DNA from: Jiangella sp. DSM 45060
GTDB taxonomy: Bacteria > Actinomycetota > Actinomycetes > Jiangellales > Jiangellaceae
DNA: 64,000 nucleotides
Direction: 5' to 3'
NCBI RefSeq assembly: GCF_900105175.1
Contig: NZ_LT629771.1
Location: 2,480,001 to 2,544,000 of the forward strand
Program-made: the position numbers and the translations under genes
The notes under the pieces: generated by a model
What the model saw: only the letters and a program-made list of their open reading frames with translations
What the model was told of the DNA's origin: nothing
Databases searched by the model: none
Shown: in pieces, positions 1 to 64,000 of the stretch
How positions within the stretch are numbered: the first letter of the stretch is position 1
How the letters are laid out: each line of letters starts with the position of its first letter

Positions 1-641
1 TCAACGGGTCGCTCGACACTCTGCGCGCCGACCGGTTCGAGACGCTGACGCACCGCCGCCGCCTCGAGGACGTCCTGGCCGGGCTGACCGCGGCGCGCGA
101 CGCCGGGCTCGACCCCGTCAAGATCAACGCCGTCCTCATGCGCGGCATCAACGACGACGAGGCGCCCGAGCTGCTGGCGTGGGCGCTCGAGCACGGCTAC
201 GAGCTGCGCTTCATCGAGCAGATGCCGCTCGACGCCCAGCACGGCTGGGACCGCGCCACCATGGTGACGGCCGAGGAGATCCTGGCGTCGCTGCAGTCGG
301 TGTTCACGTTGACGCCGCTGGGCGACGTCGAGCGCGGCAGCGCGCCGGCCGAGACCTGGCTGGTCGGTGGCGGGCCGGCCCGCGTCGGCGTCATCGCGTC
401 GGTCACCCGCCCGTTCTGCGGCAGCTGCGACCGCACCCGGCTCACCGCCGAGGGACAGGTGCGCAACTGCCTGTTCGCGCGCGAGGAGTCGGACCTGCGC
501 GGCGCCATGCGCTCGGGCGCCGACGACGCCGAACTGGCCCGCCGCTGGGAGATCGCGATGGCCGCCAAGGCGGCCGGTCACGGCATCGATGACCCCGGGT
601 TTCTCCAGCCGTCGCGGCCGATGTCGGCGATCGGCGGCTGA
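1..641 (+). CDS. moaA: GTP 3',8-cyclase MoaA, C-terminal part
   Basis: This is the distal part of MoaA, the radical SAM enzyme that starts molybdenum cofactor synthesis by rearranging GTP. The 5' end lies outside the window. The reading frame is open from base 3, beginning with the conserved SLDTL segment of the radical SAM barrel. The C-terminal [4Fe-4S] cluster motif is visible as FCGSC followed by NC 15 residues later. The protein ends in Gly-Gly, the conserved MoaA tail that reaches the active site. The next gene is convergent, and hairpins follow the stop codon. The missing N-terminal CxxxCxxC cannot be checked. Confidence 0.95.
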   Translation, partial: NGSLDTLRADRFETLTHRRRLEDVLAGLTAARDAGLDPVKINAVLMRGINDDEAPELLAWALEHGYELRFIEQMPLDAQHGWDRATMVTAEEILASLQSVFTLTPLGDVERGSAPAETWLVGGGPARVGVIASVTRPFCGSCDRTRLTAEGQVRNCLFAREESDLRGAMRSGADDAELARRWEIAMAAKAAGHGIDDPGFLQPSRPMSAIGG

Positions 642-642
642 A

Positions 643-659
643 TCCGCCGAAAGGGCGGT
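643..659 (+). terminator. short GC hairpin just after moaA
   Basis: A 5-bp stem CCGCC/GGCGG closes a GAAAG loop 2 nt after the moaA stop. There is no T-tract, as is common in actinomycetes. It could aid termination, but the stem is short. Confidence 0.3.
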
Positions 660-790
660 GAGCTGCGGTTATCGGCCGTTGATCAGCAGGTGAGCGGCAG
701 TGAAACGGCCGCGAGATGAGGACGACGCCGGGCAGCCACGGGGGAAGCCGCCCGACGTCGCCGGTACGCAACGCACCGACGGGGGAATAC

Positions 791-822
791 GGAACGTGCG
801 CCTGGGGAGTATTGCACGTTCC
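791..822. terminator. 9-bp inverted repeat between convergent genes
   Basis: GGAACGTGC (791-799) and GCACGTTCC (814-822) are perfect arms around a 14-nt loop. The repeat lies 23 nt beyond the stop of the leftward DUF3099 gene and 150 nt beyond moaA, so a bidirectional terminator is the simplest reading. A protein-binding site is the alternative. Confidence 0.5.
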
Positions 823-844
823 ACAACCACTTCGGAAGGCCCTG

Positions 845-1168
845 TCAATGTTCGATTCGATCTTTGGCTACCGGGGCAGCCGGAAGTTCGAGTCGCGGCG
901 GAGGGACCACTGGTGAGAGGGCACTGTGGCGTGGCTGGCGGGTCGCGTTGGCGATGACGACGGCGATGTACGGCAGCACGACCGCACCCAGGATGAACAC
1001 GATGCGCAGCCACCCCTGGCTGATCACTGCCAGTGGCAGACATGCGACACGGATGCCCATCATGACGAGGTAGCGGCGCTGCCGGCTGGCGAGGTCGTCG
1101 CTGCGCGGCGCCGCGGCCGTCGTGACCGACGGCACAGGGTCGCTTCGTCGCGCGCCGTTTCCGCTCAC
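845..1168 (-). CDS. DUF3099 domain membrane protein
   Basis: This is a small protein of about 107 aa with unknown role. DUF3099 proteins are widespread in actinobacteria, and this gene sits in a neighbourhood (moaA, fabG/fabI) that I recall as conserved in Streptomyces. Two hydrophobic segments (around MMGIRVACLPLAVI and IVFILGAVVLPYIAVVIANA) with a short WLR link match the family hairpin. The tail is Pro-rich. The start is uncertain. The GTG at 1168 has a GGAGG that is too close, and a second in-frame GTG lies at 1135. Divergent from the dodecin gene. Confidence 0.75.
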   Translation of the reverse strand: MSGNGARRSDPVPSVTTAAAPRSDDLASRQRRYLVMMGIRVACLPLAVISQGWLRIVFILGAVVLPYIAVVIANATRQPRHSALSPVVPPPRLELPAAPVAKDRIEH

Positions 1169-1249
1169 CCCTCCACGGTAGGCCAGAATCGAGCGATCAG
1201 CGCGGCCGGGCCGCCCATTCGGCCCGGCGCCCGGAAAGAGGAGAAGGTC

Positions 1250-1459
1250 ATGAATCGCACGTACCGAGTGACCGAGATCGTGGGGACGTCGACGGACGGC
1301 GTGGAGGCCGCGGTGCGCAACGGCATCGGCCGGGCCGCGCAGACCCTGCGCCACCTCGACTGGTTCGAGGTCACCGAGATCCGCGGCCAGATCGTCGACG
1401 GCGAGGTGCAGCATTTCCAGGTCGGCATGAAGGTCGGGTTCCGGCTTGAGGACGCCTGA
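1250..1459 (+). CDS. dodecin, flavin-storage protein
   Basis: The 69-aa product matches the usual dodecin length. Dodecins assemble as hollow dodecamers that bind and sequester flavins in the cytoplasm. The sequence shows the expected beta-alpha-beta-beta layout. Trp37 in the DWFEV segment should stack on the isoalloxazine ring, and the VQHFQV strand carries the Gln that contacts flavin. The ATG has a strong AGAGGAG ribosome site 7-8 nt upstream. It stands alone, ahead of the fabG operon, with 47 nt between. Confidence 0.92.
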   Translation: MNRTYRVTEIVGTSTDGVEAAVRNGIGRAAQTLRHLDWFEVTEIRGQIVDGEVQHFQVGMKVGFRLEDA

Positions 1460-1506
1460 CGGTAGCGTCGGCGCGGACGTGTAACCCAGAGTGAGGAGAG
1501 CCGGAC

Positions 1507-2211
1507 GTGGGTCGGTCCGTACTGGTGACCGGTGGCAATCGCGGCATAGGCCTCGCCATCGCGCGCTCGTTCGCGCAGGCCGGTGACGACGTCACCATCA
1601 CCTACCGCAGCGGCGAGCCGCCCGAGGGACTGGCCGGGGTGCGCTGCGACGTCACCGACAGCGACTCGGTCGACGCCGCGTTCACCGAGGTCGAGGCCGC
1701 GCAGGGACCGGTGGAGGTGCTGGTGGCCAACGCCGGCATCACCCGCGACACCCTGCTGCTGCGCATGAGCGAGTCCGACTTCACCGACGTCGTCGACACC
1801 AACCTCACCGGAGCGTTCCGGGTGGCCAAGCGCGCCGCCAAGGGCATGCTCCGGGCCCGCAAGGGCCGCGTCGTGTTCATCTCCAGCGTCGTGGGCCTGC
1901 TCGGCTCGCCCGGCCAGGTCAACTACGCCGCCAGCAAGGCCGGCCTCGTCGGGCTGGCCCGGTCGATGTCGCGCGAGCTGGGCAGCCGCAACATCACCGC
2001 CAACGTCGTCGCGCCCGGGTTCGTCGAGTCCGACATGACGGCCGAGCTCACCGAGGCGCGCCGCAAGGAGATCCTCGACAGCGTCCCGCTCGGCCGCTAC
2101 GCCAGCGCCGACGAGATCGCGCGGGTGGTGCGCTGGGTGGCCAGCGACGACGCGGCGTACGTGACCGGAGCCGTCATCCCGGTGGACGGCGGATTGGGGA
2201 TGGGGCACTGA
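1507..2211 (+). CDS. fabG: 3-oxoacyl-ACP reductase FabG
   Basis: This NADPH-dependent short-chain dehydrogenase reduces 3-oxoacyl-ACP in type II fatty acid synthesis. The 234-aa sequence has the cofactor motif TGGNRGIG (residues 8-15), NAG at 75-77 and the catalytic set Ser127, Tyr140 and Lys144 (YAASK). The C-terminus carries the VDGG typical of FabG. The GTG start follows a GAGGAGAG site. The stop shares its last base with the ATG of fabI, so the two are almost certainly co-translated, as in the mycobacterial mabA-inhA pair. Confidence 0.94.
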   Translation: MGRSVLVTGGNRGIGLAIARSFAQAGDDVTITYRSGEPPEGLAGVRCDVTDSDSVDAAFTEVEAAQGPVEVLVANAGITRDTLLLRMSESDFTDVVDTNLTGAFRVAKRAAKGMLRARKGRVVFISSVVGLLGSPGQVNYAASKAGLVGLARSMSRELGSRNITANVVAPGFVESDMTAELTEARRKEILDSVPLGRYASADEIARVVRWVASDDAAYVTGAVIPVDGGLGMGH

Positions 2212-2975
2212 TGGGCATTCTCGAGGGCAAGCGGATCCTGGTCACCGGGGTCCTGACGGAGGCGTCGTTCGCGTTCCACGTGGCGAAGCTCGCGCAGCAG
2301 GAGGGCGCCACCGTCGTCCTGACCGGCTTCGGCCGCATGAGCCTGGTCGAGCGCATCGCCAAGCGGCTGCCGTCGCCGGCGCCGGTCGTCGAGCTGGACG
2401 TCACCAGCACCGAGCAGCTCGACTCCCTGGCCGCCCGGGTCGGCGAGCACGTCGACGGCCTCGACGGCGTCGTGCACTCGATCGGGTTCGCGCCGCAGAC
2501 CGCGCTCGGCGGCAGCTTCCTGGAGACCCCGTTCGAGGACGTCGCCACCGCCGTGCACGCGTCGACGTACTCGCTGAAGTCGCTGACCATGGCCACGCTG
2601 CCGCTGATGCCCGGCGGCGGCTCCGTCGTCGGCATGGACTTCGACGCCCAGGTGGCCTGGCCCGGGTACGACTGGATGGGCGTGGCGAAGGCCGGCCTCG
2701 AGGCGACGGCGCGCTACCTCGCCAAGTACCTGGGGGAGAAGAACGTGCGGGTCAACCTCATCTCCGCCGGGCCGGTGAAGACGATGGCGGCGCGGTCCAT
2801 CCCGGGCTTCTCCGACTTCGAGGGCGTCTGGAACGACCGCGCGCCGCTCGGCTGGGACCTCTCCGACCCCGAGCCCGGCGCCCGCGGCGTCGTGGCGCTG
2901 CTGTCCGACTGGTTCCCCAAGACGACCGGTGAGGTCATCCACGTCGACGGCGGTGTGCACGCGGTGGGCGCGTGA
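2211..2975 (+). CDS. fabI: enoyl-ACP reductase FabI/InhA
   Basis: This enzyme performs the NADH-dependent last reduction of the FAS-II elongation cycle. The 254-aa protein resembles mycobacterial InhA. It has the HSIGF segment (Ser90), Phe144 in the MDFD segment, and the catalytic pair Tyr153/Lys160 in a YDWMGVAK context. The N-terminal cofactor loop is GVLTEASFA. The start overlaps fabG by 1 nt, and the stop overlaps the next gene by 4 nt (GTGA). By family knowledge it is the expected target of isoniazid-type and diazaborine inhibitors. Confidence 0.95.
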   Translation: MGILEGKRILVTGVLTEASFAFHVAKLAQQEGATVVLTGFGRMSLVERIAKRLPSPAPVVELDVTSTEQLDSLAARVGEHVDGLDGVVHSIGFAPQTALGGSFLETPFEDVATAVHASTYSLKSLTMATLPLMPGGGSVVGMDFDAQVAWPGYDWMGVAKAGLEATARYLAKYLGEKNVRVNLISAGPVKTMAARSIPGFSDFEGVWNDRAPLGWDLSDPEPGARGVVALLSDWFPKTTGEVIHVDGGVHAVGA

Positions 2976-4258
2976 TCCCGGCCGGCCGCGACGGGTCGGT
3001 GCGGCTCGGCGGGCTGGTCGCCCGGGACCACTGGTTCGACGCCCCGCTGTCGTATGAGGCGCCCGACGGCGAGCGGATCCGGCTGTACGCGCGGGAGGTC
3101 GTGTCGGCGTCGGCGCCGGATCGCGACCTGCCGTGGCTGCTGTTCCTGCAGGGTGGGCCGGGTGGGAAGGCCACGCGCCCGCCCGGCGCGTCGGGATGGG
3201 TGGGCCGGGCGGTCCAGGACTTCCGGGTGCTGCTGCTGGACCAGCGCGGCACCGGCCGGTCGACGCCCGCGACGGCGGCGACGCTGGCGGCCCGCGGCGA
3301 CGCCGCCGCGCAGGCCGAGTACCTGTCGCACTTCCGGGCCGACGCCATCGTCGCCGACGCCGAGGTGATCCGTCGCGCACTCATCGGCGACGACGGCCGC
3401 TGGCACGTGCTGGGCCAGTCCTTCGGCGGGTTCTGCTCGCTGACCTACCTGTCGTTCGCGCCGGAGCACCTCGACTCCGTCATGGTCACCGGCGGCCTCG
3501 CCCCGCTGACCGCCGGCCCCGACGACGTCTACGCCGCCACCTACCGCACCGTCGAGCGGAAGAACGCGCAGTTCCACGCGGCGTTCCCGCAGGCCCGGGA
3601 GCAGCTGGAGGCCGTGGCGGCGTTCGTCCGCGCGAACGACGTCGTGCTGCCGGACGGCTCGCGGCTCACCGTCCCGCGGCTGCAGGCGCTGGGGCTGGCC
3701 CTCGGCGCGAAGTCGGCGATTCCGGGACTGGCCTACCTGCTGGAGGAGGCGTTCGCCGCCGACGGCGTGCTGTCCGACACCTTCCTCGCCGGCGCCTGGC
3801 AGGCCCTCTCGTTCGCGAGCCAGCCGCTCTACGCCGTCGTGCACGAGGCCTGCTACGCGCACAACGCGGCGACGCGGTGGTCGGCGCGGCGGGTGGGCGC
3901 CGAGCTGGCGCAGTTCGCGCCCGACGCGGACCCGCTGCTGCTCACGGGCGAGATGATCTACCCCTGGATGTTCGAGCACGACCCCGCGCTGATCCCGTTG
4001 CGCGACACCGCTCAGCTACTGGCGGAGCGGGAGTGGGGACCGCTGTACGACCTGGACCGGCTGGCGGCGAACACCGTCCCGGTCGCGGCCGCGCTCTACG
4101 CCGACGACATGTACGTCGACGCCGGCTTCTCCCGCGACACCGCGGCGCGCGTGCGCGGCGTCCGCACCTGGGAGACCAACGCCCACGAGCACGACGGCCT
4201 GCGCGAGACCGAGGACGTCGTCGACCGGCTCATCCGGATGAACCGCGGCGAGCTCTGA
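2972..4258 (+). CDS. S33-family peptidase (proline iminopeptidase-like)
   Basis: This alpha/beta hydrolase of 428 aa is long enough for the actinobacterial proline iminopeptidase clade that releases N-terminal proline. The oxyanion segment QGGPGG spans residues 60-65, and DQRGTGRS spans 90-97. The nucleophile elbow GQSFGG places Ser150. A likely catalytic Asp (LYADD) and His (NAHEHDG) follow near the C-terminus. There is no signal peptide, so it should be cytoplasmic. It begins by a 4-nt GTGA overlap with fabI, and its stop overlaps the next ATG. Coupling to fatty acid genes is unexplained. Substrate is inferred from family only. Confidence 0.85.
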   Translation: MIPAGRDGSVRLGGLVARDHWFDAPLSYEAPDGERIRLYAREVVSASAPDRDLPWLLFLQGGPGGKATRPPGASGWVGRAVQDFRVLLLDQRGTGRSTPATAATLAARGDAAAQAEYLSHFRADAIVADAEVIRRALIGDDGRWHVLGQSFGGFCSLTYLSFAPEHLDSVMVTGGLAPLTAGPDDVYAATYRTVERKNAQFHAAFPQAREQLEAVAAFVRANDVVLPDGSRLTVPRLQALGLALGAKSAIPGLAYLLEEAFAADGVLSDTFLAGAWQALSFASQPLYAVVHEACYAHNAATRWSARRVGAELAQFAPDADPLLLTGEMIYPWMFEHDPALIPLRDTAQLLAEREWGPLYDLDRLAANTVPVAAALYADDMYVDAGFSRDTAARVRGVRTWETNAHEHDGLRETEDVVDRLIRMNRGEL

Positions 4259-5079
4259 TGGCGCGCCCCCGCTTCACCGTCGTGGCGCGGGGGTACGACC
4301 GCGCGCAGGTCGAGGCGCACTGCACCCGCATCGAGGCGACGCTGGCGGGGACGGCGGGCACGCTCGCGATCACCGCGGAGGAGGCGGTGAACCCGACGTT
4401 CGGCATCGTGCTGCGCGGCTACGACCACCACGAGGTCGAGGCGTGGGTGCGGGCGCGGGCGGCGCTGCTTGCCGCTGCCGGTGCCGGCGCTTCGCCCGGC
4501 CCGTCCGCCGCCGTCCAGCCGCCCGGGCAGGTGCCGGGCGCCCTGTTCCTGGTCGTGCGGATGCGCGAGGGCTACGACATCGGCGAGGTCGACGCGTTCG
4601 TCGAGCGGATCCGGGACGGCGCGCGGTCGCTGACCGCCGACGAGGTCAACCAGGTCCAGTTCACGACCGTGCGGCTGCGGGCCGGGTACGACATGCAGGC
4701 GGTCGACGAGTACCTGGACGAGGTCGTCGGGTGGCTGAGGACCGCGACGCCGGCTCCAGCCGCCGCCTCCGTCCCCGTCGAGCCGGAGGAGGCGCCGACC
4801 ACGACCGAGTGGCGCGAGTCGCTGACCGATCGGTACGAGCTGCTGAAGCTCGCCGACCAGCCGGCGGGGGAGCGGTTCCCGGGCGTCCGGCTGCGCGAGG
4901 GCTACGACCTCGGCGAGGTCGACGCGTTCGTCGAGCACGTCCGGGCGACGCTGGCCACGACGCTGACCGCCGCGGAGGTGCGGGCGGCCGAGTTCACCAC
5001 CGTCCGGCTGCGGCTCGGCTACGACATGCGGGCCGTCGACGAGTGGCTGGCCGCCGTGCAGGGCGTCGCCCGGAGCTGA
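4258..5079 (+). CDS. DivIVA-domain repeat protein
   Basis: A 273-aa protein built from six copies of the short DivIVA N-terminal motif. The core is F(T/L)xVR followed by GYDxxxVDxxL, at about residues 6-22, 48-63, 97-116, 135-153, 207-226 and 246-263. In DivIVA/Wag31 one such motif binds curved membrane and is followed by a coiled coil. Here no long coiled coil is seen, only repeats with Ala/Pro linkers. The last four copies form two near-duplicate pairs. The ATG overlaps the stop of the peptidase gene. It is probably peripheral to the membrane at poles or septa; the function is inferred only. Confidence 0.85.
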   Translation: MARPRFTVVARGYDRAQVEAHCTRIEATLAGTAGTLAITAEEAVNPTFGIVLRGYDHHEVEAWVRARAALLAAAGAGASPGPSAAVQPPGQVPGALFLVVRMREGYDIGEVDAFVERIRDGARSLTADEVNQVQFTTVRLRAGYDMQAVDEYLDEVVGWLRTATPAPAAASVPVEPEEAPTTTEWRESLTDRYELLKLADQPAGERFPGVRLREGYDLGEVDAFVEHVRATLATTLTAAEVRAAEFTTVRLRLGYDMRAVDEWLAAVQGVARS

Positions 5080-5088
5080 GCCGGGCGG

Positions 5089-6189
5089 TCAGTGCGTCCG
5101 CGCGGTCGTCAGCTCGATCAGCCGCGACAGCGCCTTCCGGCCGTCGTCGGTGACGTCGGCGGCGTCGAGCGCGCCGCGCGCGTCCGCCACCAGGTCGTCG
5201 ACCAGCGCCTCGACCCGGGCCAGCGCGCCGGTGCCGACCAGGACGTCGCGCAGGGCCGTCACGCCGTCGAGGTCCAGGGCGGGGTCGCCGAGCCGGGCGC
5301 CGACGAGCGCCGCCTGCTCCGCCGACGCCCGCTCCAGCGCGTACGCGACGAGCAGCGTCCGCTTGCCCTCACGCAGGTCGTCGCCGGTGGGCTTGCCGGT
5401 CTGGGCGGGGTCGCCGAAGACGCCGAGGACGTCGTCGCGAAGCTGGAAGGCCTCGCCGAGGGCCGCGCCGAACCGCCGGTACGACGCCAGCAGCAGCTCC
5501 GGCGCCCCGGCCAGCGCACCACCGATGACCAGCGGGTGCTCGACGGAGTAGCGAGCCGACTTGTACCGGATGACGGTGCGGGCGCGGTCGGCCTGGCCGC
5601 CCGGCAACGTACCGCCGCTGACCTGCTCGAGCATGTCGAGGTACTGCCCGCCGCCGACCTCGGTGCGCATGCGGTCGAACACCGCCCGCGCGTCCCGCAG
5701 CCGGTCGCCGTCGACGTCGGCGTGGTCGAACAGCTCGGCGCTCCACGCCAGCAGCATGTCGCCGAGCAGGATCGCGGCCGCCGTGCCGAACCCGTCGGCA
5801 TCGCCCTGCCAGCCGGAGTCGCGGTGCAGCGTCGCGAACCGGCGATGGACGGACGGCAGGCCGCGGCGGGTGTCGGACGCGTCGATGAGGTCGTCGTGGA
5901 CCAGCGCCGACGCCTGGAACAGCTCCAGCGCCGCCCCGATCGTCACCAGCACGTCGTCGGCTGGGTCGCCGCCGGCCGCCCGCCAGCCCCAGTAGGCGAA
6001 CGTCGGGCGCAGCCGCTTCCCGCCGGACAGGAACGCGGCCGCGGCGTCGACCAGCGGCAACGTCTGCGGACTGGCGGCGGCGAGCACCTCGCGCTGCCCG
6101 TCGAGGAACGCGTCGAGGGCCTGCTGGATGCGCGGCCGCAGGAGGCCGACCGGGTCGTCGGGGCCCGCGAGGGGCGCTGGGGTCACCAC
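5089..6189 (-). CDS. idsA: polyprenyl diphosphate synthase (GGPP-type)
   Basis: A trans-isoprenyl diphosphate synthase of about 366 aa that condenses IPP with allylic diphosphates, probably giving geranylgeranyl diphosphate. GGKRLRP lies at 56-62, the first aspartate-rich motif DDLID at 99-103, and the second as DDVLGVFGD at 252-260. The two residues before the first motif are small and polar (VH), so chain length is hard to predict. Two tandem GTG codons (6187-6189 and 6184-6186) are possible starts. No good ribosome site is seen, and the frame stays open further upstream. It converges on the DivIVA gene with a 9-nt gap. Confidence 0.88.
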   Translation of the reverse strand: MVTPAPLAGPDDPVGLLRPRIQQALDAFLDGQREVLAAASPQTLPLVDAAAAFLSGGKRLRPTFAYWGWRAAGGDPADDVLVTIGAALELFQASALVHDDLIDASDTRRGLPSVHRRFATLHRDSGWQGDADGFGTAAAILLGDMLLAWSAELFDHADVDGDRLRDARAVFDRMRTEVGGGQYLDMLEQVSGGTLPGGQADRARTVIRYKSARYSVEHPLVIGGALAGAPELLLASYRRFGAALGEAFQLRDDVLGVFGDPAQTGKPTGDDLREGKRTLLVAYALERASAEQAALVGARLGDPALDLDGVTALRDVLVGTGALARVEALVDDLVADARGALDAADVTDDGRKALSRLIELTTARTH

Positions 6190-6349
6190 GCCTGCAAGGC
6201 TAGGGGGTGGCTGACGGAGATGGTGGATGCGGGCGGCGTCCAGGGGCCGATCCAGCAAGGCGGAGGAGAAGGTCGATGCGGTGCCATCGAGCGACGACGA
6301 CAACGCAGCTGGTCGGTTCCTGGGCGTCGATCCGCGCCGCCGAGCTCCG

Positions 6350-7318
6350 TCAGGCACCCCCTTGGGGGGTGGGGTCGGCGAGGGCCGCTTCGAGGTCGTC
6401 GAGGATGGCGTGCGCGCCCCGGTAGGTCGAGCTGCCCCACACGTCGTAGTCGGCGTCGACGACCTGGCCGGCCTGCGCGGCCGGCAGGTTCTGCCACAGC
6501 GCCGACGACGTGATGGTCTCGCGCGCGCCGGTGTTCTCGCCGTTGGCCAGCACGAAGACGACGTCGCCGTCGGCCTCGGGGATGAGCTCCAGGCTGATCT
6601 CGATGAAGTCGCGGTCCGGGTCGGGCTCCAGCTGTCCGGCCGGGCGGGCGAAGCCGACGTCGTCGAGCACCTGGCCGGGGAAGGACGCCGGCGTCTCCAG
6701 TCGCAGCACGTCCGCCGCCTGGACCCGGACCAGCGAGACCTCGACGGCGCCCGGGTCGCCGACGGCGTCGCGGACCTGCTGGACGTGCGCGTCGTACTCG
6801 GCGACGACCTCGTCGGCCCGCTCGGGGACGTTCAGGGCCTCGGCCAGCTCGTCGACGTGCGAGCGCCAGCTGCCGGTGCCGTCCCAGGTCAGCGACACCG
6901 TCGGGGCGATCTGCGAGAGGTCGTCGTAGGCGTCGGCGAGCGCGGCGATGTCGACGCTGACGATGAGGTCGGGGTCGGCGACGGCCAGTGCCTCGATGTC
7001 GGGCTCGTTCGTCGGGCCGACGATCTCGAGGTTTTCGACGGGGAAGTCGTCCGGGAGGAACGTGGCGAGGTCGGCGCCGTCGCCCGTCTCGGCCGCCGCG
7101 GCGACCGGCTCGAACCCGAGGTCGACCAGCGCGGACAGCGTCGGGCGCCACAGGACGGCGATGCGCTGCGGGTCGTCGGGCACCTCGGTCTCGCCCTGGG
7201 CGTGGACGACGGTGTGCGTCGCCTGGCGGTCGTCGGCGGCGGGATCGTCGTCACCGCCGCCGCACGCGGCGAGCGGAAGCAGGGCGGCCAGGGTCAAGGG
7301 AGCGGCGAGGCGGCGCAT
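6350..7318 (-). CDS. iron-siderophore ABC transporter substrate-binding lipoprotein
   Basis: A class III periplasmic-binding lipoprotein of 322 aa, FepB/FecB-like, that should capture ferric siderophore outside the membrane. The signal peptide ends in the lipobox LAAC with Cys19 as lipidation site. The fold is seen in the early strand RIAVLW, the ADPDLIVSVD segment and the interdomain helix. It lies 16 nt after the FhuF-like gene and is surely co-transcribed with it. No cognate permease or ATPase genes are in the window, so it must share those encoded elsewhere. Its last codons contain a strong C7/G7 hairpin (6355-6371) that may end the transcript. Confidence 0.92.
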   Translation of the reverse strand: MRRLAAPLTLAALLPLAACGGGDDDPAADDRQATHTVVHAQGETEVPDDPQRIAVLWRPTLSALVDLGFEPVAAAAETGDGADLATFLPDDFPVENLEIVGPTNEPDIEALAVADPDLIVSVDIAALADAYDDLSQIAPTVSLTWDGTGSWRSHVDELAEALNVPERADEVVAEYDAHVQQVRDAVGDPGAVEVSLVRVQAADVLRLETPASFPGQVLDDVGFARPAGQLEPDPDRDFIEISLELIPEADGDVVFVLANGENTGARETITSSALWQNLPAAQAGQVVDADYDVWGSSTYRGAHAILDDLEAALADPTPQGGA

Positions 7319-7334
7319 TCGGGGTCTCCGGGGG

Positions 7335-8138
7335 TCAGGACGGACGGCGTTCCAGCGCGGCCCGGCGCTTGGCGACCCGGACCTCGTCGTCGACGTAAGG
7401 GCAGCCGCCGCAGAACGCCGCGGGCTGCTGCGCGGCGTCGCGCGGGCGCAGCTCGTCGACCACGTACTTGAGGCAGCAGGTGCCCTTGACGCTGCCGGCG
7501 GCGACCCCGCCGGTCCACGGCACCCGCAGCAGCCGGGGCCGGCGGCGCACCGGCGCGCCCAGCGCGACCAGCTCGTCGACGACGGCGCGGGTGCGCTGCC
7601 AGGTGTCGTCCGGGTCCAGGCCGGCGGCGTTGGCCGCGAGCACGGCGGGACCGCCGAGGCGGTCGGCGACGGAGCTCCACATCGTCCGCACGCTGTACGG
7701 GGCCAGCCCGGCGGCCGCGTCGATGACCGGCGCCAGGACGGCGTGCAGGCGACCCGCGACCGCGGCGGCGCTGACGTCGTCGTCGACCTCGCCGCCGGTG
7801 AGCGCCAGCCGGTCGAACTGCGCGCCGTCGAAGCGCACCTGGGACGACGGGGACAGCGGCAGGCCGCGGCCGTCGACCAGGTAGCTCGCCAGCAGCGCCG
7901 TCGCGACCCGGCCGGTCAGACGGAGCACCAGGTAGGACGCGGCCACGTTGCGGTGGCCGCCGGCGTCGCCGTCGAGGCGGTCCAGCCAGGCGGCGACGAC
8001 TCCAGGGCCGGACGCGGCGTCGGCGAGCGTCGTCCAGCCTTCGCTGTCGGCCGACGTGACGAACCCGAAGGACGGATGGAGCCGCTCGAGCCGGCGCGCG
8101 GCGGCATCGAGCGACTCGGTGGCGGTGACGGCGAACAT
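7335..8138 (-). CDS. FhuF-like ferric-siderophore reductase
   Basis: A cytoplasmic [2Fe-2S] protein of 267 aa, likely to reduce ferric siderophore so that iron is released. The C-terminus has the FhuF-type cysteine set: adjacent Cys221 and Cys222 (GTCC), then Cys243 and Cys246 (CGGC). The rest matches the ferric iron reductase family in length and in its Arg/Asp-rich middle. The ATG at 8138 is the only plausible start in frame. The transcript is probably leaderless, because a 19-bp iron box overlaps this codon. It is first gene of a pair with the siderophore-binding lipoprotein and is divergent from metF. Confidence 0.86.
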   Translation of the reverse strand: MFAVTATESLDAAARRLERLHPSFGFVTSADSEGWTTLADAASGPGVVAAWLDRLDGDAGGHRNVAASYLVLRLTGRVATALLASYLVDGRGLPLSPSSQVRFDGAQFDRLALTGGEVDDDVSAAAVAGRLHAVLAPVIDAAAGLAPYSVRTMWSSVADRLGGPAVLAANAAGLDPDDTWQRTRAVVDELVALGAPVRRRPRLLRVPWTGGVAAGSVKGTCCLKYVVDELRPRDAAQQPAAFCGGCPYVDDEVRVAKRRAALERRPS

Positions 8139-8155
8139 AGGTATGGCTAACTTAA
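8137..8155 (-). promoter_or_regulatory. iron box, probable IdeR/DmdR operator
   Basis: On the minus strand the 19 bases read TTAAGTTAGCCATACCTAT. They match 15 of 19 positions of the actinobacterial iron-box consensus TTAGGTTAGSCTAACCTAA. The position over the start of the FhuF-like gene fits iron-dependent repression of the iron-uptake pair. Confidence 0.68.
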
Positions 8156-8223
8156 GTCCTGGCGACGAAGATCGCCAATCGTTCGCACGCTGAGACGATC
8201 TGTCCGAAACGCGGACGCGCCGG

Positions 8224-8229
8224 TAGTCT
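8224..8229 (+). promoter_or_regulatory. -10 box for leaderless metF transcript
   Basis: TAGTCT lies 6 nt before the metF ATG, the spacing expected if transcription begins at the start codon. No ribosome site precedes metF, which supports this. A short inverted repeat GTCCG/CGGAC (8202-8216) lies just upstream. Confidence 0.5.
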
Positions 8230-8235
8230 GAGGCG

Positions 8236-9153
8236 ATGGCATTGGGACTTCCGTCGACGATGCCCGGGGGTGCGCGCACCATCCGGGAGCTGCTGGCCGC
8301 CGGCGGGAGATCGTTCTCGTTCGAGTTCTTCGCGCCGAAGTCCGAGGCCGCCGAGGTCTCGTTCTGGCAGACCATGCGCGACCTCGAGCGGCTGCAGCCG
8401 ACCTTCGTCTCCGTCACGTACGGGGCGGGCGGCACCACCCGCGAGGGCACGGTGCGGCTCACCGAGGGCATCGCCCGCGACACCACGCTCACCGTCGTCG
8501 GGCACCTCGCCGCCGTCGGCCACTCGGTGGCCGAGCTGCGCAACGTCATCGGCCAGTACGCCGACGCGGGCGTGCGCAACTTCCTCGCGCTGCGCGGCGA
8601 CCCGCCCGGCAACCCGCAGGGCGAGTGGGTGCGGCACCCGGAGGGCTTCGCGTACGCCGAGGAGCTGGTGCGGCTCATCCGCACGCACGGCGACTTCTGC
8701 GTCGGCGTCGCGGCGTTCCCCGACAAGCACCCGCGCTCGCCCGACCTCGAGACCGACGCCCGCTTCCTGGCCCGCAAGTTCCAGGCCGGCGCCGACTACG
8801 CCATCACCCAGATGTTCTTCCACGCCGACGACTACCTGCGGCTGCGCGACCGCGTCGCGGCGGCCGGGGGAGACGCGCCGATCATCCCGGGCATCATGCC
8901 GGTGACGAACGTGCGGCAGATCCAGCGCTTCGCCCAGCTCACGGCGGCCGACTTCCCGGAGCCGCTGGCGCGGCGGCTGCTCGCCGTCGAGGACGACCCC
9001 GAGGCCGTGCGGGCCATCGGCGTCGAGGTGGCGACCGAGCTGTGCGAGCGGCTGCTCGCCGAGGGTGTCCCGGGCCTGCACTTCATCACGCTGAACAAGT
9101 CCACGGCGACGCGCGAGATCTACCAGAACCTCGGCGTCGGCGCCCTGTCCTAG
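8236..9153 (+). CDS. metF: methylenetetrahydrofolate reductase
   Basis: This FAD enzyme reduces 5,10-methylene-THF to 5-methyl-THF, supplying the methyl group for methionine synthesis. The 305-aa TIM barrel has the proton donor Glu30 in FEFFAPK and Asp122 in LRGDPPG, the residue that tunes the flavin. It also has the ITQMFF strand and a conserved PGIMP loop. The ATG is chosen because it is the first in frame after the TAGTCT box; no ribosome site is present. It is tail-to-tail with the next gene, overlapping by 4 nt. Confidence 0.95.
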
Positions 9154-10235
9154 GCGCGCCCGATGTCGTCGGCGACGATCGCCGCCGACTGCGCGACCAG
9201 CGCGATGCCCGGGCCCGGGTGCGCGCCCGCGCCGGCGAGGTAGAGGCCGCGGACCCGGGTGACGTTGCCGGGTCGGCGGAAGATCGCGGTGACGCGGCCG
9301 GCGGCGGCGCCGTGGACGTAGCCGCCGGCGGCGTCGTACCAGCTGATCGCGGGACCACCGCCGGCGGGGAAGCGGATCTCCGGCGCCCGGGTGGGGTCGG
9401 GCCGGACGGCGGTGGTGGGCGCCGCGTCGTCCCGGCGGCGCCGGAACGGGCGGCGGCGGTCGTCGGCGAGGTGGCCCGGAGGCGCCGTCCACACGACCGC
9501 GTCCGCGCCCACCGTCGCGCCGCCCGCCAGCGTCACGCCGGTGACCCGCTTGCCGTCGTGCACGGGTGCCTCGGCCGCGGCGTCGTACCGGAACGTCGCG
9601 CCCCGCTCGGCGCCGCGTCCGGCCAGCACCTCGATCAGCCGCGCGAGGTCGGCCGTCCACACGCCGAACGTCTGCTCCAGGTACGGCAGCACGGTGAGCG
9701 CGGCCGGCGCCGTCGCGGGGTCGGCGCCGTAGCGGGTCGCGTACGACTCCAGCGCGGCCTTCAGGTGTGGCTCGCGCAGTGACGCGGCGACGTCGCGCAG
9801 CGTCTGGGTGTGCCGGGGCGCCTTGGCGCCGGCGTGGCCGAGGATCAGCGGCCGCAGCTCGCGCCAGGCGCGGTCCCCGTGCGCGACGACGGCGTCCCAC
9901 TGCGCGCCCGCCCCGGCGCCGAACGCGTCGTCGAGGGCGCGCCGGGTGCCGGACGGGCTCGCGTTCGGCACTGCGACCTCGGCGCCGTCGGCGAACACCC
10001 ACCGCGCCGCGGGCTCGGCCGGGACGAGGTCCAGCTCGCGCTCCAGCGGGCGGCCGGTCTTGCGGAACAGGTCGCGCAGGACCGCCGGCAGCGTGAACGG
10101 CTGCGGGCCGTACCGGAGCTGGCCGCCGGGCGCCCGGCCGGACTCCACCACCGTCACGGCGTGGCCGAAGTCGGCGAGGGCGAGCGCGGAGCAGAGCCCG
10201 GCCAGGCCCGCCCCCACGACGACGACGCGCGCCAC
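9150..10235 (-). CDS. shortened CrtI-like FAD oxidoreductase
   Basis: A flavoprotein of the phytoene desaturase/amine oxidase superfamily. The N-terminal Rossmann motif is [10 protein letters not shown] with ESGRAPGGQ. The C-terminus has the CrtI signature [14 protein letters not shown] followed by a final helix. It is only 361 aa, where CrtI proteins are about 500 aa. The missing part lies after [10 protein letters not shown]: an Arg/Asp-rich stretch jumps straight to the C-terminal FAD lobe, so much of the substrate domain is absent. It may be a short clade or a gene with an internal deletion that kept frame. No carotenoid genes other than idsA, 3 kb away, are nearby. The substrate is unknown. 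Confidence 0.75.
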
Positions 10236-10238
10236 GCC

Positions 10239-10730
10239 TCAGCCGGTGACGTCGACGGGCGCGCCGCCGGTGACCCGGACCAGCTCGTCGAACGTCGTCG
10301 GGAAGACGGAGTGCGGGTGGCCGGCCGCGGCCCAGACGCGGTCGTACTTCTGCAGCCAGACGTCGACCAGCGTGCGCACGGGCGCCGGGTGCCCGACCGG
10401 CGCGACGCCGCCGATGGGCTGGCCGGTGTGCGTGCGGACGAACTCCGGGGTGGCGCGGCCGACCTTCGTGGCGCCGGCCGCCCTGGCCAATGCCGCGACG
10501 TCAGCGCGGTGGGCGCCGCTGGTGAGGACGAGCAGGGGAGCGCCGTCGCAGTCGAAGATCAGCGAGTTGGCGATGGCGCCGATCTCGCAGCCGAGCTGCT
10601 CGGCCGCCGCGACCGCCGTGGGTGCGGAGTCGCCGAGCGCGACGATCTCGGGACTCGTGCCCGCCGCCGCCAGAGCCTCGCGGACGCGCTGCACATTCGG
10701 GTGGCTGAGAACCTTGTCATTGCTGGTCAC
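10239..10730 (-). CDS. YbaK/EbsC-family aminoacyl-tRNA deacylase
   Basis: A 163-aa protein of the YbaK/ProX editing family, which hydrolyses mischarged Cys- or Ala-tRNA in trans. The GAIANSLIF segment, LVLTSGAHRAD, and the PIGGVAPVGH loop are the typical family blocks. The GTG at 10730 is chosen because the family begins near here and a TAGGGT box (minus strand, 10739-10744) lies 8 nt upstream, suggesting leaderless expression. The tRNA specificity cannot be told from sequence alone. Confidence 0.88.
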   Translation of the reverse strand: MTSNDKVLSHPNVQRVREALAAAGTSPEIVALGDSAPTAVAAAEQLGCEIGAIANSLIFDCDGAPLLVLTSGAHRADVAALARAAGATKVGRATPEFVRTHTGQPIGGVAPVGHPAPVRTLVDVWLQKYDRVWAAAGHPHSVFPTTFDELVRVTGGAPVDVTG

Positions 10731-10803
10731 AGGGGTCGACCCTACCCTCTCCCGATTCGTTCCCGAGACCTTGTCGGTGGTGGGGTGTACATTTCTCTGT
10801 AGG

Positions 10804-10819
10804 TCGAACAGTCGTTCGA
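10804..10819 (+). promoter_or_regulatory. LexA (SOS) box
   Basis: TCGAAC-AGTC-GTTCGA is a perfect 6-4-6 palindrome and an exact match to the actinobacterial/Bacillus LexA consensus. It lies 19 nt before the ATG of the HEPN gene, well placed to block transcription until DNA damage. I saw no second copy near the start of any other gene, including dinB. Confidence 0.85.
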
Positions 10820-10838
10820 ACAAGATGCGGAGGCGGCC

Positions 10839-11357
10839 ATGACTGTGGAGATTCAGGAGTACAGCAGGGTGGCGGGCGGCGGCCACGGCCTGCCGGCCCC
10901 GCGCACCCGGCCGCCCATGGGTCATGCGGCGCTCGATCTCATCGAGCACGCGCGCCTGTGCCTCGCCGAGGCCGCGTCCGCCGGTCACGCCGGCGACCGG
11001 TTCGCCGCGGCCCACCTCGCCGCGCTGCGGGCGGCGGCCGCCGTGCTGGCGGCGAAGGCCCGGCCGGCCGAGAGCGGGCGGGGGCGCGGGCGGCGCGGGC
11101 ACGGTCCGCGCAACGTGTGGGAGCTGCTGCCCGGGGTCGCGCCCGAGCTCGCCGAGTGGGCTGCCTTCTTCGGCGCCAACGCCGGCAAGCGGGCCGCCGC
11201 CCAGGCCGGTCTGCCCGGCGCGGTCACCCCTCGCGAAGCCGACGACCTCCTCCGCGAGGCCGACTCCTTCCTCGGGCTGGTCTGCGTGCTGCTCGGCCTG
11301 CCCTATCAGGAGCCGCTCGACGGCCCGGTGGTCGCGATCGTCCCCGGCGCTGCCTGA
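10839..11357 (+). CDS. SAV_6107-type HEPN domain protein
   Basis: A 172-aa protein with the alpha-helical layout of the SAV_6107 HEPN family. A helix with HARLCLAEA is followed by a His/Ala-rich helix, a basic Gly/Arg linker (about residues 80-88) and the NVWELLPGVAPELAEWA block. HEPN proteins are often nucleic acid binders or RNases, but the RxxxxH catalytic motif is not evident here. The ATG has a GCGGAGG ribosome site. The upstream LexA box makes damage-induced expression likely. Its biochemical role is unknown. Confidence 0.8.
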   Translation: MTVEIQEYSRVAGGGHGLPAPRTRPPMGHAALDLIEHARLCLAEAASAGHAGDRFAAAHLAALRAAAAVLAAKARPAESGRGRGRRGHGPRNVWELLPGVAPELAEWAAFFGANAGKRAAAQAGLPGAVTPREADDLLREADSFLGLVCVLLGLPYQEPLDGPVVAIVPGAA

Positions 11358-12058
11358 GCGCCCTGTGCCGGGTGTCCGGCGTGACGTGCTGGCGGTGACG
11401 ACTGCCTGTCGCGGTGGTGGCGCGGCGGTGCGGTCGCTGGTGGCGGTGCGGTGGTCGGCGGTGACTGCGTGGCGGGGTTCGGCGGTGGCGGCGCACCGTG
11501 ACCGATCCGTGGGGCGGCCGATGGTGGTGAGGGCGCGGGGCCGGGTACCGGTGCGAAGCCCACGTATGTGTCGGCCCGGACGCCAGCGAGTCCGAGTCGG
11601 CCGCGACCGGCGTCCGGCTCGGCTTGGACGGCTCCGTCGTGGCGTGGTGCGCGGCGGGCGGGTCGGCCGGGCGTGAGCGCTGGGCCGGCGAGCCGGTCGG
11701 CGTCCGGCGTGCGGTGGCTTGGCACTCAGCGGCTCGGCTGTCGTCAGCGCCGGCGGCGGCACGACCGTTCGCCACCCCTCACCACTCGCCACCCCTCATG
11801 CCACGCCGCGCGCCTTCACGCCTTGCCAGTTCACTCTGCCGCCCGCACGTCCGGGATGCGTCCACGGCCGCTACCCCGGGCGCCGCCGCACCCCCGCGGT
11901 CGCTTACCCCGGCGCTGTCGCGCTCGCGGGCACCGCCGCGGCCCCGGCGCCGCCGTACTCTCGCAGTCCGCTCGCACCTCCGGCGCGTGCCGGGAAGTCC
12001 TGGGGCGGCCGCCGCGTTATGTGAGTTGTCTTGTCTGTCCGATGTCGGGAGAGCCGCC
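11358..12058. other. 700-bp stretch without a recognisable gene
   Basis: No open frame here has family resemblance, a good ribosome site or typical codon bias. The first 380 bp of the plus strand are rich in GGTGGC/GCGGTG runs, while from about 11755 the strand becomes C-rich with CACCCCTC repeats, so base skew flips mid-way. A 10-bp complementary pair occurs (GTGGTGAGGG near 11524 and its complement near 11778). The last 40 bp hold the ribosome site for the PAC2 gene. Confidence 0.6.
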
Positions 12059-13000
12059 ATGCCGAGCCGCAGTGAGCTGTACGAGCTCGTCGAGGAGCCG
12101 TCCGAGCTGGAGTCGCCTGTTCTGGTCTACTGGTTCGACGGTTTCGTGGACGCGGGCCGGGCCGGCGGCGGGCTCGTCGATCATCTGCTCGCGACCCTCG
12201 ACACCGAGGTGGTGGCGCGGTTCGATGTCGACGCGCTGATCGATTACCGGGCGCGGCGGCCGGAGATGCGCTTCGCCGACGGGGCGTTCCAGGAGTACGA
12301 CGCGCCGGAGCTGACGCTGCGGCTGGTCCGCGACGACGTCGGCGCGCCGTTCCTGCTGCTGTCGGGGCCCGAGCCGGACGTGCGGTGGGAGGCGTTCGTG
12401 GCCGCCGTCACCGATCTGGTGGAACGGCTGGGCGTGAAGCTGTCCATCGGCGTGCACGGCATCCCGAACCCGGTGCCGCACACCCGTCCGCTCAGCGTCC
12501 TCACCCACGCCAACCGGCCGGGACTGCTCGACGAGTCCGCGCTGGTCGACGTGGAGTTGCGGGTGCCGGGCAACGTCTCGTCGCTGCTGGAGTACCGGCT
12601 CGGCCAGACCGGCCACGACGCCATCGGGCTGGTCGCCCGCGTCCCGCACTACCTCGCCGAGTCCGAGTACCCGCAGTCGTCCCTGACGCTGCTGCGGGCG
12701 CTGAGCGCCACCACCGGTCTGCTGCTGCCCTCCGGCGAGCTGGCCGAGGCCGCCCGCCGCACCGACGAGCTGGTCCGCGAGCAGGTCGAGGGCAACGACC
12801 AGGTCGCCAAGGTCGTCCACGCGCTCGAGAACCAGTACGACGCGTTCGCCGGCGGCGACGCCCGCGGCAGCCTCATCGCCGAGCAGCGGGCGGTGCCCAG
12901 CGCCGACGAGATCGGCGCCGAGCTCGAGCAGTTCCTCGCCGACCTCGACGACCGCGAGGAGAACGGCGACAGGGACGACGAGGAGGACGGCGACCGGTAG
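12059..13000 (+). CDS. PAC2 family protein
   Basis: A 313-aa PAC2-domain protein. The family is named for a proteasome assembly chaperone, and the actinobacterial members are of unknown function. Recognisable blocks are LVYWFDGFVDAGRAG near the N-terminus, the GVHGIPNPVPHTRP loop (about residues 140-155) and the helical C-terminus. The protein ends in an acidic tail of Asp/Glu/Gly/Arg. The ATG has a GGGAGAG ribosome site. It converges on the M48 protease gene. Confidence 0.86.
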   Translation: MPSRSELYELVEEPSELESPVLVYWFDGFVDAGRAGGGLVDHLLATLDTEVVARFDVDALIDYRARRPEMRFADGAFQEYDAPELTLRLVRDDVGAPFLLLSGPEPDVRWEAFVAAVTDLVERLGVKLSIGVHGIPNPVPHTRPLSVLTHANRPGLLDESALVDVELRVPGNVSSLLEYRLGQTGHDAIGLVARVPHYLAESEYPQSSLTLLRALSATTGLLLPSGELAEAARRTDELVREQVEGNDQVAKVVHALENQYDAFAGGDARGSLIAEQRAVPSADEIGAELEQFLADLDDREENGDRDDEEDGDR

Positions 13001-13041
13001 CGGGCGAGCCGCCACCGGGCCGGCCGCCCACCGGGGAGCCG

Positions 13042-14073
13042 CTACTCGCCGCCGTCGGACGGGCGGCGCATGCGGTTGGTGATGTTGTCGAACAGCTTGC
13101 CGCCGGCGTCGCCGACCCCGTTGACGATGTCGCGCAGCGAGCTGATCAGCGGGTCGGACGTGCGGCTCCACGACTCCTGGTACGACTTCGCCGCGTTGCG
13201 CACCTCCTGGCTGATGGAGGCGTCGCTGTCGTCGGAGCGACGCGGGTAGTCGCCGGCCAGGATGCGGCTGTACTCGCCGGACGCCGCCCAGCGGTCGAGT
13301 TCGGCCAGCCGCACGACGGCCTGGGGGTGGGTGCGGCCCATGAGGCTCATCAGCTTGATGACGCCGTCGCGGGCGTCTTCGCCGGCGTCGTACTCGCGGG
13401 CCTGCTGCAGGAACGCGTCGATGTCCATCTCTGCCAGCCGCGAGCCACCGGCCATCTTCATCAGCGAGCGCTTCGCGGCGTCGGGGTCCTGCGACGACAG
13501 CAGGCCGGCGCGGTCGGCGGACAGCTCGGACTTGCGCTGCCACTCCTCGAGCGCGAACACGATGGCGCGCAGCCCGACGTAGCCGAGCGGGATCCACGCG
13601 ACCCGCAGCGCCAGCCGCGTCAGCATGAGCAGCAGGGTGCGGTAGACGGCGTGCCCGGACAGGATGTGCCCGACCTCGTGGCCGATGGCGAAGCGCCGCT
13701 CCTCGGCGTCGAGGAGGTCGAACAGCCCGGTGGTGACGACGATGAACGGCTTGTCGGTGCCGATGGCCATGGCCCGCGGCTGGGGGTCCTGCACGACGTA
13801 CAGCTCGGGCCGCGGGACGTCGAGAATGTGGGCGGCGTCGACGACGTCCTGGTAGACGTCGCGGAACTGGGTCTCGCCGACCCGGACCGCGCTGGACAGG
13901 TAGTGCAGCCGCAGACTGCGCTCGTTGAACAGGCCGGACATCTTGCGCAGCAGGGTGTCGAACCCCCGCAGCGACCGCATGGCGACCAGCGCGCCGCGGT
14001 CGGCCGGGTGCTCGTACGCGCGCGAGCTGAGGTCGGGAAAACGGACGCGGCTGCGGTCGGGCTCAGTCGTCAT
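13042..14073 (-). CDS. M48-family membrane metalloprotease (HtpX-like)
   Basis: A zinc protease of 343 aa. The zinc motif HEVGH spans residues 132-136, and the third ligand Glu183 lies in KSELSADRAG, the usual M48 spacing. A hydrophobic stretch at about 146-176 would anchor it in the membrane. The family degrades misfolded membrane proteins. The C-terminal 100 aa are soluble and charged. The ATG at 14073 is preferred; an in-frame ATG 9 nt upstream (14082) is an alternative. It is divergent from the adaptor of an efflux system. Confidence 0.88.
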   Translation of the reverse strand: MTTEPDRSRVRFPDLSSRAYEHPADRGALVAMRSLRGFDTLLRKMSGLFNERSLRLHYLSSAVRVGETQFRDVYQDVVDAAHILDVPRPELYVVQDPQPRAMAIGTDKPFIVVTTGLFDLLDAEERRFAIGHEVGHILSGHAVYRTLLLMLTRLALRVAWIPLGYVGLRAIVFALEEWQRKSELSADRAGLLSSQDPDAAKRSLMKMAGGSRLAEMDIDAFLQQAREYDAGEDARDGVIKLMSLMGRTHPQAVVRLAELDRWAASGEYSRILAGDYPRRSDDSDASISQEVRNAAKSYQESWSRTSDPLISSLRDIVNGVGDAGGKLFDNITNRMRRPSDGGE

Positions 14074-14096
14074 ACCGTCCATCGTAGACCGGGGTA

Positions 14097-14124
14097 TTGA
14101 CAATGCACATACTCGGTATACATG
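14097..14124 (+). promoter_or_regulatory. candidate promoter for the MacAB-like operon
   Basis: A consensus -35 TTGACA (14097-14102) is followed by TATACA/TACATG near 14117-14124, giving 14-16 nt spacing. An imperfect inverted repeat ATAC-TCG-GTAT (14109-14119) sits inside, a possible repressor site. This short stretch is more AT-rich than its surroundings. Confidence 0.45.
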
Positions 14125-14167
14125 CTGTCCCTCCACAGTGACCCGCAGCCCGAGGGAGAGCACGTTC

Positions 14168-15232
14168 GTGGGCGTCACCCGCCGCATCGTCCTGCCGACG
14201 ATCAAGATCCTGCTGCTGGCCGTCATCGCGGTCGCGGCGGTCCGCCTCGCCTTCGGCGGCGACGACGACTCGGCCGCCGACGACCGTGCGATGCCCTCGC
14301 TCGAGATCGTCCAGCCGGAGGTGCCGGCGAGCACCGGCACCGTCGTCAACACCGTCGACGTCGAGGGCACCATCACGGCCGACGCGCCGACGCCGGTCCG
14401 CGCGACCGACGGCGGCGAGGTCCGCACCTTCCTGGCCGACCCCGGCGACGTCGTCGAGGAGGGTGACCCGCTGGTCGAGGTCGTCTTCGAGGAGGAGGGC
14501 GAGCCCACCACCGAGGTCGACGACGAGGGCAACGAGGTCGAGGTTCCGGGCGAGCCGGTCCGCCGGTTCCGCACCATCGAGGCGCCCACGGCCGGCACGG
14601 TCGGCGAGTACGACGTGCTGTCCGGCGAGACGGTCGCGATCGGCGACACCATCGGCAGCATCTCGACGGGCGGCTTCACGGTGTCCGGCTCGCTGACCGC
14701 GGAGCAGCAGTACCGCCTGGTCAGCGGCCCGACGTCGGCCGAGGTGCAGGCCCGCGGCGGCCCGGCCCCGTTCGCCTGCACCGACCTGCGCACCGGCCGG
14801 TCCGCGGGCGGCGGAGGCGACGGCGGCGGCGAGGGCGGCGGCGACGAGGGCGGCATGGCGCCGCAGGACCCGATGGCGCCGGACCAGGGCGGCGGGGGCT
14901 CCAGCACCGCGGTCTCGTGCACGGTCCCGCCCGACGTGACGGTGTTCGACGGGCTGGCCGCGACGATGGTGATCGAGGCCGGCCGGGCCGAGAACGTGCT
15001 GGTCGTTCCGGTCACGGCGGTCGAGGGCTCGTTCGAGGCCGGCAACGTGTGGAAGGTCGGCCCGGACGGCGAGCCGGTGGAGACGCCGGTGACGCTGGGC
15101 CTCACCGACGGCGAGCTGGTCGAGATCCGCGAGGGCCTGGCCGAGGGCGACTCCGTTCTCGAGTTCGTCCCCGGCGGCACGTCCGAGGACGACGAGCTGC
15201 TCCCGCCCGGGATGGTCGGCGAAGCCGGATGA
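14168..15232 (+). CDS. periplasmic adaptor of a MacAB-like exporter
   Basis: A 354-aa HlyD/MacA-type membrane fusion protein. An N-terminal membrane segment (about residues 8-27, TIKILLLAVIAVAAV) is followed by an acidic extracytoplasmic part with two lipoyl-like half motifs (PTPVRATDGGEVRTF and IEAPTAGTVGEYDV). A Gly/Asp-rich linker near 215-250 precedes a C-terminal barrel domain. The GTG start is chosen for the GAGGGAGAG site upstream. Its stop overlaps the ATPase ATG (ATGA). Such proteins in Gram-positives assist ABC exporters of peptides or lipids; the substrate is unknown. Confidence 0.86.
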   Translation: MGVTRRIVLPTIKILLLAVIAVAAVRLAFGGDDDSAADDRAMPSLEIVQPEVPASTGTVVNTVDVEGTITADAPTPVRATDGGEVRTFLADPGDVVEEGDPLVEVVFEEEGEPTTEVDDEGNEVEVPGEPVRRFRTIEAPTAGTVGEYDVLSGETVAIGDTIGSISTGGFTVSGSLTAEQQYRLVSGPTSAEVQARGGPAPFACTDLRTGRSAGGGGDGGGEGGGDEGGMAPQDPMAPDQGGGGSSTAVSCTVPPDVTVFDGLAATMVIEAGRAENVLVVPVTAVEGSFEAGNVWKVGPDGEPVETPVTLGLTDGELVEIREGLAEGDSVLEFVPGGTSEDDELLPPGMVGEAG

Positions 15233-15951
15233 CCCTCATCGAACTGGACGGCGTCGGCCGGACGGTGATCCTGCCCGACGGCGACCGCCTGGAGATCCTG
15301 CGCGGCGTCACGCTGACCATCGAGGCCGGCGAGCACGTGTCGATCGTCGGCCGGTCCGGGTCGGGGAAGTCGACCCTGCTCAACCTCATGGGCCTGCTCG
15401 ACACCCCGTCCGACGGCGAGTACCTGCTGGAGGACCGGCCGACCCGCGGACTGTCTCAGCGGCAGCGCGCCCGGCTCCGCGGCGCCGGCTTCGGCTTCGT
15501 GTTCCAGCAGTTCAACCTGCTGCCCGGCCGCACGGCGCTGCAGAACGTCGCCGCGCCGCTGCTGTACTCCGGCGGCCGCGACTTCTGGCGCCGGCACCGG
15601 CTGGCCGCCGACATGCTGGACCGGGTCGGCCTGGGCGATCGCGGCGACACCATGCCGGAGAAGCTGTCCGGCGGCGAGCAGCAGCGCGTCGCCATCGCGC
15701 GCAGCCTGATCCGCTCGCCCCGGGTGATCCTGTGCGACGAACCGACCGGCGCGCTGGACGTGCAGACCGGAACCGAGATCATGGACCTGCTCGACGCCAT
15801 CGCGGCGGAGTCCGGCGCCACGCTGGTCACCATCACGCACGACACGATGGTCGCCGCGCGGGCGCACCGGCACTACCGTCTCGACGCCGGCGTGCTCGGC
15901 CCGCTGGACCCGGCCACGCTGGCGCCGCCCCGTCAGGTGGTCGCGTCGTGA
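15229..15951 (+). CDS. ABC exporter ATP-binding protein (MacB/LolD class)
   Basis: A 240-aa nucleotide-binding subunit. Walker A GRSGSGKST is at 41-49, the Q-loop at Gln93, the signature LSGGEQQ at 146-152, Walker B ending Asp170/Glu171 (CDEPTGALD) and the H-loop in ITHD. The PTGALD and FQQFNLLP wording is typical of the MacB/LolD class, which drives extracytoplasmic conformational work rather than classic uptake. Overlaps at both ends (ATGA and GTGA) tie it to the adaptor and the permease. Confidence 0.93.
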   Translation: MTLIELDGVGRTVILPDGDRLEILRGVTLTIEAGEHVSIVGRSGSGKSTLLNLMGLLDTPSDGEYLLEDRPTRGLSQRQRARLRGAGFGFVFQQFNLLPGRTALQNVAAPLLYSGGRDFWRRHRLAADMLDRVGLGDRGDTMPEKLSGGEQQRVAIARSLIRSPRVILCDEPTGALDVQTGTEIMDLLDAIAAESGATLVTITHDTMVAARAHRHYRLDAGVLGPLDPATLAPPRQVVAS

Positions 15952-17147
15952 CGGGACTGGTCGCGGCGTTCGTCGAGGCGTGGGACGAGGTCCGCATCCA
16001 CAAGGTCCGCGTCGTCGTGTCGCTGATCGGCGTGCTGATCGCCGTCGCCGCGATGACGGTGATCACCGCCCTGGGCGACATGGCCCGGCAGGCCAACGCC
16101 GAGCACTCCGAGCGCACCAGCGGCCGCGCCGCGACGCTGCAGGTCAACGCCTGGGCGATGGACGGGACGGCGCCGCCGGCGGACGCGTTGACCAGCGCCT
16201 ACGCGGAGGTCGTCGCACGGCACTCGGTGGAGTACTCGTCGCTGATGAGCAGCACCGAGCTGCGGGTCCAGTTCACCGAGGGCGCCGAGCCGGTGTGGGC
16301 GACCTACATCGACCGGCCGTACGGCGAGATGCACCGCATCGAGCCCGAACACGGCCGCTGGTTCAGCGCCGCCGACGAGCGCCGGTTCGCCCCCGCCATC
16401 GTCGTCAACGAGGCGTTCCACCAGCGGCTCGGCGAGCCCGACCTGCGCACCAACCCGACGGTGGTGCTGGCCGGCGAGCGCCCGGTCCGCGCCACCGTCA
16501 TCGGGGTGACGCCCAACGCGTACAGCGACGAGATGCCGTCGGCGTACCTGCTCCAAGCGCACCAGCGGCAGTGGGGCATCCAGGGGATGTACGACGGCGC
16601 GCCGATGCTGGAGCTGTGGGTGCCGCCGGAGCGCGCCGACGAGTTCACCGAGGTGGTCCGCGCCGACCTCGCCGGCCTGCTCGGCCGGGACCTGCAGATC
16701 GACGTCTACCGGCTGGACCCGTCCGACTTCGACCTCATCGACAGCCAGCTGCAGTGGGTCGTCCGCGGCGTCAGCGTCATCGCGCTGGGCATGGGCGCGC
16801 TGGGGCTGCTGAACATCGCGATGGTGACGGTCCGGTACCGGGTGCGCGAGATCGGCGTCCGGCGCAGCTTCGGCGCGACCTCCGGCCGGGTGTTCTTCTC
16901 GGTGATGATGGAGAGCGTGTTCGCGACGGCGGTCGCCGGGCTCGCCGGGGTGGTGCTGGCGGTCGCGATCGTCAAGAACGTGCCGATCGACGAGCTGATC
17001 GGCGGCAGCGTCACCGACGTGCCGGCGTTCCCGGTCCGGGCCGCCGTCGAGGGCCTGGTCGCGGCGACGGTGGTGGGAGCCCTGGCCGGGCTCGTCCCCG
17101 CCACCGTCGCCGTCCGGGTGAAGGTGATCGACGCGATCCGGTTCTGA
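15948..17147 (+). CDS. MacB-like ABC permease
   Basis: A 399-aa permease with the MacB/FtsX topology. There is one N-terminal membrane segment (about 18-40), a large periplasmic domain (about 45-270), then three membrane segments after LQWVVRGVSVIALGMGALG. The REIGVRRSFGAT loop between the last segments is the conserved coupling region of this class. It starts with a GTGA overlap with the ATPase. It completes a three-gene tripartite exporter. No regulator is adjacent. Confidence 0.92.
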   Translation: MTGLVAAFVEAWDEVRIHKVRVVVSLIGVLIAVAAMTVITALGDMARQANAEHSERTSGRAATLQVNAWAMDGTAPPADALTSAYAEVVARHSVEYSSLMSSTELRVQFTEGAEPVWATYIDRPYGEMHRIEPEHGRWFSAADERRFAPAIVVNEAFHQRLGEPDLRTNPTVVLAGERPVRATVIGVTPNAYSDEMPSAYLLQAHQRQWGIQGMYDGAPMLELWVPPERADEFTEVVRADLAGLLGRDLQIDVYRLDPSDFDLIDSQLQWVVRGVSVIALGMGALGLLNIAMVTVRYRVREIGVRRSFGATSGRVFFSVMMESVFATAVAGLAGVVLAVAIVKNVPIDELIGGSVTDVPAFPVRAAVEGLVAATVVGALAGLVPATVAVRVKVIDAIRF

Positions 17148-17181
17148 GTCGGCGCCCGTCGCGCTGGCTCCGCCGTGGGGC

Positions 17182-17276
17182 GGAGGGGTCGGTGGGTGCT
17201 GCGCCGGCTCCGCTTCGCGGCGGTGAAGCATGCCGCGCGCGCTCTTGACGCCGGCTCCGCACCCACCGACCCCTCC
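17182..17276. terminator. 18-bp inverted repeat between convergent genes
   Basis: GGAGGGGTCGGTGGGTGC (17182-17199) and its exact complement (17259-17276) flank a 59-nt loop. The loop itself carries a direct repeat of GCCGGCTCCGC. It lies 34 nt past the permease and 33 nt before the stop of the leftward subtilase, as a bidirectional terminator would. Confidence 0.6.
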
Positions 17277-17308
17277 TCATGCGTGTGCCGCGTGTTCCTG
17301 CCCGCGGG

Positions 17309-20300
17309 TCAGTCGATGGCGATCACCGTCGTGCTGGAGGTGGCGGCGTAGCCGACCAGGCCGAGGTAGGGCACGCCCGGTTCGAGGCCGCTCCAGGCGA
17401 CCGTGACCTCGGCGGGGTCGCCGGGCCGGGCGGGCAGCGGGTCGGGCGCGACGGTGGCGGTGCCGGTGGCGTCCGCCCCGACGGCGAAGGAGCGCAGCGA
17501 GAAGTCGACCGGCCCGCCGTCCGGGCTGGAGAACAGGTGCACCAGGGCGGTGTACGTGCCCGGCTCGGGCGCGGTCAGGTCGACCCGTTCGCTCGCCGCG
17601 CCGGTCGCGCCGTTCACCGGCAGCTCGGCGCCGTCGGGACCGTAGAGATAGAGGTCGTAGTCCGCCGACGACGAGGCCGCGACGAGGTCGAACCGGGCCA
17701 GCGACGTGCCCTCGGGCACCTCGAACTCCATCACCTGCGACGACGCGTTGCCGGCCGGGTCGGGCGCCTCACCAGGCGTCAGCGAGCCGTCCGTCACCGT
17801 GCCCGGCACCAGGCCGCGCAGCGTGAGGTCGACGTCGCCCGTGGTGGACGTGGTCACCGAGTAGGTGGCCGAGCCGTCGGCGGCGGTCGCGGCGACCTCG
17901 GCCGGCGCGGCGACGGCGACCGGGCGGGCCACGATCGGGCTGCGCACCGTGGTGCCGGCGCCGCTCCAGGTCAGCGTGCCGTGCGCGTACTCGTCCAGCG
18001 CCGCCCGGGTGCGGGTGAGCGTCACCTCGAAGGTCTTGCTCTGCCCGGGCCGGCCGAAGTACAGCTCCGACGGCGTGACCCGCGCGGTGAACCCGGGTAC
18101 CGAGACCGACGCGCGGTACAGCCCGGGTGTGACGGCGGTGACGGTGCGGGTGACGGTCTGCCGCCCGGCCAGCGCCCCGACCGCGATGGACGGCTGGTTG
18201 AGGTCGGACGGGTCGATCGGCTCGACGCCCGCGACGCCGGTGTCCTCGCCGGTGCCCTCCAGGAACGCCAGCCAGTCGGCCGTGCCCGACTCGTACACCA
18301 GGCCGGGCTCCAGGAACCGGGCCGGGTCGACGTGCCCGGCGCCGGCGTGGAAGCGGTCGCGGTCGGGCTCGCCGGAGGCGACGACGAGGTCGTGCGCCGT
18401 CGTCATCATCGCCGACCTGACGGTGGCGGCCGACCACCCGGGCTGCTCGGCCCGGATCAGCGCGGCCAGCCCCGCGACGTGCGGCGCCGCCATCGACGTG
18501 CCGGAGACGAAGTCGAAGTCGTTGCCGGCGTGCGGCCAGGGCGCGACCGCCGCGAGCACGTCGACGCCCGGCGCGGAGATGTCCGGCTTGAGCAGGTCGC
18601 CGCCGTTGGCCAGCGCCGGGCCGCGGGACGAGAACCCGGCCAGCACCGGCTTCGGTGTCGGCGGCAGGTCCGTCAGGTCGCCGGGCAGCAGCGCCGCCGT
18701 GGCGCCGTCGCCGGCCGCGTACTCCCGGATCGCCGCGGCGTCCTCGGCCCCGACGTGCGTGGTGGGCAGCACGTGGAAGTCGGCGTTCAGCGTCTCGGCC
18801 GGGTCGAGGTTGCCCAGCACGACGGCGACGCCGCCGGCCCGCTGGACCTCCGCCGACTTCGCGACCCGGTCGTGGACGCCGCGGTCGCAGATCACGACGG
18901 CGCCCGCGGCGGCCGCGGCGTCCAGCGACGACGGCCCGCACAGCGCCGCCTCGTCCGGCTCGACGCCCGCCGCGGCGATGTCGCGCGCGTCGACCAGCGG
19001 GGTCTGCTCGGGCAGCCCGGTATCGCTGATCATCGAGCCGCGGAAGCGCCGGCCGTCGCCCAGTTCGACGGAGCCCTCGTAGATCTGGTGGGTACTGGCG
19101 GCGACGGTGGTGACCCACGGGCTGTTGTGCGCGACGGTCGACTCGCCCGGCCCGGAGTTCCCGGCCGACGCCGACACGAACACGTTGGCCGACGCCGCGG
19201 AGAGGAAGGCCAGCTCCACGGGGTCGATCAGCGTGTCGGTGGCGCCGGAGATGGAGTAGTTGATGACGTCGACGCCGTCGAGGATGGCCTGGTCGATGGC
19301 GGCGACGGAGTCGGACGGGTAGCAGCCGCCGGTGTTCTCGTCGTCGTCCTGCCAGCACACCTTGTACGCCGCGACGGACGCCCCCGGCGCCATGCCCGAC
19401 CCGTCGCCGAACTCGCGGCCGTTCACCGACATCGGCACGCCGTGGTTCCCGGCCGCCGTGCTGGCGGTGTGGCTGCCGTGGCCGTCGCCGTCGCGGGTGG
19501 ACAGGTGCTCGTTCGGGTCGCGGTGCTCCGGCGGCACGTTCGCGACGAAGCCGTCGTCGTAGTAGCGGGCCGACACGAGCTTGCCGTTGCAGAGGTCCGC
19601 GGTCCAGTTCTCGCCGGTCTCGCACTCGCCGGTGAAGGTGTCGCCGTTGGCCTTGAGCACCGCGGTGCCGGTGTCGGACGTCCGGTAGGCGACGCCGGGC
19701 TCGCCGGTTGGGCCGTCCGCCAGCTCCGGGCCGGCGAACGACGCGCTCTCGGGCCAGATGCCGGTGTCGATGACGCCGACGACGACGCCGCGCCCGGCCT
19801 CGGCGGCCCCGCCGACCTGCGACCACACGCCGTCGTCGCCGGTGAGGCCGAGGAACTCCGGCGAGGCGACGGTGTCGGCGGCGCGCGGGACGTCCGGCAC
19901 GACGGCGAGCACCCGCGGGTCGGCGGTCAGCTCGGCGGCCTGCTCCGCGCTCAGCTCGGCCGCGAACCCGTTCACCGCGACGGTGTACCGGTAGCGCGGC
20001 TCGGCGCCGACCCCGTCCGCGACCTCGCGCTGCCGCTCGTCCAGGTGCTCGCGGTACTCGCGCACCGCGCGGTCGCCGGCCCGCAGCCGTTCGCCGTCGC
20101 CGGGCGCCGTCGCGGCGAGACCGCGCACGCCGCCCTCGTACGTGGCCGCGGGCGCTCCCGTCAGCACGACGACGTAGGAGCCGGCGGCGAGGCCGCGCGG
20201 CGCGGGCGCGGGCGGCCGGTCCGGCGCGGCGGCGGCGGTCGAGGCGGCGGCCACGGCGACGACGCAGGCGAGCGCGGCGACGAGGCGGGTACGGCGGGGC

Positions 20301-20335
20301 GGGTGCGCCACGGGCGTCCTCCGGAGTGGTGACAT
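17309..20335 (-). CDS. secreted subtilisin-like serine protease (S8)
   Basis: A 1008-aa exported subtilase. A signal peptide (about residues 1-37, ending AAAA) is followed by an I9-type propeptide (YVVVLTG to about 150). The catalytic domain has Asp190 (VIDTGI), His286 (DGHGSHT), oxyanion Asn393 (SAGNSG) and Ser614 (SGTSMAAPH). A protease-associated domain is inserted at about 440-560, as in the plant cucumisin and lantibiotic-like S8A groups. C-terminal beta-rich domains (about 690-1008) include a Fn3-like part and a pre-peptidase-type domain. It would act outside the cell or at the wall. It is a single gene, divergent from the ABC exporter. Confidence 0.94.
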   Translation of the reverse strand: MSPLRRTPVAHPPRRTRLVAALACVVAVAAASTAAAAPDRPPAPAPRGLAAGSYVVVLTGAPAATYEGGVRGLAATAPGDGERLRAGDRAVREYREHLDERQREVADGVGAEPRYRYTVAVNGFAAELSAEQAAELTADPRVLAVVPDVPRAADTVASPEFLGLTGDDGVWSQVGGAAEAGRGVVVGVIDTGIWPESASFAGPELADGPTGEPGVAYRTSDTGTAVLKANGDTFTGECETGENWTADLCNGKLVSARYYDDGFVANVPPEHRDPNEHLSTRDGDGHGSHTASTAAGNHGVPMSVNGREFGDGSGMAPGASVAAYKVCWQDDDENTGGCYPSDSVAAIDQAILDGVDVINYSISGATDTLIDPVELAFLSAASANVFVSASAGNSGPGESTVAHNSPWVTTVAASTHQIYEGSVELGDGRRFRGSMISDTGLPEQTPLVDARDIAAAGVEPDEAALCGPSSLDAAAAAGAVVICDRGVHDRVAKSAEVQRAGGVAVVLGNLDPAETLNADFHVLPTTHVGAEDAAAIREYAAGDGATAALLPGDLTDLPPTPKPVLAGFSSRGPALANGGDLLKPDISAPGVDVLAAVAPWPHAGNDFDFVSGTSMAAPHVAGLAALIRAEQPGWSAATVRSAMMTTAHDLVVASGEPDRDRFHAGAGHVDPARFLEPGLVYESGTADWLAFLEGTGEDTGVAGVEPIDPSDLNQPSIAVGALAGRQTVTRTVTAVTPGLYRASVSVPGFTARVTPSELYFGRPGQSKTFEVTLTRTRAALDEYAHGTLTWSGAGTTVRSPIVARPVAVAAPAEVAATAADGSATYSVTTSTTGDVDLTLRGLVPGTVTDGSLTPGEAPDPAGNASSQVMEFEVPEGTSLARFDLVAASSSADYDLYLYGPDGAELPVNGATGAASERVDLTAPEPGTYTALVHLFSSPDGGPVDFSLRSFAVGADATGTATVAPDPLPARPGDPAEVTVAWSGLEPGVPYLGLVGYAATSSTTVIAID

Positions 20336-20464
20336 TCGTCATGGGCCGGCCCCGCATCGGTCATCGAGGCCGGTGACATCGCCCACCGGATGTGGCCGCG
20401 TGCCCCGGCCACGATGGGGTCATGGCGAACATCGAACCATTCCAGGCGGCCCGAGGAGGGCGAC

Positions 20465-21400
20465 ATGGCTGAGGTCATCGAGGTCTCCGGCGTCCGCCGC
20501 AGCTACGGCGACTACGAGGCGGTGCGCGGCGTGACGTTCTCCGTCGCGCGCGGCGAGCTGTTCGCGCTGCTCGGCACGAACGGCGCCGGGAAGACGTCCA
20601 CCCTCGAGGTGGTCGAGGGGCTGGCGCGGCCGGGCGGCGGCGAGGTCCGGGTGCTCGGCCGCGACCCGTACACCGACCGCGCCGAGGTGCGGCCGCGCAT
20701 CGGCGTCATGCTGCAGCAGGGCGGCTTCCCGGCCGACCTCACCGCGGCGGAGACGGCGCGGATGTGGGCCGGGACACTGACCATGCCGCGTCCGGTCGAA
20801 GAAGCGCTGGAGCTGGTCGACCTCGCGCACCGCGCCGACGTCGCCGTCAAGCAGCTCTCCGGCGGCGAGCGGCGCCGGCTCGACCTCGCGCTGGCCGTCC
20901 TGGCCCGCCCGGACGTGCTGTTCCTGGACGAGCCGACCACCGGGCTGGACCCGGAGAGCCGGCGCAACACCTGGCAGCTGGTGCGCACGCTGCTCGACGA
21001 CGGCGTCACGGTGCTGCTCACCACCCACTACCTCGACGAGGCCGAGGAGCTGGCCGACCGGCTGGCGATCATGCACCAGGGCCGCATCGTCCGCACCGGC
21101 ACGGTCGCCGAGGTGGTCGCGTCGCAGCCGGCGACGGTGTCGTTCGGGCTGCCGCCGTCGGTGTCGCGCGACCAGCTGCCGGAGCTGGCCGGCACGTTCG
21201 CCGTCGACGACGGGCGGCGGGTCGAGCTGCACACCGGCACCATGCAGGCGACGCTGACCGGGCTGCTGGTGTGGGCCCGCGACCACGGCGTCGAACTGCA
21301 CGACCTGGCCGCCCGGCCGGCGTCGCTGGAGCAGGCGTTCCTGGCGGTGGCGTCGTCCGGCCCGGAGCACGAGACCGAACGAACGGAGGTGGCGGCATGA
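20465..21400 (+). CDS. ABC-2 exporter ATP-binding protein
   Basis: A 311-aa ATPase of the drug/antibiotic exporter (DrrA-like) class. Walker A GTNGAGKTS is at 37-45, the signature LSGGERR at 131-137, and Walker B ends LDEPTTGLD (Asp155/Glu156). A C-terminal accessory domain (about 220-300) is typical of DrrA. The ATG has a CGAGGAGG ribosome site. It is coupled by ATGA overlap to the permease, with a kinase and response regulator behind. The exported compound is unknown. Confidence 0.92.
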   Translation: MAEVIEVSGVRRSYGDYEAVRGVTFSVARGELFALLGTNGAGKTSTLEVVEGLARPGGGEVRVLGRDPYTDRAEVRPRIGVMLQQGGFPADLTAAETARMWAGTLTMPRPVEEALELVDLAHRADVAVKQLSGGERRRLDLALAVLARPDVLFLDEPTTGLDPESRRNTWQLVRTLLDDGVTVLLTTHYLDEAEELADRLAIMHQGRIVRTGTVAEVVASQPATVSFGLPPSVSRDQLPELAGTFAVDDGRRVELHTGTMQATLTGLLVWARDHGVELHDLAARPASLEQAFLAVASSGPEHETERTEVAA

Positions 21401-22206
21401 GCGCCGTCATGACGGCCGGGTCGGCGCGCCGGGTGCGCGCGCTGGCGACGGCGGAGGTGCGGCTGCTGGTGCGCAACCGCACGGCGATGTTCACGGCGCT
21501 GGCGCTGCCGGTGCTGACGGTGGTGGCGCTCAGCTCGATCGGCTTCGGCGAGGAGACCGACCTGCCGCTCGGCGCCGTCGTCGTGACGATGCTGACCGGG
21601 TTCGCACTGCTGTACGTCGTCTACTACAACCTGGTGTCGGCGTACGTGGCCCGGCGCGAGGAGCTGGTGCTCAAGCGGCTGCGGGTCGGTGAGCTGCGTG
21701 ACGGCGAGATCCTGGCCGGCACCGCGCTGCCGTCGATCGTCGTGGCCGGCGCGCAGATCGTGCTGACCGCCGCCGTCTCGGCTGTGGCGTTCGGCCTGGA
21801 CGCGCCGCCGAACGTGCCGCTCGCTCTGCTGGCCGTCGCCGGTGGTGTGGTGATGTTCGCGCTGCTCGCCGCCGCGTCCACCGCGTTCACCCGCAACGTC
21901 GAGATGGCACAGGTCAGCACGTTGCCGGTGCTGTTCCTCTGCATGGGCAGCCTGATCTTCTCCGGCGTCGTCATGCCGGCCGACTCGGTGCCCGACCGCG
22001 TCAGCGAGATCGTCCGGTTCATCCCGCTGACCCCCGTCGTCGACCTCGTCCAGCTCGGGCTCACCGGGCAGACCCGCGACGGCGACACCGTGGGGTTCGG
22101 CGCCAGTTGGTCCGAGGCCGTGGCGCCGGCGGCGATCCTCGTGGCCTGGATCGCGATCGGCGTGTGGGCGCTGCGGCGCTGGTTCCGCTGGGAGCCGCGT
22201 GGGTGA
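21397..22206 (+). CDS. ABC-2 type permease
   Basis: A 269-aa membrane protein with six predicted hydrophobic segments in the ABC-2 pattern. These include the VVYYNLVSAYVARREE loop after segment 2 and a GSLIFSGVVMP segment before the last pair. It ends in the Trp/Arg-rich RRWFRWEPRG, a typical cytoplasmic tail. The start overlaps the ATPase stop by 4 nt. It forms an exporter with the preceding ATPase and lies 21 nt before the sensor kinase gene. Confidence 0.9.
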   Translation: MSAVMTAGSARRVRALATAEVRLLVRNRTAMFTALALPVLTVVALSSIGFGEETDLPLGAVVVTMLTGFALLYVVYYNLVSAYVARREELVLKRLRVGELRDGEILAGTALPSIVVAGAQIVLTAAVSAVAFGLDAPPNVPLALLAVAGGVVMFALLAAASTAFTRNVEMAQVSTLPVLFLCMGSLIFSGVVMPADSVPDRVSEIVRFIPLTPVVDLVQLGLTGQTRDGDTVGFGASWSEAVAPAAILVAWIAIGVWALRRWFRWEPRG

Positions 22207-22227
22207 GACCGGCGGCGTGACAAGCTG

Positions 22228-23463
22228 ATGCCCGTGTCGATGGTGAGCCGGTGGTGGGAGGAGCGCAGCGCGCCGCAGCGCTTCGACCTCTACACCCGCG
22301 GCACCCTGTACTCCATGCTGGCGGCCGAGCCGCTGGTGGCACTGCTGATCGCGTCGTCGAGCGAGGACCTCGGCTCGGCCGCGGAGATCGCCGTCTTCGT
22401 CGCGCTCGCCGCCGCGCACGCCGGCATCGGGGTCGTCGTCCTGCGGGGCGGGCTGGCCTGGTACCTCGGCCGCGGCGCCTGGCCGTTCCGGTGGACGGTG
22501 GCGCTGCTGGCGGTGACGGTGTGCGCGGCGGCCGCGGCGGTGGCGGCGTTCGGCTGGGCGGCGCCGCCGGAGCCCGGGGTCGTCAGCGGCGCCGTCGCCA
22601 CCCAGTTCGCCGTCATCATGCTGTCCGGGTTCACCGTCGGGGCGCTGGCGCCGCGGCTGGACAGCCCGCGGCTGACCCTGCTCGCGCTGCTGTTCGGCAC
22701 GGTGATCGCCGGCATCGGGTACGTCAGCGACTGGCCGCGGCCGAGCGCCCTCGGCACCGGGTTCGCCGCCGTGTTCGCCTACCTCGGCGGCTGGTCGGCG
22801 TTCCGGGCGTCGGTGTGGATGCTTGGCATCGTGTGGGAGCTGGACCGGTCCCGGCAGGTGCAGGCCGACCTCGCCGTAGCCGAGGAGCGGCTGCGGTTCG
22901 CCCGCGACCTGCACGACATCCTGGGCCGCAACCTGTCCGTCATCGCCGTCAAGAGCGAGCTGGCCGCCGCCCTGTCGCGCCGCGGCCGCGACGAGGCGGG
23001 CGACGAGATGATGGCGGTCCGCGACATCGCCCAGGAGTCGCTGCGCGAGGTCCGCGAGGTGGTGCGCGGCTACCGCGAGGTCGACCTCACCACCGAGCTG
23101 GCCGGCGCCCGCTCCGTCCTGCGCTCGGCCGGCGTCGCCACCCGCGTCGTCGGCGAGGTGTCGGCGCTGCCGCCGGACGTGCAGGCGGTGCTCGGCTGGG
23201 TGGCCCGCGAGGGCACCACCAACGTGCTGCGGCACAGCTCCGCGTCGACCTGCGTCATCACCGTCGCGCGGTCCGACGGCGGCGTCACGCTGACCATGGA
23301 GAACGACGGCGCCCGCGAGTCGTCCGGCGGGTCCGGATCCGGGTCCGGCCTGTCCGGGCTGGCGGAGCGGCTGTCCGAGCTGGGCGGCTCACTGACGGCC
23401 GGCCGGATCGGCGGCGACCGGTTCCGGCTCTCCGCCCAGGTGCCGTCGGAGGTGGCGTCGTGA
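22228..23463 (+). CDS. sensor histidine kinase, DesK/NarL-partner type
   Basis: A 411-aa kinase with an N-terminal membrane domain of about six segments (25-200). A HisKA_3 domain follows, with phospho-acceptor His229 in RDLHDILGRN. A degenerate HATPase domain has GTTNVLRHS as N-box and a Gly/Ser-rich lid. It likely senses a membrane or cell-envelope signal, as DesK-type kinases do. Alternative starts exist at 22234 (GTG) and 22240 (ATG). It is coupled by a GTGA overlap to its regulator. The pair probably controls the adjacent exporter. Confidence 0.9.
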   Translation: MPVSMVSRWWEERSAPQRFDLYTRGTLYSMLAAEPLVALLIASSSEDLGSAAEIAVFVALAAAHAGIGVVVLRGGLAWYLGRGAWPFRWTVALLAVTVCAAAAAVAAFGWAAPPEPGVVSGAVATQFAVIMLSGFTVGALAPRLDSPRLTLLALLFGTVIAGIGYVSDWPRPSALGTGFAAVFAYLGGWSAFRASVWMLGIVWELDRSRQVQADLAVAEERLRFARDLHDILGRNLSVIAVKSELAAALSRRGRDEAGDEMMAVRDIAQESLREVREVVRGYREVDLTTELAGARSVLRSAGVATRVVGEVSALPPDVQAVLGWVAREGTTNVLRHSSASTCVITVARSDGGVTLTMENDGARESSGGSGSGSGLSGLAERLSELGGSLTAGRIGGDRFRLSAQVPSEVAS

Positions 23464-24065
23464 TCCGGGTCCTACTCGCCGACGACGAGAACCTGATCAG
23501 GTCCGCGCTGCGAGCGCTGCTGTCGCTGGAGGACGGCATCGAGGTCGTCGCCGAGGCCGCCACCGCCGACGAGGCCCTCGCCATGGCCCGCACCTTCACC
23601 CCCGACGTCGCCGTCCTCGACCTGCAGCTGCCCGACCGCGACGGCATCTCCCTGGCCGCCGACCTGCACCGCCTCGTCCCCGGCTGCCGCACGATGATCG
23701 TCACCAGCCACGGCCGGCCCGGCTACCTCAAGCGGGCGCTCGCCGGGGGAGTGGGCGGCTTCCTCCCCAAGACGGTGTCGGCGTCGGTGCTGGCCCAGGT
23801 CGTCCGGACCGTCCACGACGGCGGCCGCTACGTCGACCCGGAGCTCGCCGCCGAGGCCATCAGCGCCGGCGACAGCCCGCTGACGGCGCGGGAGGCGGAC
23901 GTGCTGGAGCTGGCGGCCGAGGGCGCGCCGGTCGAGGAGATCGCCCGGCGGGCGGCGCTGACTCCAGGGACCGTGCGGAACTACCTCTCGTCGGCGGCGT
24001 CGAAGCTGGGCGCCGCGAACCGGCACGAGGCGGTGCACGTGGCGCGGCGGCACGGGTGGATCTAG
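23460..24065 (+). CDS. LuxR/NarL-family response regulator
   Basis: A 201-aa DNA-binding response regulator. The receiver domain has an acidic pocket DDE at 8-10, the phosphorylation site Asp54 (LDLQLPD) and the conserved lysine in LPKT. The C-terminal LuxR helix-turn-helix (about 138-195) reads LTAREADVLELAAEG with RNYLSSAASKLGA. The GTG start overlaps the kinase stop. The gene is the last of a four-gene rightward unit, and the intergenic repeat element begins right after it. Confidence 0.93.
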   Translation: MIRVLLADDENLIRSALRALLSLEDGIEVVAEAATADEALAMARTFTPDVAVLDLQLPDRDGISLAADLHRLVPGCRTMIVTSHGRPGYLKRALAGGVGGFLPKTVSASVLAQVVRTVHDGGRYVDPELAAEAISAGDSPLTAREADVLELAAEGAPVEEIARRAALTPGTVRNYLSSAASKLGAANRHEAVHVARRHGWI

Positions 24066-24530
24066 TTCTTTTGGTTCTTTGGTTCGTGGGGCTTGTGTTG
24101 GTTGGGTTTGTCGCGTTGGCCTGCCCCCTGCTGCTCTCCATTGTCGGGGGCGGTTCAGCAGCGTCAGGGGGCCGGCCGGAAATGGGCCCGGCTCCCACCT
24201 CTGCCGGCCTTCTTGTCCGCTGGCCGCTCACTGGCCGTGGGCGGTGTTCCGGCTACCGGCTCCGCTGCTGGTCCCGGCCCGCCGGCCGGTCACTGGCCCG
24301 CTTCGGGTGTTGGCGACCGGCTCCGCTGTTGGTCCTGGTCCGCTGGCCGCTCACTGGTCCGCTCGTGTTCGGCTATCGGCTATCGGCTCCGCTCGGCTCG
24401 TCGTCCGCTGGCCGCCGTCTGCTCCGCTCGCCCTTGCCGTCGCCGCGTCGCGTGGTGTAGGTAGACCCCTCCCGGCCCGGGTGGGGCCCACCCTACGGGC
24501 GGGCACCGACAACGTCGCTGCGCCGCGAAC
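24066..24530 (+). repeat. intergenic repeat element, copy A
   Basis: A non-coding element between convergent genes that has a homolog at 46466-46905 in the same orientation. Shared parts, in order, are a G/T-rich start, a hairpin block with CCCCCTG (24124-24130) and CAGGGGG (24165-24171), and AATGGGCCCGGCT (24181-24193). A variable centre of about 260 bp follows, with short direct repeats such as CCGGCTCCGCTG twice. The closing 61-bp block (24457-24517) is identical to copy B at 60 positions. That block contains the palindromic GGGTGGGGCCCACCC, flanking GTAGG/CCTAC arms and a CGAC-AAC-GTCG hairpin. From 24531 to the dinB end the strand is C-rich without structure I can name. Confidence 0.75.
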
Positions 24531-24652
24531 CGCGCCGCCCGCGCGCCGCACGCACCCCCGCCCACCGCACGCCCGCCCACCGCACGCCCACCGCCCGCCT
24601 GCCGCACCCCCGCCCGCCGCACCCACGCCCGTCCGCGGCAGGCGCACGGCCG

Positions 24653-25972
24653 TCAGGCGGCGGCGAGGGGGTCGGTGGGGATCGGCGGCGGGGGAGCGGG
24701 CGTCAGCTCGGGATCGTCCACCGCGAAGGTGCGGACGGGGCCGGGAGGGGTGTCGGCGGTCTCGAAGCGGACGGTGACCCGACCTCGCCCGGACCCCCAC
24801 ACCCAGCCGGCGCCGTGCACCGCGTGCACGACGTCCATGCCGGGGGACCAGCCGCGGCGCTCGTGCAGGGCGTCGTCGACCGGCTCGGCCGGAACAGCGG
24901 TGGGAACGGCGTCGGCGACGAAGAGGTCGTCCTGGACCCAGTCGGACAGACCCGACACGCCGACGCCGAGGAGGCGGACGCCGCCGGTGGTGTCGAGGTC
25001 GGCCAGCAGCTGGGTCGCCACCCACGACAGCATGCGGGCGTCGTCCGTCGGGGCGGGCAGGGTGGAGGAGCGCGACAGCGTGGTGAAGTCGTGCAGCCGC
25101 GTCTTCAGCGTGATCGTCCGCCCCGACAGCCCGGCCGTGGCCAGCCGCTGCGCCACCCGATCGGCCAGCCGGACGACGATGGCGGCGAGCAGGGCGGGGT
25201 CGGTGAGGTCGCGGTCGAACGTGTCCTCGACGCTGACGGACTTCGACTCGCGGTCGGCGCTGACCGGCCGGTCGTCGCGGGCCAGCGAGAGGCGGTGCAG
25301 GGAGCGGCCGTGCGCGTCGCCGAGGAGGTCGACGAGATCGGGCTCGGTGATGCGGGCGAGGTCGCCGACGGTCTTGACGCCGAAACGGGCCAGCCGTGCG
25401 GCCGTCGCCGGGCCGACGCCGGGGAGGGCGCGGATGGGCAGCGGGTGCAGCACGTCCAGCTCGGTGCCCGGCTCGATGACCACCAGGCCGTTGGGTTTGG
25501 CCTGCTCGGAGGCGATCTTCGCCATCAGCTTGGACGCCGCGACGCCGACGGAGGCGGTCACGCCGGTCTCATCGACGATCGTCGATCGCAGCGACCGCGC
25601 CAGCGCCCGCACCTCGTCGGCGGACGGCGGCGCGCCGCCGGGGCCGGCCGCGAGGTCGACGAACGCCTCGTCCAGCGACAGCGGCTCGACCACCGGCGAC
25701 AGCTTCCGCAGCCGGGCCATGACCACCGCGCTGACCGCCCGGTACACGCCGAACCGGCCGGACAGGTAGGCGGCGTTCGGGCAGCGGGAGCGGGCCTCGC
25801 TCATCGACATCGCGGACCGGACGCCGAACACGCGCGCCTCGTAGGACGCGGTCGACACGACCCCGCGCGGCCCCAGCCCGCCGACGATGACCGGTTTGCC
25901 GCGCAGCGACGGCTTGTCGCGCTGCTCGACCGAGGCGAAGAATGCGTCCAGGTCGAGATGGAGGACGCGCAT
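24653..25972 (-). CDS. dinB: DNA polymerase IV (Y family)
   Basis: An error-prone translesion polymerase of 439 aa. The palm has the metal ligands in LDLDAFFASVEQ (residues 5-16) and SLDEAF. The steric-gate Phe is in the FFA segment, and a helix-hairpin-helix part reads ALPGVGPATAARL. A clamp-binding motif QDDLF follows the little-finger domain. A C-terminal extension of about 70 aa, with VVHAVHGAGWVWG, looks like the Tudor-like tail found in actinobacterial DinB2 proteins. The start is the ATG that yields MRVLHLDLD. No LexA box is seen upstream. Divergent from the Usp gene. Confidence 0.94.
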   Translation of the reverse strand: MRVLHLDLDAFFASVEQRDKPSLRGKPVIVGGLGPRGVVSTASYEARVFGVRSAMSMSEARSRCPNAAYLSGRFGVYRAVSAVVMARLRKLSPVVEPLSLDEAFVDLAAGPGGAPPSADEVRALARSLRSTIVDETGVTASVGVAASKLMAKIASEQAKPNGLVVIEPGTELDVLHPLPIRALPGVGPATAARLARFGVKTVGDLARITEPDLVDLLGDAHGRSLHRLSLARDDRPVSADRESKSVSVEDTFDRDLTDPALLAAIVVRLADRVAQRLATAGLSGRTITLKTRLHDFTTLSRSSTLPAPTDDARMLSWVATQLLADLDTTGGVRLLGVGVSGLSDWVQDDLFVADAVPTAVPAEPVDDALHERRGWSPGMDVVHAVHGAGWVWGSGRGRVTVRFETADTPPGPVRTFAVDDPELTPAPPPPIPTDPLAAA

Positions 25973-26108
25973 GCTCCGATCGTCGCACGCGACCGAGGCC
26001 CGCTTCCACGCCGAGGGCGTTGGTGTCCAGCGCTGGCACTCAGTGTCCTTGGGCTGCGGTACGGTTGCGCGGCGACCGGAGTTCACGCCGGAGTGAGAGA
26101 AGGTTCCG

Positions 26109-26519
26109 ATGACCGCGATCGTCGTGGGCTACGTCCCCAAGTCCGAGGGCCGGGCGGCACTGCGCCGGGCCGCCGAGGAGGCCCGGCTGCGCGGTGCCCG
26201 GCTGATCGTCGTCAACTCCGCCCGGGGCGGGCGCGACTTCGACGACGACGACGCCATCCGCGCCGACGCCGAGCTGGCCACCGTCAGCCAGCAGCTGAAG
26301 GACGCCGGCATCGAGGCCGAGGTGCGCCAGCTGGTGCGTGGCATGGACGTGGCCGAGGACCTCATCGCGGTGGCGGAGGAGAACGCCGCCGACTTCATCG
26401 TCATCGGCCTGCGCCGCCGCAGTCCGGTCGGCAAGTTGATCTTGGGCAGCAACGCCCAGCGTATCCTGTTGGACGCACCATGCCCTGTCCTCGCCGTCAA
26501 GGCCGAGGACGAGGACTGA
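26109..26519 (+). CDS. universal stress protein
   Basis: A 136-aa single-domain UspA-fold protein. It has the nucleotide-binding signature G-2x-G-9x-G(S/T) in a modified form: GLRRRSPVGKLILGSNAQRIL at the end. The first strand is IVVGYVPKSEG. The Arg-rich GLRRRS loop is common in actinobacterial members that bind ATP. The ATG has a GAGAGAAGG ribosome site. The next gene has a nearly identical leader (GAGAGAGGTTCC) and probably shares the transcript. Confidence 0.93.
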   Translation: MTAIVVGYVPKSEGRAALRRAAEEARLRGARLIVVNSARGGRDFDDDDAIRADAELATVSQQLKDAGIEAEVRQLVRGMDVAEDLIAVAEENAADFIVIGLRRRSPVGKLILGSNAQRILLDAPCPVLAVKAEDED

Positions 26520-26536
26520 GAGAGGTTCCCGCGAAC

Positions 26537-27109
26537 GTGACCACGCTCTACCTGGCCGGCGCTCCCGACGCCGACGCGCTCCTGGCGCGCGACCCGTTCT
26601 CCCTGCTCACCGGCATGCTCTTGGACCAGCAGGTGCCCATGGAGAAGGCGTTCTCGGGCCCGGCCGTCATCGCCGAGCGCATGGGCACCGACCACCTCGA
26701 TCCCGCGGCCGTCGCCGCGCACGACCCCGAGGCGTTCGCCGAGATCTTCTCCCGCACGCCGGCCGTGCACCGGTTCCCGGGGTCGATGGCCGGGCGGGTG
26801 CAGAAGCTCGCCGCCTACGTCGCCGAGCACTACGGCAACGACGCCGCGAACATCTGGGCCGACGCCGCCACCGGCAAGGAGCTGCTGAAACGCCTCAAGG
26901 CGCTGCCCGGGTTCGGCGAGCAGAAGGCCAAGATCATGGTCGCGCTGCTGGGCAAGCAGATCGGCGTCCAGCCCGACGGCTGGCGCGAGGCGGCCGGCGA
27001 CTACGGCGCCGAGGGCGCCACCCGGTCGGTGGCCGACGTCGTCGACGCCGAGACGCTGCTGCAGGTCCGGGCCACGAAGCGGGAGATCAAGCGTGCGGCG
27101 AAGGCCTAG
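26537..27109 (+). CDS. HhH-GPD-type DNA glycosylase-like protein
   Basis: A 190-aa protein of the HhH-GPD base-excision repair superfamily, in the short actinobacterial clade. The N-terminal DPFSLLTGMLLDQQVPMEKA block and the hairpin LPGFGEQKAKIMVALLGKQ are clear. The later Gly/Pro-Asp region ends without the usual catalytic Asp in an obvious VDTH/VPVD context; only QPDGW follows the hairpin. Glycosylase activity is therefore uncertain. The GTG start lies 18 nt after the Usp gene with AGAGAGG upstream. Confidence 0.85.
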   Translation: MTTLYLAGAPDADALLARDPFSLLTGMLLDQQVPMEKAFSGPAVIAERMGTDHLDPAAVAAHDPEAFAEIFSRTPAVHRFPGSMAGRVQKLAAYVAEHYGNDAANIWADAATGKELLKRLKALPGFGEQKAKIMVALLGKQIGVQPDGWREAAGDYGAEGATRSVADVVDAETLLQVRATKREIKRAAKA

Positions 27110-27114
27110 CGACG

Positions 27115-28719
27115 ATGCGACCGGCTGACGCCCAGCGCCTGCTCGGAGCGCTGGCCGGGGTCGACGCACCCGTGGGGTTCGCGGTCTTCGACGACGAGCA
27201 CCGCTACCTCGCCATCAACGCCGCCCTCGCGGAACGCTCCGGCAAGGGCATCGCCGACCACCTCGGGCGGACGCCGGCCGACGTGCTGCCGCCGGAGCTG
27301 GCCGCGCACACCGACGAGATGATCGAGCGGGTCCTGCGCACCGGCGAGTCCGTCGAGGCCGAGGAGCCCGCGGTCTCCGGGCGCACCGACACCTACCACC
27401 TGCACTCGTCCTGGTACCTGGTCGACGAGGGCCGCGGCCGCGAGGTCGCCATGTTCGTCGTCGACGACACCTCGCACCAGCGCGCCATCTCGTCGCTGCG
27501 CCGCAGCCGGGCCCGCAACGCGCGGCTGCTGGAGGTGTCCGACGTGCTGTCGCGGGCGGTCACGGTCCGCGAGGTCGCCGACGGCGCCGCCGCCCTCGGC
27601 CGGCGCAACGTGCAGGCGCTGCGCACCGCCGTCACGCTGATCGGCGGCAACGGCCGCCCGTACCCCGTCACCACCGGGCTCGGCGAGGGCGACGTCGTTC
27701 CCGTCTGGCCGCACCAGGCCGTCACGCCCACCGACGAGGTGCTGCGCAGCGGCTGGCCGATGTTCCTCGGCAGCCGCGACCGCGCCCGCGCTGCCGCGCC
27801 CGGCGACCCCGTCTTCGGCGAGTTCCTCGACCACACCGACGAACGAGCCTGGGCGGTGCTGCCGCTGGCCGGCGAGGAGGGCTGCGTCGGCGCCGTCCGG
27901 TTCTCCTTCGCCACCGAGCAGGAGTTCGACTCCGACCAGTGCCGGTTCCTGCGCGCCGTCGCCCAGCAGTGCTCGCTGGCGTTCGCCCGGGCCCGGCTGT
28001 TCGAGCGGGAGCGGACGGCGGCCGCGTCGCTCAGCCAGGGGCTGCTGCCGCGGCGGCTGCCGACGGTGGCCGGCGTCGACCTCGCGGCCCGGTCGCGGAC
28101 GGACGTGGGCGAGCACTCCGTCGGCGGCGACTGGTACGACGCCCTGGTCATGCCCGACGGCGAGCTGGCCCTGGTGGTCGGCGACGTCATGGGCCACGGC
28201 GTCACCGCGGCCAGTGCGATGGGCCAGATGCGGGCGGCGCTGCGGGCGCTGGCGCTCACCGACCCCGACCCCGCGGCCGTGCTCGGCGGCCTCGACCGCC
28301 TGGTCGAACGCGACGACGCCGTCGAGATGGTCACCGTCGTGTACGCGCTGGTCGATCCCGTCCACGGGACCGTCCGCGTCGGCGACGCCGGGCACCTGCC
28401 GCTGATCCGCATCCCCGAGGTGGGCGCCGTCGAGCTCGTCGACGCCGGCGCCGGCACGACCCCGATCGGCGTCACCGAGCCGCGGTCGACCCAGTCCGTG
28501 CGGCTGTGGCCCGGCGACGTGCTGATCGCGTTCACCGACGGGCTGATCGAGAGCCGGCTGCGCTCGCTGGAGGAGGGCTTCGCCCAGCTGCTGCGCTGCC
28601 TCGAGGAACAGCGCGGGGCGCCGCTCGAGGAACTGCTCGACGCGGTCGTCCGGCGCATGCAGATCGACGGCGCCGCCGACGATCAGACGATTCTCGCGCT
28701 ACGGTGGGCCGGGCGGTGA
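27115..28719 (+). CDS. PP2C/SpoIIE-type phosphatase with PAS and GAF domains
   Basis: A 534-aa soluble protein. A PAS-like domain (about 10-118, GFAVFDDEHRYLAINAALA) leads to a GAF-like domain (about 140-295), then a SpoIIE phosphatase domain (305-530). Metal-binding aspartates are in GGDWYD (337-342), GDVMGHG (356-362) and FTDGLIE, with DDQTIL near the end. Such proteins dephosphorylate anti-anti-sigma factors and so switch on stress sigma factors. No anti-sigma kinase domain is fused and none is encoded next door. It starts 5 nt after the glycosylase-like gene. Confidence 0.93.
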   Translation: MRPADAQRLLGALAGVDAPVGFAVFDDEHRYLAINAALAERSGKGIADHLGRTPADVLPPELAAHTDEMIERVLRTGESVEAEEPAVSGRTDTYHLHSSWYLVDEGRGREVAMFVVDDTSHQRAISSLRRSRARNARLLEVSDVLSRAVTVREVADGAAALGRRNVQALRTAVTLIGGNGRPYPVTTGLGEGDVVPVWPHQAVTPTDEVLRSGWPMFLGSRDRARAAAPGDPVFGEFLDHTDERAWAVLPLAGEEGCVGAVRFSFATEQEFDSDQCRFLRAVAQQCSLAFARARLFERERTAAASLSQGLLPRRLPTVAGVDLAARSRTDVGEHSVGGDWYDALVMPDGELALVVGDVMGHGVTAASAMGQMRAALRALALTDPDPAAVLGGLDRLVERDDAVEMVTVVYALVDPVHGTVRVGDAGHLPLIRIPEVGAVELVDAGAGTTPIGVTEPRSTQSVRLWPGDVLIAFTDGLIESRLRSLEEGFAQLLRCLEEQRGAPLEELLDAVVRRMQIDGAADDQTILALRWAGR

Positions 28720-28842
28720 GACATCGGCGTGGACGGCGGCCTTTCGGGATGAAGGGGACCCGTGCCCTGTGCCACAATGATGTGTTGCCACCGCCACCTC
28801 GCGTACTGCGCTGCCCCTAACCAAGACTTCGAGAGGTCGTAC

Positions 28843-30354
<1,512 letters not shown>

Positions 30355-30372
30355 CGGCGCCCAGCGCACGCA

Positions 30373-30407
30373 ACGGCCCCGCCCCGGACCACCGGGCGCG
30401 GGGCCGT
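30373..30407. terminator. GC-rich hairpin after sigA
   Basis: ACGGCCCCG (30373-30381) pairs with CGGGGCCGT (30399-30407); CCGG pairs further in, leaving a small loop. It lies 18 nt past sigA and 6 nt before the end of the convergent gene, so it can serve both directions. Confidence 0.7.
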
Positions 30408-30413
30408 GGTGCG

Positions 30414-30989
30414 TCAGCGGCCGGCGGGGCGGTAGGTGAGCAGGAGGACGTCTGGGCCGACGGAGCGGGATTCGACCAGGGTGAGGTCGGCCGGGGTGGG
30501 GCCTTCGCCGAACAGGCGCTTGCCGCGGCCGAGCAGCACCGGGTGCACCATCAGCCGGTACTCGTCGACGAGGTCGAGGTCGCGCAGGGTGCCGACCAGG
30601 GTGGCGCTGCCCGCGACCAGGATGTCGCCGTCGTACCGGGACGTGAGCGCCGCCACCGCGCCGGCCACATCGCCGCTCACCACGGTGGTGTTCTCCCAGG
30701 CGGGCGACGTGAGCGTGGTCGAGACGACGACCTTGGGCATCGCGTTCATCGTGACGCCGAACTCACCGGTGGTGTCCTTCATCGCCGGCCAGGCGGCGGC
30801 GAACCCTTCGTAGGTGACGCGGCCGAGCAGCTGCACGTCGGCCGCCCGCAGCTCGGCGAGCTTGAACTGCTGGCCCTCGGGGGCGGGGAACCGGAACGTC
30901 CACCCGCCGAAGTCGGTGCCCTCGGCACCGCCGGGGTCCTCGATGACGCCGTCGAGGGACACGAACTCGCTGACGACTACCTTGCCCAT
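30414..30989 (-). CDS. RibD C-terminal/DHFR-fold reductase
   Basis: A 191-aa stand-alone RibD_C domain protein. It has the NADPH-binding fold of dihydrofolate reductase, with VSEFVSLDGVIEDP at the N-terminus, LLGRVTYEGFAAAWP, ILVAGSATLVGTL, and HPVLLGRGKRLF. Family members reduce small metabolites, and most have no assigned substrate. The ATG has a strong GGGAGGAC ribosome site. The 5' leader can form CCCATC/GATGGG (30999-31018), whose arm abuts that site. Divergent from the arginase-like gene. Confidence 0.87.
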   Translation of the reverse strand: MGKVVVSEFVSLDGVIEDPGGAEGTDFGGWTFRFPAPEGQQFKLAELRAADVQLLGRVTYEGFAAAWPAMKDTTGEFGVTMNAMPKVVVSTTLTSPAWENTTVVSGDVAGAVAALTSRYDGDILVAGSATLVGTLRDLDLVDEYRLMVHPVLLGRGKRLFGEGPTPADLTLVESRSVGPDVLLLTYRPAGR

Positions 30990-31085
30990 GACCGTCCTCC
31001 CATCCGTGCGGTGATGGGACGACGCTAGAACCGCGCCCCGGCGCGCCGTCAGGTCCGATCCGCGGGCGCGTTCGAGGTCCAATGA

Positions 31086-31091
31086 CACAAT
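31086..31091 (+). promoter_or_regulatory. -10 box for leaderless arginase-like gene
   Basis: CACAAT sits 6 nt before the ATG, and no ribosome site is present. This repeats the layout seen at metF, the rhomboid gene and the GNAT gene. Confidence 0.45.
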
Positions 31092-31097
31092 CGGCCG

Positions 31098-31856
31098 ATG
31101 ACGCGCATTCTGGTGCCGTATCACCTCGACGAGCATCGGCCGGGGCTCGAGGTGCCGTACGAGCCGGACGTGACGGTGGTGCGGGAGCTGGGTGAGGGCG
31201 ACGTGTGGGGGCGGGTCGCCGGGATGTACGGGGAGGTCGCCGAGGTCGTGGCGGCCGAGGTCCGGGCCGGAGAGCCGCCGCTGGTGATGTCGGGCGACTG
31301 CATGGTCTCGCAGGCGATCGTGGCCGGCGTCCAGCGCGCGCACGGCGGCCCGCCGTCCGTCGTGTGGTTCGACGGGCACGGTGACGTGCAGACGCTGGAG
31401 ACGACGACGTCGGGGTATCTGGGCGGGATGCCGCTGCGCATGCTGGCCGGCTACCGGCCGGAGCTGCTCGCCGACCGGCTCGGGCTGGCACCGGTGCCCG
31501 AGGACCGCATCGTCCTGGTCGACGGGCGCGACCTCGACCCGCCGGAGCGCGATTACCTGGCCGCGTCGGACATCCGGCAGGTCTTCACCGCCGAGCTCGA
31601 CGCCGACGCGGTGCCGGACGGGCCCGTGTACCTGCACCTCGACCTCGACGTCATCGACGGGGCCGAGCTGCCGGGCCTGCTGTTCCCGGTCGACGGCGGC
31701 CCGTCCGCCGACGAGGTCGGGCAGGCCGTGCGCCGGGTGCTCGACACCGGCCGGGTCGCCGCGGTCGGCCTGGGCTGTACGTGGCACGACGGCGCGGCCG
31801 GGCGCGACAACGCCGCACGAGTGCGGGCGGCCCTGCCGTTCCAGCGCCCCACATAG
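31098..31856 (+). CDS. arginase/agmatinase-fold protein, variant metal site
   Basis: A 252-aa ureohydrolase-fold protein. The metal-binding blocks are recognisable but altered. SGDC (65-68) stands where arginases have GGDHS, WFDGHGD (90-96) replaces WxDAHxD, and LDLDVID (181-187) is intact. The change of the first metal His to Cys suggests one altered or missing manganese site. Substrate could be a guanidino compound, but activity cannot be assumed. Its stop codon overlaps the -10 box of the rhomboid gene. Confidence 0.8.
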   Translation: MTRILVPYHLDEHRPGLEVPYEPDVTVVRELGEGDVWGRVAGMYGEVAEVVAAEVRAGEPPLVMSGDCMVSQAIVAGVQRAHGGPPSVVWFDGHGDVQTLETTTSGYLGGMPLRMLAGYRPELLADRLGLAPVPEDRIVLVDGRDLDPPERDYLAASDIRQVFTAELDADAVPDGPVYLHLDLDVIDGAELPGLLFPVDGGPSADEVGQAVRRVLDTGRVAAVGLGCTWHDGAAGRDNAARVRAALPFQRPT

Positions 31857-31859
31857 ACT
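31854..31859 (+). promoter_or_regulatory. -10 box for leaderless rhomboid gene
   Basis: TAGACT, whose first three bases are the stop codon of the upstream gene, lies 6 nt before the rhomboid ATG. It would allow separate, leaderless expression of that gene. Confidence 0.45.
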
Positions 31860-31865
31860 GGCGGC

Positions 31866-32462
31866 ATGTCGTCCTCGGGCCAGGTCACACCGCGTCGATC
31901 CGTGCCGCCGGCCCTCGCGGCCACCCTGCCGGTCTTCGTCCTCGTGCTGCTCATGTGGGCCGAGGAGATCGTCGACTCGCTGCCGGGCGTCGACCTCGAC
32001 CAGTACGGCATCCGCCCGCAGGACGCCGAGGGACTGGTGGGCATCGTCACGGCGCCGTTCCTGCACGGCGGCTTCGGCCACCTCATCGCCAACACCGGCG
32101 CGTTCCTGGTGCTGGGCTGCCTCATCGCCATGACGACGCAGCGGTTCTGGCCGGTGACCATCGGCGTCGCGCTGGTCGGTGGGTTCGCCACATGGCTGGC
32201 GGCGTCGCCGAACAGCGTCCACATCGGCGCCAGCGGGCTGGTCTACGGCTACGCCGCGTTCCTGGTGGCGTGGGGCGTGTTCAGCCGGCGGGCACTAGCC
32301 GTGGTCGTCGCGGTCATCGTGGTGCTGATGTACGGCGGCATCGTGGTCGGCGTACTGCCCGGCCAGCCCGGCATCTCGTGGCAGGGCCACCTGTTCGGCG
32401 CGCTGGCCGGTGTGCTCATGGCGTGGCTGCTGCGGGGGAGCGCGGCGAAGACTCCCGCGTGA
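31866..32462 (+). CDS. rhomboid-family intramembrane serine protease
   Basis: A 198-aa, six-segment rhomboid. The loop-1/segment-2 motif HGGFGHLIAN is at 67-76. The catalytic Ser123 lies in GASGLVYG, and His175 lies in WQGHLFG of the last segment, forming the dyad. It cleaves membrane proteins within the bilayer; targets are unknown. The short cytoplasmic ends carry no extra domain. Its last 47 nt overlap the convergent lipocalin-like gene. Confidence 0.93.
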   Translation: MSSSGQVTPRRSVPPALAATLPVFVLVLLMWAEEIVDSLPGVDLDQYGIRPQDAEGLVGIVTAPFLHGGFGHLIANTGAFLVLGCLIAMTTQRFWPVTIGVALVGGFATWLAASPNSVHIGASGLVYGYAAFLVAWGVFSRRALAVVVAVIVVLMYGGIVVGVLPGQPGISWQGHLFGALAGVLMAWLLRGSAAKTPA

Positions 32463-32835
32463 ACCGCATGTCCATCCAGTGCCGCCACTCGCCGGACTCG
32501 AGGCGCTCCCAGCGCGCCGCCATGCGGTTCGCGCCGACGGTGAGCCGCGCCCGGGTGTCCGGCCCGGCCAGCGTCACCACGCCATCGGCGGAGACGGCCA
32601 CGGCCATCGTGCCGGTGGCGCCGTCGCTGTCGTAGGACCGCGCGACGTCGCCCTCGAACACCTCCAGTGCCTGGTAGCGCCGCCCGTCGAGGGTGACGTC
32701 GACATGGTGCAGCAGGAAGTGCCCGCCGGGCAGCCACTCGTACACGTCGCTGCCCTCGATGCGCACCACGGGTTCGCCGACGGTCTCGCCGCTCGACCGC
32801 CAGGCGCCGACCAGCGCGTCCAGTCCCTCCGTCAC
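32416..32835 (-). CDS. DUF1579-like/lipocalin-like protein
   Basis: A 139-aa soluble protein with a beta-rich pattern. The LVGAWRSSGE start, YEWLPGGHFLLHHVDV and a late ARWERLESGEWRHWMDM resemble DUF1579-type calycin proteins. No function is known. The GTG start has a GGAGG site 6 nt away. It is divergent from an ArsR regulator, with one operator palindrome in between, so that regulator probably controls it. It overlaps the rhomboid 3' end by 47 nt. Confidence 0.72.
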   Translation of the reverse strand: MTEGLDALVGAWRSSGETVGEPVVRIEGSDVYEWLPGGHFLLHHVDVTLDGRRYQALEVFEGDVARSYDSDGATGTMAVAVSADGVVTLAGPDTRARLTVGANRMAARWERLESGEWRHWMDMRFTRESSPRSPAAATP

Positions 32836-32854
32836 GAGAACCTCCGCTAGACTA

Positions 32855-32872
32855 TGTAAGCAATGTCTTACA
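32855..32872. promoter_or_regulatory. ArsR-family operator palindrome
   Basis: TGTAAG-CAATGT-CTTACA is a perfect 6-6-6 inverted repeat; two of the three next flanking pairs also match. It is centred between the two divergent starts and is more AT-rich than its surroundings, as expected for the operator of the adjacent ArsR gene. Confidence 0.7.
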
Positions 32873-32893
32873 CAGCCTAGCACCCGGAGGGAC

Positions 32894-33190
32894 GTGGACG
32901 ACGCACTGCGGGCGGTCGCCGATCCCACCCGGCGGGCGATCATGGAGCTGGTCCGCGACGGCGAGCGCAGCGCCGGCGACATCGCGACGCGGTTCCCGGC
33001 GATGAGCCGGCCGGCGGTGTCGCAGCACCTCAGAGTGCTCGCCGACGCCGGCCTGGTGCACGTGCGCCGCGACGGCAACCGCCGGCTCTACGCGCTGCGC
33101 CCCGAGGGCCTGGCCGACGCGGCGGGGTTCATCGAACGCATGTGGTCGGCGCAGCTGCGCCGGCTCAAGGAAGCGGTGGAGAACGAGTGA
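32894..33190 (+). CDS. ArsR-family transcriptional regulator
   Basis: A 98-aa winged helix-turn-helix repressor of the type paired with SRPBCC genes. The block VADPTRRAIMELVRDGERS and the recognition helix SRPAVSQHLRVLADAGLV are clear. No metal-binding Cys pair (ELCVCDL) is present, so metal sensing is unlikely. The GTG start follows CGGAGGG. It overlaps the next gene by GTGA and likely represses both flanking genes through the palindrome upstream. Confidence 0.92.
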   Translation: MDDALRAVADPTRRAIMELVRDGERSAGDIATRFPAMSRPAVSQHLRVLADAGLVHVRRDGNRRLYALRPEGLADAAGFIERMWSAQLRRLKEAVENE

Positions 33191-33603
33191 TCGAGCAGAG
33201 CATCCGTATCGACGCGCCGCCGGAGCGGGTCTGGGCCTACCTCACCGACCCGGAGTTGCTGGGACGGTGGTGGGGCAGCGCCGAGGCGGACGCGCGCCCC
33301 GGCGGCCTGCTGCGCGTCGCGATGGACGGCGGGCCGGACCCGGTGATGCGCGGCGAGTTCGTGGAGCTGACGCCGTACGAGCGGCTGGTGTTCACGTTCG
33401 GCTGGGAGCCGGGGCCCGGTGTGCCCGACGTGGCGCCCGGCGGCTCGCGGGTGGAGATCAGGCTCCGCCCGGACGGCGGCGGCACCGTCGTGGAGCTCCG
33501 CCACGATGGCCTGCCGGCGACACTGCGCGGCGAGACCACCGACGGCTGGCGGACAGTGCTCGGCCGCCTCGCGAACGAGGCGGCCGCCGGCCTGCGAGAG
33601 TGA
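33187..33603 (+). CDS. SRPBCC (AHSA1-like) domain protein
   Basis: A 138-aa START-fold protein. IRIDAPPERVWAYLTDPELLGRWW at the N-terminus and GWRTVLGRLANEA at the C-terminus are typical of the AHSA1/SRPBCC group that forms a hydrophobic ligand cavity. It is co-translated with the ArsR gene (GTGA overlap), a very common pairing in actinomycetes. The ligand is unknown. It ends 5 nt before the convergent DUF7455 gene. Confidence 0.9.
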   Translation: MIEQSIRIDAPPERVWAYLTDPELLGRWWGSAEADARPGGLLRVAMDGGPDPVMRGEFVELTPYERLVFTFGWEPGPGVPDVAPGGSRVEIRLRPDGGGTVVELRHDGLPATLRGETTDGWRTVLGRLANEAAAGLRE

Positions 33604-33608
33604 CGGGG

Positions 33609-33827
33609 TCAGTCGGTTCCAGGTGCCGGCTGGGGCTGGAGGCGGTCGGTCTCGTCGTGCCACTCCACCGCGATGGGGCGGAGCTTGGCCTCGTGCCGGC
33701 GGCCGTGGTGACCGCAGAACAGCAGCTCGCCCTCGTTCAGGACGACGCGGATGTACGCCTGGGCGCCGCAGCTGTCGCAGCGGTCGGTGGCCTTGAGAGG
33801 GCTGGTAGCGAGAGCCGTAGTAGTCAC
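33609..33827 (-). CDS. DUF7455 small Cys protein
   Basis: A 72-aa conserved actinobacterial protein. It has a CDSC pair and FCGHH with later histidines, so a zinc-ribbon-like site is likely. The central segment AQAYIRVVLNEGELLFCGHHG is its hallmark. The function is unknown. Its position next to sigA and a type IIA topoisomerase gene is one I recall from other actinomycetes. The GTG start is preceded by AGGAAGG. Its 5' leader carries a 7-bp hairpin. Confidence 0.8.
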   Translation of the reverse strand: MTTTALATSPLKATDRCDSCGAQAYIRVVLNEGELLFCGHHGRRHEAKLRPIAVEWHDETDRLQPQPAPGTD

Positions 33828-33851
33828 GTCGCCTGCCTTCCTGATCGTTGG

Positions 33852-33872
33852 ACCACCGAGAGTTCCGGTGGT
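33852..33872 (-). promoter_or_regulatory. leader hairpin upstream of DUF7455 gene
   Basis: ACCACCG (33852-33858) and CGGTGGT (33866-33872) form a 7-bp stem with a 7-nt loop, 25 nt before the DUF7455 start. It could be an operator or an RNA leader element. Confidence 0.35.
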
Positions 33873-34064
33873 GTCCGTGCATCCGTACCAACATGTAACC
33901 ACCCCCAGACGTTCCCGCATCTCGAGCGCGGGGTGGTTCGCTCTGCGCGTAATCGGCGCGGCTGTGACACTGGTCACCTGATCGACTCGTCAACACGTTC
34001 GGACGGGGTCCCGCCAGCGCGCCTGCGCGGGTTCGGCCGGTGGCAGGGTCTACGCTGGCAGCGC

Positions 34065-34097
34065 ATGTGCTCACGGCAAGGAGGAACCGACACGTGA
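34065..34097 (+). other. 10-codon upstream reading frame before parE
   Basis: ATG at 34065 opens a 10-codon frame (MCSRQGGTDT) that ends in a TGA overlapping the GTG start of parE. A TACGCT box lies 8 nt before this ATG, and the parE ribosome site AAGGAGG lies inside the frame. Translation of the leader could therefore be coupled to parE. It may equally be chance. Confidence 0.35.
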
Positions 34098-36193
34098 CCG
34101 CCGAGCGCGCCGACGCCCCGACCACCGGTGGCGACTACACCGCCCGCCACCTATCGGTGCTCGAGGGGCTGGAGGCTGTGCGCAAGCGGCCGGGCATGTA
34201 CATCGGCTCGACCGACTCCCGCGGCCTCATGCACTGCCTCTGGGAGATCATCGACAACGCCGTCGACGAAGCGCTCGGCGGGTTCTGCGACCGCGTCGAG
34301 GTCGTCCTGCACGCCGACGGCTCGGCCGCGGTCAGCGACAACGGCCGCGGCATCCCGGTCGACACCCACGCGAAGTCGGGGCTGTCCGGCGTCGAGGTCG
34401 TCTACACCAAGCTGCACGCCGGCGGGAAGTTCGGCGGCGGCTCCTACGCGGCCACCGGCGGCCTGCACGGCGTCGGCGCCAGCGTCGTCAACGCGCTGTC
34501 GGAACGGGTCGATGTCGAGGTCGACCGCAACGGCCGCACCCACGCCATGTCGTTCCGGCGCGGCGAGCCCGGCGTCTGGGACGGCGACGGCCCGCGGGCG
34601 CCGTTCGCGCCGTTCACCGACCACTCCGAGCTGCGCATCACCGGCCGGGTGGCCAAGCGCGTCACCGGCACCCGGGTGCGCTTCTACGCCGACCGTCAGA
34701 TCTTCCTGGCCGACGCCACCTACTCGTGGGACGACCTCATCTCCCGCGCCCGCCAGACGTCGTACCTGGTGCCGGGGCTGCAGCTGGTGGTCCGCGACGA
34801 ACGCGGCGACGACGTCGTCGAAGAGACGTTCCGGCACGACGGCGGCATCAGCGAGTTCGTCGAGTTCCTCAGCCCGGGTGCGGCCGTCACCGACGTGCTC
34901 CGGCTCACCGGCGAGCAGACCTTCCGCGAGACCGTCCCCGTCCTCGACGACGACGGCCAGCTGGTCAGCAAGGACACCGAGCGCACCTGCGAGGTCGACG
35001 TCGCGCTGCGCTGGGACACCGGCTACGACACCGTCGGCCGCTCGTTCGTCAACGTCGTCGCCACGCCGAAGGGCGGCACCCACGTCGCCGGGTTCGAGCA
35101 GGGCCTGCTCAAGGCGCTGCGCGACCAGATCAAGGTCAACGCGCGCCGGCTCAAGGCCGGCAACGACAAGATCGAGAAGGACGACGTGCTCGAGGGGCTC
35201 ACCTCGGTGGTCACCGTCCGCCTCGACGAACCGCAGTTCGAGGGCCAGACGAAGGAGGTGCTCGGCACCGCGGCGGTGCGCTCCATCGTCTCCACCGTCG
35301 TCGAGCGCGAGCTGAAGGCGCTGCTGACCTCGACGAAGCGCGGCGACAAGGCGCAGGCCTCGACGCTGCTCGAGAAGGTCGTCGCGGCGGCGAAGGCCCG
35401 GGTGGCGGCCCGGCTGCACAAAGAGACCGTCCGGCGCAAGAACGCGCTCGAGACCAGCTCGCTGCCGACCAAGCTGGTCGACTGCCGGTCCAACAGCCTG
35501 GAACGCTCCGAGCTGTTCATCGTCGAGGGCGACTCCGCGCTGGGCACCGGCCGGTCGGCCCGCGACGCCGAGTACCAGGCGCTGCTGCCCATTCGCGGCA
35601 AGATCCTCAACGTGCAGAAGGCGTCCGTCGCCGACATGCTGAAGAACGCCGAGTGCGCCGCCATCATCCAGGTGCTCGGCGCCGGCAGCGGCCGCTCGTT
35701 CGACCTCGACCAGTCGCGCTACGGCCGGGTCATCCTGATGACCGATGCCGACGTCGACGGCGCGCACATCCGCACGCTGCTCATCACGCTCTTCTACCGC
35801 TACATGCGCCCGTACGTCGAGGCCGGCCGGCTGTTCGCCGCCATGCCGCCGCTGCACCGCATCGAGCTGGCCAACCCGAAGAAGGGCCAGGAGAAGTACG
35901 TCTACACCTACACCGACGCCGACCTCGACCGCACGCTGCGCGAGTTCGCCCGCAAGGGCGTCCGGGTCAAGGAGACCCCGCAGCGCTACAAGGGCCTCGG
36001 CGAGATGGACCCCGACCAGCTGGCCGAGACGACGATGGACCCCCGCCACCGCCGGCTGCGGCGCATCAACGCCAAGGACGCCGAGCAGTCCGAGCGGGTG
36101 TTCGAGCTGCTGATGGGCAACGACGTCGCGCCGCGCAAGGAGTTCATCATCGCCGGCGCCGCCGAGCTCGACCGCGCCCGCATCGACGCCTGA
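34094..36193 (+). CDS. parE: type IIA topoisomerase subunit B (ParE/second GyrB)
   Basis: A 699-aa ATPase subunit of a gyrase/topoisomerase IV-like enzyme. The GHKL ATPase site has Glu51 and Asn55 (EIIDNAVDEA) and DNGRGIPVD (82-90). The transducer domain follows. The TOPRIM domain has LFIVEGDSA near 475 and the metal-binding MTDADVDGAH near 548. The C-terminal QRYKGLGEMDP is standard. Where GyrB has EGDSAGGSAKQGRD, this protein has EGDSALGTGRSARD, the variant wording of the second, ParE-like copy in actinomycetes. The GTG start follows AAGGAGG. The GyrA-like partner is encoded at 58.1-60.6 kb. Confidence 0.9.
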   Translation: MTAERADAPTTGGDYTARHLSVLEGLEAVRKRPGMYIGSTDSRGLMHCLWEIIDNAVDEALGGFCDRVEVVLHADGSAAVSDNGRGIPVDTHAKSGLSGVEVVYTKLHAGGKFGGGSYAATGGLHGVGASVVNALSERVDVEVDRNGRTHAMSFRRGEPGVWDGDGPRAPFAPFTDHSELRITGRVAKRVTGTRVRFYADRQIFLADATYSWDDLISRARQTSYLVPGLQLVVRDERGDDVVEETFRHDGGISEFVEFLSPGAAVTDVLRLTGEQTFRETVPVLDDDGQLVSKDTERTCEVDVALRWDTGYDTVGRSFVNVVATPKGGTHVAGFEQGLLKALRDQIKVNARRLKAGNDKIEKDDVLEGLTSVVTVRLDEPQFEGQTKEVLGTAAVRSIVSTVVERELKALLTSTKRGDKAQASTLLEKVVAAAKARVAARLHKETVRRKNALETSSLPTKLVDCRSNSLERSELFIVEGDSALGTGRSARDAEYQALLPIRGKILNVQKASVADMLKNAECAAIIQVLGAGSGRSFDLDQSRYGRVILMTDADVDGAHIRTLLITLFYRYMRPYVEAGRLFAAMPPLHRIELANPKKGQEKYVYTYTDADLDRTLREFARKGVRVKETPQRYKGLGEMDPDQLAETTMDPRHRRLRRINAKDAEQSERVFELLMGNDVAPRKEFIIAGAAELDRARIDA

Positions 36194-36398
36194 GCCGTCA
36201 CCGGCGGCCGCTCCTGCGAGGCTGCCCCGAAGCCGCGCCGAGGCGCTGCCCCTGTGATCGGTAGGAGCCGTCATGGGAGAATGTGGACAGACAGGTGGGA
36301 CGCCGCACACCTCGGTGCGGGGCCGGTGAGGGCGCCCCGGACGACAGGCAACCGCACCGCACCGCGGCGATCCCTGACCCGGCGGGAACGGAGGCGAC

Positions 36399-36524
36399 GT
36401 GCAGCGGCGCACCTCGACGGGCACGCTCGCATCGCATCTCCCTGATCTGCCCCTCGCCGTCCTCGGCTACCTGATCCGGGGAACGATTACCGACCCCGGC
36501 GACGGCTGGACGGTCCGCCGATGA
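36399..36524 (+). CDS. 41-aa protein coupled to the following membrane gene
   Basis: A short gene that is well supported by signals rather than homology. The GTG at 36399 has a CGGAGG site at the right distance, and the TGA stop overlaps the ATG of the next gene (ATGA), so the two are translationally coupled. The product has a moderately hydrophobic centre (LPDLPLAVLGYLIRGTI) and ends DPGDGWTVRR. I do not recognise it. It opens the accessory cluster. Confidence 0.5.
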   Translation: MQRRTSTGTLASHLPDLPLAVLGYLIRGTITDPGDGWTVRR

Positions 36525-37129
36525 GTCGGCTGAGGATCACCTCGCTGCGGAGCCTGGTCAGCACCGGCCAGCAGACCAGGGAATGGATGGCCCGGGCGAG
36601 CACGCCCGAGACCCGGGCGGAGATCCGGCGATGGTCGCGATGGGAGACCGCGTCGTTCTGCCTCATGGCCATCGGCGCGATCTGCGCCCTCGCACTGCCG
36701 ATCATCGGGCTCGGCCTCGCCGTCTGGTACATGATCCATGACGACGCCCCCTGGCTCTGGTGGCTCTTCGGGTCACTCGGCATCACGATGCTGCTCTTGA
36801 TCGCTGGTGCCGCCCTGGGTTCCCGTGCAAACGACCGGCGCTTGACGGCGCTCTACGCCGACGGGCAGACCTCGATCGGCCGGCTCGACGAGGTCATCAC
36901 GCACCCGGGCGGCGGGGACGACCAGACGACCTACGTGTTCCTGATCAGCGCACAGCTCCCCGGCGAGGTGATCCTGCATCGAAGGCTCTACTGGGGCGAA
37001 TGGGACGGGTGGGGCTCGCCGGAGCGCTGGGTTGGCCGGTCGATCCGGTTCCGGCACAACACCCTCGACCCCGACGACCTACAAGACGTGCTCTTCGACG
37101 GCTGGCCCAACAGGAAGGGAGCGGCGTGA
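36521..37129 (+). CDS. unrecognised membrane protein, paralog 1 of cluster
   Basis: A 202-aa protein with a charged N-terminus containing STPETRAEIRR. Two membrane segments follow (about 44-71 and 78-100), then a soluble beta-rich domain (about 105-200). That domain has the pattern YADGQTSIGRLDEVI, YVFLISAQLPGEVILHRRL and RFRHNTLDPDDLQDVLF. The same domain recurs in the two later genes of the cluster. Layout resembles DUF3592-type proteins, but I cannot assign it. It is coupled to the 41-aa gene upstream and lies 2 nt before the next reading frame. Confidence 0.72.
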   Translation: MSRLRITSLRSLVSTGQQTREWMARASTPETRAEIRRWSRWETASFCLMAIGAICALALPIIGLGLAVWYMIHDDAPWLWWLFGSLGITMLLLIAGAALGSRANDRRLTALYADGQTSIGRLDEVITHPGGGDDQTTYVFLISAQLPGEVILHRRLYWGEWDGWGSPERWVGRSIRFRHNTLDPDDLQDVLFDGWPNRKGAA

Positions 37130-37131
37130 CG

Positions 37132-37741
37132 ATGAGCGATGAGCACCTCGATCACTGGCCGCGTCGGGCGACGACCCCGGAGACGAGGGAACGGATCCGC
37201 CGTGGTCCCGGATCGAAGACCGACGTCGGCGGGCCGGGCACGTCCTGGACCGCATCCGTCTCGGCACCGAGCGCGGACCGCTCGAAGCCTGCACCGGGAT
37301 CGCCGTTCCTGCGCGTGGACTCGACTCATGCTGGCCGCGGGCATCTTGCTCACCATCGTCGGAGACGACCCGTGGTGGACCGGGCTCGTCGCCCTGTGCG
37401 TCCTGCTGGCATCGATCATCCCCTGGTGCGTCACCTCGCTCATGCTCGACATCGCGCGATACGCCGACGGGGAAGACACGGTGGGCACCGTCACGAAGGT
37501 GGTCGCCGACGAGGACATGGGCCCCGATTCCAATCCCTTCTACGACATCACGGTTTCTGCCGAACTCGCCGGGGGCGAGATCATCCGGCGCACCACGCGC
37601 CAGTCCGAGAGAACGGAACCCCGTCCGGGTCAGCGGATCCGCTTCCTCCACACCACCCGTGATCCTGATGACCTGAAGGACATCCTGTTCATCGAGTTCG
37701 TCGACGAGGTCGTGCGGCGGCGAGGTGAGGGACAGTCATGA
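37132..37741 (+). pseudogene. paralog 2 of cluster, apparently frameshifted
   Basis: The 5' part begins ATG at 37132 with TTPETRERIRR, matching the N-terminus of paralog 1. It then runs on in a frame with no membrane segment. The matching membrane and soluble parts continue in another frame, from about the ATG at 37328 to the stop at 37741. That part has LMLAAGILLTIVG, a second segment, then ITVSAELAGGEIIRR and RFLHTTRDPDDLKDILF. At least one indel lies between about 37200 and 37328. Either the gene is decaying, or a 137-aa protein is made from 37328, or the base sequence has an error. Confidence 0.55.
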
Positions 37742-37811
37742 GCGGAGAGCGCGAGAGCACGGATTCTCGGCCCGAACCGGTTCCGGCACCGCACTCGAAA
37801 AGGGGGCGATC

Positions 37812-38696
37812 ATGAACAACGGTATGGCACGCGAGCACCGGCGAGACGAGCACGCGGCCGACTACGGCGAGTTGGTCCTCCACGCCGAGAACCCCGTTCG
37901 CCGGGTGCGGAATCGGACCGTGCGCTGGGCGCTGCTCGTTGCCCTCGCCCTCGTACTGGCGGGCGTCGTGGTGCTGTATGTCTTCCGTGTCGCGGAACCG
38001 GGCGGCGGCGCTCCGCCTTGGTGGGTCTACGCGCTCACGTTCCCGGCCATGGCACTTCTCGGGTGGGGCTTCTGGGAGTTCCTCGGCCTGCTGTCGGCCT
38101 GGCGACATGCGGGCTGGTCGGTCGACGTCTACGAGCAGGGCGTCGTGGAATCACGGTTCGGCACAGAGCGACAGGCCATGCCGTTCTCCGGCGGTGTGCT
38201 CGACCTGCACCGCGTCCTGTTCACCTCCCCACATCCGGACGCCGGATCCGGCCGACTCACCGCTCCCTGGCGGGGTGAGCTGGCACAGGCGGCCGCCGAG
38301 ATCCACACCGCAGCGAAACCGGTCCTCGTACGTGAAACACTGGTGCAGCTGCGGGCAGGACACCCGGTCTCCTTCCCCGGCAAGCGGAGCGGAAGGCCGG
38401 GAATCACTCTGACCCCGGACCTGCTGAGGCTTCCCGATGGGCAGGAGTACGAGTACTCCTCGATGCGGATGCGCTACTCGATCTCCGACGGAACCGGCGG
38501 CAACACCCCCACCAACGATCCCGCCCGGGCGAACACACTGGGCTTCGGCGACGACGGAGGGAACAGCATCCCCGGCTTGTACCGCACCAGCCCCAACCTC
38601 GCCGTCGTGTGCGAGGTGCTGCACATCCTCATCGACCCGGACGGACATACGACGTACTACGAGAAGTTCTCCCGCCAGGAGCAGGAGCAGCAATGA
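37812..38696 (+). CDS. unrecognised two-segment membrane protein
   Basis: A 294-aa protein with two membrane segments (about 38-59 and 70-95) and a long soluble C-terminal part (100-294). The ATG has an AAAGGGGG site 7 nt upstream. The soluble part, with VDVYEQGVVESRFG and PGLYRTSPNLAVVCEVLHILIDPDGHTTYYEKF, is not similar to its neighbours. I do not recognise it. The stop overlaps the next ATG (ATGA), so it belongs to the same transcription unit. Confidence 0.68.
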   Translation: MNNGMAREHRRDEHAADYGELVLHAENPVRRVRNRTVRWALLVALALVLAGVVVLYVFRVAEPGGGAPPWWVYALTFPAMALLGWGFWEFLGLLSAWRHAGWSVDVYEQGVVESRFGTERQAMPFSGGVLDLHRVLFTSPHPDAGSGRLTAPWRGELAQAAAEIHTAAKPVLVRETLVQLRAGHPVSFPGKRSGRPGITLTPDLLRLPDGQEYEYSSMRMRYSISDGTGGNTPTNDPARANTLGFGDDGGNSIPGLYRTSPNLAVVCEVLHILIDPDGHTTYYEKFSRQEQEQQ

Positions 38697-39388
38697 CGGA
38701 CCCGCAGGCGGGGACACGGAACCCCGGCGCACAGAGGCGGCCGGCGCTCTCCCGACGGATCTGGGACGCGATCGTTCGCAAGTTCCCCCCACCGCCGATG
38801 CCGCGCCCCCGGCCGAGCGAGGAACAGCTCGCCGAGGGCCACCTCACCGTCGGCGTGATCGACTACGCGATTGAGGATGCTCCCGGCGGCGATGTGCAGG
38901 GGCCCGACACGCTCCTCATCAGTGCCGAAGTGCCGGGGCATGGAGTCCTCCACCGGAGGGTCCAGTGCCCGCTGTCGATGCCGGGCAGCGGTCGCGGCCT
39001 CGCCGGGCAGACCATCGGCTTGCGCCACACCACGTTCGACCCGGACTTCGTGGACGACGTGCTCGTCGTCCGGTGGCCGCCGGGGGTGGACAGAGCCCTG
39101 GAACCGTTTCGGTTCGAAGGTCCGGGAGCGCTGCGCGCTCGTGTGTGGAGCTTCCTCGCCGGCTGCAGTTTCGTGGTCATGTGGATCGGGATCGCGCTGA
39201 CACCGATCCTGCTGTGCGGCATGATCTTCGGCGGCGACATGTTCACCGACCTGCCCACCTGGTTCCACCCCGGCATCGCGCTCGCAGCGAGCGTCGCCGC
39301 AGTGCCGCTGGGGTTCGTCATGGTCGCCGTCTGCAACGGACGTATGGCCGCAGCGCTCTCGCACCCGGCACGACAGGACGGGCGGTGA
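38693..39388 (+). CDS. unrecognised membrane protein, paralog 3 with reversed layout
   Basis: A 231-aa protein whose soluble domain comes first and two membrane segments last. Residues about 50-135 contain TVGVIDYAIED, TLLISAEVPGHGVLHRRV and RHTTFDPDFVDDVLVVRWP, the same blocks found C-terminally in paralog 1. Membrane segments follow at about 151-180 and 190-216. The N-terminus is Pro/Arg-rich (KFPPPPMPRPRP). The order is therefore permuted relative to paralogs 1 and 2. It is coupled by ATGA overlap to the gene before it. Function unknown. Confidence 0.7.
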   Translation: MTDPQAGTRNPGAQRRPALSRRIWDAIVRKFPPPPMPRPRPSEEQLAEGHLTVGVIDYAIEDAPGGDVQGPDTLLISAEVPGHGVLHRRVQCPLSMPGSGRGLAGQTIGLRHTTFDPDFVDDVLVVRWPPGVDRALEPFRFEGPGALRARVWSFLAGCSFVVMWIGIALTPILLCGMIFGGDMFTDLPTWFHPGIALAASVAAVPLGFVMVAVCNGRMAAALSHPARQDGR

Positions 39389-39734
39389 CATCGGCCGATA
39401 CTGAGCCGATCGCGGGGTGGCCAGGAGATCCCGCATCGGCGTGGACGCCGGCGGCCCGGCCGATCGAGCCTCGGAACCGGCTGTTGCGTTCGCGGGAGGA
39501 CGGATGTTGCTCGTCGCGAGCGTGGCGCTGCGGGTTGCCCACCGGCGGGCGCAGCGCATCGGGAGCGCTCGGTGACGCTCACGTCGCCATCTCCCGTGGC
39601 GGGTACCACTCAAGGGCGGGCCCGGGGACGGCTGACCGCCCCCGACCGCGCTGGGAGATTCCTCACCTCGACGAGCGGAATAGCGGCGCCGAGTCGCTGG
39701 TGACCGCGAATTCGGTGGTCGGCGCGGGCCGCCA
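39389..39734 (+). other. no gene seen
   Basis: No frame has a ribosome site or family resemblance. The sequence is GC-rich but without the codon pattern of its neighbours. It ends at the hairpin at 39735-39762. Confidence 0.6.
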
Positions 39735-39762
39735 CCGGTCCGGAGGGTCGCCTCCGGACCGG
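39735..39762. terminator. 12-bp perfect stem-loop
   Basis: CCGGTCCGGAGG (39735-39746), loop GTCG, then the exact complement to 39762. It is a strong intrinsic-type hairpin without a T-tract and separates the accessory cluster from the secreted-protein gene. TAGGGT right after it (39763-39768) may be the next promoter's -10 box. Confidence 0.65.
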
Positions 39763-39805
39763 TAGGGTAAGGGCGACGAAACGAGCAGCGGGGGAGGTGC
39801 GACAC

Positions 39806-40210
39806 ATGGTCACCGCCCCCAGAACCGTGCTCCGGGACCTCGTCGCCGCCCTGCTCGCCGCCGGTCTCGTCGTGCTGGCGGCGGCCATGGTCAGCGCGGG
39901 CGGCGACACCGTCCGCGGCGTCGGCCCGGCCATCCATCCCGCCGCCGAGATCACCCCCAACTCGCTGCCGCGCGTCGACGGCGACCAGCAGCTGCTCGAC
40001 GACGCCACCCGGCAGACCGTCGACGACGGCCACGCGCCGACCGGCGACCACGCCGGCCCCGACTCCGCCGTCGTCGTCATCGACGCGGCACCTGCCGCAC
40101 CCGCGCCCACCACGGCGGACAAGGTCCGCGACACCACCGCGCGGCCCGCCGCGCCGGCCCTCGCCGGCACGGCCGACGGCCGCGCCCCTCCTGAACCCGT
40201 CGCCGCCTGA
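39806..40210 (+). CDS. secreted or membrane-anchored Ala/Pro-rich protein
   Basis: A 134-aa protein with one N-terminal hydrophobic segment (about 10-31, LVAALLAAGLVVLAAAMVSA), serving as signal peptide or anchor. A low-complexity extracytoplasmic tail follows, rich in Ala, Pro, Asp and Thr. There is no domain I recognise and no lipobox Cys. The ATG at 39806 has GGGGGAGG about 9 nt upstream; a GTG 9 nt earlier is less likely. It precedes the Mrp operon by 89 nt but is separated from it by a hairpin. Confidence 0.65.
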   Translation: MVTAPRTVLRDLVAALLAAGLVVLAAAMVSAGGDTVRGVGPAIHPAAEITPNSLPRVDGDQQLLDDATRQTVDDGHAPTGDHAGPDSAVVVIDAAPAAPAPTTADKVRDTTARPAAPALAGTADGRAPPEPVAA

Positions 40211-40232
40211 CCGTCCCCGTCCGTGCGAATGT

Positions 40233-40258
40233 GCCCCTGCGAACGCTCCGCAGGCGGC
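40233..40258 (+). terminator. bulged hairpin before mrpA
   Basis: GCC-CCTGCG pairs with CGCAGG-GGC across a 7-nt loop and one bulged C. It lies 22 nt after the secreted-protein gene and 42 nt before mrpA. Confidence 0.45.
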
Positions 40259-40299
40259 ACCATCGAAGGGTTTCCTGTGTCCGACCGTGAGAGCCGCTC

Positions 40300-43218
40300 A
40301 TGATGCTGGCCCTGATCGCCGCGCATTTCGTCGCCGCGGCGCTGGCGCCTGCCCTGGTGTCCTGGCTGCGCCGCCGGGCGTTGCTGGTGCTCGCCGCCGT
40401 ACCCGCCGCCGGTTTCGTCTGGGCCGTCGCGATGACGGGGAAGGTCCGCCACGGCGGGGCCGTCGAGCAGCAGGTGCAGTGGGTGCAGACGCTGGGACTG
40501 GAGCTGTCGTTCCGCCTCACCACCCTCACCTGGGTGATGACGCTGCTGGTCACCGGCGTGGGCGCGCTGGTGCTGGCCTACTGCGCCGCCTACTTCCGCC
40601 GCGACGACGCCGGCCTGCCGCGGTTCGCGGGGCTGCTGACGGCGTTCGCGGCGGCCATGCTCGGCCTGGTGGTGGCCGACGACCTGCTGGTGCTGTACGT
40701 GTTCTGGGAGCTGACGACGGTCCTGTCGTACCTGCTCATCGGGCACAACCCGGAGCGCAAGGCGAACCGGCGCGCGGCCATGCAGGCGCTCATGGTGACG
40801 ACGTTCGGCGGGCTGGCGATGCTGGTCGGCGTCATCGTCATCGGGCAGGCGGCCGGGACGTACCGCATCTCGGAGGTGCTGGCGAACCCGCCCGGCGGTG
40901 ACGCCGTCACCGTCGCGGTCGTGCTGGTGCTGATCGGGGCGGTGTCGAAGTCGGCGCTGATCCCGTTCCACTTCTGGCTGCCCGGCGCCATGGCCGCGCC
41001 CACCCCCGTCAGCGCGTACCTGCACGCTGCCGCGATGGTGAAGGCCGGCGTGTACCTGGTCGCGCTGTTCGCGCCGGCGTTCGCCGGGCTGATGCCGTGG
41101 CGGCCGCTGCTGCTGACCCTCGGCGTGCTGACGATGCTGCTGGGCGGGTTGCGGGCGCTGCGGCAGACCGACCTCAAGCTGCTGCTGGCGTACGGGACGG
41201 TGAGCCAGCTCGGCTTCCTGATCGTGCTGGTCGGCGCCGGCACCCGGTCCGCGGCCATGGGCGGCGTCGCGATGCTGGTGGCGCACGCGCTGTTCAAGGC
41301 GACGCTGTTCCTGGTGGTCGGCCTGGTCGACCGCGCCACCGGCACCCGCGACCTGCGCGAGCTGTCCGGGCTGGGCCGCCGGCTGCCGCTGCTCATGGTG
41401 ACGTCGGTGCTGGCGGCCGCGTCGATGGCGGCCATCCCGCCGCTGGCCGGGTTCGTCGCGAAGGAGACCGCGTACGCCGCCGCCCTCGACATCGCCGAGA
41501 CCGGCGACGGCACCGGCATCGGGACGTTCGCCGGCTGGGCGCTGGTCGCCGGGCTGGCCGTCGGCTCGGCGCTGACCGCGGCCTACAGCATCCGGTTCGT
41601 CTGGGGCGCGTTCGCCGTGAAGCCGGGCGTCGCGCCGATCGCGGCGTCCGACTGCCGGTTCCCGGCCATCGGGTTCTCCGCCGCGCCGGTCATCCTCGCC
41701 TTCGGCGGGCTGGGGCTGGGCTTCCTCGGCCCGGCCGAGACCGAGCTGCTGGAGCCGTACGCCGCGCTGTTCCCGGAGGGCGCGCACGAGCCGGAGCTGG
41801 CGCTGTGGCACGGCGTCAACAAGGCGTTGGTGCTGTCGATCGCGTCGGTGCTGGTGGGCATCGCGCTGTTCCGCTGGCGCGAGCGCGTCGACCGGGTCGA
41901 GGCCGCGCTGGCGCCGCGCGCCGACGCCGAGACGTCGTACCGGACCATCATGCGCGGCGTCGACCGCCTCGCCGTCGAGGTCACCGGTGCCACGCAGCGC
42001 GGCTCGCTGCCCAGCTACCTCGCCGTCATCTTCCTGGTGGTGGTCGCGGTGCCGGGCGGTGTGCTGGTGGCGCGGCAGCTGTGGGCGGACGGGCCGGGGG
42101 TGCGGGCCTGGGACAGCGTCGGGCAGGCGGTCGTCGGCGCGATCATGATCGCCGCGGCGGTGCTGGCGGCGCGGTCGCGGCGCCGGCTGAAGGCGGTCGT
42201 GCTGGCCGGCGGCACCGGCTACGGCATGGCGATGCTGTTCATCCTGCACGGCGCGCCCGACCTCGCGCTCACCCAGGTACTGGTCGAGACCGTCACGCTG
42301 GTGATCTTCGTGCTGGTGCTGCGCCGGCTGCCGCCGTACTTCTCCGACCGGCCGCTGACGAAGTCGCGCTGGTGGCGGATCGGGCTGGGGGTCGCCGTCG
42401 GCGTCGTGATGGCCGGGCTGGCGCTGGCCGCGTCCGGCGCCCGCACGGCCGATCCGGTGTCCGACGGGTTCGCGGAGCCGGCCGTCAGCTACGGCGGGGG
42501 CTACAACATCGTCAACGTCACCCTGGTCGACATCCGGGCGTGGGACACGATGGGCGAGATCTCCGTCCTCGTCGTCGCCGCGACCGGCGTGGCCAGCCTG
42601 ATCTTCCTCATCACCGGCCGCACCGGGCGGTGGCGGCCAGACGACGCGATCGCCAGCGCGCCCACCCCGACGACGCCGCAGGATCGCCGTCCGCACCGCA
42701 ACCTGTGGCTGCGGGCCGGGCGCACCGTCGCGCCCGAGGGCCGCTCGATCCTGTTCGAGGTGGTCACCCGGCTGGCCTTCCACGTCGTCATCGTGTTCTC
42801 CATCTACCTGCTGTTCGTCGGGCACAACTCGCCCGGCGGCGGGTTCGCCGGAGGCCTGGTGGCCGGGCTGGCGCTGATGGTGCGCTACCTCGCCGGCGGC
42901 CGGCACGAGCTGGACGAGGCCGCGCCGGTCGACGCCGGCCTGGTGCTGGGCATCGGGCTGTTCATCGCCACCGGCAGCGGGCTGGTGCCGCTGGCCTTCG
43001 GCGGCGACGTGCTGCAGAGCGCCATCGTCGACTTCTCGCTGCCGCTGATCGGCGAGGTGCACTTCGTGACGTCGCTGTTCTTCGACATCGGCGTCTACCT
43101 CGTCGTCGTCGGGCTGATGCTCGACGTGCTGCGCAGTCTCGGCGGCGGCATCGACGAGCAGGCCGGCGACGACGCCGAGCCCGGTGAGTCCATCGAGTCC
43201 GCGGAGGGGGTGCGATGA
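40300..43218 (+). CDS. mrpA: Mrp Na+/H+ antiporter, fused subunits A and B
   Basis: A 972-aa membrane protein. Residues about 1-500 are the NuoL-like proton channel of MrpA, with YVFWELTTVLSYLLIG, a KSALIPFHFWLPGAMAAPTPVSAYLHAA segment containing the key lysine, and later LLAYGTVSQLGFL. The middle part has the MrpA-specific LHGAPDLALTQVLVETVTL segment. From about residue 815 the sequence is MrpB (FYLLFVGHNSPGGGFAGGLV-like wording), so A and B are fused and no separate mrpB exists. The complex exchanges cytoplasmic Na+ for H+ in alkali and salt stress. First gene of a six-gene operon with 4-nt overlaps throughout. Confidence 0.95.
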   Translation: MMLALIAAHFVAAALAPALVSWLRRRALLVLAAVPAAGFVWAVAMTGKVRHGGAVEQQVQWVQTLGLELSFRLTTLTWVMTLLVTGVGALVLAYCAAYFRRDDAGLPRFAGLLTAFAAAMLGLVVADDLLVLYVFWELTTVLSYLLIGHNPERKANRRAAMQALMVTTFGGLAMLVGVIVIGQAAGTYRISEVLANPPGGDAVTVAVVLVLIGAVSKSALIPFHFWLPGAMAAPTPVSAYLHAAAMVKAGVYLVALFAPAFAGLMPWRPLLLTLGVLTMLLGGLRALRQTDLKLLLAYGTVSQLGFLIVLVGAGTRSAAMGGVAMLVAHALFKATLFLVVGLVDRATGTRDLRELSGLGRRLPLLMVTSVLAAASMAAIPPLAGFVAKETAYAAALDIAETGDGTGIGTFAGWALVAGLAVGSALTAAYSIRFVWGAFAVKPGVAPIAASDCRFPAIGFSAAPVILAFGGLGLGFLGPAETELLEPYAALFPEGAHEPELALWHGVNKALVLSIASVLVGIALFRWRERVDRVEAALAPRADAETSYRTIMRGVDRLAVEVTGATQRGSLPSYLAVIFLVVVAVPGGVLVARQLWADGPGVRAWDSVGQAVVGAIMIAAAVLAARSRRRLKAVVLAGGTGYGMAMLFILHGAPDLALTQVLVETVTLVIFVLVLRRLPPYFSDRPLTKSRWWRIGLGVAVGVVMAGLALAASGARTADPVSDGFAEPAVSYGGGYNIVNVTLVDIRAWDTMGEISVLVVAATGVASLIFLITGRTGRWRPDDAIASAPTPTTPQDRRPHRNLWLRAGRTVAPEGRSILFEVVTRLAFHVVIVFSIYLLFVGHNSPGGGFAGGLVAGLALMVRYLAGGRHELDEAAPVDAGLVLGIGLFIATGSGLVPLAFGGDVLQSAIVDFSLPLIGEVHFVTSLFFDIGVYLVVVGLMLDVLRSLGGGIDEQAGDDAEPGESIESAEGVR

Positions 43219-43694
43219 GCACCAACCTGGTCCTGGTCGCCGTGGTCGGCGTGTTGTTCGCCGCCGGCGTGTATCTACTGCTCGAGCGCAGCCTGACCCG
43301 CGTGCTGGTCGGCGTCATCCTCATCGGCAACGGCGTCAACACGCTGTTCCTGGTGGCGTCCGGGCCGGCCGGGCGGGCGCCGATCGTCGGGCTCAACGAC
43401 GTCGACGGCATGAGCGACCCGCTGCCTCAGGCGCTGGTGCTCACCGCCATCGTCATCACCCTCGGCGTGACGGCGTTCCTGCTGGCCATGGCCTACCGGG
43501 CGTGGCAGCTCAACGGCAACGACGAGGTCCAGGACGACGTCGAGGACGCCTCGATCCGCCGCCGTGCCGAGCGCGACGAGGTGTCGTCCAGCTACGACGA
43601 CAGCGCCGGCGGCACGATGGACGAGGAAGGTGCCGACGATCCGTCCGCCGAGGACGAGCCGGCCGCCGTCGGGCCCGAGGGGGAGCGCCGGTGA
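43215..43694 (+). CDS. mrpC: Mrp antiporter subunit C
   Basis: A 159-aa NuoK-like subunit with three membrane segments in the first 100 residues, including GVYLLLERSLTRVLVGVILIGNGVNTLFL and DPLPQALVLTAIVITLGVTAF. A conserved acidic residue lies in the first of these. The C-terminal 55 residues form an unusually acidic cytoplasmic tail (Asp/Glu/Ser-rich) that is not part of the core family. It overlaps mrpA and mrpD by 4 nt each. Confidence 0.94.
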   Translation: MSTNLVLVAVVGVLFAAGVYLLLERSLTRVLVGVILIGNGVNTLFLVASGPAGRAPIVGLNDVDGMSDPLPQALVLTAIVITLGVTAFLLAMAYRAWQLNGNDEVQDDVEDASIRRRAERDEVSSSYDDSAGGTMDEEGADDPSAEDEPAAVGPEGERR

Positions 43695-45274
43695 ACGCGT
43701 CCGCACTCGTCCCGCTGCCCGTCGTGCTCCCGCTGTTCGGTGCAGGGCTGGCGCTCGCGCTCGGCCGGTCGGCCCGCGCGCAGCGCGTGGTGAGCGTCGT
43801 CGTGCTGGTGCTCATGGCCGGCATCGCATCGGTGCTGCTGGCCCGCGCCGACGCCGACGGCCCGCAGGTCATGCACGTCGGCGGCTGGCCCGCCCCGATC
43901 GGCATCTCGCTGGTCGCCGACCGGCTGTCCGCGCTGATGCTGCTGGTGTCGGTGGTCGTGGCGCTGTGCGTCATGTTGTACTCGCTGAGCCAGGGCCTGG
44001 TGGAGTACGGACCGGACACACCGCTGTCGATCTACCATCCGACCTTCCTGATCCTGGTCGCGGGCGTGTCCAACGCGTTCCTGTCCGGCGACCTGTTCAA
44101 CCTGTACGTCGGCTTCGAGATCCTGCTGGCCGCGTCGTACGTGCTGCTCACGCTGGGCGGCACCGCCGACCGGATCCGGGCCGGCAGCACCTACGTCGTG
44201 GTGTCGCTGGCGTCGTCGATCGTGTTCCTGACGGCGATCGCGCTGGTCTACGCCGCCACCGGCACCGTCAACCTGGCCCAGCTGGCCGGGCGGCTGGACG
44301 AGTTGCCGTCCGGGGTGGCGCTGATGCTGCAGCTGATGCTGCTGACAGCGTTCGCGATCAAGGCGGCGGTGTTCCCGCTGTCGGCGTGGCTGCCGGACAG
44401 TTACCCGACCGCGCCGGCCCCGGTCACCGCGGTGTTCGCCGGGTTGCTGACGAAGGTGGGCGTCTACGCGATCATTCGGACGCAGACGCTGCTGTTCCCG
44501 GACAGCCCGCTGTCGGACCCGCTGCTGTGGGCCGCGCTGCTGACCATGGTCATCGGCATCCTCGGCGCCGTCGCGCAGGACGACCTCAAGCGAATGCTGT
44601 CGTTCACGCTGGTCAGCCACATCGGCTACATGGTCTTCGGGGTGGCCCTGGCCAGCGACGACGGCCTGTCGGGCGCCATCTACTACGTCGTGCACCACAT
44701 CGTCATCCAGACCAACCTGTTCCTCGTCGCCGGGATGATCGAGCGGCGCGGCGGCAGCACGTCGCTGGAACGGCTCGGCGGGCTGGCGCGGCTGTCGCCG
44801 GTGCTGGCGCTGCTGTTCTTCGTGCCGGCGATGAACCTGGCCGGAATCCCGCCGTTCTCCGGGTTCCTCGGCAAGCTCGGGCTCATGCAGGCCGGTGTCG
44901 ACAACGGCAGCTGGCTGGCGTACGTGCTGGTCGCCGGCAGCGTCGTCACCAGCCTGCTGACGCTGTACGCCATGGCGAAGGCGTGGAACCGGGCGTTCTG
45001 GCAGCCGTCGCTGGAGGACGAGGTGGTCTCGGCCGGCCCGACGACCGACCTGCACCGCAAGCCCGTGCGCACCGACCCGCCGCCGGTCTCCGGGAAGGTC
45101 GCGGCGGTCGCCGTGCGGGCCGGGATGGCCGGGCCTGCCGCCGTGCTGCTGGCCGTCGGCGTCGCGATGACGGTGTTCGCCGGGCCGCTGTTCGGGCTCA
45201 CCGACCGCGCCGCCGCCGACCTGCGTGAGCGCACCCCGTACATCGAGGCCGTCCTGCCGGGAGGTGCGCCGTGA
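43691..45274 (+). CDS. mrpD: Mrp antiporter subunit D
   Basis: A 527-aa NuoN/NuoM-like antiporter subunit with about 14 membrane segments. The channel lysine region reads AFAIKAAVFPLSAWLPDSYPTAPAPVTAVFAGLLTKVG-like, with the AIK and TKVG lysines. The LKRMLSFTLVSHIGYM segment is also standard. A Glu in FEILLA matches the conserved membrane carboxylate. A linker before the last segment (about 455-485) is soluble. It begins with a GTGA overlap with mrpC. Confidence 0.95.
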   Translation: MNASALVPLPVVLPLFGAGLALALGRSARAQRVVSVVVLVLMAGIASVLLARADADGPQVMHVGGWPAPIGISLVADRLSALMLLVSVVVALCVMLYSLSQGLVEYGPDTPLSIYHPTFLILVAGVSNAFLSGDLFNLYVGFEILLAASYVLLTLGGTADRIRAGSTYVVVSLASSIVFLTAIALVYAATGTVNLAQLAGRLDELPSGVALMLQLMLLTAFAIKAAVFPLSAWLPDSYPTAPAPVTAVFAGLLTKVGVYAIIRTQTLLFPDSPLSDPLLWAALLTMVIGILGAVAQDDLKRMLSFTLVSHIGYMVFGVALASDDGLSGAIYYVVHHIVIQTNLFLVAGMIERRGGSTSLERLGGLARLSPVLALLFFVPAMNLAGIPPFSGFLGKLGLMQAGVDNGSWLAYVLVAGSVVTSLLTLYAMAKAWNRAFWQPSLEDEVVSAGPTTDLHRKPVRTDPPPVSGKVAAVAVRAGMAGPAAVLLAVGVAMTVFAGPLFGLTDRAAADLRERTPYIEAVLPGGAP

Positions 45275-45852
45275 GCAACGACGTGTCCGACGACCTGCCC
45301 GGCGACGTCCCCTCGCGGCGCACCGGCGTGCAGTGGCCGATGCTGATCGGGCTGACCATCGTCTGGGTGCTGCTCTGGGGCGGCCTGACGGTGACGAACG
45401 TGCTGTCAGGGCTGGTCGTCGCCGTCGTCGTCACCCTGGTGTTCCCGCTGCCGCCGATCGTGTTCGGCGGGAAGCTGCGGCCACGCGGCCTGGCCGTGCT
45501 GATCGGCTGGTTCGTCGTCGAGCTGTTCGTGGCCAGCGTCGAGGTGGCGGTGCAGGCGCTGCGTCCCGGGAAGCAGCCGCCGAACGCCGTCATCGAGGCC
45601 GACCTGCGCAGCCACTCCGACCTCTACCTGACGCTCACCGCCGAGCTGCTCTCGCTCGTCCCCGGCAGCCTGGTGGTCGAGGCGCGCCGGTCGACGTCGA
45701 CGCTGTTCCTGCACGTTCTCGGCGTGCGCGACGCCGAGGACGTCGAGAAGGCGCGGCGGCGGGCGCTGCGGCAGGAGGAGCGGGTCATGCTGGCGCTGGC
45801 GTCCGACGAGGAACTGGCCGCGTACCGGGCCGAAGTGGAGGCGAGCCGATGA
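45271..45852 (+). CDS. mrpE: Mrp antiporter subunit E
   Basis: A 193-aa subunit with two or three membrane segments near the N-terminus (about 22-70 and 75-100). The cytoplasmic domain ends SHSDLYLTLTAELLSLVPGSLVVEA, the signature MrpE block, with HVLGVRDAEDVEKARR after it. The GTG start overlaps mrpD. The role of MrpE within the complex is structural by family knowledge. Confidence 0.93.
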   Translation: MSNDVSDDLPGDVPSRRTGVQWPMLIGLTIVWVLLWGGLTVTNVLSGLVVAVVVTLVFPLPPIVFGGKLRPRGLAVLIGWFVVELFVASVEVAVQALRPGKQPPNAVIEADLRSHSDLYLTLTAELLSLVPGSLVVEARRSTSTLFLHVLGVRDAEDVEKARRRALRQEERVMLALASDEELAAYRAEVEASR

Positions 45853-46121
45853 CCGTCGTGATCTGGGTGTGCGCCGCCATGCTGAGCGTCGCCGCCTTCC
45901 TCGTGCTGACGCGCATGGCCGTCGGCCCGACCATGCTCAACCGGGTGGTCGCGATGGACGTGCTGATCGCGATCGTCGTGGCCGGGCTCGGCCTGGAGGC
46001 GGCGCTGAACCAGCACGCCACCACGCTGCCGATCCTGGTGGTGCTGTCGCTGGTCGGCTTCGTCGGCTCGGTCAGCGTCGCCCGCTTCGCCGCCCACGAC
46101 GACAAGGGGGAGGGCTCGTGA
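45849..46121 (+). CDS. mrpF: Mrp antiporter subunit F
   Basis: A 90-aa protein with three membrane segments. It contains the family motif VGPTMLNRVVAMDVL, with the conserved Asp, followed by PILVVLSLVGFVGSVSVARF. The length is normal for MrpF. ATGA overlap with mrpE and GTGA overlap with mrpG. Confidence 0.93.
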   Translation: MTVVIWVCAAMLSVAAFLVLTRMAVGPTMLNRVVAMDVLIAIVVAGLGLEAALNQHATTLPILVVLSLVGFVGSVSVARFAAHDDKGEGS

Positions 46122-46465
46122 CCTGGTTCGACGTCGCCTCCGCGGTCTGCCTGCTGGCGGGGTGCGGGCTGTCGCTGGTCGCCGCGATCGGACTCATCCG
46201 GTTCCCCGACCTGCTCAGCCGCATGCACGCCGGCACGAAGCCGCAGGTGCTCGGCCTGCTGCTGATCCTCGTCGGGGTCGGGCTGCGGCTGCGCGACTGG
46301 AGCGAGGTCGGCATGCTGCTGGCCGTCGCGCTGTTCCAGCTGATGACCGCCCCGGTGGCGGCGCACATGGTCGGCCGGGCCGCCTACCGCCGCGGCGCGG
46401 TTCGGCGCGACACCCTGCTCGTGGACGAGTTGACGCCGGCATTGGAGGCGGAGGACCGGGACTGA
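46118..46465 (+). CDS. mrpG: Mrp antiporter subunit G
   Basis: A 115-aa protein with three membrane segments and the MrpG signature IRFPDLLSRMHAGTKPQVLG, then PVAAHMVGRAAYR. It is the last gene of the Mrp operon, giving the order A/B-C-D-E-F-G, complete for a group 1 type complex apart from the fusion. The second intergenic repeat element follows it directly. Confidence 0.94.
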   Translation: MTWFDVASAVCLLAGCGLSLVAAIGLIRFPDLLSRMHAGTKPQVLGLLLILVGVGLRLRDWSEVGMLLAVALFQLMTAPVAAHMVGRAAYRRGAVRRDTLLVDELTPALEAEDRD

Positions 46466-46905
46466 GGGGCCGGTTCTTCGGCGGGCCGTTCTCGGTTGGC
46501 CGGGCGCTCGTTGCGTGGGGTTGCCGCGTGGGCCTGCCCCCCGGGCCCCCGTTCAAGCATCGTCAGGGGGGCCGCCGAAGAATGGGCCCGGCTTCTCGCT
46601 CTGCTGGGGTTCGGGTCCGCTGGCGGCTGGCGGCTGGCGGCTGGCGGCTGGCGGGTTGTGGGTGGGGTTCTGGCTACCAGCTTCGCTCGGCTCCCTGGCC
46701 GCACTGGGTGTTCATCCACCTTTTGCGTTGTCAGGGCAGCACAGAAGGTTGATGATCATGGGCTGGCCGTGGCGCATGGGTGTGGAAGTGGTGTGGCCCG
46801 GCGACGACGCTGTGCGGGGCGTCGCGCCGTGGTAGGTAGACCCCTCCCGGCCCGGATGGGGCCCACCCTACGGGCGGGCACCGACAACGTCGCGCCACGC
46901 GAACC
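46466..46905 (+). repeat. intergenic repeat element, copy B
   Basis: Homolog of the element at 24066-24530, same orientation, again between convergent genes. The hairpin block has GGCCTGCCCC (46531-46540) and CGTCAGGGGG (46561-46570). AATGGGCCCGGCT is at 46581-46593. The centre differs from copy A and holds five tandem CTGGCGG units (46620-46654). The closing 61-bp block (46832-46892) differs from copy A by one base, G to A, inside the GGGTGGGGCCCACCC palindrome. The spacing between the two fixed blocks is 251 bp here and 276 bp in copy A. Confidence 0.75.
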
Positions 46906-46926
46906 GGGCGGCACGGAACCGGCGGG

Positions 46927-47409
46927 TCAGAGCGGGCGCGAGTAGTAGCGCACCGACTTGCCGCGGCCGATCAGCGCGGCCGAGCCGACCGGGGTGAACC
47001 CCATGGAGGTGTGCAGCGCGTCGGAGGCCGGGTTCGGCGGGTCGAGGTTGACCTCGGCGCACAGCAGCGACTGCCCCTCGGCGCGGGCCGCCGCGATGAC
47101 GTCCTCGTAGAGCGCTCGGGCCAGCCCCTGGCCGCGGGTGGCCGGCGACACCACGACGCGGTCGATGTAGGCGAAGCGTGGGTGGCGGGCCTTGAACCAG
47201 TCGAAGTTCTGGCTGGACCGGACGGTGTCCTGGTCGAACGCGATGACCATGGCGCTGAGGTCGTCGGTGACGCGGACCCGCCAGGCCACCTTCAGCAGCT
47301 CGCGGAACTCGTCGGCGGTCAGCTCGGACAGCTCGAGCGCGTGATCGTTGTTCAGCCGCAGCAGGGCGGCCTCGTCGGCGGTGGCAGGGGCGCGGAAGGT
47401 GTGCGGCAC
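46927..47409 (-). CDS. GNAT-family N-acetyltransferase
   Basis: A 160-aa acetyltransferase. The acetyl-CoA loop reads VVSPATRGQGLARALYEDV (V..R-x-x-G-x-G/A), and the C-terminus has the SMGFTPVGS motif. The substrate region near residues 60-75 has SSQNFDWFKARHPRFAYIDR. It resembles uncharacterised actinobacterial members. The GTG start lies 6 nt after a TACGCT box on the minus strand, so it is probably leaderless. Divergent from the decayed LLM gene. Confidence 0.9.
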   Translation of the reverse strand: MPHTFRAPATADEAALLRLNNDHALELSELTADEFRELLKVAWRVRVTDDLSAMVIAFDQDTVRSSQNFDWFKARHPRFAYIDRVVVSPATRGQGLARALYEDVIAAARAEGQSLLCAEVNLDPPNPASDALHTSMGFTPVGSAALIGRGKSVRYYSRPL

Positions 47410-47415
47410 GGTTCG

Positions 47416-47421
47416 AGCGTA
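47416..47421 (-). promoter_or_regulatory. -10 box for leaderless GNAT gene
   Basis: TACGCT on the minus strand lies 6 nt before the GTG start of the GNAT gene. No ribosome site is present in the gap. Confidence 0.45.
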
Positions 47422-47458
47422 AGGGAAGACGCCGAGGCGCCCACGGGTTGCCCACGGT

Positions 47459-48207
47459 ATGACGATCGACGTGGGACGGGCAGGGGTGTGGGTCGGCGCG
47501 CGGAGCTGGCCGGGCGACGCGGGGGAGGTGGCCGAGGCGTTCGCCGAGCTGGAGGCGCTGGGCTACGGCGCGGCCTGGCTGGGCGGCGCCAGGGGCGACC
47601 TCGTCCATCCGGCGCAGATCCTCGGCGCCACGACGCGGCTGACGGCGGCCACCGGCATCGTCAACGTGTGGACCGAGCCCGCGGACGAGGTGGCGGCGTC
47701 GTTCCACCGGGTCGACGGCGCGCACCCCGACCGGCTGCTGCTGGGCATCGGCGCGGGACACGCGGAGCTCGTCGAGCAGCACGGCCACCAGTACCACCGC
47801 CCGTACAGCAAGGTCGTCGAGTACCTCGACCAGCTCGACGCGGCGAGGGTGCCGGCGGAGAAGCGGGCGGTCGCGGCGCTCGGGCCGCGGACGCTGCGGC
47901 TGGCGGGCGAGCGCAGCCGCGGCGCGCATCCCTACCTCGTCACCCCCGAGCACACCCGGCTGGCCCGCGACGTCCTCGGCGAGGGGCCGCTGCTGGCGCC
48001 GGAGCAGAAGGTGGTGCTGGAGGTGGCTCGGGCAGCCGCCGGCTGGTCGAGGCGCTGGTCGCGTGGGGCGACCCCGAGACCATCGGCCGGCGCGTCGCCG
48101 AGCACCACGAGGCTGGCGCCGACCACGTCTGCGTCCAGATCCTGACCGACCGGCCCGGGTTGCCGCGGGCCGAGTGGCGGGCGCTGGCGCCGGTGCTGAC
48201 CGCGTAG
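47459..48207 (+). pseudogene. LLM-class F420-dependent oxidoreductase, decayed
   Basis: The N-terminal 190 codons from ATG 47459 encode a luciferase-like monooxygenase-class protein (TRLTAATGIVNVWTEPADEVAAS, LLLGIGAGHAELVEQHG, LVTPEHTRLARDVLGEGPLLAPEQKVVLE). After EQKVVLE the frame breaks. The proper C-terminus (GSRRLVEALVAWGDPETIGRRV and AGADHVCVQIL) continues in another frame to 48207. The roughly 40 residues normally between these blocks are missing, so a deletion with net frame change occurred near 48020-48035. Read as it stands, the first frame ends at 48145 with a nonsense tail. Confidence 0.75.
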
Positions 48208-48837
48208 TCAGGGGCGGGGCGTCAGGTAACCGCGCGAGAACGCCGTCGCCACGGCGGCCGCGCGGTCGTTGACGCCGAGTTTGGCGTAGACGTGCAGGAG
48301 GTGCGTCTTGACCGTCGCCTCGCTGATGAACAGCTGCTTCGCCGCCTCGCGGTTCGTCGCGCCGCCGGCGATGAGCTCCAGCACCTCCAGCTCCCGCTGC
48401 GACAGCGGTTCCGCCGCCGGCCGGCGCAGCCGCCCCATCAGCCGGGACGCCACGGCGGGGGAGAGGACGGCCTGGCCGCGCGCCGCCGCCTCGACCGCGC
48501 GGAACAGCTCCTCGCGCGGCGCGTCCTTGAGCAGGTAGCCGGTGGCGCCGGCCTCGATGGCCGGCAGCACATCGCTGTCGGTGTCGTACGTGGTGAGGAC
48601 GAGGACCTTCGCCTCGACGCCGCGCCGGGCCAGCTCCTCGATCGCGGTGACGCCGTCGGTGCCGGGCATGCGCAGGTCCATGAGGATGACGTCCGGCCGC
48701 AGCTTCTCGCCGACGGCGACCGCCTCGGCGCCGTGGGCGGCCTCGCCGACCACCTCGAACCGCGGATCGGCGCTGAACATGCCGCGCAGGCCGTCGCGCA
48801 CGACGGGGTGGTCGTCGACGATGAGCAGCGAGATCAC
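48208..48837 (-). CDS. LuxR/NarL-family response regulator
   Basis: A 209-aa response regulator. The receiver has the acidic pair DDH at 8-10, Asp54 (LMDLRMPGTDG) and LLKDA with the conserved lysine. The LuxR domain (about 143-203) reads LSQRELEVLELIAGG with SEATVKTHLLHVYAKLGV. The GTG start overlaps the kinase stop (GTGA). It is the last gene of a leftward exporter/two-component unit. It abuts the LLM pseudogene with no spacer. Confidence 0.94.
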   Translation of the reverse strand: MISLLIVDDHPVVRDGLRGMFSADPRFEVVGEAAHGAEAVAVGEKLRPDVILMDLRMPGTDGVTAIEELARRGVEAKVLVLTTYDTDSDVLPAIEAGATGYLLKDAPREELFRAVEAAARGQAVLSPAVASRLMGRLRRPAAEPLSQRELEVLELIAGGATNREAAKQLFISEATVKTHLLHVYAKLGVNDRAAAVATAFSRGYLTPRP

Positions 48838-50072
48838 CGGGCGGCACCGGCCGGGATCGCCGGGACGGACGCGGAGACGGCGGTGCCGCCGCCCGGCTCG
48901 GACTCGACGTCGAGCCGGCCGGCCAGGCGCTGCACCCGCTGCCGCATGCCGGCCAGCCCGAACCCGCCGCCCGCGGCGTCGCCGGTGCGGGCCGCGCCGG
49001 GCTCGAAGCCGACGCCGTCGTCGCGCACGTCCAGGGTCACGAGGTCCTCCATGTACGACAGGGTCAGCCCGACGCGGCCGGCCCGCGCGTGCTTCGCGAC
49101 GTTGGCCAGCGCCTCCTGCGCCGCCCGCAGCAGCGTCACCTCGACCTCGGCGTGCATCGGCCGGGCGTCGCCCGTGGTGGTCAGCACCGCGTCGATGCCG
49201 TTCACCTCCGACCAGCGCCGCACGACGTCGCCGATGGCGTCGGGCAGCCGGGCGCCGGCCAGCAGCTCGGGCTGCACCGCGTGCACCGTGCGGCGGGCCT
49301 CGGTGAGGCTCTCGCGGGCCAGCTCCATCGCGGTCGTGACGTGCCGCCGCGCGGTCGCCGGGTCGGCCAGCGTCTGCTCGGCGGCCTGCAGCTGCGTGAC
49401 GATGCCGGCCAGCCCCTGCGCCAGCGTGTCGTGGATCTCGCGGGCCATGCGCTGCCGCTCGTCGTGCACCCCGGCCTCGCGCGCCTGCACCAGCAGCTGC
49501 GCGTGCAGGCCGGCGTTCTCGGCCAGCGCCGCCTCCAGCTCGGCGTTGGCGCGCCTCAGCTCGTCGCCGTTCCGGTCGGAGGCGTCGGCGAGGTGGAAGA
49601 AGATCGACGACAGCACGATCGCGACGACCGCGACCACGGCCCACTGCCCCCACCCGTCCGGCCGGATCGCCTCGATGCCGCCGACGTACGTCACGGCCGT
49701 GATCGCCGACGTCGCGGCCACCCCGGCGTAGCGCCAGCGGCCGGTCAGGCACACCGCCGCGTGCACGTAGCCGGTGAACGCGAAGATGCCGTACCAGGGG
49801 GCGAGCAGCACCAGGCCGGCCGCCAGCGCCGTCAGGCCCGTGTAGTAGAGCGCCATCAGCGGCCGGCGCCGCCGCCAGCCGGGGTGCAGGGTGACGAACC
49901 AGGCGATCCAGGCCGCCGTCGCGAGCGTCAGGCCGAGCACCGCCGGGACTCGCACGTCGAGGTCCCAGACCGGCAGCAGCGACATGACGGTGCTGACGGC
50001 CAGCAGAAGGTACGGCGCGGCCTCGAAGAACGCGGTCTCGCGGCGTTCCCAGCGCTCGGCCTGGCTGCTCAA
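48834..50072 (-). CDS. sensor histidine kinase, NarL-partner type
   Basis: A 412-aa kinase if started at the TTG at 50072. This start is favoured because GGGAG lies just upstream and the gene would then begin 4 nt after the permease stop. The N-terminal membrane domain has about five or six segments (18-160). A HisKA_3 domain follows, with His214 in AREIHDTLAQGL. The HATPase domain has AAQEALANVAKHA and DDGVGFEP. It probably senses an envelope or drug signal for the exporter encoded upstream in the same unit. Confidence 0.88.
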   Translation of the reverse strand: MSSQAERWERRETAFFEAAPYLLLAVSTVMSLLPVWDLDVRVPAVLGLTLATAAWIAWFVTLHPGWRRRRPLMALYYTGLTALAAGLVLLAPWYGIFAFTGYVHAAVCLTGRWRYAGVAATSAITAVTYVGGIEAIRPDGWGQWAVVAVVAIVLSSIFFHLADASDRNGDELRRANAELEAALAENAGLHAQLLVQAREAGVHDERQRMAREIHDTLAQGLAGIVTQLQAAEQTLADPATARRHVTTAMELARESLTEARRTVHAVQPELLAGARLPDAIGDVVRRWSEVNGIDAVLTTTGDARPMHAEVEVTLLRAAQEALANVAKHARAGRVGLTLSYMEDLVTLDVRDDGVGFEPGAARTGDAAGGGFGLAGMRQRVQRLAGRLDVESEPGGGTAVSASVPAIPAGAAR

Positions 50073-50076
50073 CGAC

Positions 50077-50817
50077 TCACTCCCAGCGGAAATACCGCGC
50101 GGCCAGCGCACCCGCGACCACCGTCCAGGCGAGCAGGACGGCGACGTGCAGCGGCTGCGGCCAGTGGCCCGCGGCGGCGTCCTGCAATGATTGCACGCCG
50201 GCGCCCAGCGGCGTGGCGTCACTGATGCCGCGCAGCACGTCGTTCATGGAGTCGCGCGGGATCCACAGGCCGGCGAAGAACAGCAGCGGGAACATCAGCA
50301 CGGTGCCGATCGACCCCGCGCTCTTCCCGTTCGGCGCCAGCGACGCCACCAGGAGGCCGACGGCGAACATCGCCAGCGCGCACAGCACGAACGCGACGAC
50401 GTAGGCGAGCGGCGCCTCCGGCAGGCGGACGTCGAAGCCCAGCCGGGCCACGGCGAGCACGAGCAGCATGGTCGCGACGGACAGCGCCGTCGACATCAGC
50501 AGTTGCGCCGCCAGCATCGTCCGCGGCGTCACCGGCGTCGTGCGCATGCGCCGCAGGATGCCCTTCTCGCGGTACGTGGCGAACTGCTGCGGCAGCCCGG
50601 TCAGCGCGAACATCGTGATGCCGGTGGCGACGAGGATCGGCGCGTACAGGTCGATCACGCGCAGGCCGCCGAGGTCCGCCTGGTGCTCGCGGAACGCCGG
50701 GACGAGGCCGAGGATGACGAACAGGATCGGTGGGAACGCGAGCGCGAAGAACACGCTCATCGGCTCGCGGAAGAACAGTCTGGTCTCGGTGGTGGTGAGC
50801 CTGGTCAGGGTGGACAT
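50077..50817 (-). CDS. ABC-2 type permease
   Basis: A 246-aa permease with six hydrophobic segments. It has the ETRLFFREPMSVFFALAFPPILF start, the YREKGILRRMRTTPVTPR cytoplasmic loop and the FAGLWIPRDSMNDVLRGISDATPLG block, all typical of the DrrB/ABC-2 family. The ATG follows the ATPase gene by 8 nt. It exports an unknown compound with that ATPase. Confidence 0.91.
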   Translation of the reverse strand: MSTLTRLTTTETRLFFREPMSVFFALAFPPILFVILGLVPAFREHQADLGGLRVIDLYAPILVATGITMFALTGLPQQFATYREKGILRRMRTTPVTPRTMLAAQLLMSTALSVATMLLVLAVARLGFDVRLPEAPLAYVVAFVLCALAMFAVGLLVASLAPNGKSAGSIGTVLMFPLLFFAGLWIPRDSMNDVLRGISDATPLGAGVQSLQDAAAGHWPQPLHVAVLLAWTVVAGALAARYFRWE

Positions 50818-50825
50818 GGTGCTCC

Positions 50826-51728
50826 TCAGACGTCGATCGGGCGGTCGGTGAGCGCGACGAACGCGTCGTCCAGCGACGCCTGTTCCAGCCGCAGCCCCGC
50901 CGCGGTGATCCCCTGGGCGGCGAGCGTCGCCGTCACGGCGAGCAGCAGGTTGCCCGTCCCCGTGACGACGAGCTGCCCGCCGGCCCGCCGGACGTCGTCG
51001 ACCTCGGGCAGCGCCGTCAGCAGGGCGGGGTCCAGAGCTGCGGACGGCCGGAACCGGACCCGCTGCCGGTCGTCGACCCGCGCCACCAGCCCGGCCGGCG
51101 TGTCCAACGCCACCACACCTCCGGCGTCGATGACGGCGATCCGGTCGCAGAGGCGTTCGGCCTCCTCCATGAAGTGCGTGACCATGAGGATCGTCACGCC
51201 GCGGTCGCGGATCGCCTCGATCAGCCCCCACGCGTCGCGCCGCGCCTGCGGGTCCAGGCCCGTCGTCAGCTCGTCCAGCACCGCCACCCGCGGGTTCCCG
51301 ACCAGCGCGAGCGCGATGGACAACCGCTGCTTCTGCCCGCCCGACAGCCGCCGGAACTGGGTGTGCGTCTTGTCCTCGAGCTTCAGTGTGTGGACGAGCT
51401 CGCGCCAGTCCGCCGGCCGGCGGTAGAACGAGCTGTACAGCTGCATCGCCTCGCCGACGGTCAGCTTGTCGGGCTGCTCGCTCTCCTGCAGTTGCGCGCC
51501 GAGCAGCTCCCGCACCTCCGGGTCGCGCGGATGCAGCCCGGCCACGCTGATGCGGCCCGCGTCGGGGGTGCGCAGCCCCTCGATGCACTCGACGGTCGTC
51601 GTCTTCCCGGCCCCGTTGGGACCGAGGATGCCGAAGATCTCACCCTCCTCGACCGCCAAGCTCACCCCGTCGACGGCCGTGTGGTCGCCGTACCGTTTGA
51701 CCAGGCCTTCTACCTCGATGATCGCCAT
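50826..51728 (-). CDS. ABC-2 exporter ATP-binding protein
   Basis: A 300-aa DrrA-like ATPase. Walker A GPNGAGKT is at 36-43, the signature LSGGQKQ at 128-134, and the H-loop in VTHFMEEAE. Walker B reads LDELTTGLD, with Leu154 in place of the near-invariant Pro of DEPTTGLD; the catalytic Glu153 is kept, so activity is likely retained. The ATG at 51728 is preferred over one 24 nt upstream because of the GGCTGGTGGAC leader and family start. First gene of the unit ATPase-permease-kinase-regulator. Confidence 0.91.
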   Translation of the reverse strand: MAIIEVEGLVKRYGDHTAVDGVSLAVEEGEIFGILGPNGAGKTTTVECIEGLRTPDAGRISVAGLHPRDPEVRELLGAQLQESEQPDKLTVGEAMQLYSSFYRRPADWRELVHTLKLEDKTHTQFRRLSGGQKQRLSIALALVGNPRVAVLDELTTGLDPQARRDAWGLIEAIRDRGVTILMVTHFMEEAERLCDRIAVIDAGGVVALDTPAGLVARVDDRQRVRFRPSAALDPALLTALPEVDDVRRAGGQLVVTGTGNLLLAVTATLAAQGITAAGLRLEQASLDDAFVALTDRPIDV

Positions 51729-51810
51729 GTCCACCAGCCTGCCGGTGGGCACGGCGCGGCGAATCGACCGCCGGGCTACAGCGGCGATCCACCGATCGGT
51801 TGATGCGGCG

Positions 51811-52311
51811 TCAGGCGTGCTGGGTGAGGCGCCCGGTGTCGACGTCGTAGAGGAAGCCGCCGACGGGGACGTGCGGCGGGAAGAAGGGCCACGACCGGAT
51901 GCGCTGCACGTCAGCGCCGAGGGTGGCCTTCTGGTCGGCGATCAGGTGGAAGTCGAGGCTGCGGACGTCGATGCCGGACGACTGCTCGATGGCCGCGGCC
52001 ACCTCGTCGGCCGTGGCGCTGGCCATCTTGCACCTGGTGTGCGCCACCACCATGATGCGCGTGACGCCCAGCAGGTGGGTCGCCAGCGCGAGGGTGCGCA
52101 GGACGTCCGTGGTGACGCGGGCGCCGGCGTTGCGCATGATCTTGGCGTCGCCGGGCTTCAGCCCGAGCATGTCCAGGGGCTCGATGCGGGAGTCCATGCA
52201 CGTGACGACGGCCAGGCCGCGGGCGGCGACGGGTTCGAGGCCGGCCAGGGCGAACCGGGCCGTGTAGTCGTCGTTGCCGGCCAGGACGTCGGCGAACTCC
52301 TCGGTCTGCAT
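51811..52311 (-). CDS. beta-class carbonic anhydrase
   Basis: A 166-aa zinc enzyme interconverting CO2 and bicarbonate. The ligand set is Cys38, Asp40 and Arg42 in TCMDSRI, then His91 and Cys94 in AHTRCKM, matching short actinobacterial beta-CAs such as mycobacterial Rv1284. GDAKIMRNAGARV is the usual block between. The gene starts 10 nt after the ferredoxin-like gene and probably ends the lprG-like/MFS operon. It is convergent with nothing and is followed by the leftward ABC unit. Confidence 0.9.
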   Translation of the reverse strand: MQTEEFADVLAGNDDYTARFALAGLEPVAARGLAVVTCMDSRIEPLDMLGLKPGDAKIMRNAGARVTTDVLRTLALATHLLGVTRIMVVAHTRCKMASATADEVAAAIEQSSGIDVRSLDFHLIADQKATLGADVQRIRSWPFFPPHVPVGGFLYDVDTGRLTQHA

Positions 52312-52321
52312 CGGGCTCCTC

Positions 52322-53230
52322 TCACTGCGGGACGGGGACGTCGGCGCGGTACGCGACGGGGGTGCCGGGCGGCTTGCCGCACGACTCCGGGCGCGGCGGC
52401 GGCTGCTCCTCGGCCCGGACGGCGACCGTCCAGCTCCGCCCGTCACGGTGCGCGACGACGGCGTGCCAGGCGGCCTCGGCGACCGGCGTCACGGCGGGGA
52501 CGAGGAGGTCGTCGAGGCCGGTGTCGCCGAGCTGACGGCGGACGGCGGCCTCGGCGGCCTGTCCGGGCCGGGAGAACGTGCTGCGCCCGCGGTACCCGTC
52601 GCCGAGGAAGTGGCCGTCGCGGGCGGACTCGACGAGCAGCAGCGCCTGCTTGTCGTCGAGCCGCCCGTACGTGACGCCGTGCGGCAGCAGCACCGCCGTC
52701 GGCGCGAAGCGGTGCCCGCCGAGGTGCGTCGTCTCCCAGACCCGGCCGAGCACGTCGTCGCGCAGGCCGGCGACCAGGGCGCGGCCCTTCACCGCGCAGC
52801 ACAGGTCGCGGCGGCCGTTCGTGCAGACCAGCATCAGCGGCTCGGCCTCCGGCTGGAGACCGTCCAGGCCGGACGGCACACCGGAGCCCAGCGCCGCGAA
52901 GTCCAGCGAGAGCAGGACGGACGGGTCGGGCAGCCAGCCGCCGAGCAGGAACGTGGCGCCCGGCGTCGTGCCGGCCAGCCAGACGCGGTGCGCGGCGGGG
53001 TAGTGGGTGTCGGGGTGCCGCCGCGGCCGCCGGACCAGCGCGACCCGCCCGCCGTGCGCGCCTGCCGCGGCGTCGAGCCCGGCGCCCAGCTCGGGGTCGA
53101 GGTGCGACTGCGTCAGCGCCTTCGCGCCCCACGGCCCGGGCTGCTCGACGACCAGCCACCAGGACGCGACGGGCGCCGTGCCGGCCAGCGGCTCGGCCAG
53201 CTCGCGGCCGAGGTCCGAGCAGAGGGTCAC
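52322..53230 (-). CDS. sucrase/ferredoxin-like [2Fe-2S] protein
   Basis: A 302-aa protein of the Suc_Fer-like family, with a thioredoxin-fold ferredoxin domain. The cluster region CTNGRRDLCCAVKGRAL with WETTHLGGHRFAPTAVLLPHGVTYGRL is the family hallmark. The N-terminal part has VEQPGPWGAKAL. Family members are probable iron-sulphur redox proteins of unknown partner. The GTG start overlaps the MFS stop (GTGA), so it is translated with the exporter gene. Confidence 0.86.
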   Translation of the reverse strand: MTLCSDLGRELAEPLAGTAPVASWWLVVEQPGPWGAKALTQSHLDPELGAGLDAAAGAHGGRVALVRRPRRHPDTHYPAAHRVWLAGTTPGATFLLGGWLPDPSVLLSLDFAALGSGVPSGLDGLQPEAEPLMLVCTNGRRDLCCAVKGRALVAGLRDDVLGRVWETTHLGGHRFAPTAVLLPHGVTYGRLDDKQALLLVESARDGHFLGDGYRGRSTFSRPGQAAEAAVRRQLGDTGLDDLLVPAVTPVAEAAWHAVVAHRDGRSWTVAVRAEEQPPPRPESCGKPPGTPVAYRADVPVPQ

Positions 53231-54969
53231 GACTCCACGGTACGGGCCCGGTGCCGCAGCAGCAGCACGGCACCCAGCGCGGCCGCCGCGGCGCACACGG
53301 CGGCGCCGGTGAACGTCGCCTGCAACTGCTCGACGATGGCGTGCCGGACGGCGTCGTCGTACGGGTCGCAGTTCGTGGGGGAGTCGGGGCACAGGACGGC
53401 CGGCGACTCGATGTCGGCCTGGACGGAGTACAGCCGCCGCAGCCCGATCGCGGTCAGCGCGGACAGCCCGGCCAGCATGCCGATCATCCGCGCGACGACG
53501 AGCAGCGCGCTGGCCACGCCGTGCGTCTCGCGCGGGGCCGCGGCCAGCAGCGCCGCGTTGACCGGCGCGATGGCCAGCCCGAACCCGAGCCCGGCCGCCA
53601 CCAGCACCGCGTCGTCCAGCACGCCGTCGAGCGACCCCACGCCCCACGTCGCCATGACGGCCAGCCCGGCCGTGCCCAGCGCCATCCCGGACCCGGCCAG
53701 CAGCGCCGGGCCGTGCCGGCGCAGCAGCCAGCCGCCCGCGAGTGCGCCGATCGGCAGCGCCACGAGGAACCGCAGCAGCACCAGCGCCGCGTCCAGCTGG
53801 TCGGCGCCGTCGAGGACGGTGCGGGCCAGGATCGGGACGTCGACGACGACGGAGACCAGCGCCGCGCCGACGAACAGGCTCACGACCAGCGCGCCCCACG
53901 AGCGCCGGTCGCGGACGGCGGCCGGCGGGACGAGCGGCGCCGCGGCCCGGCGCTGCCGCCAGGCGAACGCCGCGAGCGCCACGGCGGACCCAGCCAGCAG
54001 CCACGGCCCGGACGGCGCCATCAGCTCGACCGCGGGGTCGGCGACGGCGAACGTCAGCACGATGCCGCCGAGCGCGACGCCGAGCAGCAGCGCGCCGGGG
54101 AGGTCGGCCGCCCGCAGGACGGCGGGGGCGCGGCGCAGCGGCAGCAGCGGCCGGGGCGCCGTCAGCTCCCGCGCCACGAACGCCACGAGCAGCACGAACG
54201 CGGCCAGCGCGAGCGGCGTCGTCCAGTCCCGCCCGTCGGAGCGCGGGACCAGCAGCTCGCCCCACCGGACGCTCTGCTCCAGCGACGACGGACGGGTGAC
54301 GGCGAGGCCGGCGCAGGTCAGCGCGCCCAGCCCGAGCAGCAGGCCCGCGACGTCGAACCGCCCGGCGGGTGCGGCAGGCTCGGAAGGCGCCGACCCGCGG
54401 CCGCGCCCGGCCGCCGTCCCCACGAACAGGGCGGCGCCGATGCCGAAGTTCACCCAGAAGATCGCCCGCCAGTCCGCCACCGCGAGGATCGCCGCCCCGA
54501 ACAGCGGCCCGAGCACCGACCCCAGCTCCTGCACGGCGCCGACCAGCCCGAGCGGCACGCCGCGCCGCTCCGGCGGCCACAGGTCGGCGACCAGCGCCAG
54601 CGTCACCGGGACCAGTGCCCCGCCGCCCGCGCCCTGCAGGAACCGCCCGACGACGGCGCCCGCCACGCCGTCGGCCGACGCCGTCAGCAGCGACCCGGCG
54701 GTGAACACCAGCAGCGAGCCGGTCAGCACCGGCAACCGGCCGGTGACGTCGGACACCCGCCCGACCAGCGGCAGCACGACCACGTAGCCGAGCAGGAACA
54801 TCGAGACCAGGGGAGCGGCGCGCTGGAGCTCGTCGGCGTCCAGCCCGACGCCCACCATCATGTCCGGCAGCGCCAGGACGATGACGTACGTGTCGGCGGC
54901 GGCCAGCAGGACGCCGACGACTCCGAGAGCGAGTGCGGCGCGGCCGGTCCGGTCAGCTGTCCGGAGCAC
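53227..54969 (-). CDS. MFS transporter, Rv1410c/P55-like context
   Basis: A 580-aa major facilitator protein with 14 or so membrane segments. The segment 2-3 loop GRVSDVTGRLPVLT and the antiporter-like FLQGAGGGALVPVTLAL in segment 5 are visible. It begins within the last 17 nt of an LprG-like lipoprotein gene. In mycobacteria LprG and the MFS protein Rv1410c form an operon that moves triacylated lipids and affects drug tolerance, so the same role is inferred here. The start at 54969 is a GTG. Confidence 0.88.
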   Translation of the reverse strand: MLRTADRTGRAALALGVVGVLLAAADTYVIVLALPDMMVGVGLDADELQRAAPLVSMFLLGYVVVLPLVGRVSDVTGRLPVLTGSLLVFTAGSLLTASADGVAGAVVGRFLQGAGGGALVPVTLALVADLWPPERRGVPLGLVGAVQELGSVLGPLFGAAILAVADWRAIFWVNFGIGAALFVGTAAGRGRGSAPSEPAAPAGRFDVAGLLLGLGALTCAGLAVTRPSSLEQSVRWGELLVPRSDGRDWTTPLALAAFVLLVAFVARELTAPRPLLPLRRAPAVLRAADLPGALLLGVALGGIVLTFAVADPAVELMAPSGPWLLAGSAVALAAFAWRQRRAAAPLVPPAAVRDRRSWGALVVSLFVGAALVSVVVDVPILARTVLDGADQLDAALVLLRFLVALPIGALAGGWLLRRHGPALLAGSGMALGTAGLAVMATWGVGSLDGVLDDAVLVAAGLGFGLAIAPVNAALLAAAPRETHGVASALLVVARMIGMLAGLSALTAIGLRRLYSVQADIESPAVLCPDSPTNCDPYDDAVRHAIVEQLQATFTGAAVCAAAAALGAVLLLRHRARTVES

Positions 54970-55672
54970 TGATCTCAGCGGGCTCGTCGTACTTCTCGAG
55001 GCGGACGGTGTAGGTCTGCTCGTCGCCGCCGTCGTAGAACGGGCCGGTCAGCGTGGCCTGGCGCAGCTGGCCGGTCTCGGTGTCGAGCGCCCACACGGCC
55101 TCGACGTCGGCGGACGGGTCGGCGATGGTGAGCACCTCGCCGACCAGCTCCCCCGGCAGCACGGACTCGACCTGGTCGTAGACGTCGCCGTCGACGCGGA
55201 CCTGCTCGCCGGCGGTGATCTCGGTGCCGGACGTCAGCAACTGGCTGACCCCGTGGTCGGGGTCGATCAGCAGGCCGGGGTCGCCGAACCCGAGGTCGTC
55301 GGCGTTCACTTCCTCGAACCCACTGGTCAGCGGCAGTTGCGCCCACAGTTTGCCGTCGACGGAGACGACCTCGATGGTGGCCGGCAGCGCGCCGGCGCGG
55401 ATGCGGATCTCGCCCTCGAACGACGATGGCGGCACCGCGACGCCCTCGCCGCCGACGACGACCGTGCCGTCGTCGGGGAGGTCGTCGCCCTCGAGCACGA
55501 ACGTGACGCTGGACGCCTCGTTGAGGAGGTCGGCGGCGGTCTCGAGCTGGGCCTGCGGGTCGTCGTCCGGCGTGCTCCCGCCGCCGCCGTCGCCGTCGTC
55601 GCTGCACGCCGTCAGGGCCAGCGCGGCGACGACGAGCGCGGCGGGCAGCATGCGGCGGGCGGTGTGGCGCAT
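54953..55672 (-). CDS. LppX/LprAFG-family lipoprotein
   Basis: A 239-aa lipoprotein. The signal peptide ends LTAC with Cys23, then an Asp/Gly-rich linker. The LolA-like half-barrel domain follows, starting ETAADLLNEASSVTFVLEGDDLP and ending in TYTVRLEKYDEPAEI. The LprG family carries acylated lipids from the membrane. The ATG at 55672 gives a normal Arg-rich n-region (MRHTARRML). Its 3' end overlaps the MFS gene by 17 nt, giving the LprG-P55 arrangement. Confidence 0.88.
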   Translation of the reverse strand: MRHTARRMLPAALVVAALALTACSDDGDGGGGSTPDDDPQAQLETAADLLNEASSVTFVLEGDDLPDDGTVVVGGEGVAVPPSSFEGEIRIRAGALPATIEVVSVDGKLWAQLPLTSGFEEVNADDLGFGDPGLLIDPDHGVSQLLTSGTEITAGEQVRVDGDVYDQVESVLPGELVGEVLTIADPSADVEAVWALDTETGQLRQATLTGPFYDGGDEQTYTVRLEKYDEPAEISAPDS

Positions 55673-55807
55673 GGCGGCAGTCTGCCAGCCTTTTCGCCCA
55701 CCGTGACCCACGACACCCGACCTGGACATCGACTGCTCTCCTCCCATTCGGTGCGCGGCCACGATGCGGGGTCGCGGCTGTGATTTCGCTGAGAGTCCGC
55801 GCACTTG

Positions 55808-55830
55808 CGATACGGACCTGTTGCGTATCG
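55808..55830. promoter_or_regulatory. TetR-type operator, distal
   Basis: CGATACG (55808-55814), 9-nt spacer, CGTATCG (55824-55830). The half-sites equal those of the proximal palindrome 54 bp downstream, supporting one repressor binding both. Confidence 0.65.
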
Positions 55831-55861
55831 ATAGAGATGGGTCTACCGTCGAGCCGATAAC

Positions 55862-55884
55862 CGATACGGTACGTCGCCGTATCG
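55862..55884. promoter_or_regulatory. TetR-type operator, proximal
   Basis: CGATACGG (55862-55869), 7-nt spacer, CCGTATCG (55877-55884), 31 nt before the MFS start. Probably bound by the TetR protein encoded two genes on. Confidence 0.7.
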
Positions 55885-55915
55885 AAAGATCGGAAGCAGG
55901 GAAGGACCCGCCATC

Positions 55916-57475
55916 GTGGACCCAGCGACGATCCACAACCGGCGATGGAGCATCCTCGGCGTCCTCGTCGTGAGCCTGCTCGTCGTCGTGCTCGACAACA
56001 CGGTGCTCAACGTCGCGCTCCGCACCATTCAGGACGATCTCTCGGCCACCCAGAGCGAGCTGGAGTGGGCGATCAACTCCTACACCCTCGTCTTCGCCGG
56101 ACTGCTGTTCACGTTCGGCCTGCTCGGCGACCGGTTCGGCCGCCGGCGCATGCTCATGCTCGGCCTGCTGCTGTTCGGCATCGCGTCGGCGGTCTCCGCC
56201 TACGCGTCGTCGCCGGAGCAGCTGATCGCGGCCCGCGCCTTCATGGGCGTCGGCGCGGCCGCTGTCATGCCGTCCACGCTCGCGATCATCACCCACGTCT
56301 TCGAGCCGGAGGAACGCGGCCGGGCCATCGGCATCTGGGTCGCGTCGGTCGGGATCTCCATCGTGCTCGGGCCGGTGCTCGGCGGCGCGCTGCTGGAGCG
56401 GTTCTGGTGGGGGTCGGTGTTCCTCATCAACGTGCCGGTGGTGCTGCTCGGGCTGGCGCTGATCGCGTGGCTCGTCCCCGAGTCGCGCAACCCGTCGCCC
56501 GGCCGGCTCGACCCCGGCGGCGTGCTGCTGTCCATCGTCGGTCTGACGCTGCTCGTCTACGGCATCATCGAGGGCGGCGAACGGGCCACCGTCACCGACC
56601 CGCTGGTCTGGGGGTCGACGCTCGGCGGGCTGGCCGTGCTGGCGCTGTTCGTCTGGTACGAGCGCCGGTCCGACCACCCCGCCCTGGACGTCGCGCTGTT
56701 CCGCAACCCGGTGTTCTCGGCCTCGGTGACGACGATCGGGCTGGTCTTCTTCGCCATGCTCGGCACGTTCTTCTTCATGACGTTCTACCTGCAGATCGTC
56801 CGCGGGTACACGCCGCTGGAGACCGGCCTGATGTTCCTGCCGTTCGCCATCGCGCAGACGGCGTTCGCGACGTTCTCGTCGACGGCGGTGCAGCGGTGGG
56901 GCATCCGGGCCGTGACGGCGACCGGGTTGACGCTCGTCGCGGCCAGCCTGGTCGCGATGGGGTTCATCGACGAGACCACGCCGCTGTGGTACCTGCTCGC
57001 CGCGTTCTTCGTCCAGGGCGCCGGCATCGCCAACGTCATGCCGCCCGCCACGACCGCGGTCATGGCCGCCGTGCCGCGCGAGAAGGCCGGCGTCGGCTCC
57101 GCCGTGAACAACACGATGCGCCAGGTCGGCGGCGCGCTCGGGGTCGCCATCCTGGGCGCGGTGCTGTCGGCGCGGTACCGGTCCGGTGTGGACGACGCGG
57201 TCGGCGTGCTGCCCGCGGGTGTCCGGCACGCGGCCGCGGAGTCGCTCGGCACCACCATGCAGGCGGCCGAGCGGGCCGGCGTCGTCGCGCAGGTCCGCGG
57301 CCCGGCGTTCGCGGCCTTCCTCAGCGGCGTGCACTGGGTAGCCTTCTTGGGAGCCGCGGTCGCGGCGCTGAGCGTCCTCGTCGTCACGGTGTTCCTGCCG
57401 GGCCGGCCGGGGCGTCCCGCGCCGTCACCGTCGGGGGCTCCGGAGGCGCCGGAGCCGCAGACAGCGAGGACGTGA
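55916..57475 (+). CDS. MFS drug efflux protein, EmrB/QacA (DHA2) family
   Basis: A 519-aa, 14-segment exporter. It has the DHA2 motifs: LDNTVLNVALRTIQDDL in segment 1 (motif D1), GDRFGRRRMLMLG (motif A) and GVGAAAVMPSTLAII plus GPVLGGALLERFWW (motif C). The GTG at 55916 fits the family start and follows AGGGAAGGA. Two TetR-type operators lie upstream and a TetR gene follows after 6 nt, the classic layout for drug-inducible efflux. The tail is Pro/Ala/Ser-rich. Confidence 0.93.
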   Translation: MDPATIHNRRWSILGVLVVSLLVVVLDNTVLNVALRTIQDDLSATQSELEWAINSYTLVFAGLLFTFGLLGDRFGRRRMLMLGLLLFGIASAVSAYASSPEQLIAARAFMGVGAAAVMPSTLAIITHVFEPEERGRAIGIWVASVGISIVLGPVLGGALLERFWWGSVFLINVPVVLLGLALIAWLVPESRNPSPGRLDPGGVLLSIVGLTLLVYGIIEGGERATVTDPLVWGSTLGGLAVLALFVWYERRSDHPALDVALFRNPVFSASVTTIGLVFFAMLGTFFFMTFYLQIVRGYTPLETGLMFLPFAIAQTAFATFSSTAVQRWGIRAVTATGLTLVAASLVAMGFIDETTPLWYLLAAFFVQGAGIANVMPPATTAVMAAVPREKAGVGSAVNNTMRQVGGALGVAILGAVLSARYRSGVDDAVGVLPAGVRHAAAESLGTTMQAAERAGVVAQVRGPAFAAFLSGVHWVAFLGAAVAALSVLVVTVFLPGRPGRPAPSPSGAPEAPEPQTART

Positions 57476-57481
57476 CCTGAC

Positions 57482-58081
57482 ATGACGGAGATCGCTCGGG
57501 TGGAGCGGCGCAGCGGCCGGCCGCGCAGCGAGGACGCCGACCGGGCGATCATCGACGCGACCCTCGACCTGCTCGCGGAGTCCGGCATCGCCGGCACCAC
57601 CATCGAGGGGGTCGCCGCCCGGGCCGGCGTCGGCAAGACCACCATCTACCGGCGGTGGAAGGGCCTCGAGAGCCTCATCTGCGACGCCGTCGCGGAGCTC
57701 AAGGGCCCGCTGCCGACGCTGCCCGGCACGTCCCTGCGCGACGACCTCCTGGCGCTGGCCGAGGCGGCGGCGCGCGGACGCGAGTCGGCCCGCAACCGCA
57801 AGGTGTACGCCTGCTTCGTCGGCGAGATGGCCCGCTACCCGGCGCTGGCCGCCCAGTACCGCGAGTCGGTCATCCGCCCGCGGCGGGCGCTCACGCAGGC
57901 CGCCCTGCAGCGCGCCATCGACCGCGGCGAGCTGCGCGACGACCTCGACCTCGACGTCCTGGCCGAGATCGTCACCGCGCCGACGATGCAGTGGATGCTG
58001 CACAACCCCGACCGCAGCCCGACCCGCGAACTGCTCGAGCAGCTCCTCGACGGCGTGTTGCGCGGGGTCGCGCGCGGGTAG
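57482..58081 (+). CDS. TetR-family repressor of the adjacent exporter
   Basis: A 199-aa TetR protein. The helix-turn-helix (about 40-61) reads TIEGVAARAGVGKTTIYRRW, and the ligand domain follows with a TetR_C-type end. It is co-transcribed with the exporter and presumably represses it and itself through the two CGATACG palindromes upstream. It converges on parC with a 2-nt gap. Confidence 0.93.
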   Translation: MTEIARVERRSGRPRSEDADRAIIDATLDLLAESGIAGTTIEGVAARAGVGKTTIYRRWKGLESLICDAVAELKGPLPTLPGTSLRDDLLALAEAAARGRESARNRKVYACFVGEMARYPALAAQYRESVIRPRRALTQAALQRAIDRGELRDDLDLDVLAEIVTAPTMQWMLHNPDRSPTRELLEQLLDGVLRGVARG

Positions 58082-58083
58082 GC

Positions 58084-60606
58084 CTACTCCAGTTCCAGCG
58101 TCCCCTGCTCGGCTTCGGCGACGGGCTCCTCGGCGGGTGGCGGCGGCTGCTCGTCGTCACCACCCGGGAGGGGTCCGGCGACGGCCGCGATGGGCTGGGC
58201 GACCGCGATGCCGGAGCCGTCGCGGCGGCCGGTCGCGGGCGGTAGCTCGATCGGCACGCCGCTGGCGGCCGCGGCCCGCGGCGGCGCCGTGCCCACCCAC
58301 GAGAGCAGCAGGGTGTCCTCGCCCTTGAGGAACCGGTGGCAGCGCACGCCGCCGGTCGCTCGGCCCTTCGCGGGGTACTCGGAGTACGGGGTGACCTTGA
58401 CCGCTCCCGGCTGGGTGCCCGGCAGGGCCGTGGAGGAGCCGGAGACGGTGACGACGGCGCCGGCGCGCGAGGCGTCGACCGCGCCGAAGAACGTCACCTT
58501 CGCGCCGGACGACAGCTTGATGCCGGCGATGCCGCCGCCCGACCGGCCCTGCGGCCGCACCGCCGACGCGGCGAAGCGGAGCAGTTGCGCGTCGGAGCTG
58601 ACGAACACGAGGTCTTCGTCGCCGGTGCGCAGCTCGACGGCGCCGACCACGCGGTCGCCGTCGTCGAGGCGGATGACGTCGTAGGCGTCCTTGCCCGGGT
58701 GGTCCGGGACGACCCGCTTGACGACGCCGCGCTCCGTGCCCAGCGCCAGGCCGGGGGAGTCGGTAGCGAACGTCGTCAACGCCAGCGCCCGTTCACCGGC
58801 GTCGAGCTCGATGAACTCCTTCAGCGCCGCGCCGCCGGCGAGCGTCAGCGCCGCCGTCGGGGGCAGCGACGGCAGGTCGAGCACGGACAGCCGCAGCACC
58901 CGCCCGGCCGACGTGACGACGCCGACCTCGCCGCGGGCCGTCGACGCCGCCACGGACACGACGACGTCGTGCTTGGACCGCTTGTCGCCGTAGAGCAGCG
59001 GTTCCTCGCCGGCCGTTCGCGCCAGCAGCCCCGACGACGACAGCAGCACCTGGCAGGGGTCGTCGGCGATCTCCAGCGACGTGGCACCGGCCCGGGTGGT
59101 GACGGCGCCGGACTCTTCCAGCAGGACGGTGCGCCGCGGCGTGGCGTGCGCGGCGGCGATCTCGGCCAGCTCGTCGGACACCGCCTGGCGCAGCAGGCCC
59201 TCGTTCTCGAGCAGCGCCGTCAGCTCGGCGATGGTGCGCCGCAGCTCCTCGCCCTCCTTCTCCAGCTCCAGCCGGTCGTAGCGGGTGAGCCGGCGCAGCG
59301 GGGTGTCGAGGATGTAGCGGGCCTGGATGTCGGAGAGGTCGAAGACCGCCATCAACCGCTCGCGTGCGGCCGACGCGTCGTCGGAGGAGCGGATGACCGC
59401 GATGACCTCGTCGATGTCGAGCAGCGCGATCATCAGGCCGTCGACGAGGTGCAGCCGGTCGGCCGCCTTGGTGCGGCGGAACTCGCTGCGCCGCCGCACG
59501 ACGGACAGGCGGTGCGCGATGAAGACCTCGAGCAGCTCCTTGAGGCCCAGCGTGCGCGGCTGGCCGTCGACCAGCGCGACGTTGTTGATGGAGAAGGAGT
59601 CCTCCAGCGGGGTGAGGCGGTACAGCTCCGCCAGCACCGCCTCGGGGACGAAGCCGCTCTTCAGCTCGATGACGAGGCGCAGCGCGGTGTTGCGGTCGGT
59701 GTAGTCGACGACGTCGGCGACGCCCTGCAGCTTCTTGTTGCGGACCAGCTCGACGATGCGCTCGCGGACCCGCTCCGGGCCGACCATGTACGGCAGCTCG
59801 GTGATGACGATGCCCTTGCGGCGGGCGGTGATGTTCTCGATGCGGGCGGTCGCGCGGGTCTTGAACGCGCCCCGGCCGGTCTCGTAGGCCTCGCGGACGC
59901 CGTCGAGCCCGATGATGCGCCCGCCGCTGGGGAGGTCGGGCCCGGGCACGAAGCGCATGAGGTCGTCGAGGCTCGCCTCGGGGTTCGTCAGCAGGTGCCG
60001 GGTGGCGTCGATGACCTCGCCGAGGTTGTGCGGCGCCATGTTCGTCGCCATGCCGACGGCGATGCCGGTGGCGCCGTTGACCAGCAGGTTCGGGAACGCC
60101 GCCGGCAGCACCTCGGGCTGCTCGAACTGCCCGTCGTAGTTCGGCACCATGTCGACGACGTTCTCGTCGAGCGACCGGACCAGCAGCATGGCGGGCTCAC
60201 TCATGCGGCACTCGGTGTACCGGTACGCGGCCGGGCCGGCGTCGAGCGAGCCGAAGTTCCCGTGCCCGTCGACCAGCGGCACCCGCATGGCCCACGGCTG
60301 CGCCATGCGCACCAGGGTGTCGTAGATGGCGCCGTCACCGTGCGGGTGCAGCTTGCCCATCACGTCGCCGACGACGCGGCCGCACTTCACGTGCGGGCGG
60401 TCGGGGCGCAGGCCCATCTCGTTCATCTGGAACAGGATCCTGCGCTGCACCGGCTTCAGCCCGTCGCGGGCGTCCGGGATGGCGCGGGAGTAGATGACCG
60501 AATAGGCGTACTCGAGGAAGCTGCCCCGCATCTCCTCCGAGACGTCGACGTCGAGGATGACTTCCTCGAAGTCCTCGGGCGGGGGTGTCGTGGTCCGGCG
60601 TGCCAT
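58084..60606 (-). CDS. parC: type IIA topoisomerase subunit A (ParC/second GyrA)
   Basis: An 840-aa DNA breakage subunit. The N-terminal domain has the winged helix with [19 protein letters not shown] and the catalytic Tyr130 in RYTECRM. The coiled-coil and then six-bladed C-terminal wheel follow from about residue 500. No canonical GyrA box (QRRGGKG) is seen; [16 protein letters not shown] is the nearest. This supports decatenase-type activity rather than gyrase, as does the ParE-like partner at 34.1 kb. Gly92 replaces the Ser of the quinolone-contact pair; Asp96 is kept. The C-terminal tail is Pro/Glu-rich. An ATG 9 nt upstream is an alternative start. Confidence 0.9.
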
Positions 60607-60674
60607 GCCGACCATTCTCGCCCCCCGAGGGCCGCGGTTCGTGCAGCGACCCGCAGCTGAGTCGGTCGCGGGCC

Positions 60675-61394
60675 CTACTCGGCGTCCTGTGCCTCGATCA
60701 GGTCGAGGTCGCGGACGCAGAAGCGGTGGTGCTCGAAGGTATCGTTGAGCACCGTGCCGAGGCACTGCCGCACCGAGCGGCCCCGGGCGTACGGCGGCCA
60801 GACGTCGTCGTCGGGCACCGGCGCTCGCGCTGCGAGCTGCGCAGGGGTGACGTCGTCGAGCCAGGCCTCGAGCTCGGCGGCCTGTGCCTCACGCACGCCG
60901 ACGATCTCGTCGAGGGCCGGATCGAGCGAGGGGTCGAGCCCGTGCGCTCCTCGGTAGGGCTCGACGGTCGGCCCGATGCCCATCGGCGTGAACAGCTCGG
61001 TCGAGCCCAGGCAGCAGCGGCGGAACCACGAGTCGTGGACGAAGACCAGGTGGCGCAGCGTCTGCGCCGCCGACCACTCGTCGTTCACGCTGCGGCGCTC
61101 GATGCCTGGCGTACGGCGGATCCGCTCGATCGTGGTGGCCCAGGCGGCATGGAGCTGACGCGCTGCCTCGCGCAGGTCGGCCGGGTCCTCGGAGCGGATC
61201 AGCAGCCGCACCGGATGACGCCGGTCGAGCTCCGCCTGGACATACCCAGTGACCTCGACCCCGTTCACCACGAGGTTGGTGACGAGCCCGTCGATCACGG
61301 CGTCCTGCATGACGACGCCGATCAGGCGGGCCCCGGTCAGGTCGCACTCCCGGAACTCCGTCCCGCGCAGATCCTCGTCGACATGACGCGTCAT
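60675..61394 (-). CDS. DinB-fold protein with pentapeptide-like N-terminus
   Basis: A 239-aa protein. The first 35 residues (RGTEFRECDLTGARLIGVVM) resemble pentapeptide coils. A DinB four-helix bundle follows, with WSAAQTLRHLVFVHDSWFRRC and a late FEHHRFCVRDLD that supply the likely metal histidines. DinB proteins of actinobacteria are often mycothiol-dependent transferases. Its ATG overlaps the stop of the PH-like gene upstream by 4 nt, so it is coupled to that cluster. 68 nt separate it from parC. Confidence 0.82.
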   Translation of the reverse strand: MTRHVDEDLRGTEFRECDLTGARLIGVVMQDAVIDGLVTNLVVNGVEVTGYVQAELDRRHPVRLLIRSEDPADLREAARQLHAAWATTIERIRRTPGIERRSVNDEWSAAQTLRHLVFVHDSWFRRCCLGSTELFTPMGIGPTVEPYRGAHGLDPSLDPALDEIVGVREAQAAELEAWLDDVTPAQLAARAPVPDDDVWPPYARGRSVRQCLGTVLNDTFEHHRFCVRDLDLIEAQDAE

Positions 61395-61987
61395 GACGAG
61401 AACTCTAGCGACAGCGCGAAGATCGCCGCCACGGCGGGGACGACGACGAGGGCGCCGGCGATGACGGGGTAGCGCTCGAGCAGCGGGACGGCGTGCGGGT
61501 AGCGGCGGGCGAGGGCGCGGGCCGAGGCGAGCCGGCCGAGCTTGTGGGTCTCGACGCCGAGGGTGGCCATGAGGCGGCGCATGTCGTCCTCGACCCAGCG
61601 GGCGCCGGTCATGCGGGCGACCCGCCGGCCGCTGCGGTCGAGCACGTAGAGGTGGGCCAGGCTGCGGCTGTTCTGGTGGGTGCGGGGGAGCGCCGCGGTG
61701 ACGATCGACCCGACGGCGTCGCGGGGGACCCGGCGGGTGCGGAGCAGACCGGTGACGGCGAGCTCGGACGGCGTGACGGTGATCGCCGCCCGCCGGAACC
61801 ACGCCGGCCCGATGCTCGACGCCAGCGCGATGGCGCCCAGCGACACGGCGGCGCCGAACCCGCCGCCGCGCAGCAGCAGCGCCGCCAGCAGCACGATGAC
61901 CGGCAGCAACGACCACTTGACGGTGCTGAGGTAGCGGCGCAGCGACGGCCGCAGCACGAGCGCGGTTCCGGGCAGGGGTCCGGGCAT
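61391..61987 (-). CDS. PH-like membrane protein, tandem paralog 4
   Basis: A 198-aa protein. Two membrane segments (about 25-62) precede a PH-like domain (AITVTPSELAVTGLLRTRRVPRDAVGSIV), and a final membrane segment ends the protein (about 172-195). The ATG 17 nt after the previous gene lacks a strong ribosome site. It is the most divergent of four paralogs (61.4-63.8 kb). The function is unknown; the layout recalls YdbS/bacterial PH-domain proteins. Confidence 0.75.
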   Translation of the reverse strand: MPGPLPGTALVLRPSLRRYLSTVKWSLLPVIVLLAALLLRGGGFGAAVSLGAIALASSIGPAWFRRAAITVTPSELAVTGLLRTRRVPRDAVGSIVTAALPRTHQNSRSLAHLYVLDRSGRRVARMTGARWVEDDMRRLMATLGVETHKLGRLASARALARRYPHAVPLLERYPVIAGALVVVPAVAAIFALSLEFSS

Positions 61988-62003
61988 GGCCACGATCGTA
62001 CGG

Positions 62004-62579
62004 TCAGAGCCCGGCGAGGAGGGCGCCCCCGACCACCGCGATGACGGCGAAGCCCGCGACACAGAGCAGGATGACCCCCACGGGGTGCCGCTCGACCCAC
62101 CCGGCGGCGCCGGGCTGCGCGCGGGCCAGCCGGGCGCCGGTGACCGGGTCGTCCGGCCCGCCGAGGGGCAGCCCGAGGTGCTCGACCAGGCGGTCGAGGT
62201 CGGCGGGGTCGTAGAGAGCGCCGTTGATGCGCGCCAGCACCCCGCCCTGCGCGTCGAGGAGGAAGACGGTGCGGGCGGCTGCCCCGGGCCGGAGCAGCGT
62301 GGCCAGCACCACCGAGGCGGGCTCCGCGCGGTCGAGCCGGCGGTGGCCGAAGAGCCGGCGCACGGAGATCGCGGCCGGGCCGGCGACGATGCGGGAGCGC
62401 CACAGGTGGGCGGCGGCGACGACGATCGTCAGCGCGGCCAGCGCGAGGCCGGTGATCAGCGCGGGCCGGCCACCGGCGAGCGCGCCGGCGACGACGAGGA
62501 CGGCCGCGATGACGGCGGCGATCGAGAGGAGCTGCCGCCGCGGCCCGGCCGCCGGCCGGAGGACGAGTGGGGTGGACAC
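62004..62579 (-). CDS. PH-like membrane protein, tandem paralog 3
   Basis: A 191-aa paralog with two N-terminal membrane segments (about 17-58), the PH-like part (SRIVAGPAAISVRRLFGHRRL) and a shared DPADLDRLVEHLGLPL helix. A WVERHP junction leads into a last membrane segment. GTG start 29 nt after the preceding gene. Unknown function. Confidence 0.75.
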   Translation of the reverse strand: MSTPLVLRPAAGPRRQLLSIAAVIAAVLVVAGALAGGRPALITGLALAALTIVVAAAHLWRSRIVAGPAAISVRRLFGHRRLDRAEPASVVLATLLRPGAAARTVFLLDAQGGVLARINGALYDPADLDRLVEHLGLPLGGPDDPVTGARLARAQPGAAGWVERHPVGVILLCVAGFAVIAVVGGALLAGL

Positions 62580-62608
62580 GGATGCCGACCCTAGGCCACG
62601 GCGGCGGC

Positions 62609-63190
62609 TCAGGCCGTCAGGAGGGCGCCGAGCAGGCCGATGGCGATGACCAGGACGACGATCCCGCACCCCACCGCGAACGAGGACGAGTACGGCCGCC
62701 GCTCGGCCAGCGGGACGATGCCGGGGTGCTCGTCGGCGAGGCGGGCGGCGGTCATCGGCCGGTCGTGCTCGATCGCCGGGCGGCCGAGGTGCCGGAGCAG
62801 CTGGTCGACGTCGTAGCTCTCGTAGTGGGTGACGGTGATCCGCAGCAGCACGTCCGGCCCCGGACCGCCGATCAGGAACAGCGTCGGGACCACCGGGCCG
62901 CGCGGCGGCACCAGCGTCGCCCGGACCACGCTCGTCACCTCGTCCAGCGGCTGCCGCCGGGTGCGGAACAGGCCGGTCACCGCGATCTCCGCCGGCGTCA
63001 CGACGATCCGCGACCGCCGCAGGTACACGTACCCGGCGGCGAGAGCGACGACGCACAGTGACAGCGCGATCAGCAGCCCGGTGGCGCCGCCGATGGCGGT
63101 CACGATGAGGGTGAAGGCCGCGTACACGAAGCTCGCCGTCGCGACGGCCCGGCGCCGCCGCCGCGCCGACGGGCGCAGCTCCCAGAGCAT
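62609..63190 (-). CDS. PH-like membrane protein, tandem paralog 2
   Basis: A 193-aa paralog: two membrane segments (about 17-56), then SRIVVTPAEIAVTGLFRTRRQPLDEV, then YDVDQLLRHLGRP and a terminal membrane segment following HPGIVPLAERRPY. Its ATG shares one base with the stop of paralog 1, so both are co-translated. Unknown function. Confidence 0.76.
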   Translation of the reverse strand: MLWELRPSARRRRRAVATASFVYAAFTLIVTAIGGATGLLIALSLCVVALAAGYVYLRRSRIVVTPAEIAVTGLFRTRRQPLDEVTSVVRATLVPPRGPVVPTLFLIGGPGPDVLLRITVTHYESYDVDQLLRHLGRPAIEHDRPMTAARLADEHPGIVPLAERRPYSSSFAVGCGIVVLVIAIGLLGALLTA

Positions 63191-63768
63191 CAGACGGCCA
63201 GCGCGGCGACGATCGCCGCGATGATGATCACCAGCACGACGATCCCGCCCGTGATGGCGAACGCGAACCGGTACGGATGCCGCTCGATCCACGGCACGAT
63301 GCCCGGGTAGTGCTTCGCCACCTGGCCGGCGGTGATCGGCCGGTCGGCGACGACGGTGGGCAGCCGGAGGTGCTCGACGAGGCGGTCGAGGTCGGCCCGC
63401 GGGTAGTTGACGCCGTGGATGCGCAGCAGCAGCTGCTCGTCGCGGTCGAGCACGAAGATCGAGTCGTTCACCGGCGCGCGCGGCGCCACCACCAGGGCCC
63501 GCACGATCGACGCGGCCCGGGCGCGGTCGGCCCGCTTGTGCGTGACGAACCCGCGCACGGCGATCTCGGACGACGTGACGGTGACCCGCGAGCGCAGCAG
63601 GTGCCCGGCGATCGGCACGACCACCAGTGAGGCGACGCCCAGCCCGATCAGCAGCCCGGTGGCGCCCGCGGAGGCGCCGGTGAACACGCACAGCCCGACG
63701 AAGATCACGACGGGGATCAGCGCCCAGGGCCGGTGCCGCACGGTCGGCCGCAGGACGAGTTCCGTCAT
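63190..63768 (-). CDS. PH-like membrane protein, tandem paralog 1
   Basis: A 192-aa paralog with the same layout: membrane segments at about 14-58, SRVTVTSSEIAVRGFVTHKRA, YPRADLDRLVEHLRLP, GIVPWIERHPYRF and a final membrane segment. The ATG starts 11 nt after the kinase stop, so the four paralogs probably share its transcript. Unknown function; the closest sibling is paralog 3 in the LDRLVEHL helix. Confidence 0.76.
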   Translation of the reverse strand: MTELVLRPTVRHRPWALIPVVIFVGLCVFTGASAGATGLLIGLGVASLVVVPIAGHLLRSRVTVTSSEIAVRGFVTHKRADRARAASIVRALVVAPRAPVNDSIFVLDRDEQLLLRIHGVNYPRADLDRLVEHLRLPTVVADRPITAGQVAKHYPGIVPWIERHPYRFAFAITGGIVVLVIIIAAIVAALAV

Positions 63769-63779
63769 GCCGCACGACC

Positions 63780-64000
63780 CTAGGACACGGCCTCCGGCGC
63801 GCCGATGGTGGCCCGGGCCGGCGGCAGCGTGACGACGAATCGGGCGCCCGGCCCGGCGTCCTCGACGACCACCGTGCCGCCGTGCGACACGACGATCTCG
63901 CGGGCGATGGCCAGCCCCAGGCCGGTGCCGCCGGCGTCGCGGTCGCGGGCGGCGTCGAGGCGGGCGAAGCGTTCGAAGATGCGTTCGCGGTCGGCCGGGG
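63780..64000 (-). CDS. sensor histidine kinase, C-terminal end
   Basis: The last 73 codons of a kinase gene that starts beyond the window. The ATPase-domain F- and G-boxes are present: [10 protein letters not shown], then [19 protein letters not shown], ending with [12 protein letters not shown]. The type (orthodox HATPase_c with HisKA expected) differs from the two NarL-partner kinases in this window. Its sensor part and regulator are not visible. Confidence 0.9.

Follow-up and report, generated by a model that had tools for sequence, protein, structure and literature searches.

A multi-copy intergenic repeat of Jiangella joins a PafBC-type promoter motif to a G+C-rich inverted repeat

Introduction

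What keeps two distant stretches of non-coding DNA nearly identical within one bacterial chromosome? The question was raised by a 64,000-nt window from the genome of Jiangella, a soil bacterium (genome G000; 7.49 Mb in a single contig), in which an initial annotation, made from sequence alone, pointed to two 61-bp blocks that were said to match at 60 of 61 bases, to share one orientation, to be non-coding and to lie between convergent genes. Re-reading the window confirmed each of these statements: the blocks, at 24457-24517 (copy 1) and 46832-46892 (copy 2), have a single difference (GGGTGGGG versus GGATGGGG), and gene calls and Pfam place converging genes around both. Copy 1 lies between a gene that we take, from its sequence, to encode a response regulator (+ strand, ending at 24065) and a DinB-type (IMS) polymerase gene (- strand, ending at 24653; Pfam), and copy 2 between genes for an MnhG-type antiporter subunit (+ strand, ending at 46465) and a GNAT acetyltransferase (- strand, ending at 46927), both assigned by Pfam. 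A 21-base core of the block, searched with up to 3 mismatches, has two matches in the window against 0.01 expected. We considered and rejected a protein-coding block: one + strand frame is open, but by eye its third positions are as conserved as the others, and loop length changes in relatives also disfavor coding.

We argue here that the block probably comprises the promoter and the start of the transcribed region of a non-coding transcription unit inducible by DNA damage, one member of a multi-copy, lineage-specific family dispersed through the genome. This reading is drawn from sequence comparison and held with moderate confidence.

Results

A many-copy family largely confined to Jiangella

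The apparent copy number of two reflects only the limits of the window. Searching G000 with the 61-base block returned at least 41 matches (40 of 229 first-look candidates were scored), and the 21-base core, at up to 3 mismatches, returned 66, compared with 1 for a reversed control. When 59 copies were lined up with their flanks, the core was near-invariant and the flanks mostly unlike, with a longer shared stretch in some copies. An exact 25-base core matched 84 stretches among named genomes, and all 80 listed were from Jiangella. In a sample of 60 genomes, 12 matched, of which 10 were Jiangella (10 of 12 Jiangella genomes, G000 included); the other two matches were weak, single and in other genera of the family, and one of them (L068) has an ATG behind the motif and no hairpin. 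The initial annotation had envisaged a single duplication, should only two copies exist and relatives lack them; the counts in G000 and in 10 of 12 Jiangella genomes speak against it.

The family had no counterpart in the collections that we searched. Five loci gave no Rfam match at the gathering score, copy 1 gave no blastn match among plasmids and phages, and one degenerate motif-plus-arm pattern found nothing in the viral_contigs collection. We found no report of the repeat in the open-licence literature searched, including the available portions of PMC6789036, PMC11804915, PMC5656591, PMC11077062 and PMC2229807.

The core is a consensus PafBC promoter

Mycobacteria rely on PafBC as a main regulator of their response to DNA damage. 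Read on the minus strand, the core of the block is TGTCGGTG-CCCGCCCG-TAGGGT, an exact match to the consensus given in excerpts of PMC5656591 for PafBC (RecA-NDp) DNA-damage promoters, tTGTCRgtg-8 nt-TannnT, with its -26 box TGTCRGTG, 8-nt spacer and TANNNT. The initial annotation, which had written out the + strand, missed this identity. PafBC works via this motif (PMC6789036), its mechanism of action is described in PMC11804915, and in the parts of this literature available the targets described are genes.

In copy 1 (24457..24517, promoter on the - strand) the -26 box TGTCGGTG occupies 24504..24511 and, 8 nt from it, the -10 box TAGGGT occupies 24490..24495; the whole motif corresponds to genome positions 2504490-2504511. 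Behind it on the same strand, at 24467..24485, lies the inverted repeat CCCACCC-GGGCC-GGGAGGG. Copy 2 (46832..46892, - strand) has the motif TGTCGGTG-N8-TAGGGT at 46865..46886 and the hairpin at 46842..46860, where one arm base is changed (CCCATCC); its single difference from copy 1 thus breaks an arm, as had been claimed.

Strict motifs number 165 in G000 and a reversed pattern has none. This is the highest count among 393 genomes of the class; the 12 Jiangella genomes carry 28-165 each (all motifs, hairpin or not), and the highest count listed outside the genus is 40. We saw no strand bias of the sites along the G000 chromosome in 500-kb bins inspected by eye. The genome encodes PafB and PafC: downstream of pafA lie neighboring genes for two WYL/WCX proteins, one of which has an HTH_PafC domain.

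Most sites carry a hairpin in place of a gene start

We listed 157 of the 165 strict motifs (100 of the 108 preceded by T and all 57 preceded by another base) and merged their surroundings with those of the aligned copies into 537 kb, 7.2% of the genome; allowing TGTCAGTG, this DNA holds 170 sites, 161 strict and 9 with A. At 150 of them a hairpin follows and at 20 it does not, counts that rest on loci picked by motif. The pattern CCC.CCC-loop-GGG.GGG, beginning 3-7 nt past the -10 box, accounts for 140 of the hairpin sites, and the other 10 were assigned by eye because a changed base or shifted arm escapes the pattern, as the changed arm base does at copy 2 (site 2526886).

Sites of the other kind look like promoters of genes. 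In 14 of the 20, a start codon lies 6-8 nt past the -10 box, and the six tested with Pfam precede genes for UvrC, a UvrB-type protein, a putative RadA-type protein, DnaX, Tmk (thymidylate kinase) and an epoxide hydrolase. Such gene starts suggest that the motif functions as a promoter in this genome. Given the positions of these start codons, transcription at hairpin sites is predicted to start about 7-9 nt past the -10 box, which in copy 1 and elsewhere would fall inside the 5' arm of the hairpin.

Scanning the 537 kb for hairpins without regard to the motif gave 566 matches, whose motif scores fell into a background of 3-8 and a separate group of 148 at 9-11 of 11. All 148 have a spacer of 8, though 7 and 9 were permitted; as the loci were chosen by motif, the scan tests spacing and bimodality and not the genome-wide share of promoterless hairpins. 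Among 66 matches to the hairpin side alone, sequence was at hand for 61, and 55 of these keep the full motif; of the remaining six, two are one base off and four are truncated, rearranged, partial or the same copy on the opposite strand. Spacers at the 150 hairpin sites are of 19 types, CCCGCCC plus one base making up 125, and sites with other spacers retain both boxes (the sites having been found by motif).

Arms, loops and folding

The arms of the hairpin are near-constant and the loops vary in sequence and in length (3-6 nt); the variable loop length speaks for a hairpin over a rigid operator. The fourth arm position is T/C in 107 copies, A/A in 83 and A/C in 41, unpaired in 233 of 235 and paired in 2. 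The pairings proposed earlier within the block fared unevenly: CCC.CCC/GGG.GGG arms recur throughout the family, but the remaining ones do not. A check for covariation found none, the stems being near-invariant and the outer arms failing to covary. Folding seven sequences as RNA returned the named hairpin as the best fold in four; z-scores for the six hairpin sequences ranged from -0.96 to 0.52, none significant, and the seventh, which starts at the predicted transcription start, adopts another fold (z -1.92). For such G+C-rich sequence the folding energy is ordinary, and neither covariation nor folding statistics support the hairpin. With a start inside the 5' arm, the RNA may be without part of the stem.

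An outer stem, in which the upstream arm seemed by eye to pair with the downstream arm, was rejected by a test with re-paired copies: over 235 copies the longest complementary outer-arm run averages 4.48, against 4.56 in re-paired controls, and terminal inverted repeats are accordingly not seen. The tetranucleotide GTAG stands near the hairpin foot in most copies and is lost where the -10 box has CTAG, ATAG or CTAC. At four G000 loci (225126, 225285, 1136389 and 445997), with the -10 box TAGTGT, an additional inverted repeat (CCCACCC...GGGTGGG or similar) comes immediately after the first and is a possible 3' end of the RNA.

Hairpin sites prefer convergent gaps and rarely face a nearby gene

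An in-house codon-usage gene finder run on the 537 kb put 126 of the 150 hairpin sites between genes and 24 in called frames. With these 24 and two at stretch ends left out, the hairpin sites occupy 98 distinct gaps, of which 44 are convergent, 42 co-directional and 12 divergent; in 101 other gaps of at least 100 nt in the same DNA the numbers are 13, 48 and 40 (Fisher p = 7e-7 for the convergent excess and 1e-5 for the divergent deficit). The convergent setting of the two window copies therefore reflects a preference of the family but no rule, at 44 of 98 gaps. At 45 of 124 hairpin sites the next gene downstream has the sense orientation, and for 16 of the 124 such a gene begins within 150 nt, compared with 15 of 17 gene-type sites. 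Driving a gene is no part of what defines a PafBC promoter. The median distances from a hairpin site to its neighboring genes are 148 and 204 nt.

Among the 157 listed motif sites, all 29 pairs of neighbors less than 600 bp apart share a strand (one pair being gene-type). Tandem arrays of 2-4 PafBC-hairpin units occur at four loci, L170 (G000 4907656-4908051), L171 (3825272-3825551), L172 and L173, with units spaced 105-163 bp apart and spacers that differ from the common type.

Places and orientations persist across species while hairpins change

We compared 95 hairpin sites of relatives, mostly exact-match finds and so biased to the common spacer, with the element loci of G000. Both flanks were syntenic at 43, one flank at 15 and neither at 36, and one site matched two far places. 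Between the syntenic flanks G000 has a hairpin-class site of its own in 42 of 43 cases, the 43rd being a copy with one motif base changed, and orientation is equal in all 42 pairs, which cover 32 G000 sites. Among 39 distinct orthologous pairs, the hairpin is identical in 16, altered by 1-2 edits in 7 and altered by at least 3 in the other 16; these last fall at 13 of the 32 G000 sites, and in two of them (3864895 and 5655083) a second G000 element in the gap makes the pairing uncertain. In the 16 pairs with equal hairpins, identity is 0.91-0.94 over the first 46 bases and 0.50 just upstream, and downstream it drops from 0.84 to 0.64 within 12 bases, by +58. In the 23 unequal pairs it is about 0.9 in the promoter, 0.53-0.79 in the hairpin and 0.35-0.45 in the 20 bases next upstream. 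For 26 of 42 pairs, the G000 copy resembles its fifth-best paralogue more closely than its orthologue. This looks like concerted change, in which places persist and variants change; copies of common descent could also be held uniform in their core by gene conversion, with no selection involved.

Of 18 G000 sites tried in a close relative (G004), 4 could be located. Three of these, the two window copies and 2896180, are kept there in the same orientation, the window copies as syntenic islands of about 70 bp amid scrambled intergenic DNA; the fourth, 2909594, is missing at the syntenic place, and the flanks of this one empty site are too diverged for a target-site duplication to be read. The earlier suggestion of selection or recent copying thus fits a many-copy family whose two window members stand as kept islands in G004. 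Two further Jiangella genomes (G003 and G006) have no block match, and none of the ten sites read in each (out of 32 and 29, respectively) has a hairpin. Two genomes without a block match or a hairpin in the sites read, and one of four located copies missing in G004, indicate that the element is not essential.

These comparisons bear most directly on the rival that survives best, a selfish or neutral intergenic repeat of the ERIC, Correia or REP kind, which carries a promoter-like core by chance, is kept uniform by gene conversion and serves no host role. Avoidance of divergent gaps and the tandem arrays would suit it, as would match and motif counts that vary by species, the two genomes without the hairpin kind in the sites read, the copy absent from G004 and the clearly different hairpins in 16 of 39 orthologous pairs. 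Yet place and orientation are kept across species, unlike those of a moving element; the arm test found no terminal inverted repeats; a search of G000 for the RAYT (Y1_Tnp) transposase gave 0 matches, with 5 of 14 control genomes positive; and conservation centers on promoter and hairpin, both boxes being kept even with other spacers, though at sites found by motif. REP/RAYT mobility was rejected on the lack of Y1_Tnp in G000, and we consider the wider explanation rather unlikely.

Some loci carry further modules downstream

Alignment of 12 loci revealed further shared modules downstream of the promoter. A second module lies 354 bp downstream of the copy 1 promoter on the - strand, at 24112..24200 (outer limits approximate) with its core CGGCCCCCTGACGCTGCT at 24157-24174. 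This core has 18 copies in G000 at up to 1 mismatch and 30 at up to 2 (reversed control, 2). Fourteen of the 18 are found 169-666 bp downstream from an element and on its strand, compared with an expectation of 0.7%; 12 of these elements are strict and 2, added by hand, degenerate. A diverged copy outside the 18 lies downstream of the copy 2 promoter (46524..46600, - strand, outer limits approximate). Between that promoter and the diverged copy, the alignment shows a third module, an intergenic inverted repeat around CATGATCATCAACCTT at 46712..46765 (- strand, core 46736-46760, outer limits approximate). It has 7 matches, 3 of them between a promoter and a second module, and diverged forms in further loci. 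Copies with a similar loop are found at G000 2279449, 2342682, 5033033, 1773843, 1773814 and 384982.

Discussion

From the work on mycobacteria (PMC11804915) we infer the following course of events. After DNA damage, single-stranded DNA would activate PafBC; PafBC would then enable the housekeeping RNA polymerase to read the TGTCGGTG box at -26; and transcription would begin about 7-9 nt past TANNNT, at the foot of the short G+C inverted repeat. This would yield a short RNA that begins with the inverted repeat and lacks a recognised reading frame, and at composite loci the RNA would run on for several hundred bases into the second module 169-666 bp downstream. Most likely the RNA would act in trans, as a damage-induced pool supplied by many copies; such a role would agree with hairpin variants being shared within a genome. 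More tentatively, and as a possibility that we hold to be less likely than not, the genus may have adapted the PafBC promoter to drive non-coding units, up to about 150 of them across the genome, that supply damage-induced hairpin RNA in bulk; either conversion or co-evolution with a partner acting in trans would keep its sequence uniform within each genome.

The same sites might instead act as decoys. In that case roughly 150 idle PafBC promoters would tie up RNA polymerase bound to PafBC and thereby govern how soon, or at what level of damage, the response begins, with the hairpin hindering promoter escape. Hairpin sites do far outnumber the gene-type sites examined, 150 to 20, and rarely aim at a near gene, and the Mycobacterium RNA polymerase-PafBC complex forms only on such promoters, according to the available part of PMC11804915; but decoys need neither a hairpin nor a conserved place, and we regard this explanation as improbable. 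Least credible of all is a terminator or structural DNA element placed where convergent genes end, with a fortuitous likeness to a promoter, which would suit the convergent preference and the palindromic G+C core but leaves the 8-nt spacing of the boxes unexplained and sits badly with neighboring genes at medians of 148 and 204 nt and with the lack of a T-run behind the hairpin in the 140 listed copies inspected by eye.

Should the sites fire as the non-coding promoters that we favor, most of the PafBC-type promoters examined (150 of 170) would yield non-coding RNA, and an RNA layer would have been added to the DNA-damage response. Should they stay silent, the family would clearly exemplify either promoter decoys or a repeat that has been homogenised around a stress promoter.

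Several known systems resemble the family in part. Actinobacterial PafBC-dependent (RecA-NDp, recA P1-type) promoters have the same -26 TGTCRGTG, 8-nt spacer and -10 TANNNT, and in G000, which encodes PafB and PafC, this type also precedes repair and replication genes; at the hairpin sites, in contrast, a hairpin replaces the gene start, and the roughly 150 copies stand mostly outside promoter gaps. Correia/NEMIS and ERIC elements are likewise short, intergenic, hairpin-forming and present in many copies, and Correia elements carry putative promoters (PMC2229807, in part). The Jiangella repeat differs from them in having no detected terminal inverted repeats, a core of about 46-61 bp and a stress-regulon promoter as its conserved heart. 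REP and REPIN sequences, which go with a RAYT transposase, are short, palindromic, dispersed and intergenic, with GTAG near the hairpin foot. Most copies of our repeat share these traits, but GTAG is not always kept and the genome yielded no Y1_Tnp.

The 13E12 repeats (DUF222/HNH genes) carry RecA-NDp promoters and, like the Jiangella family, are repeated units behind PafBC-type promoters, but they are protein genes. At six loci of G006 and G003 (L250, L253, L256, L257, L262 and L263), similar leaderless genes starting with ATGTTCG stand behind PafBC motifs; these look like members of the 13E12/DUF222 family.
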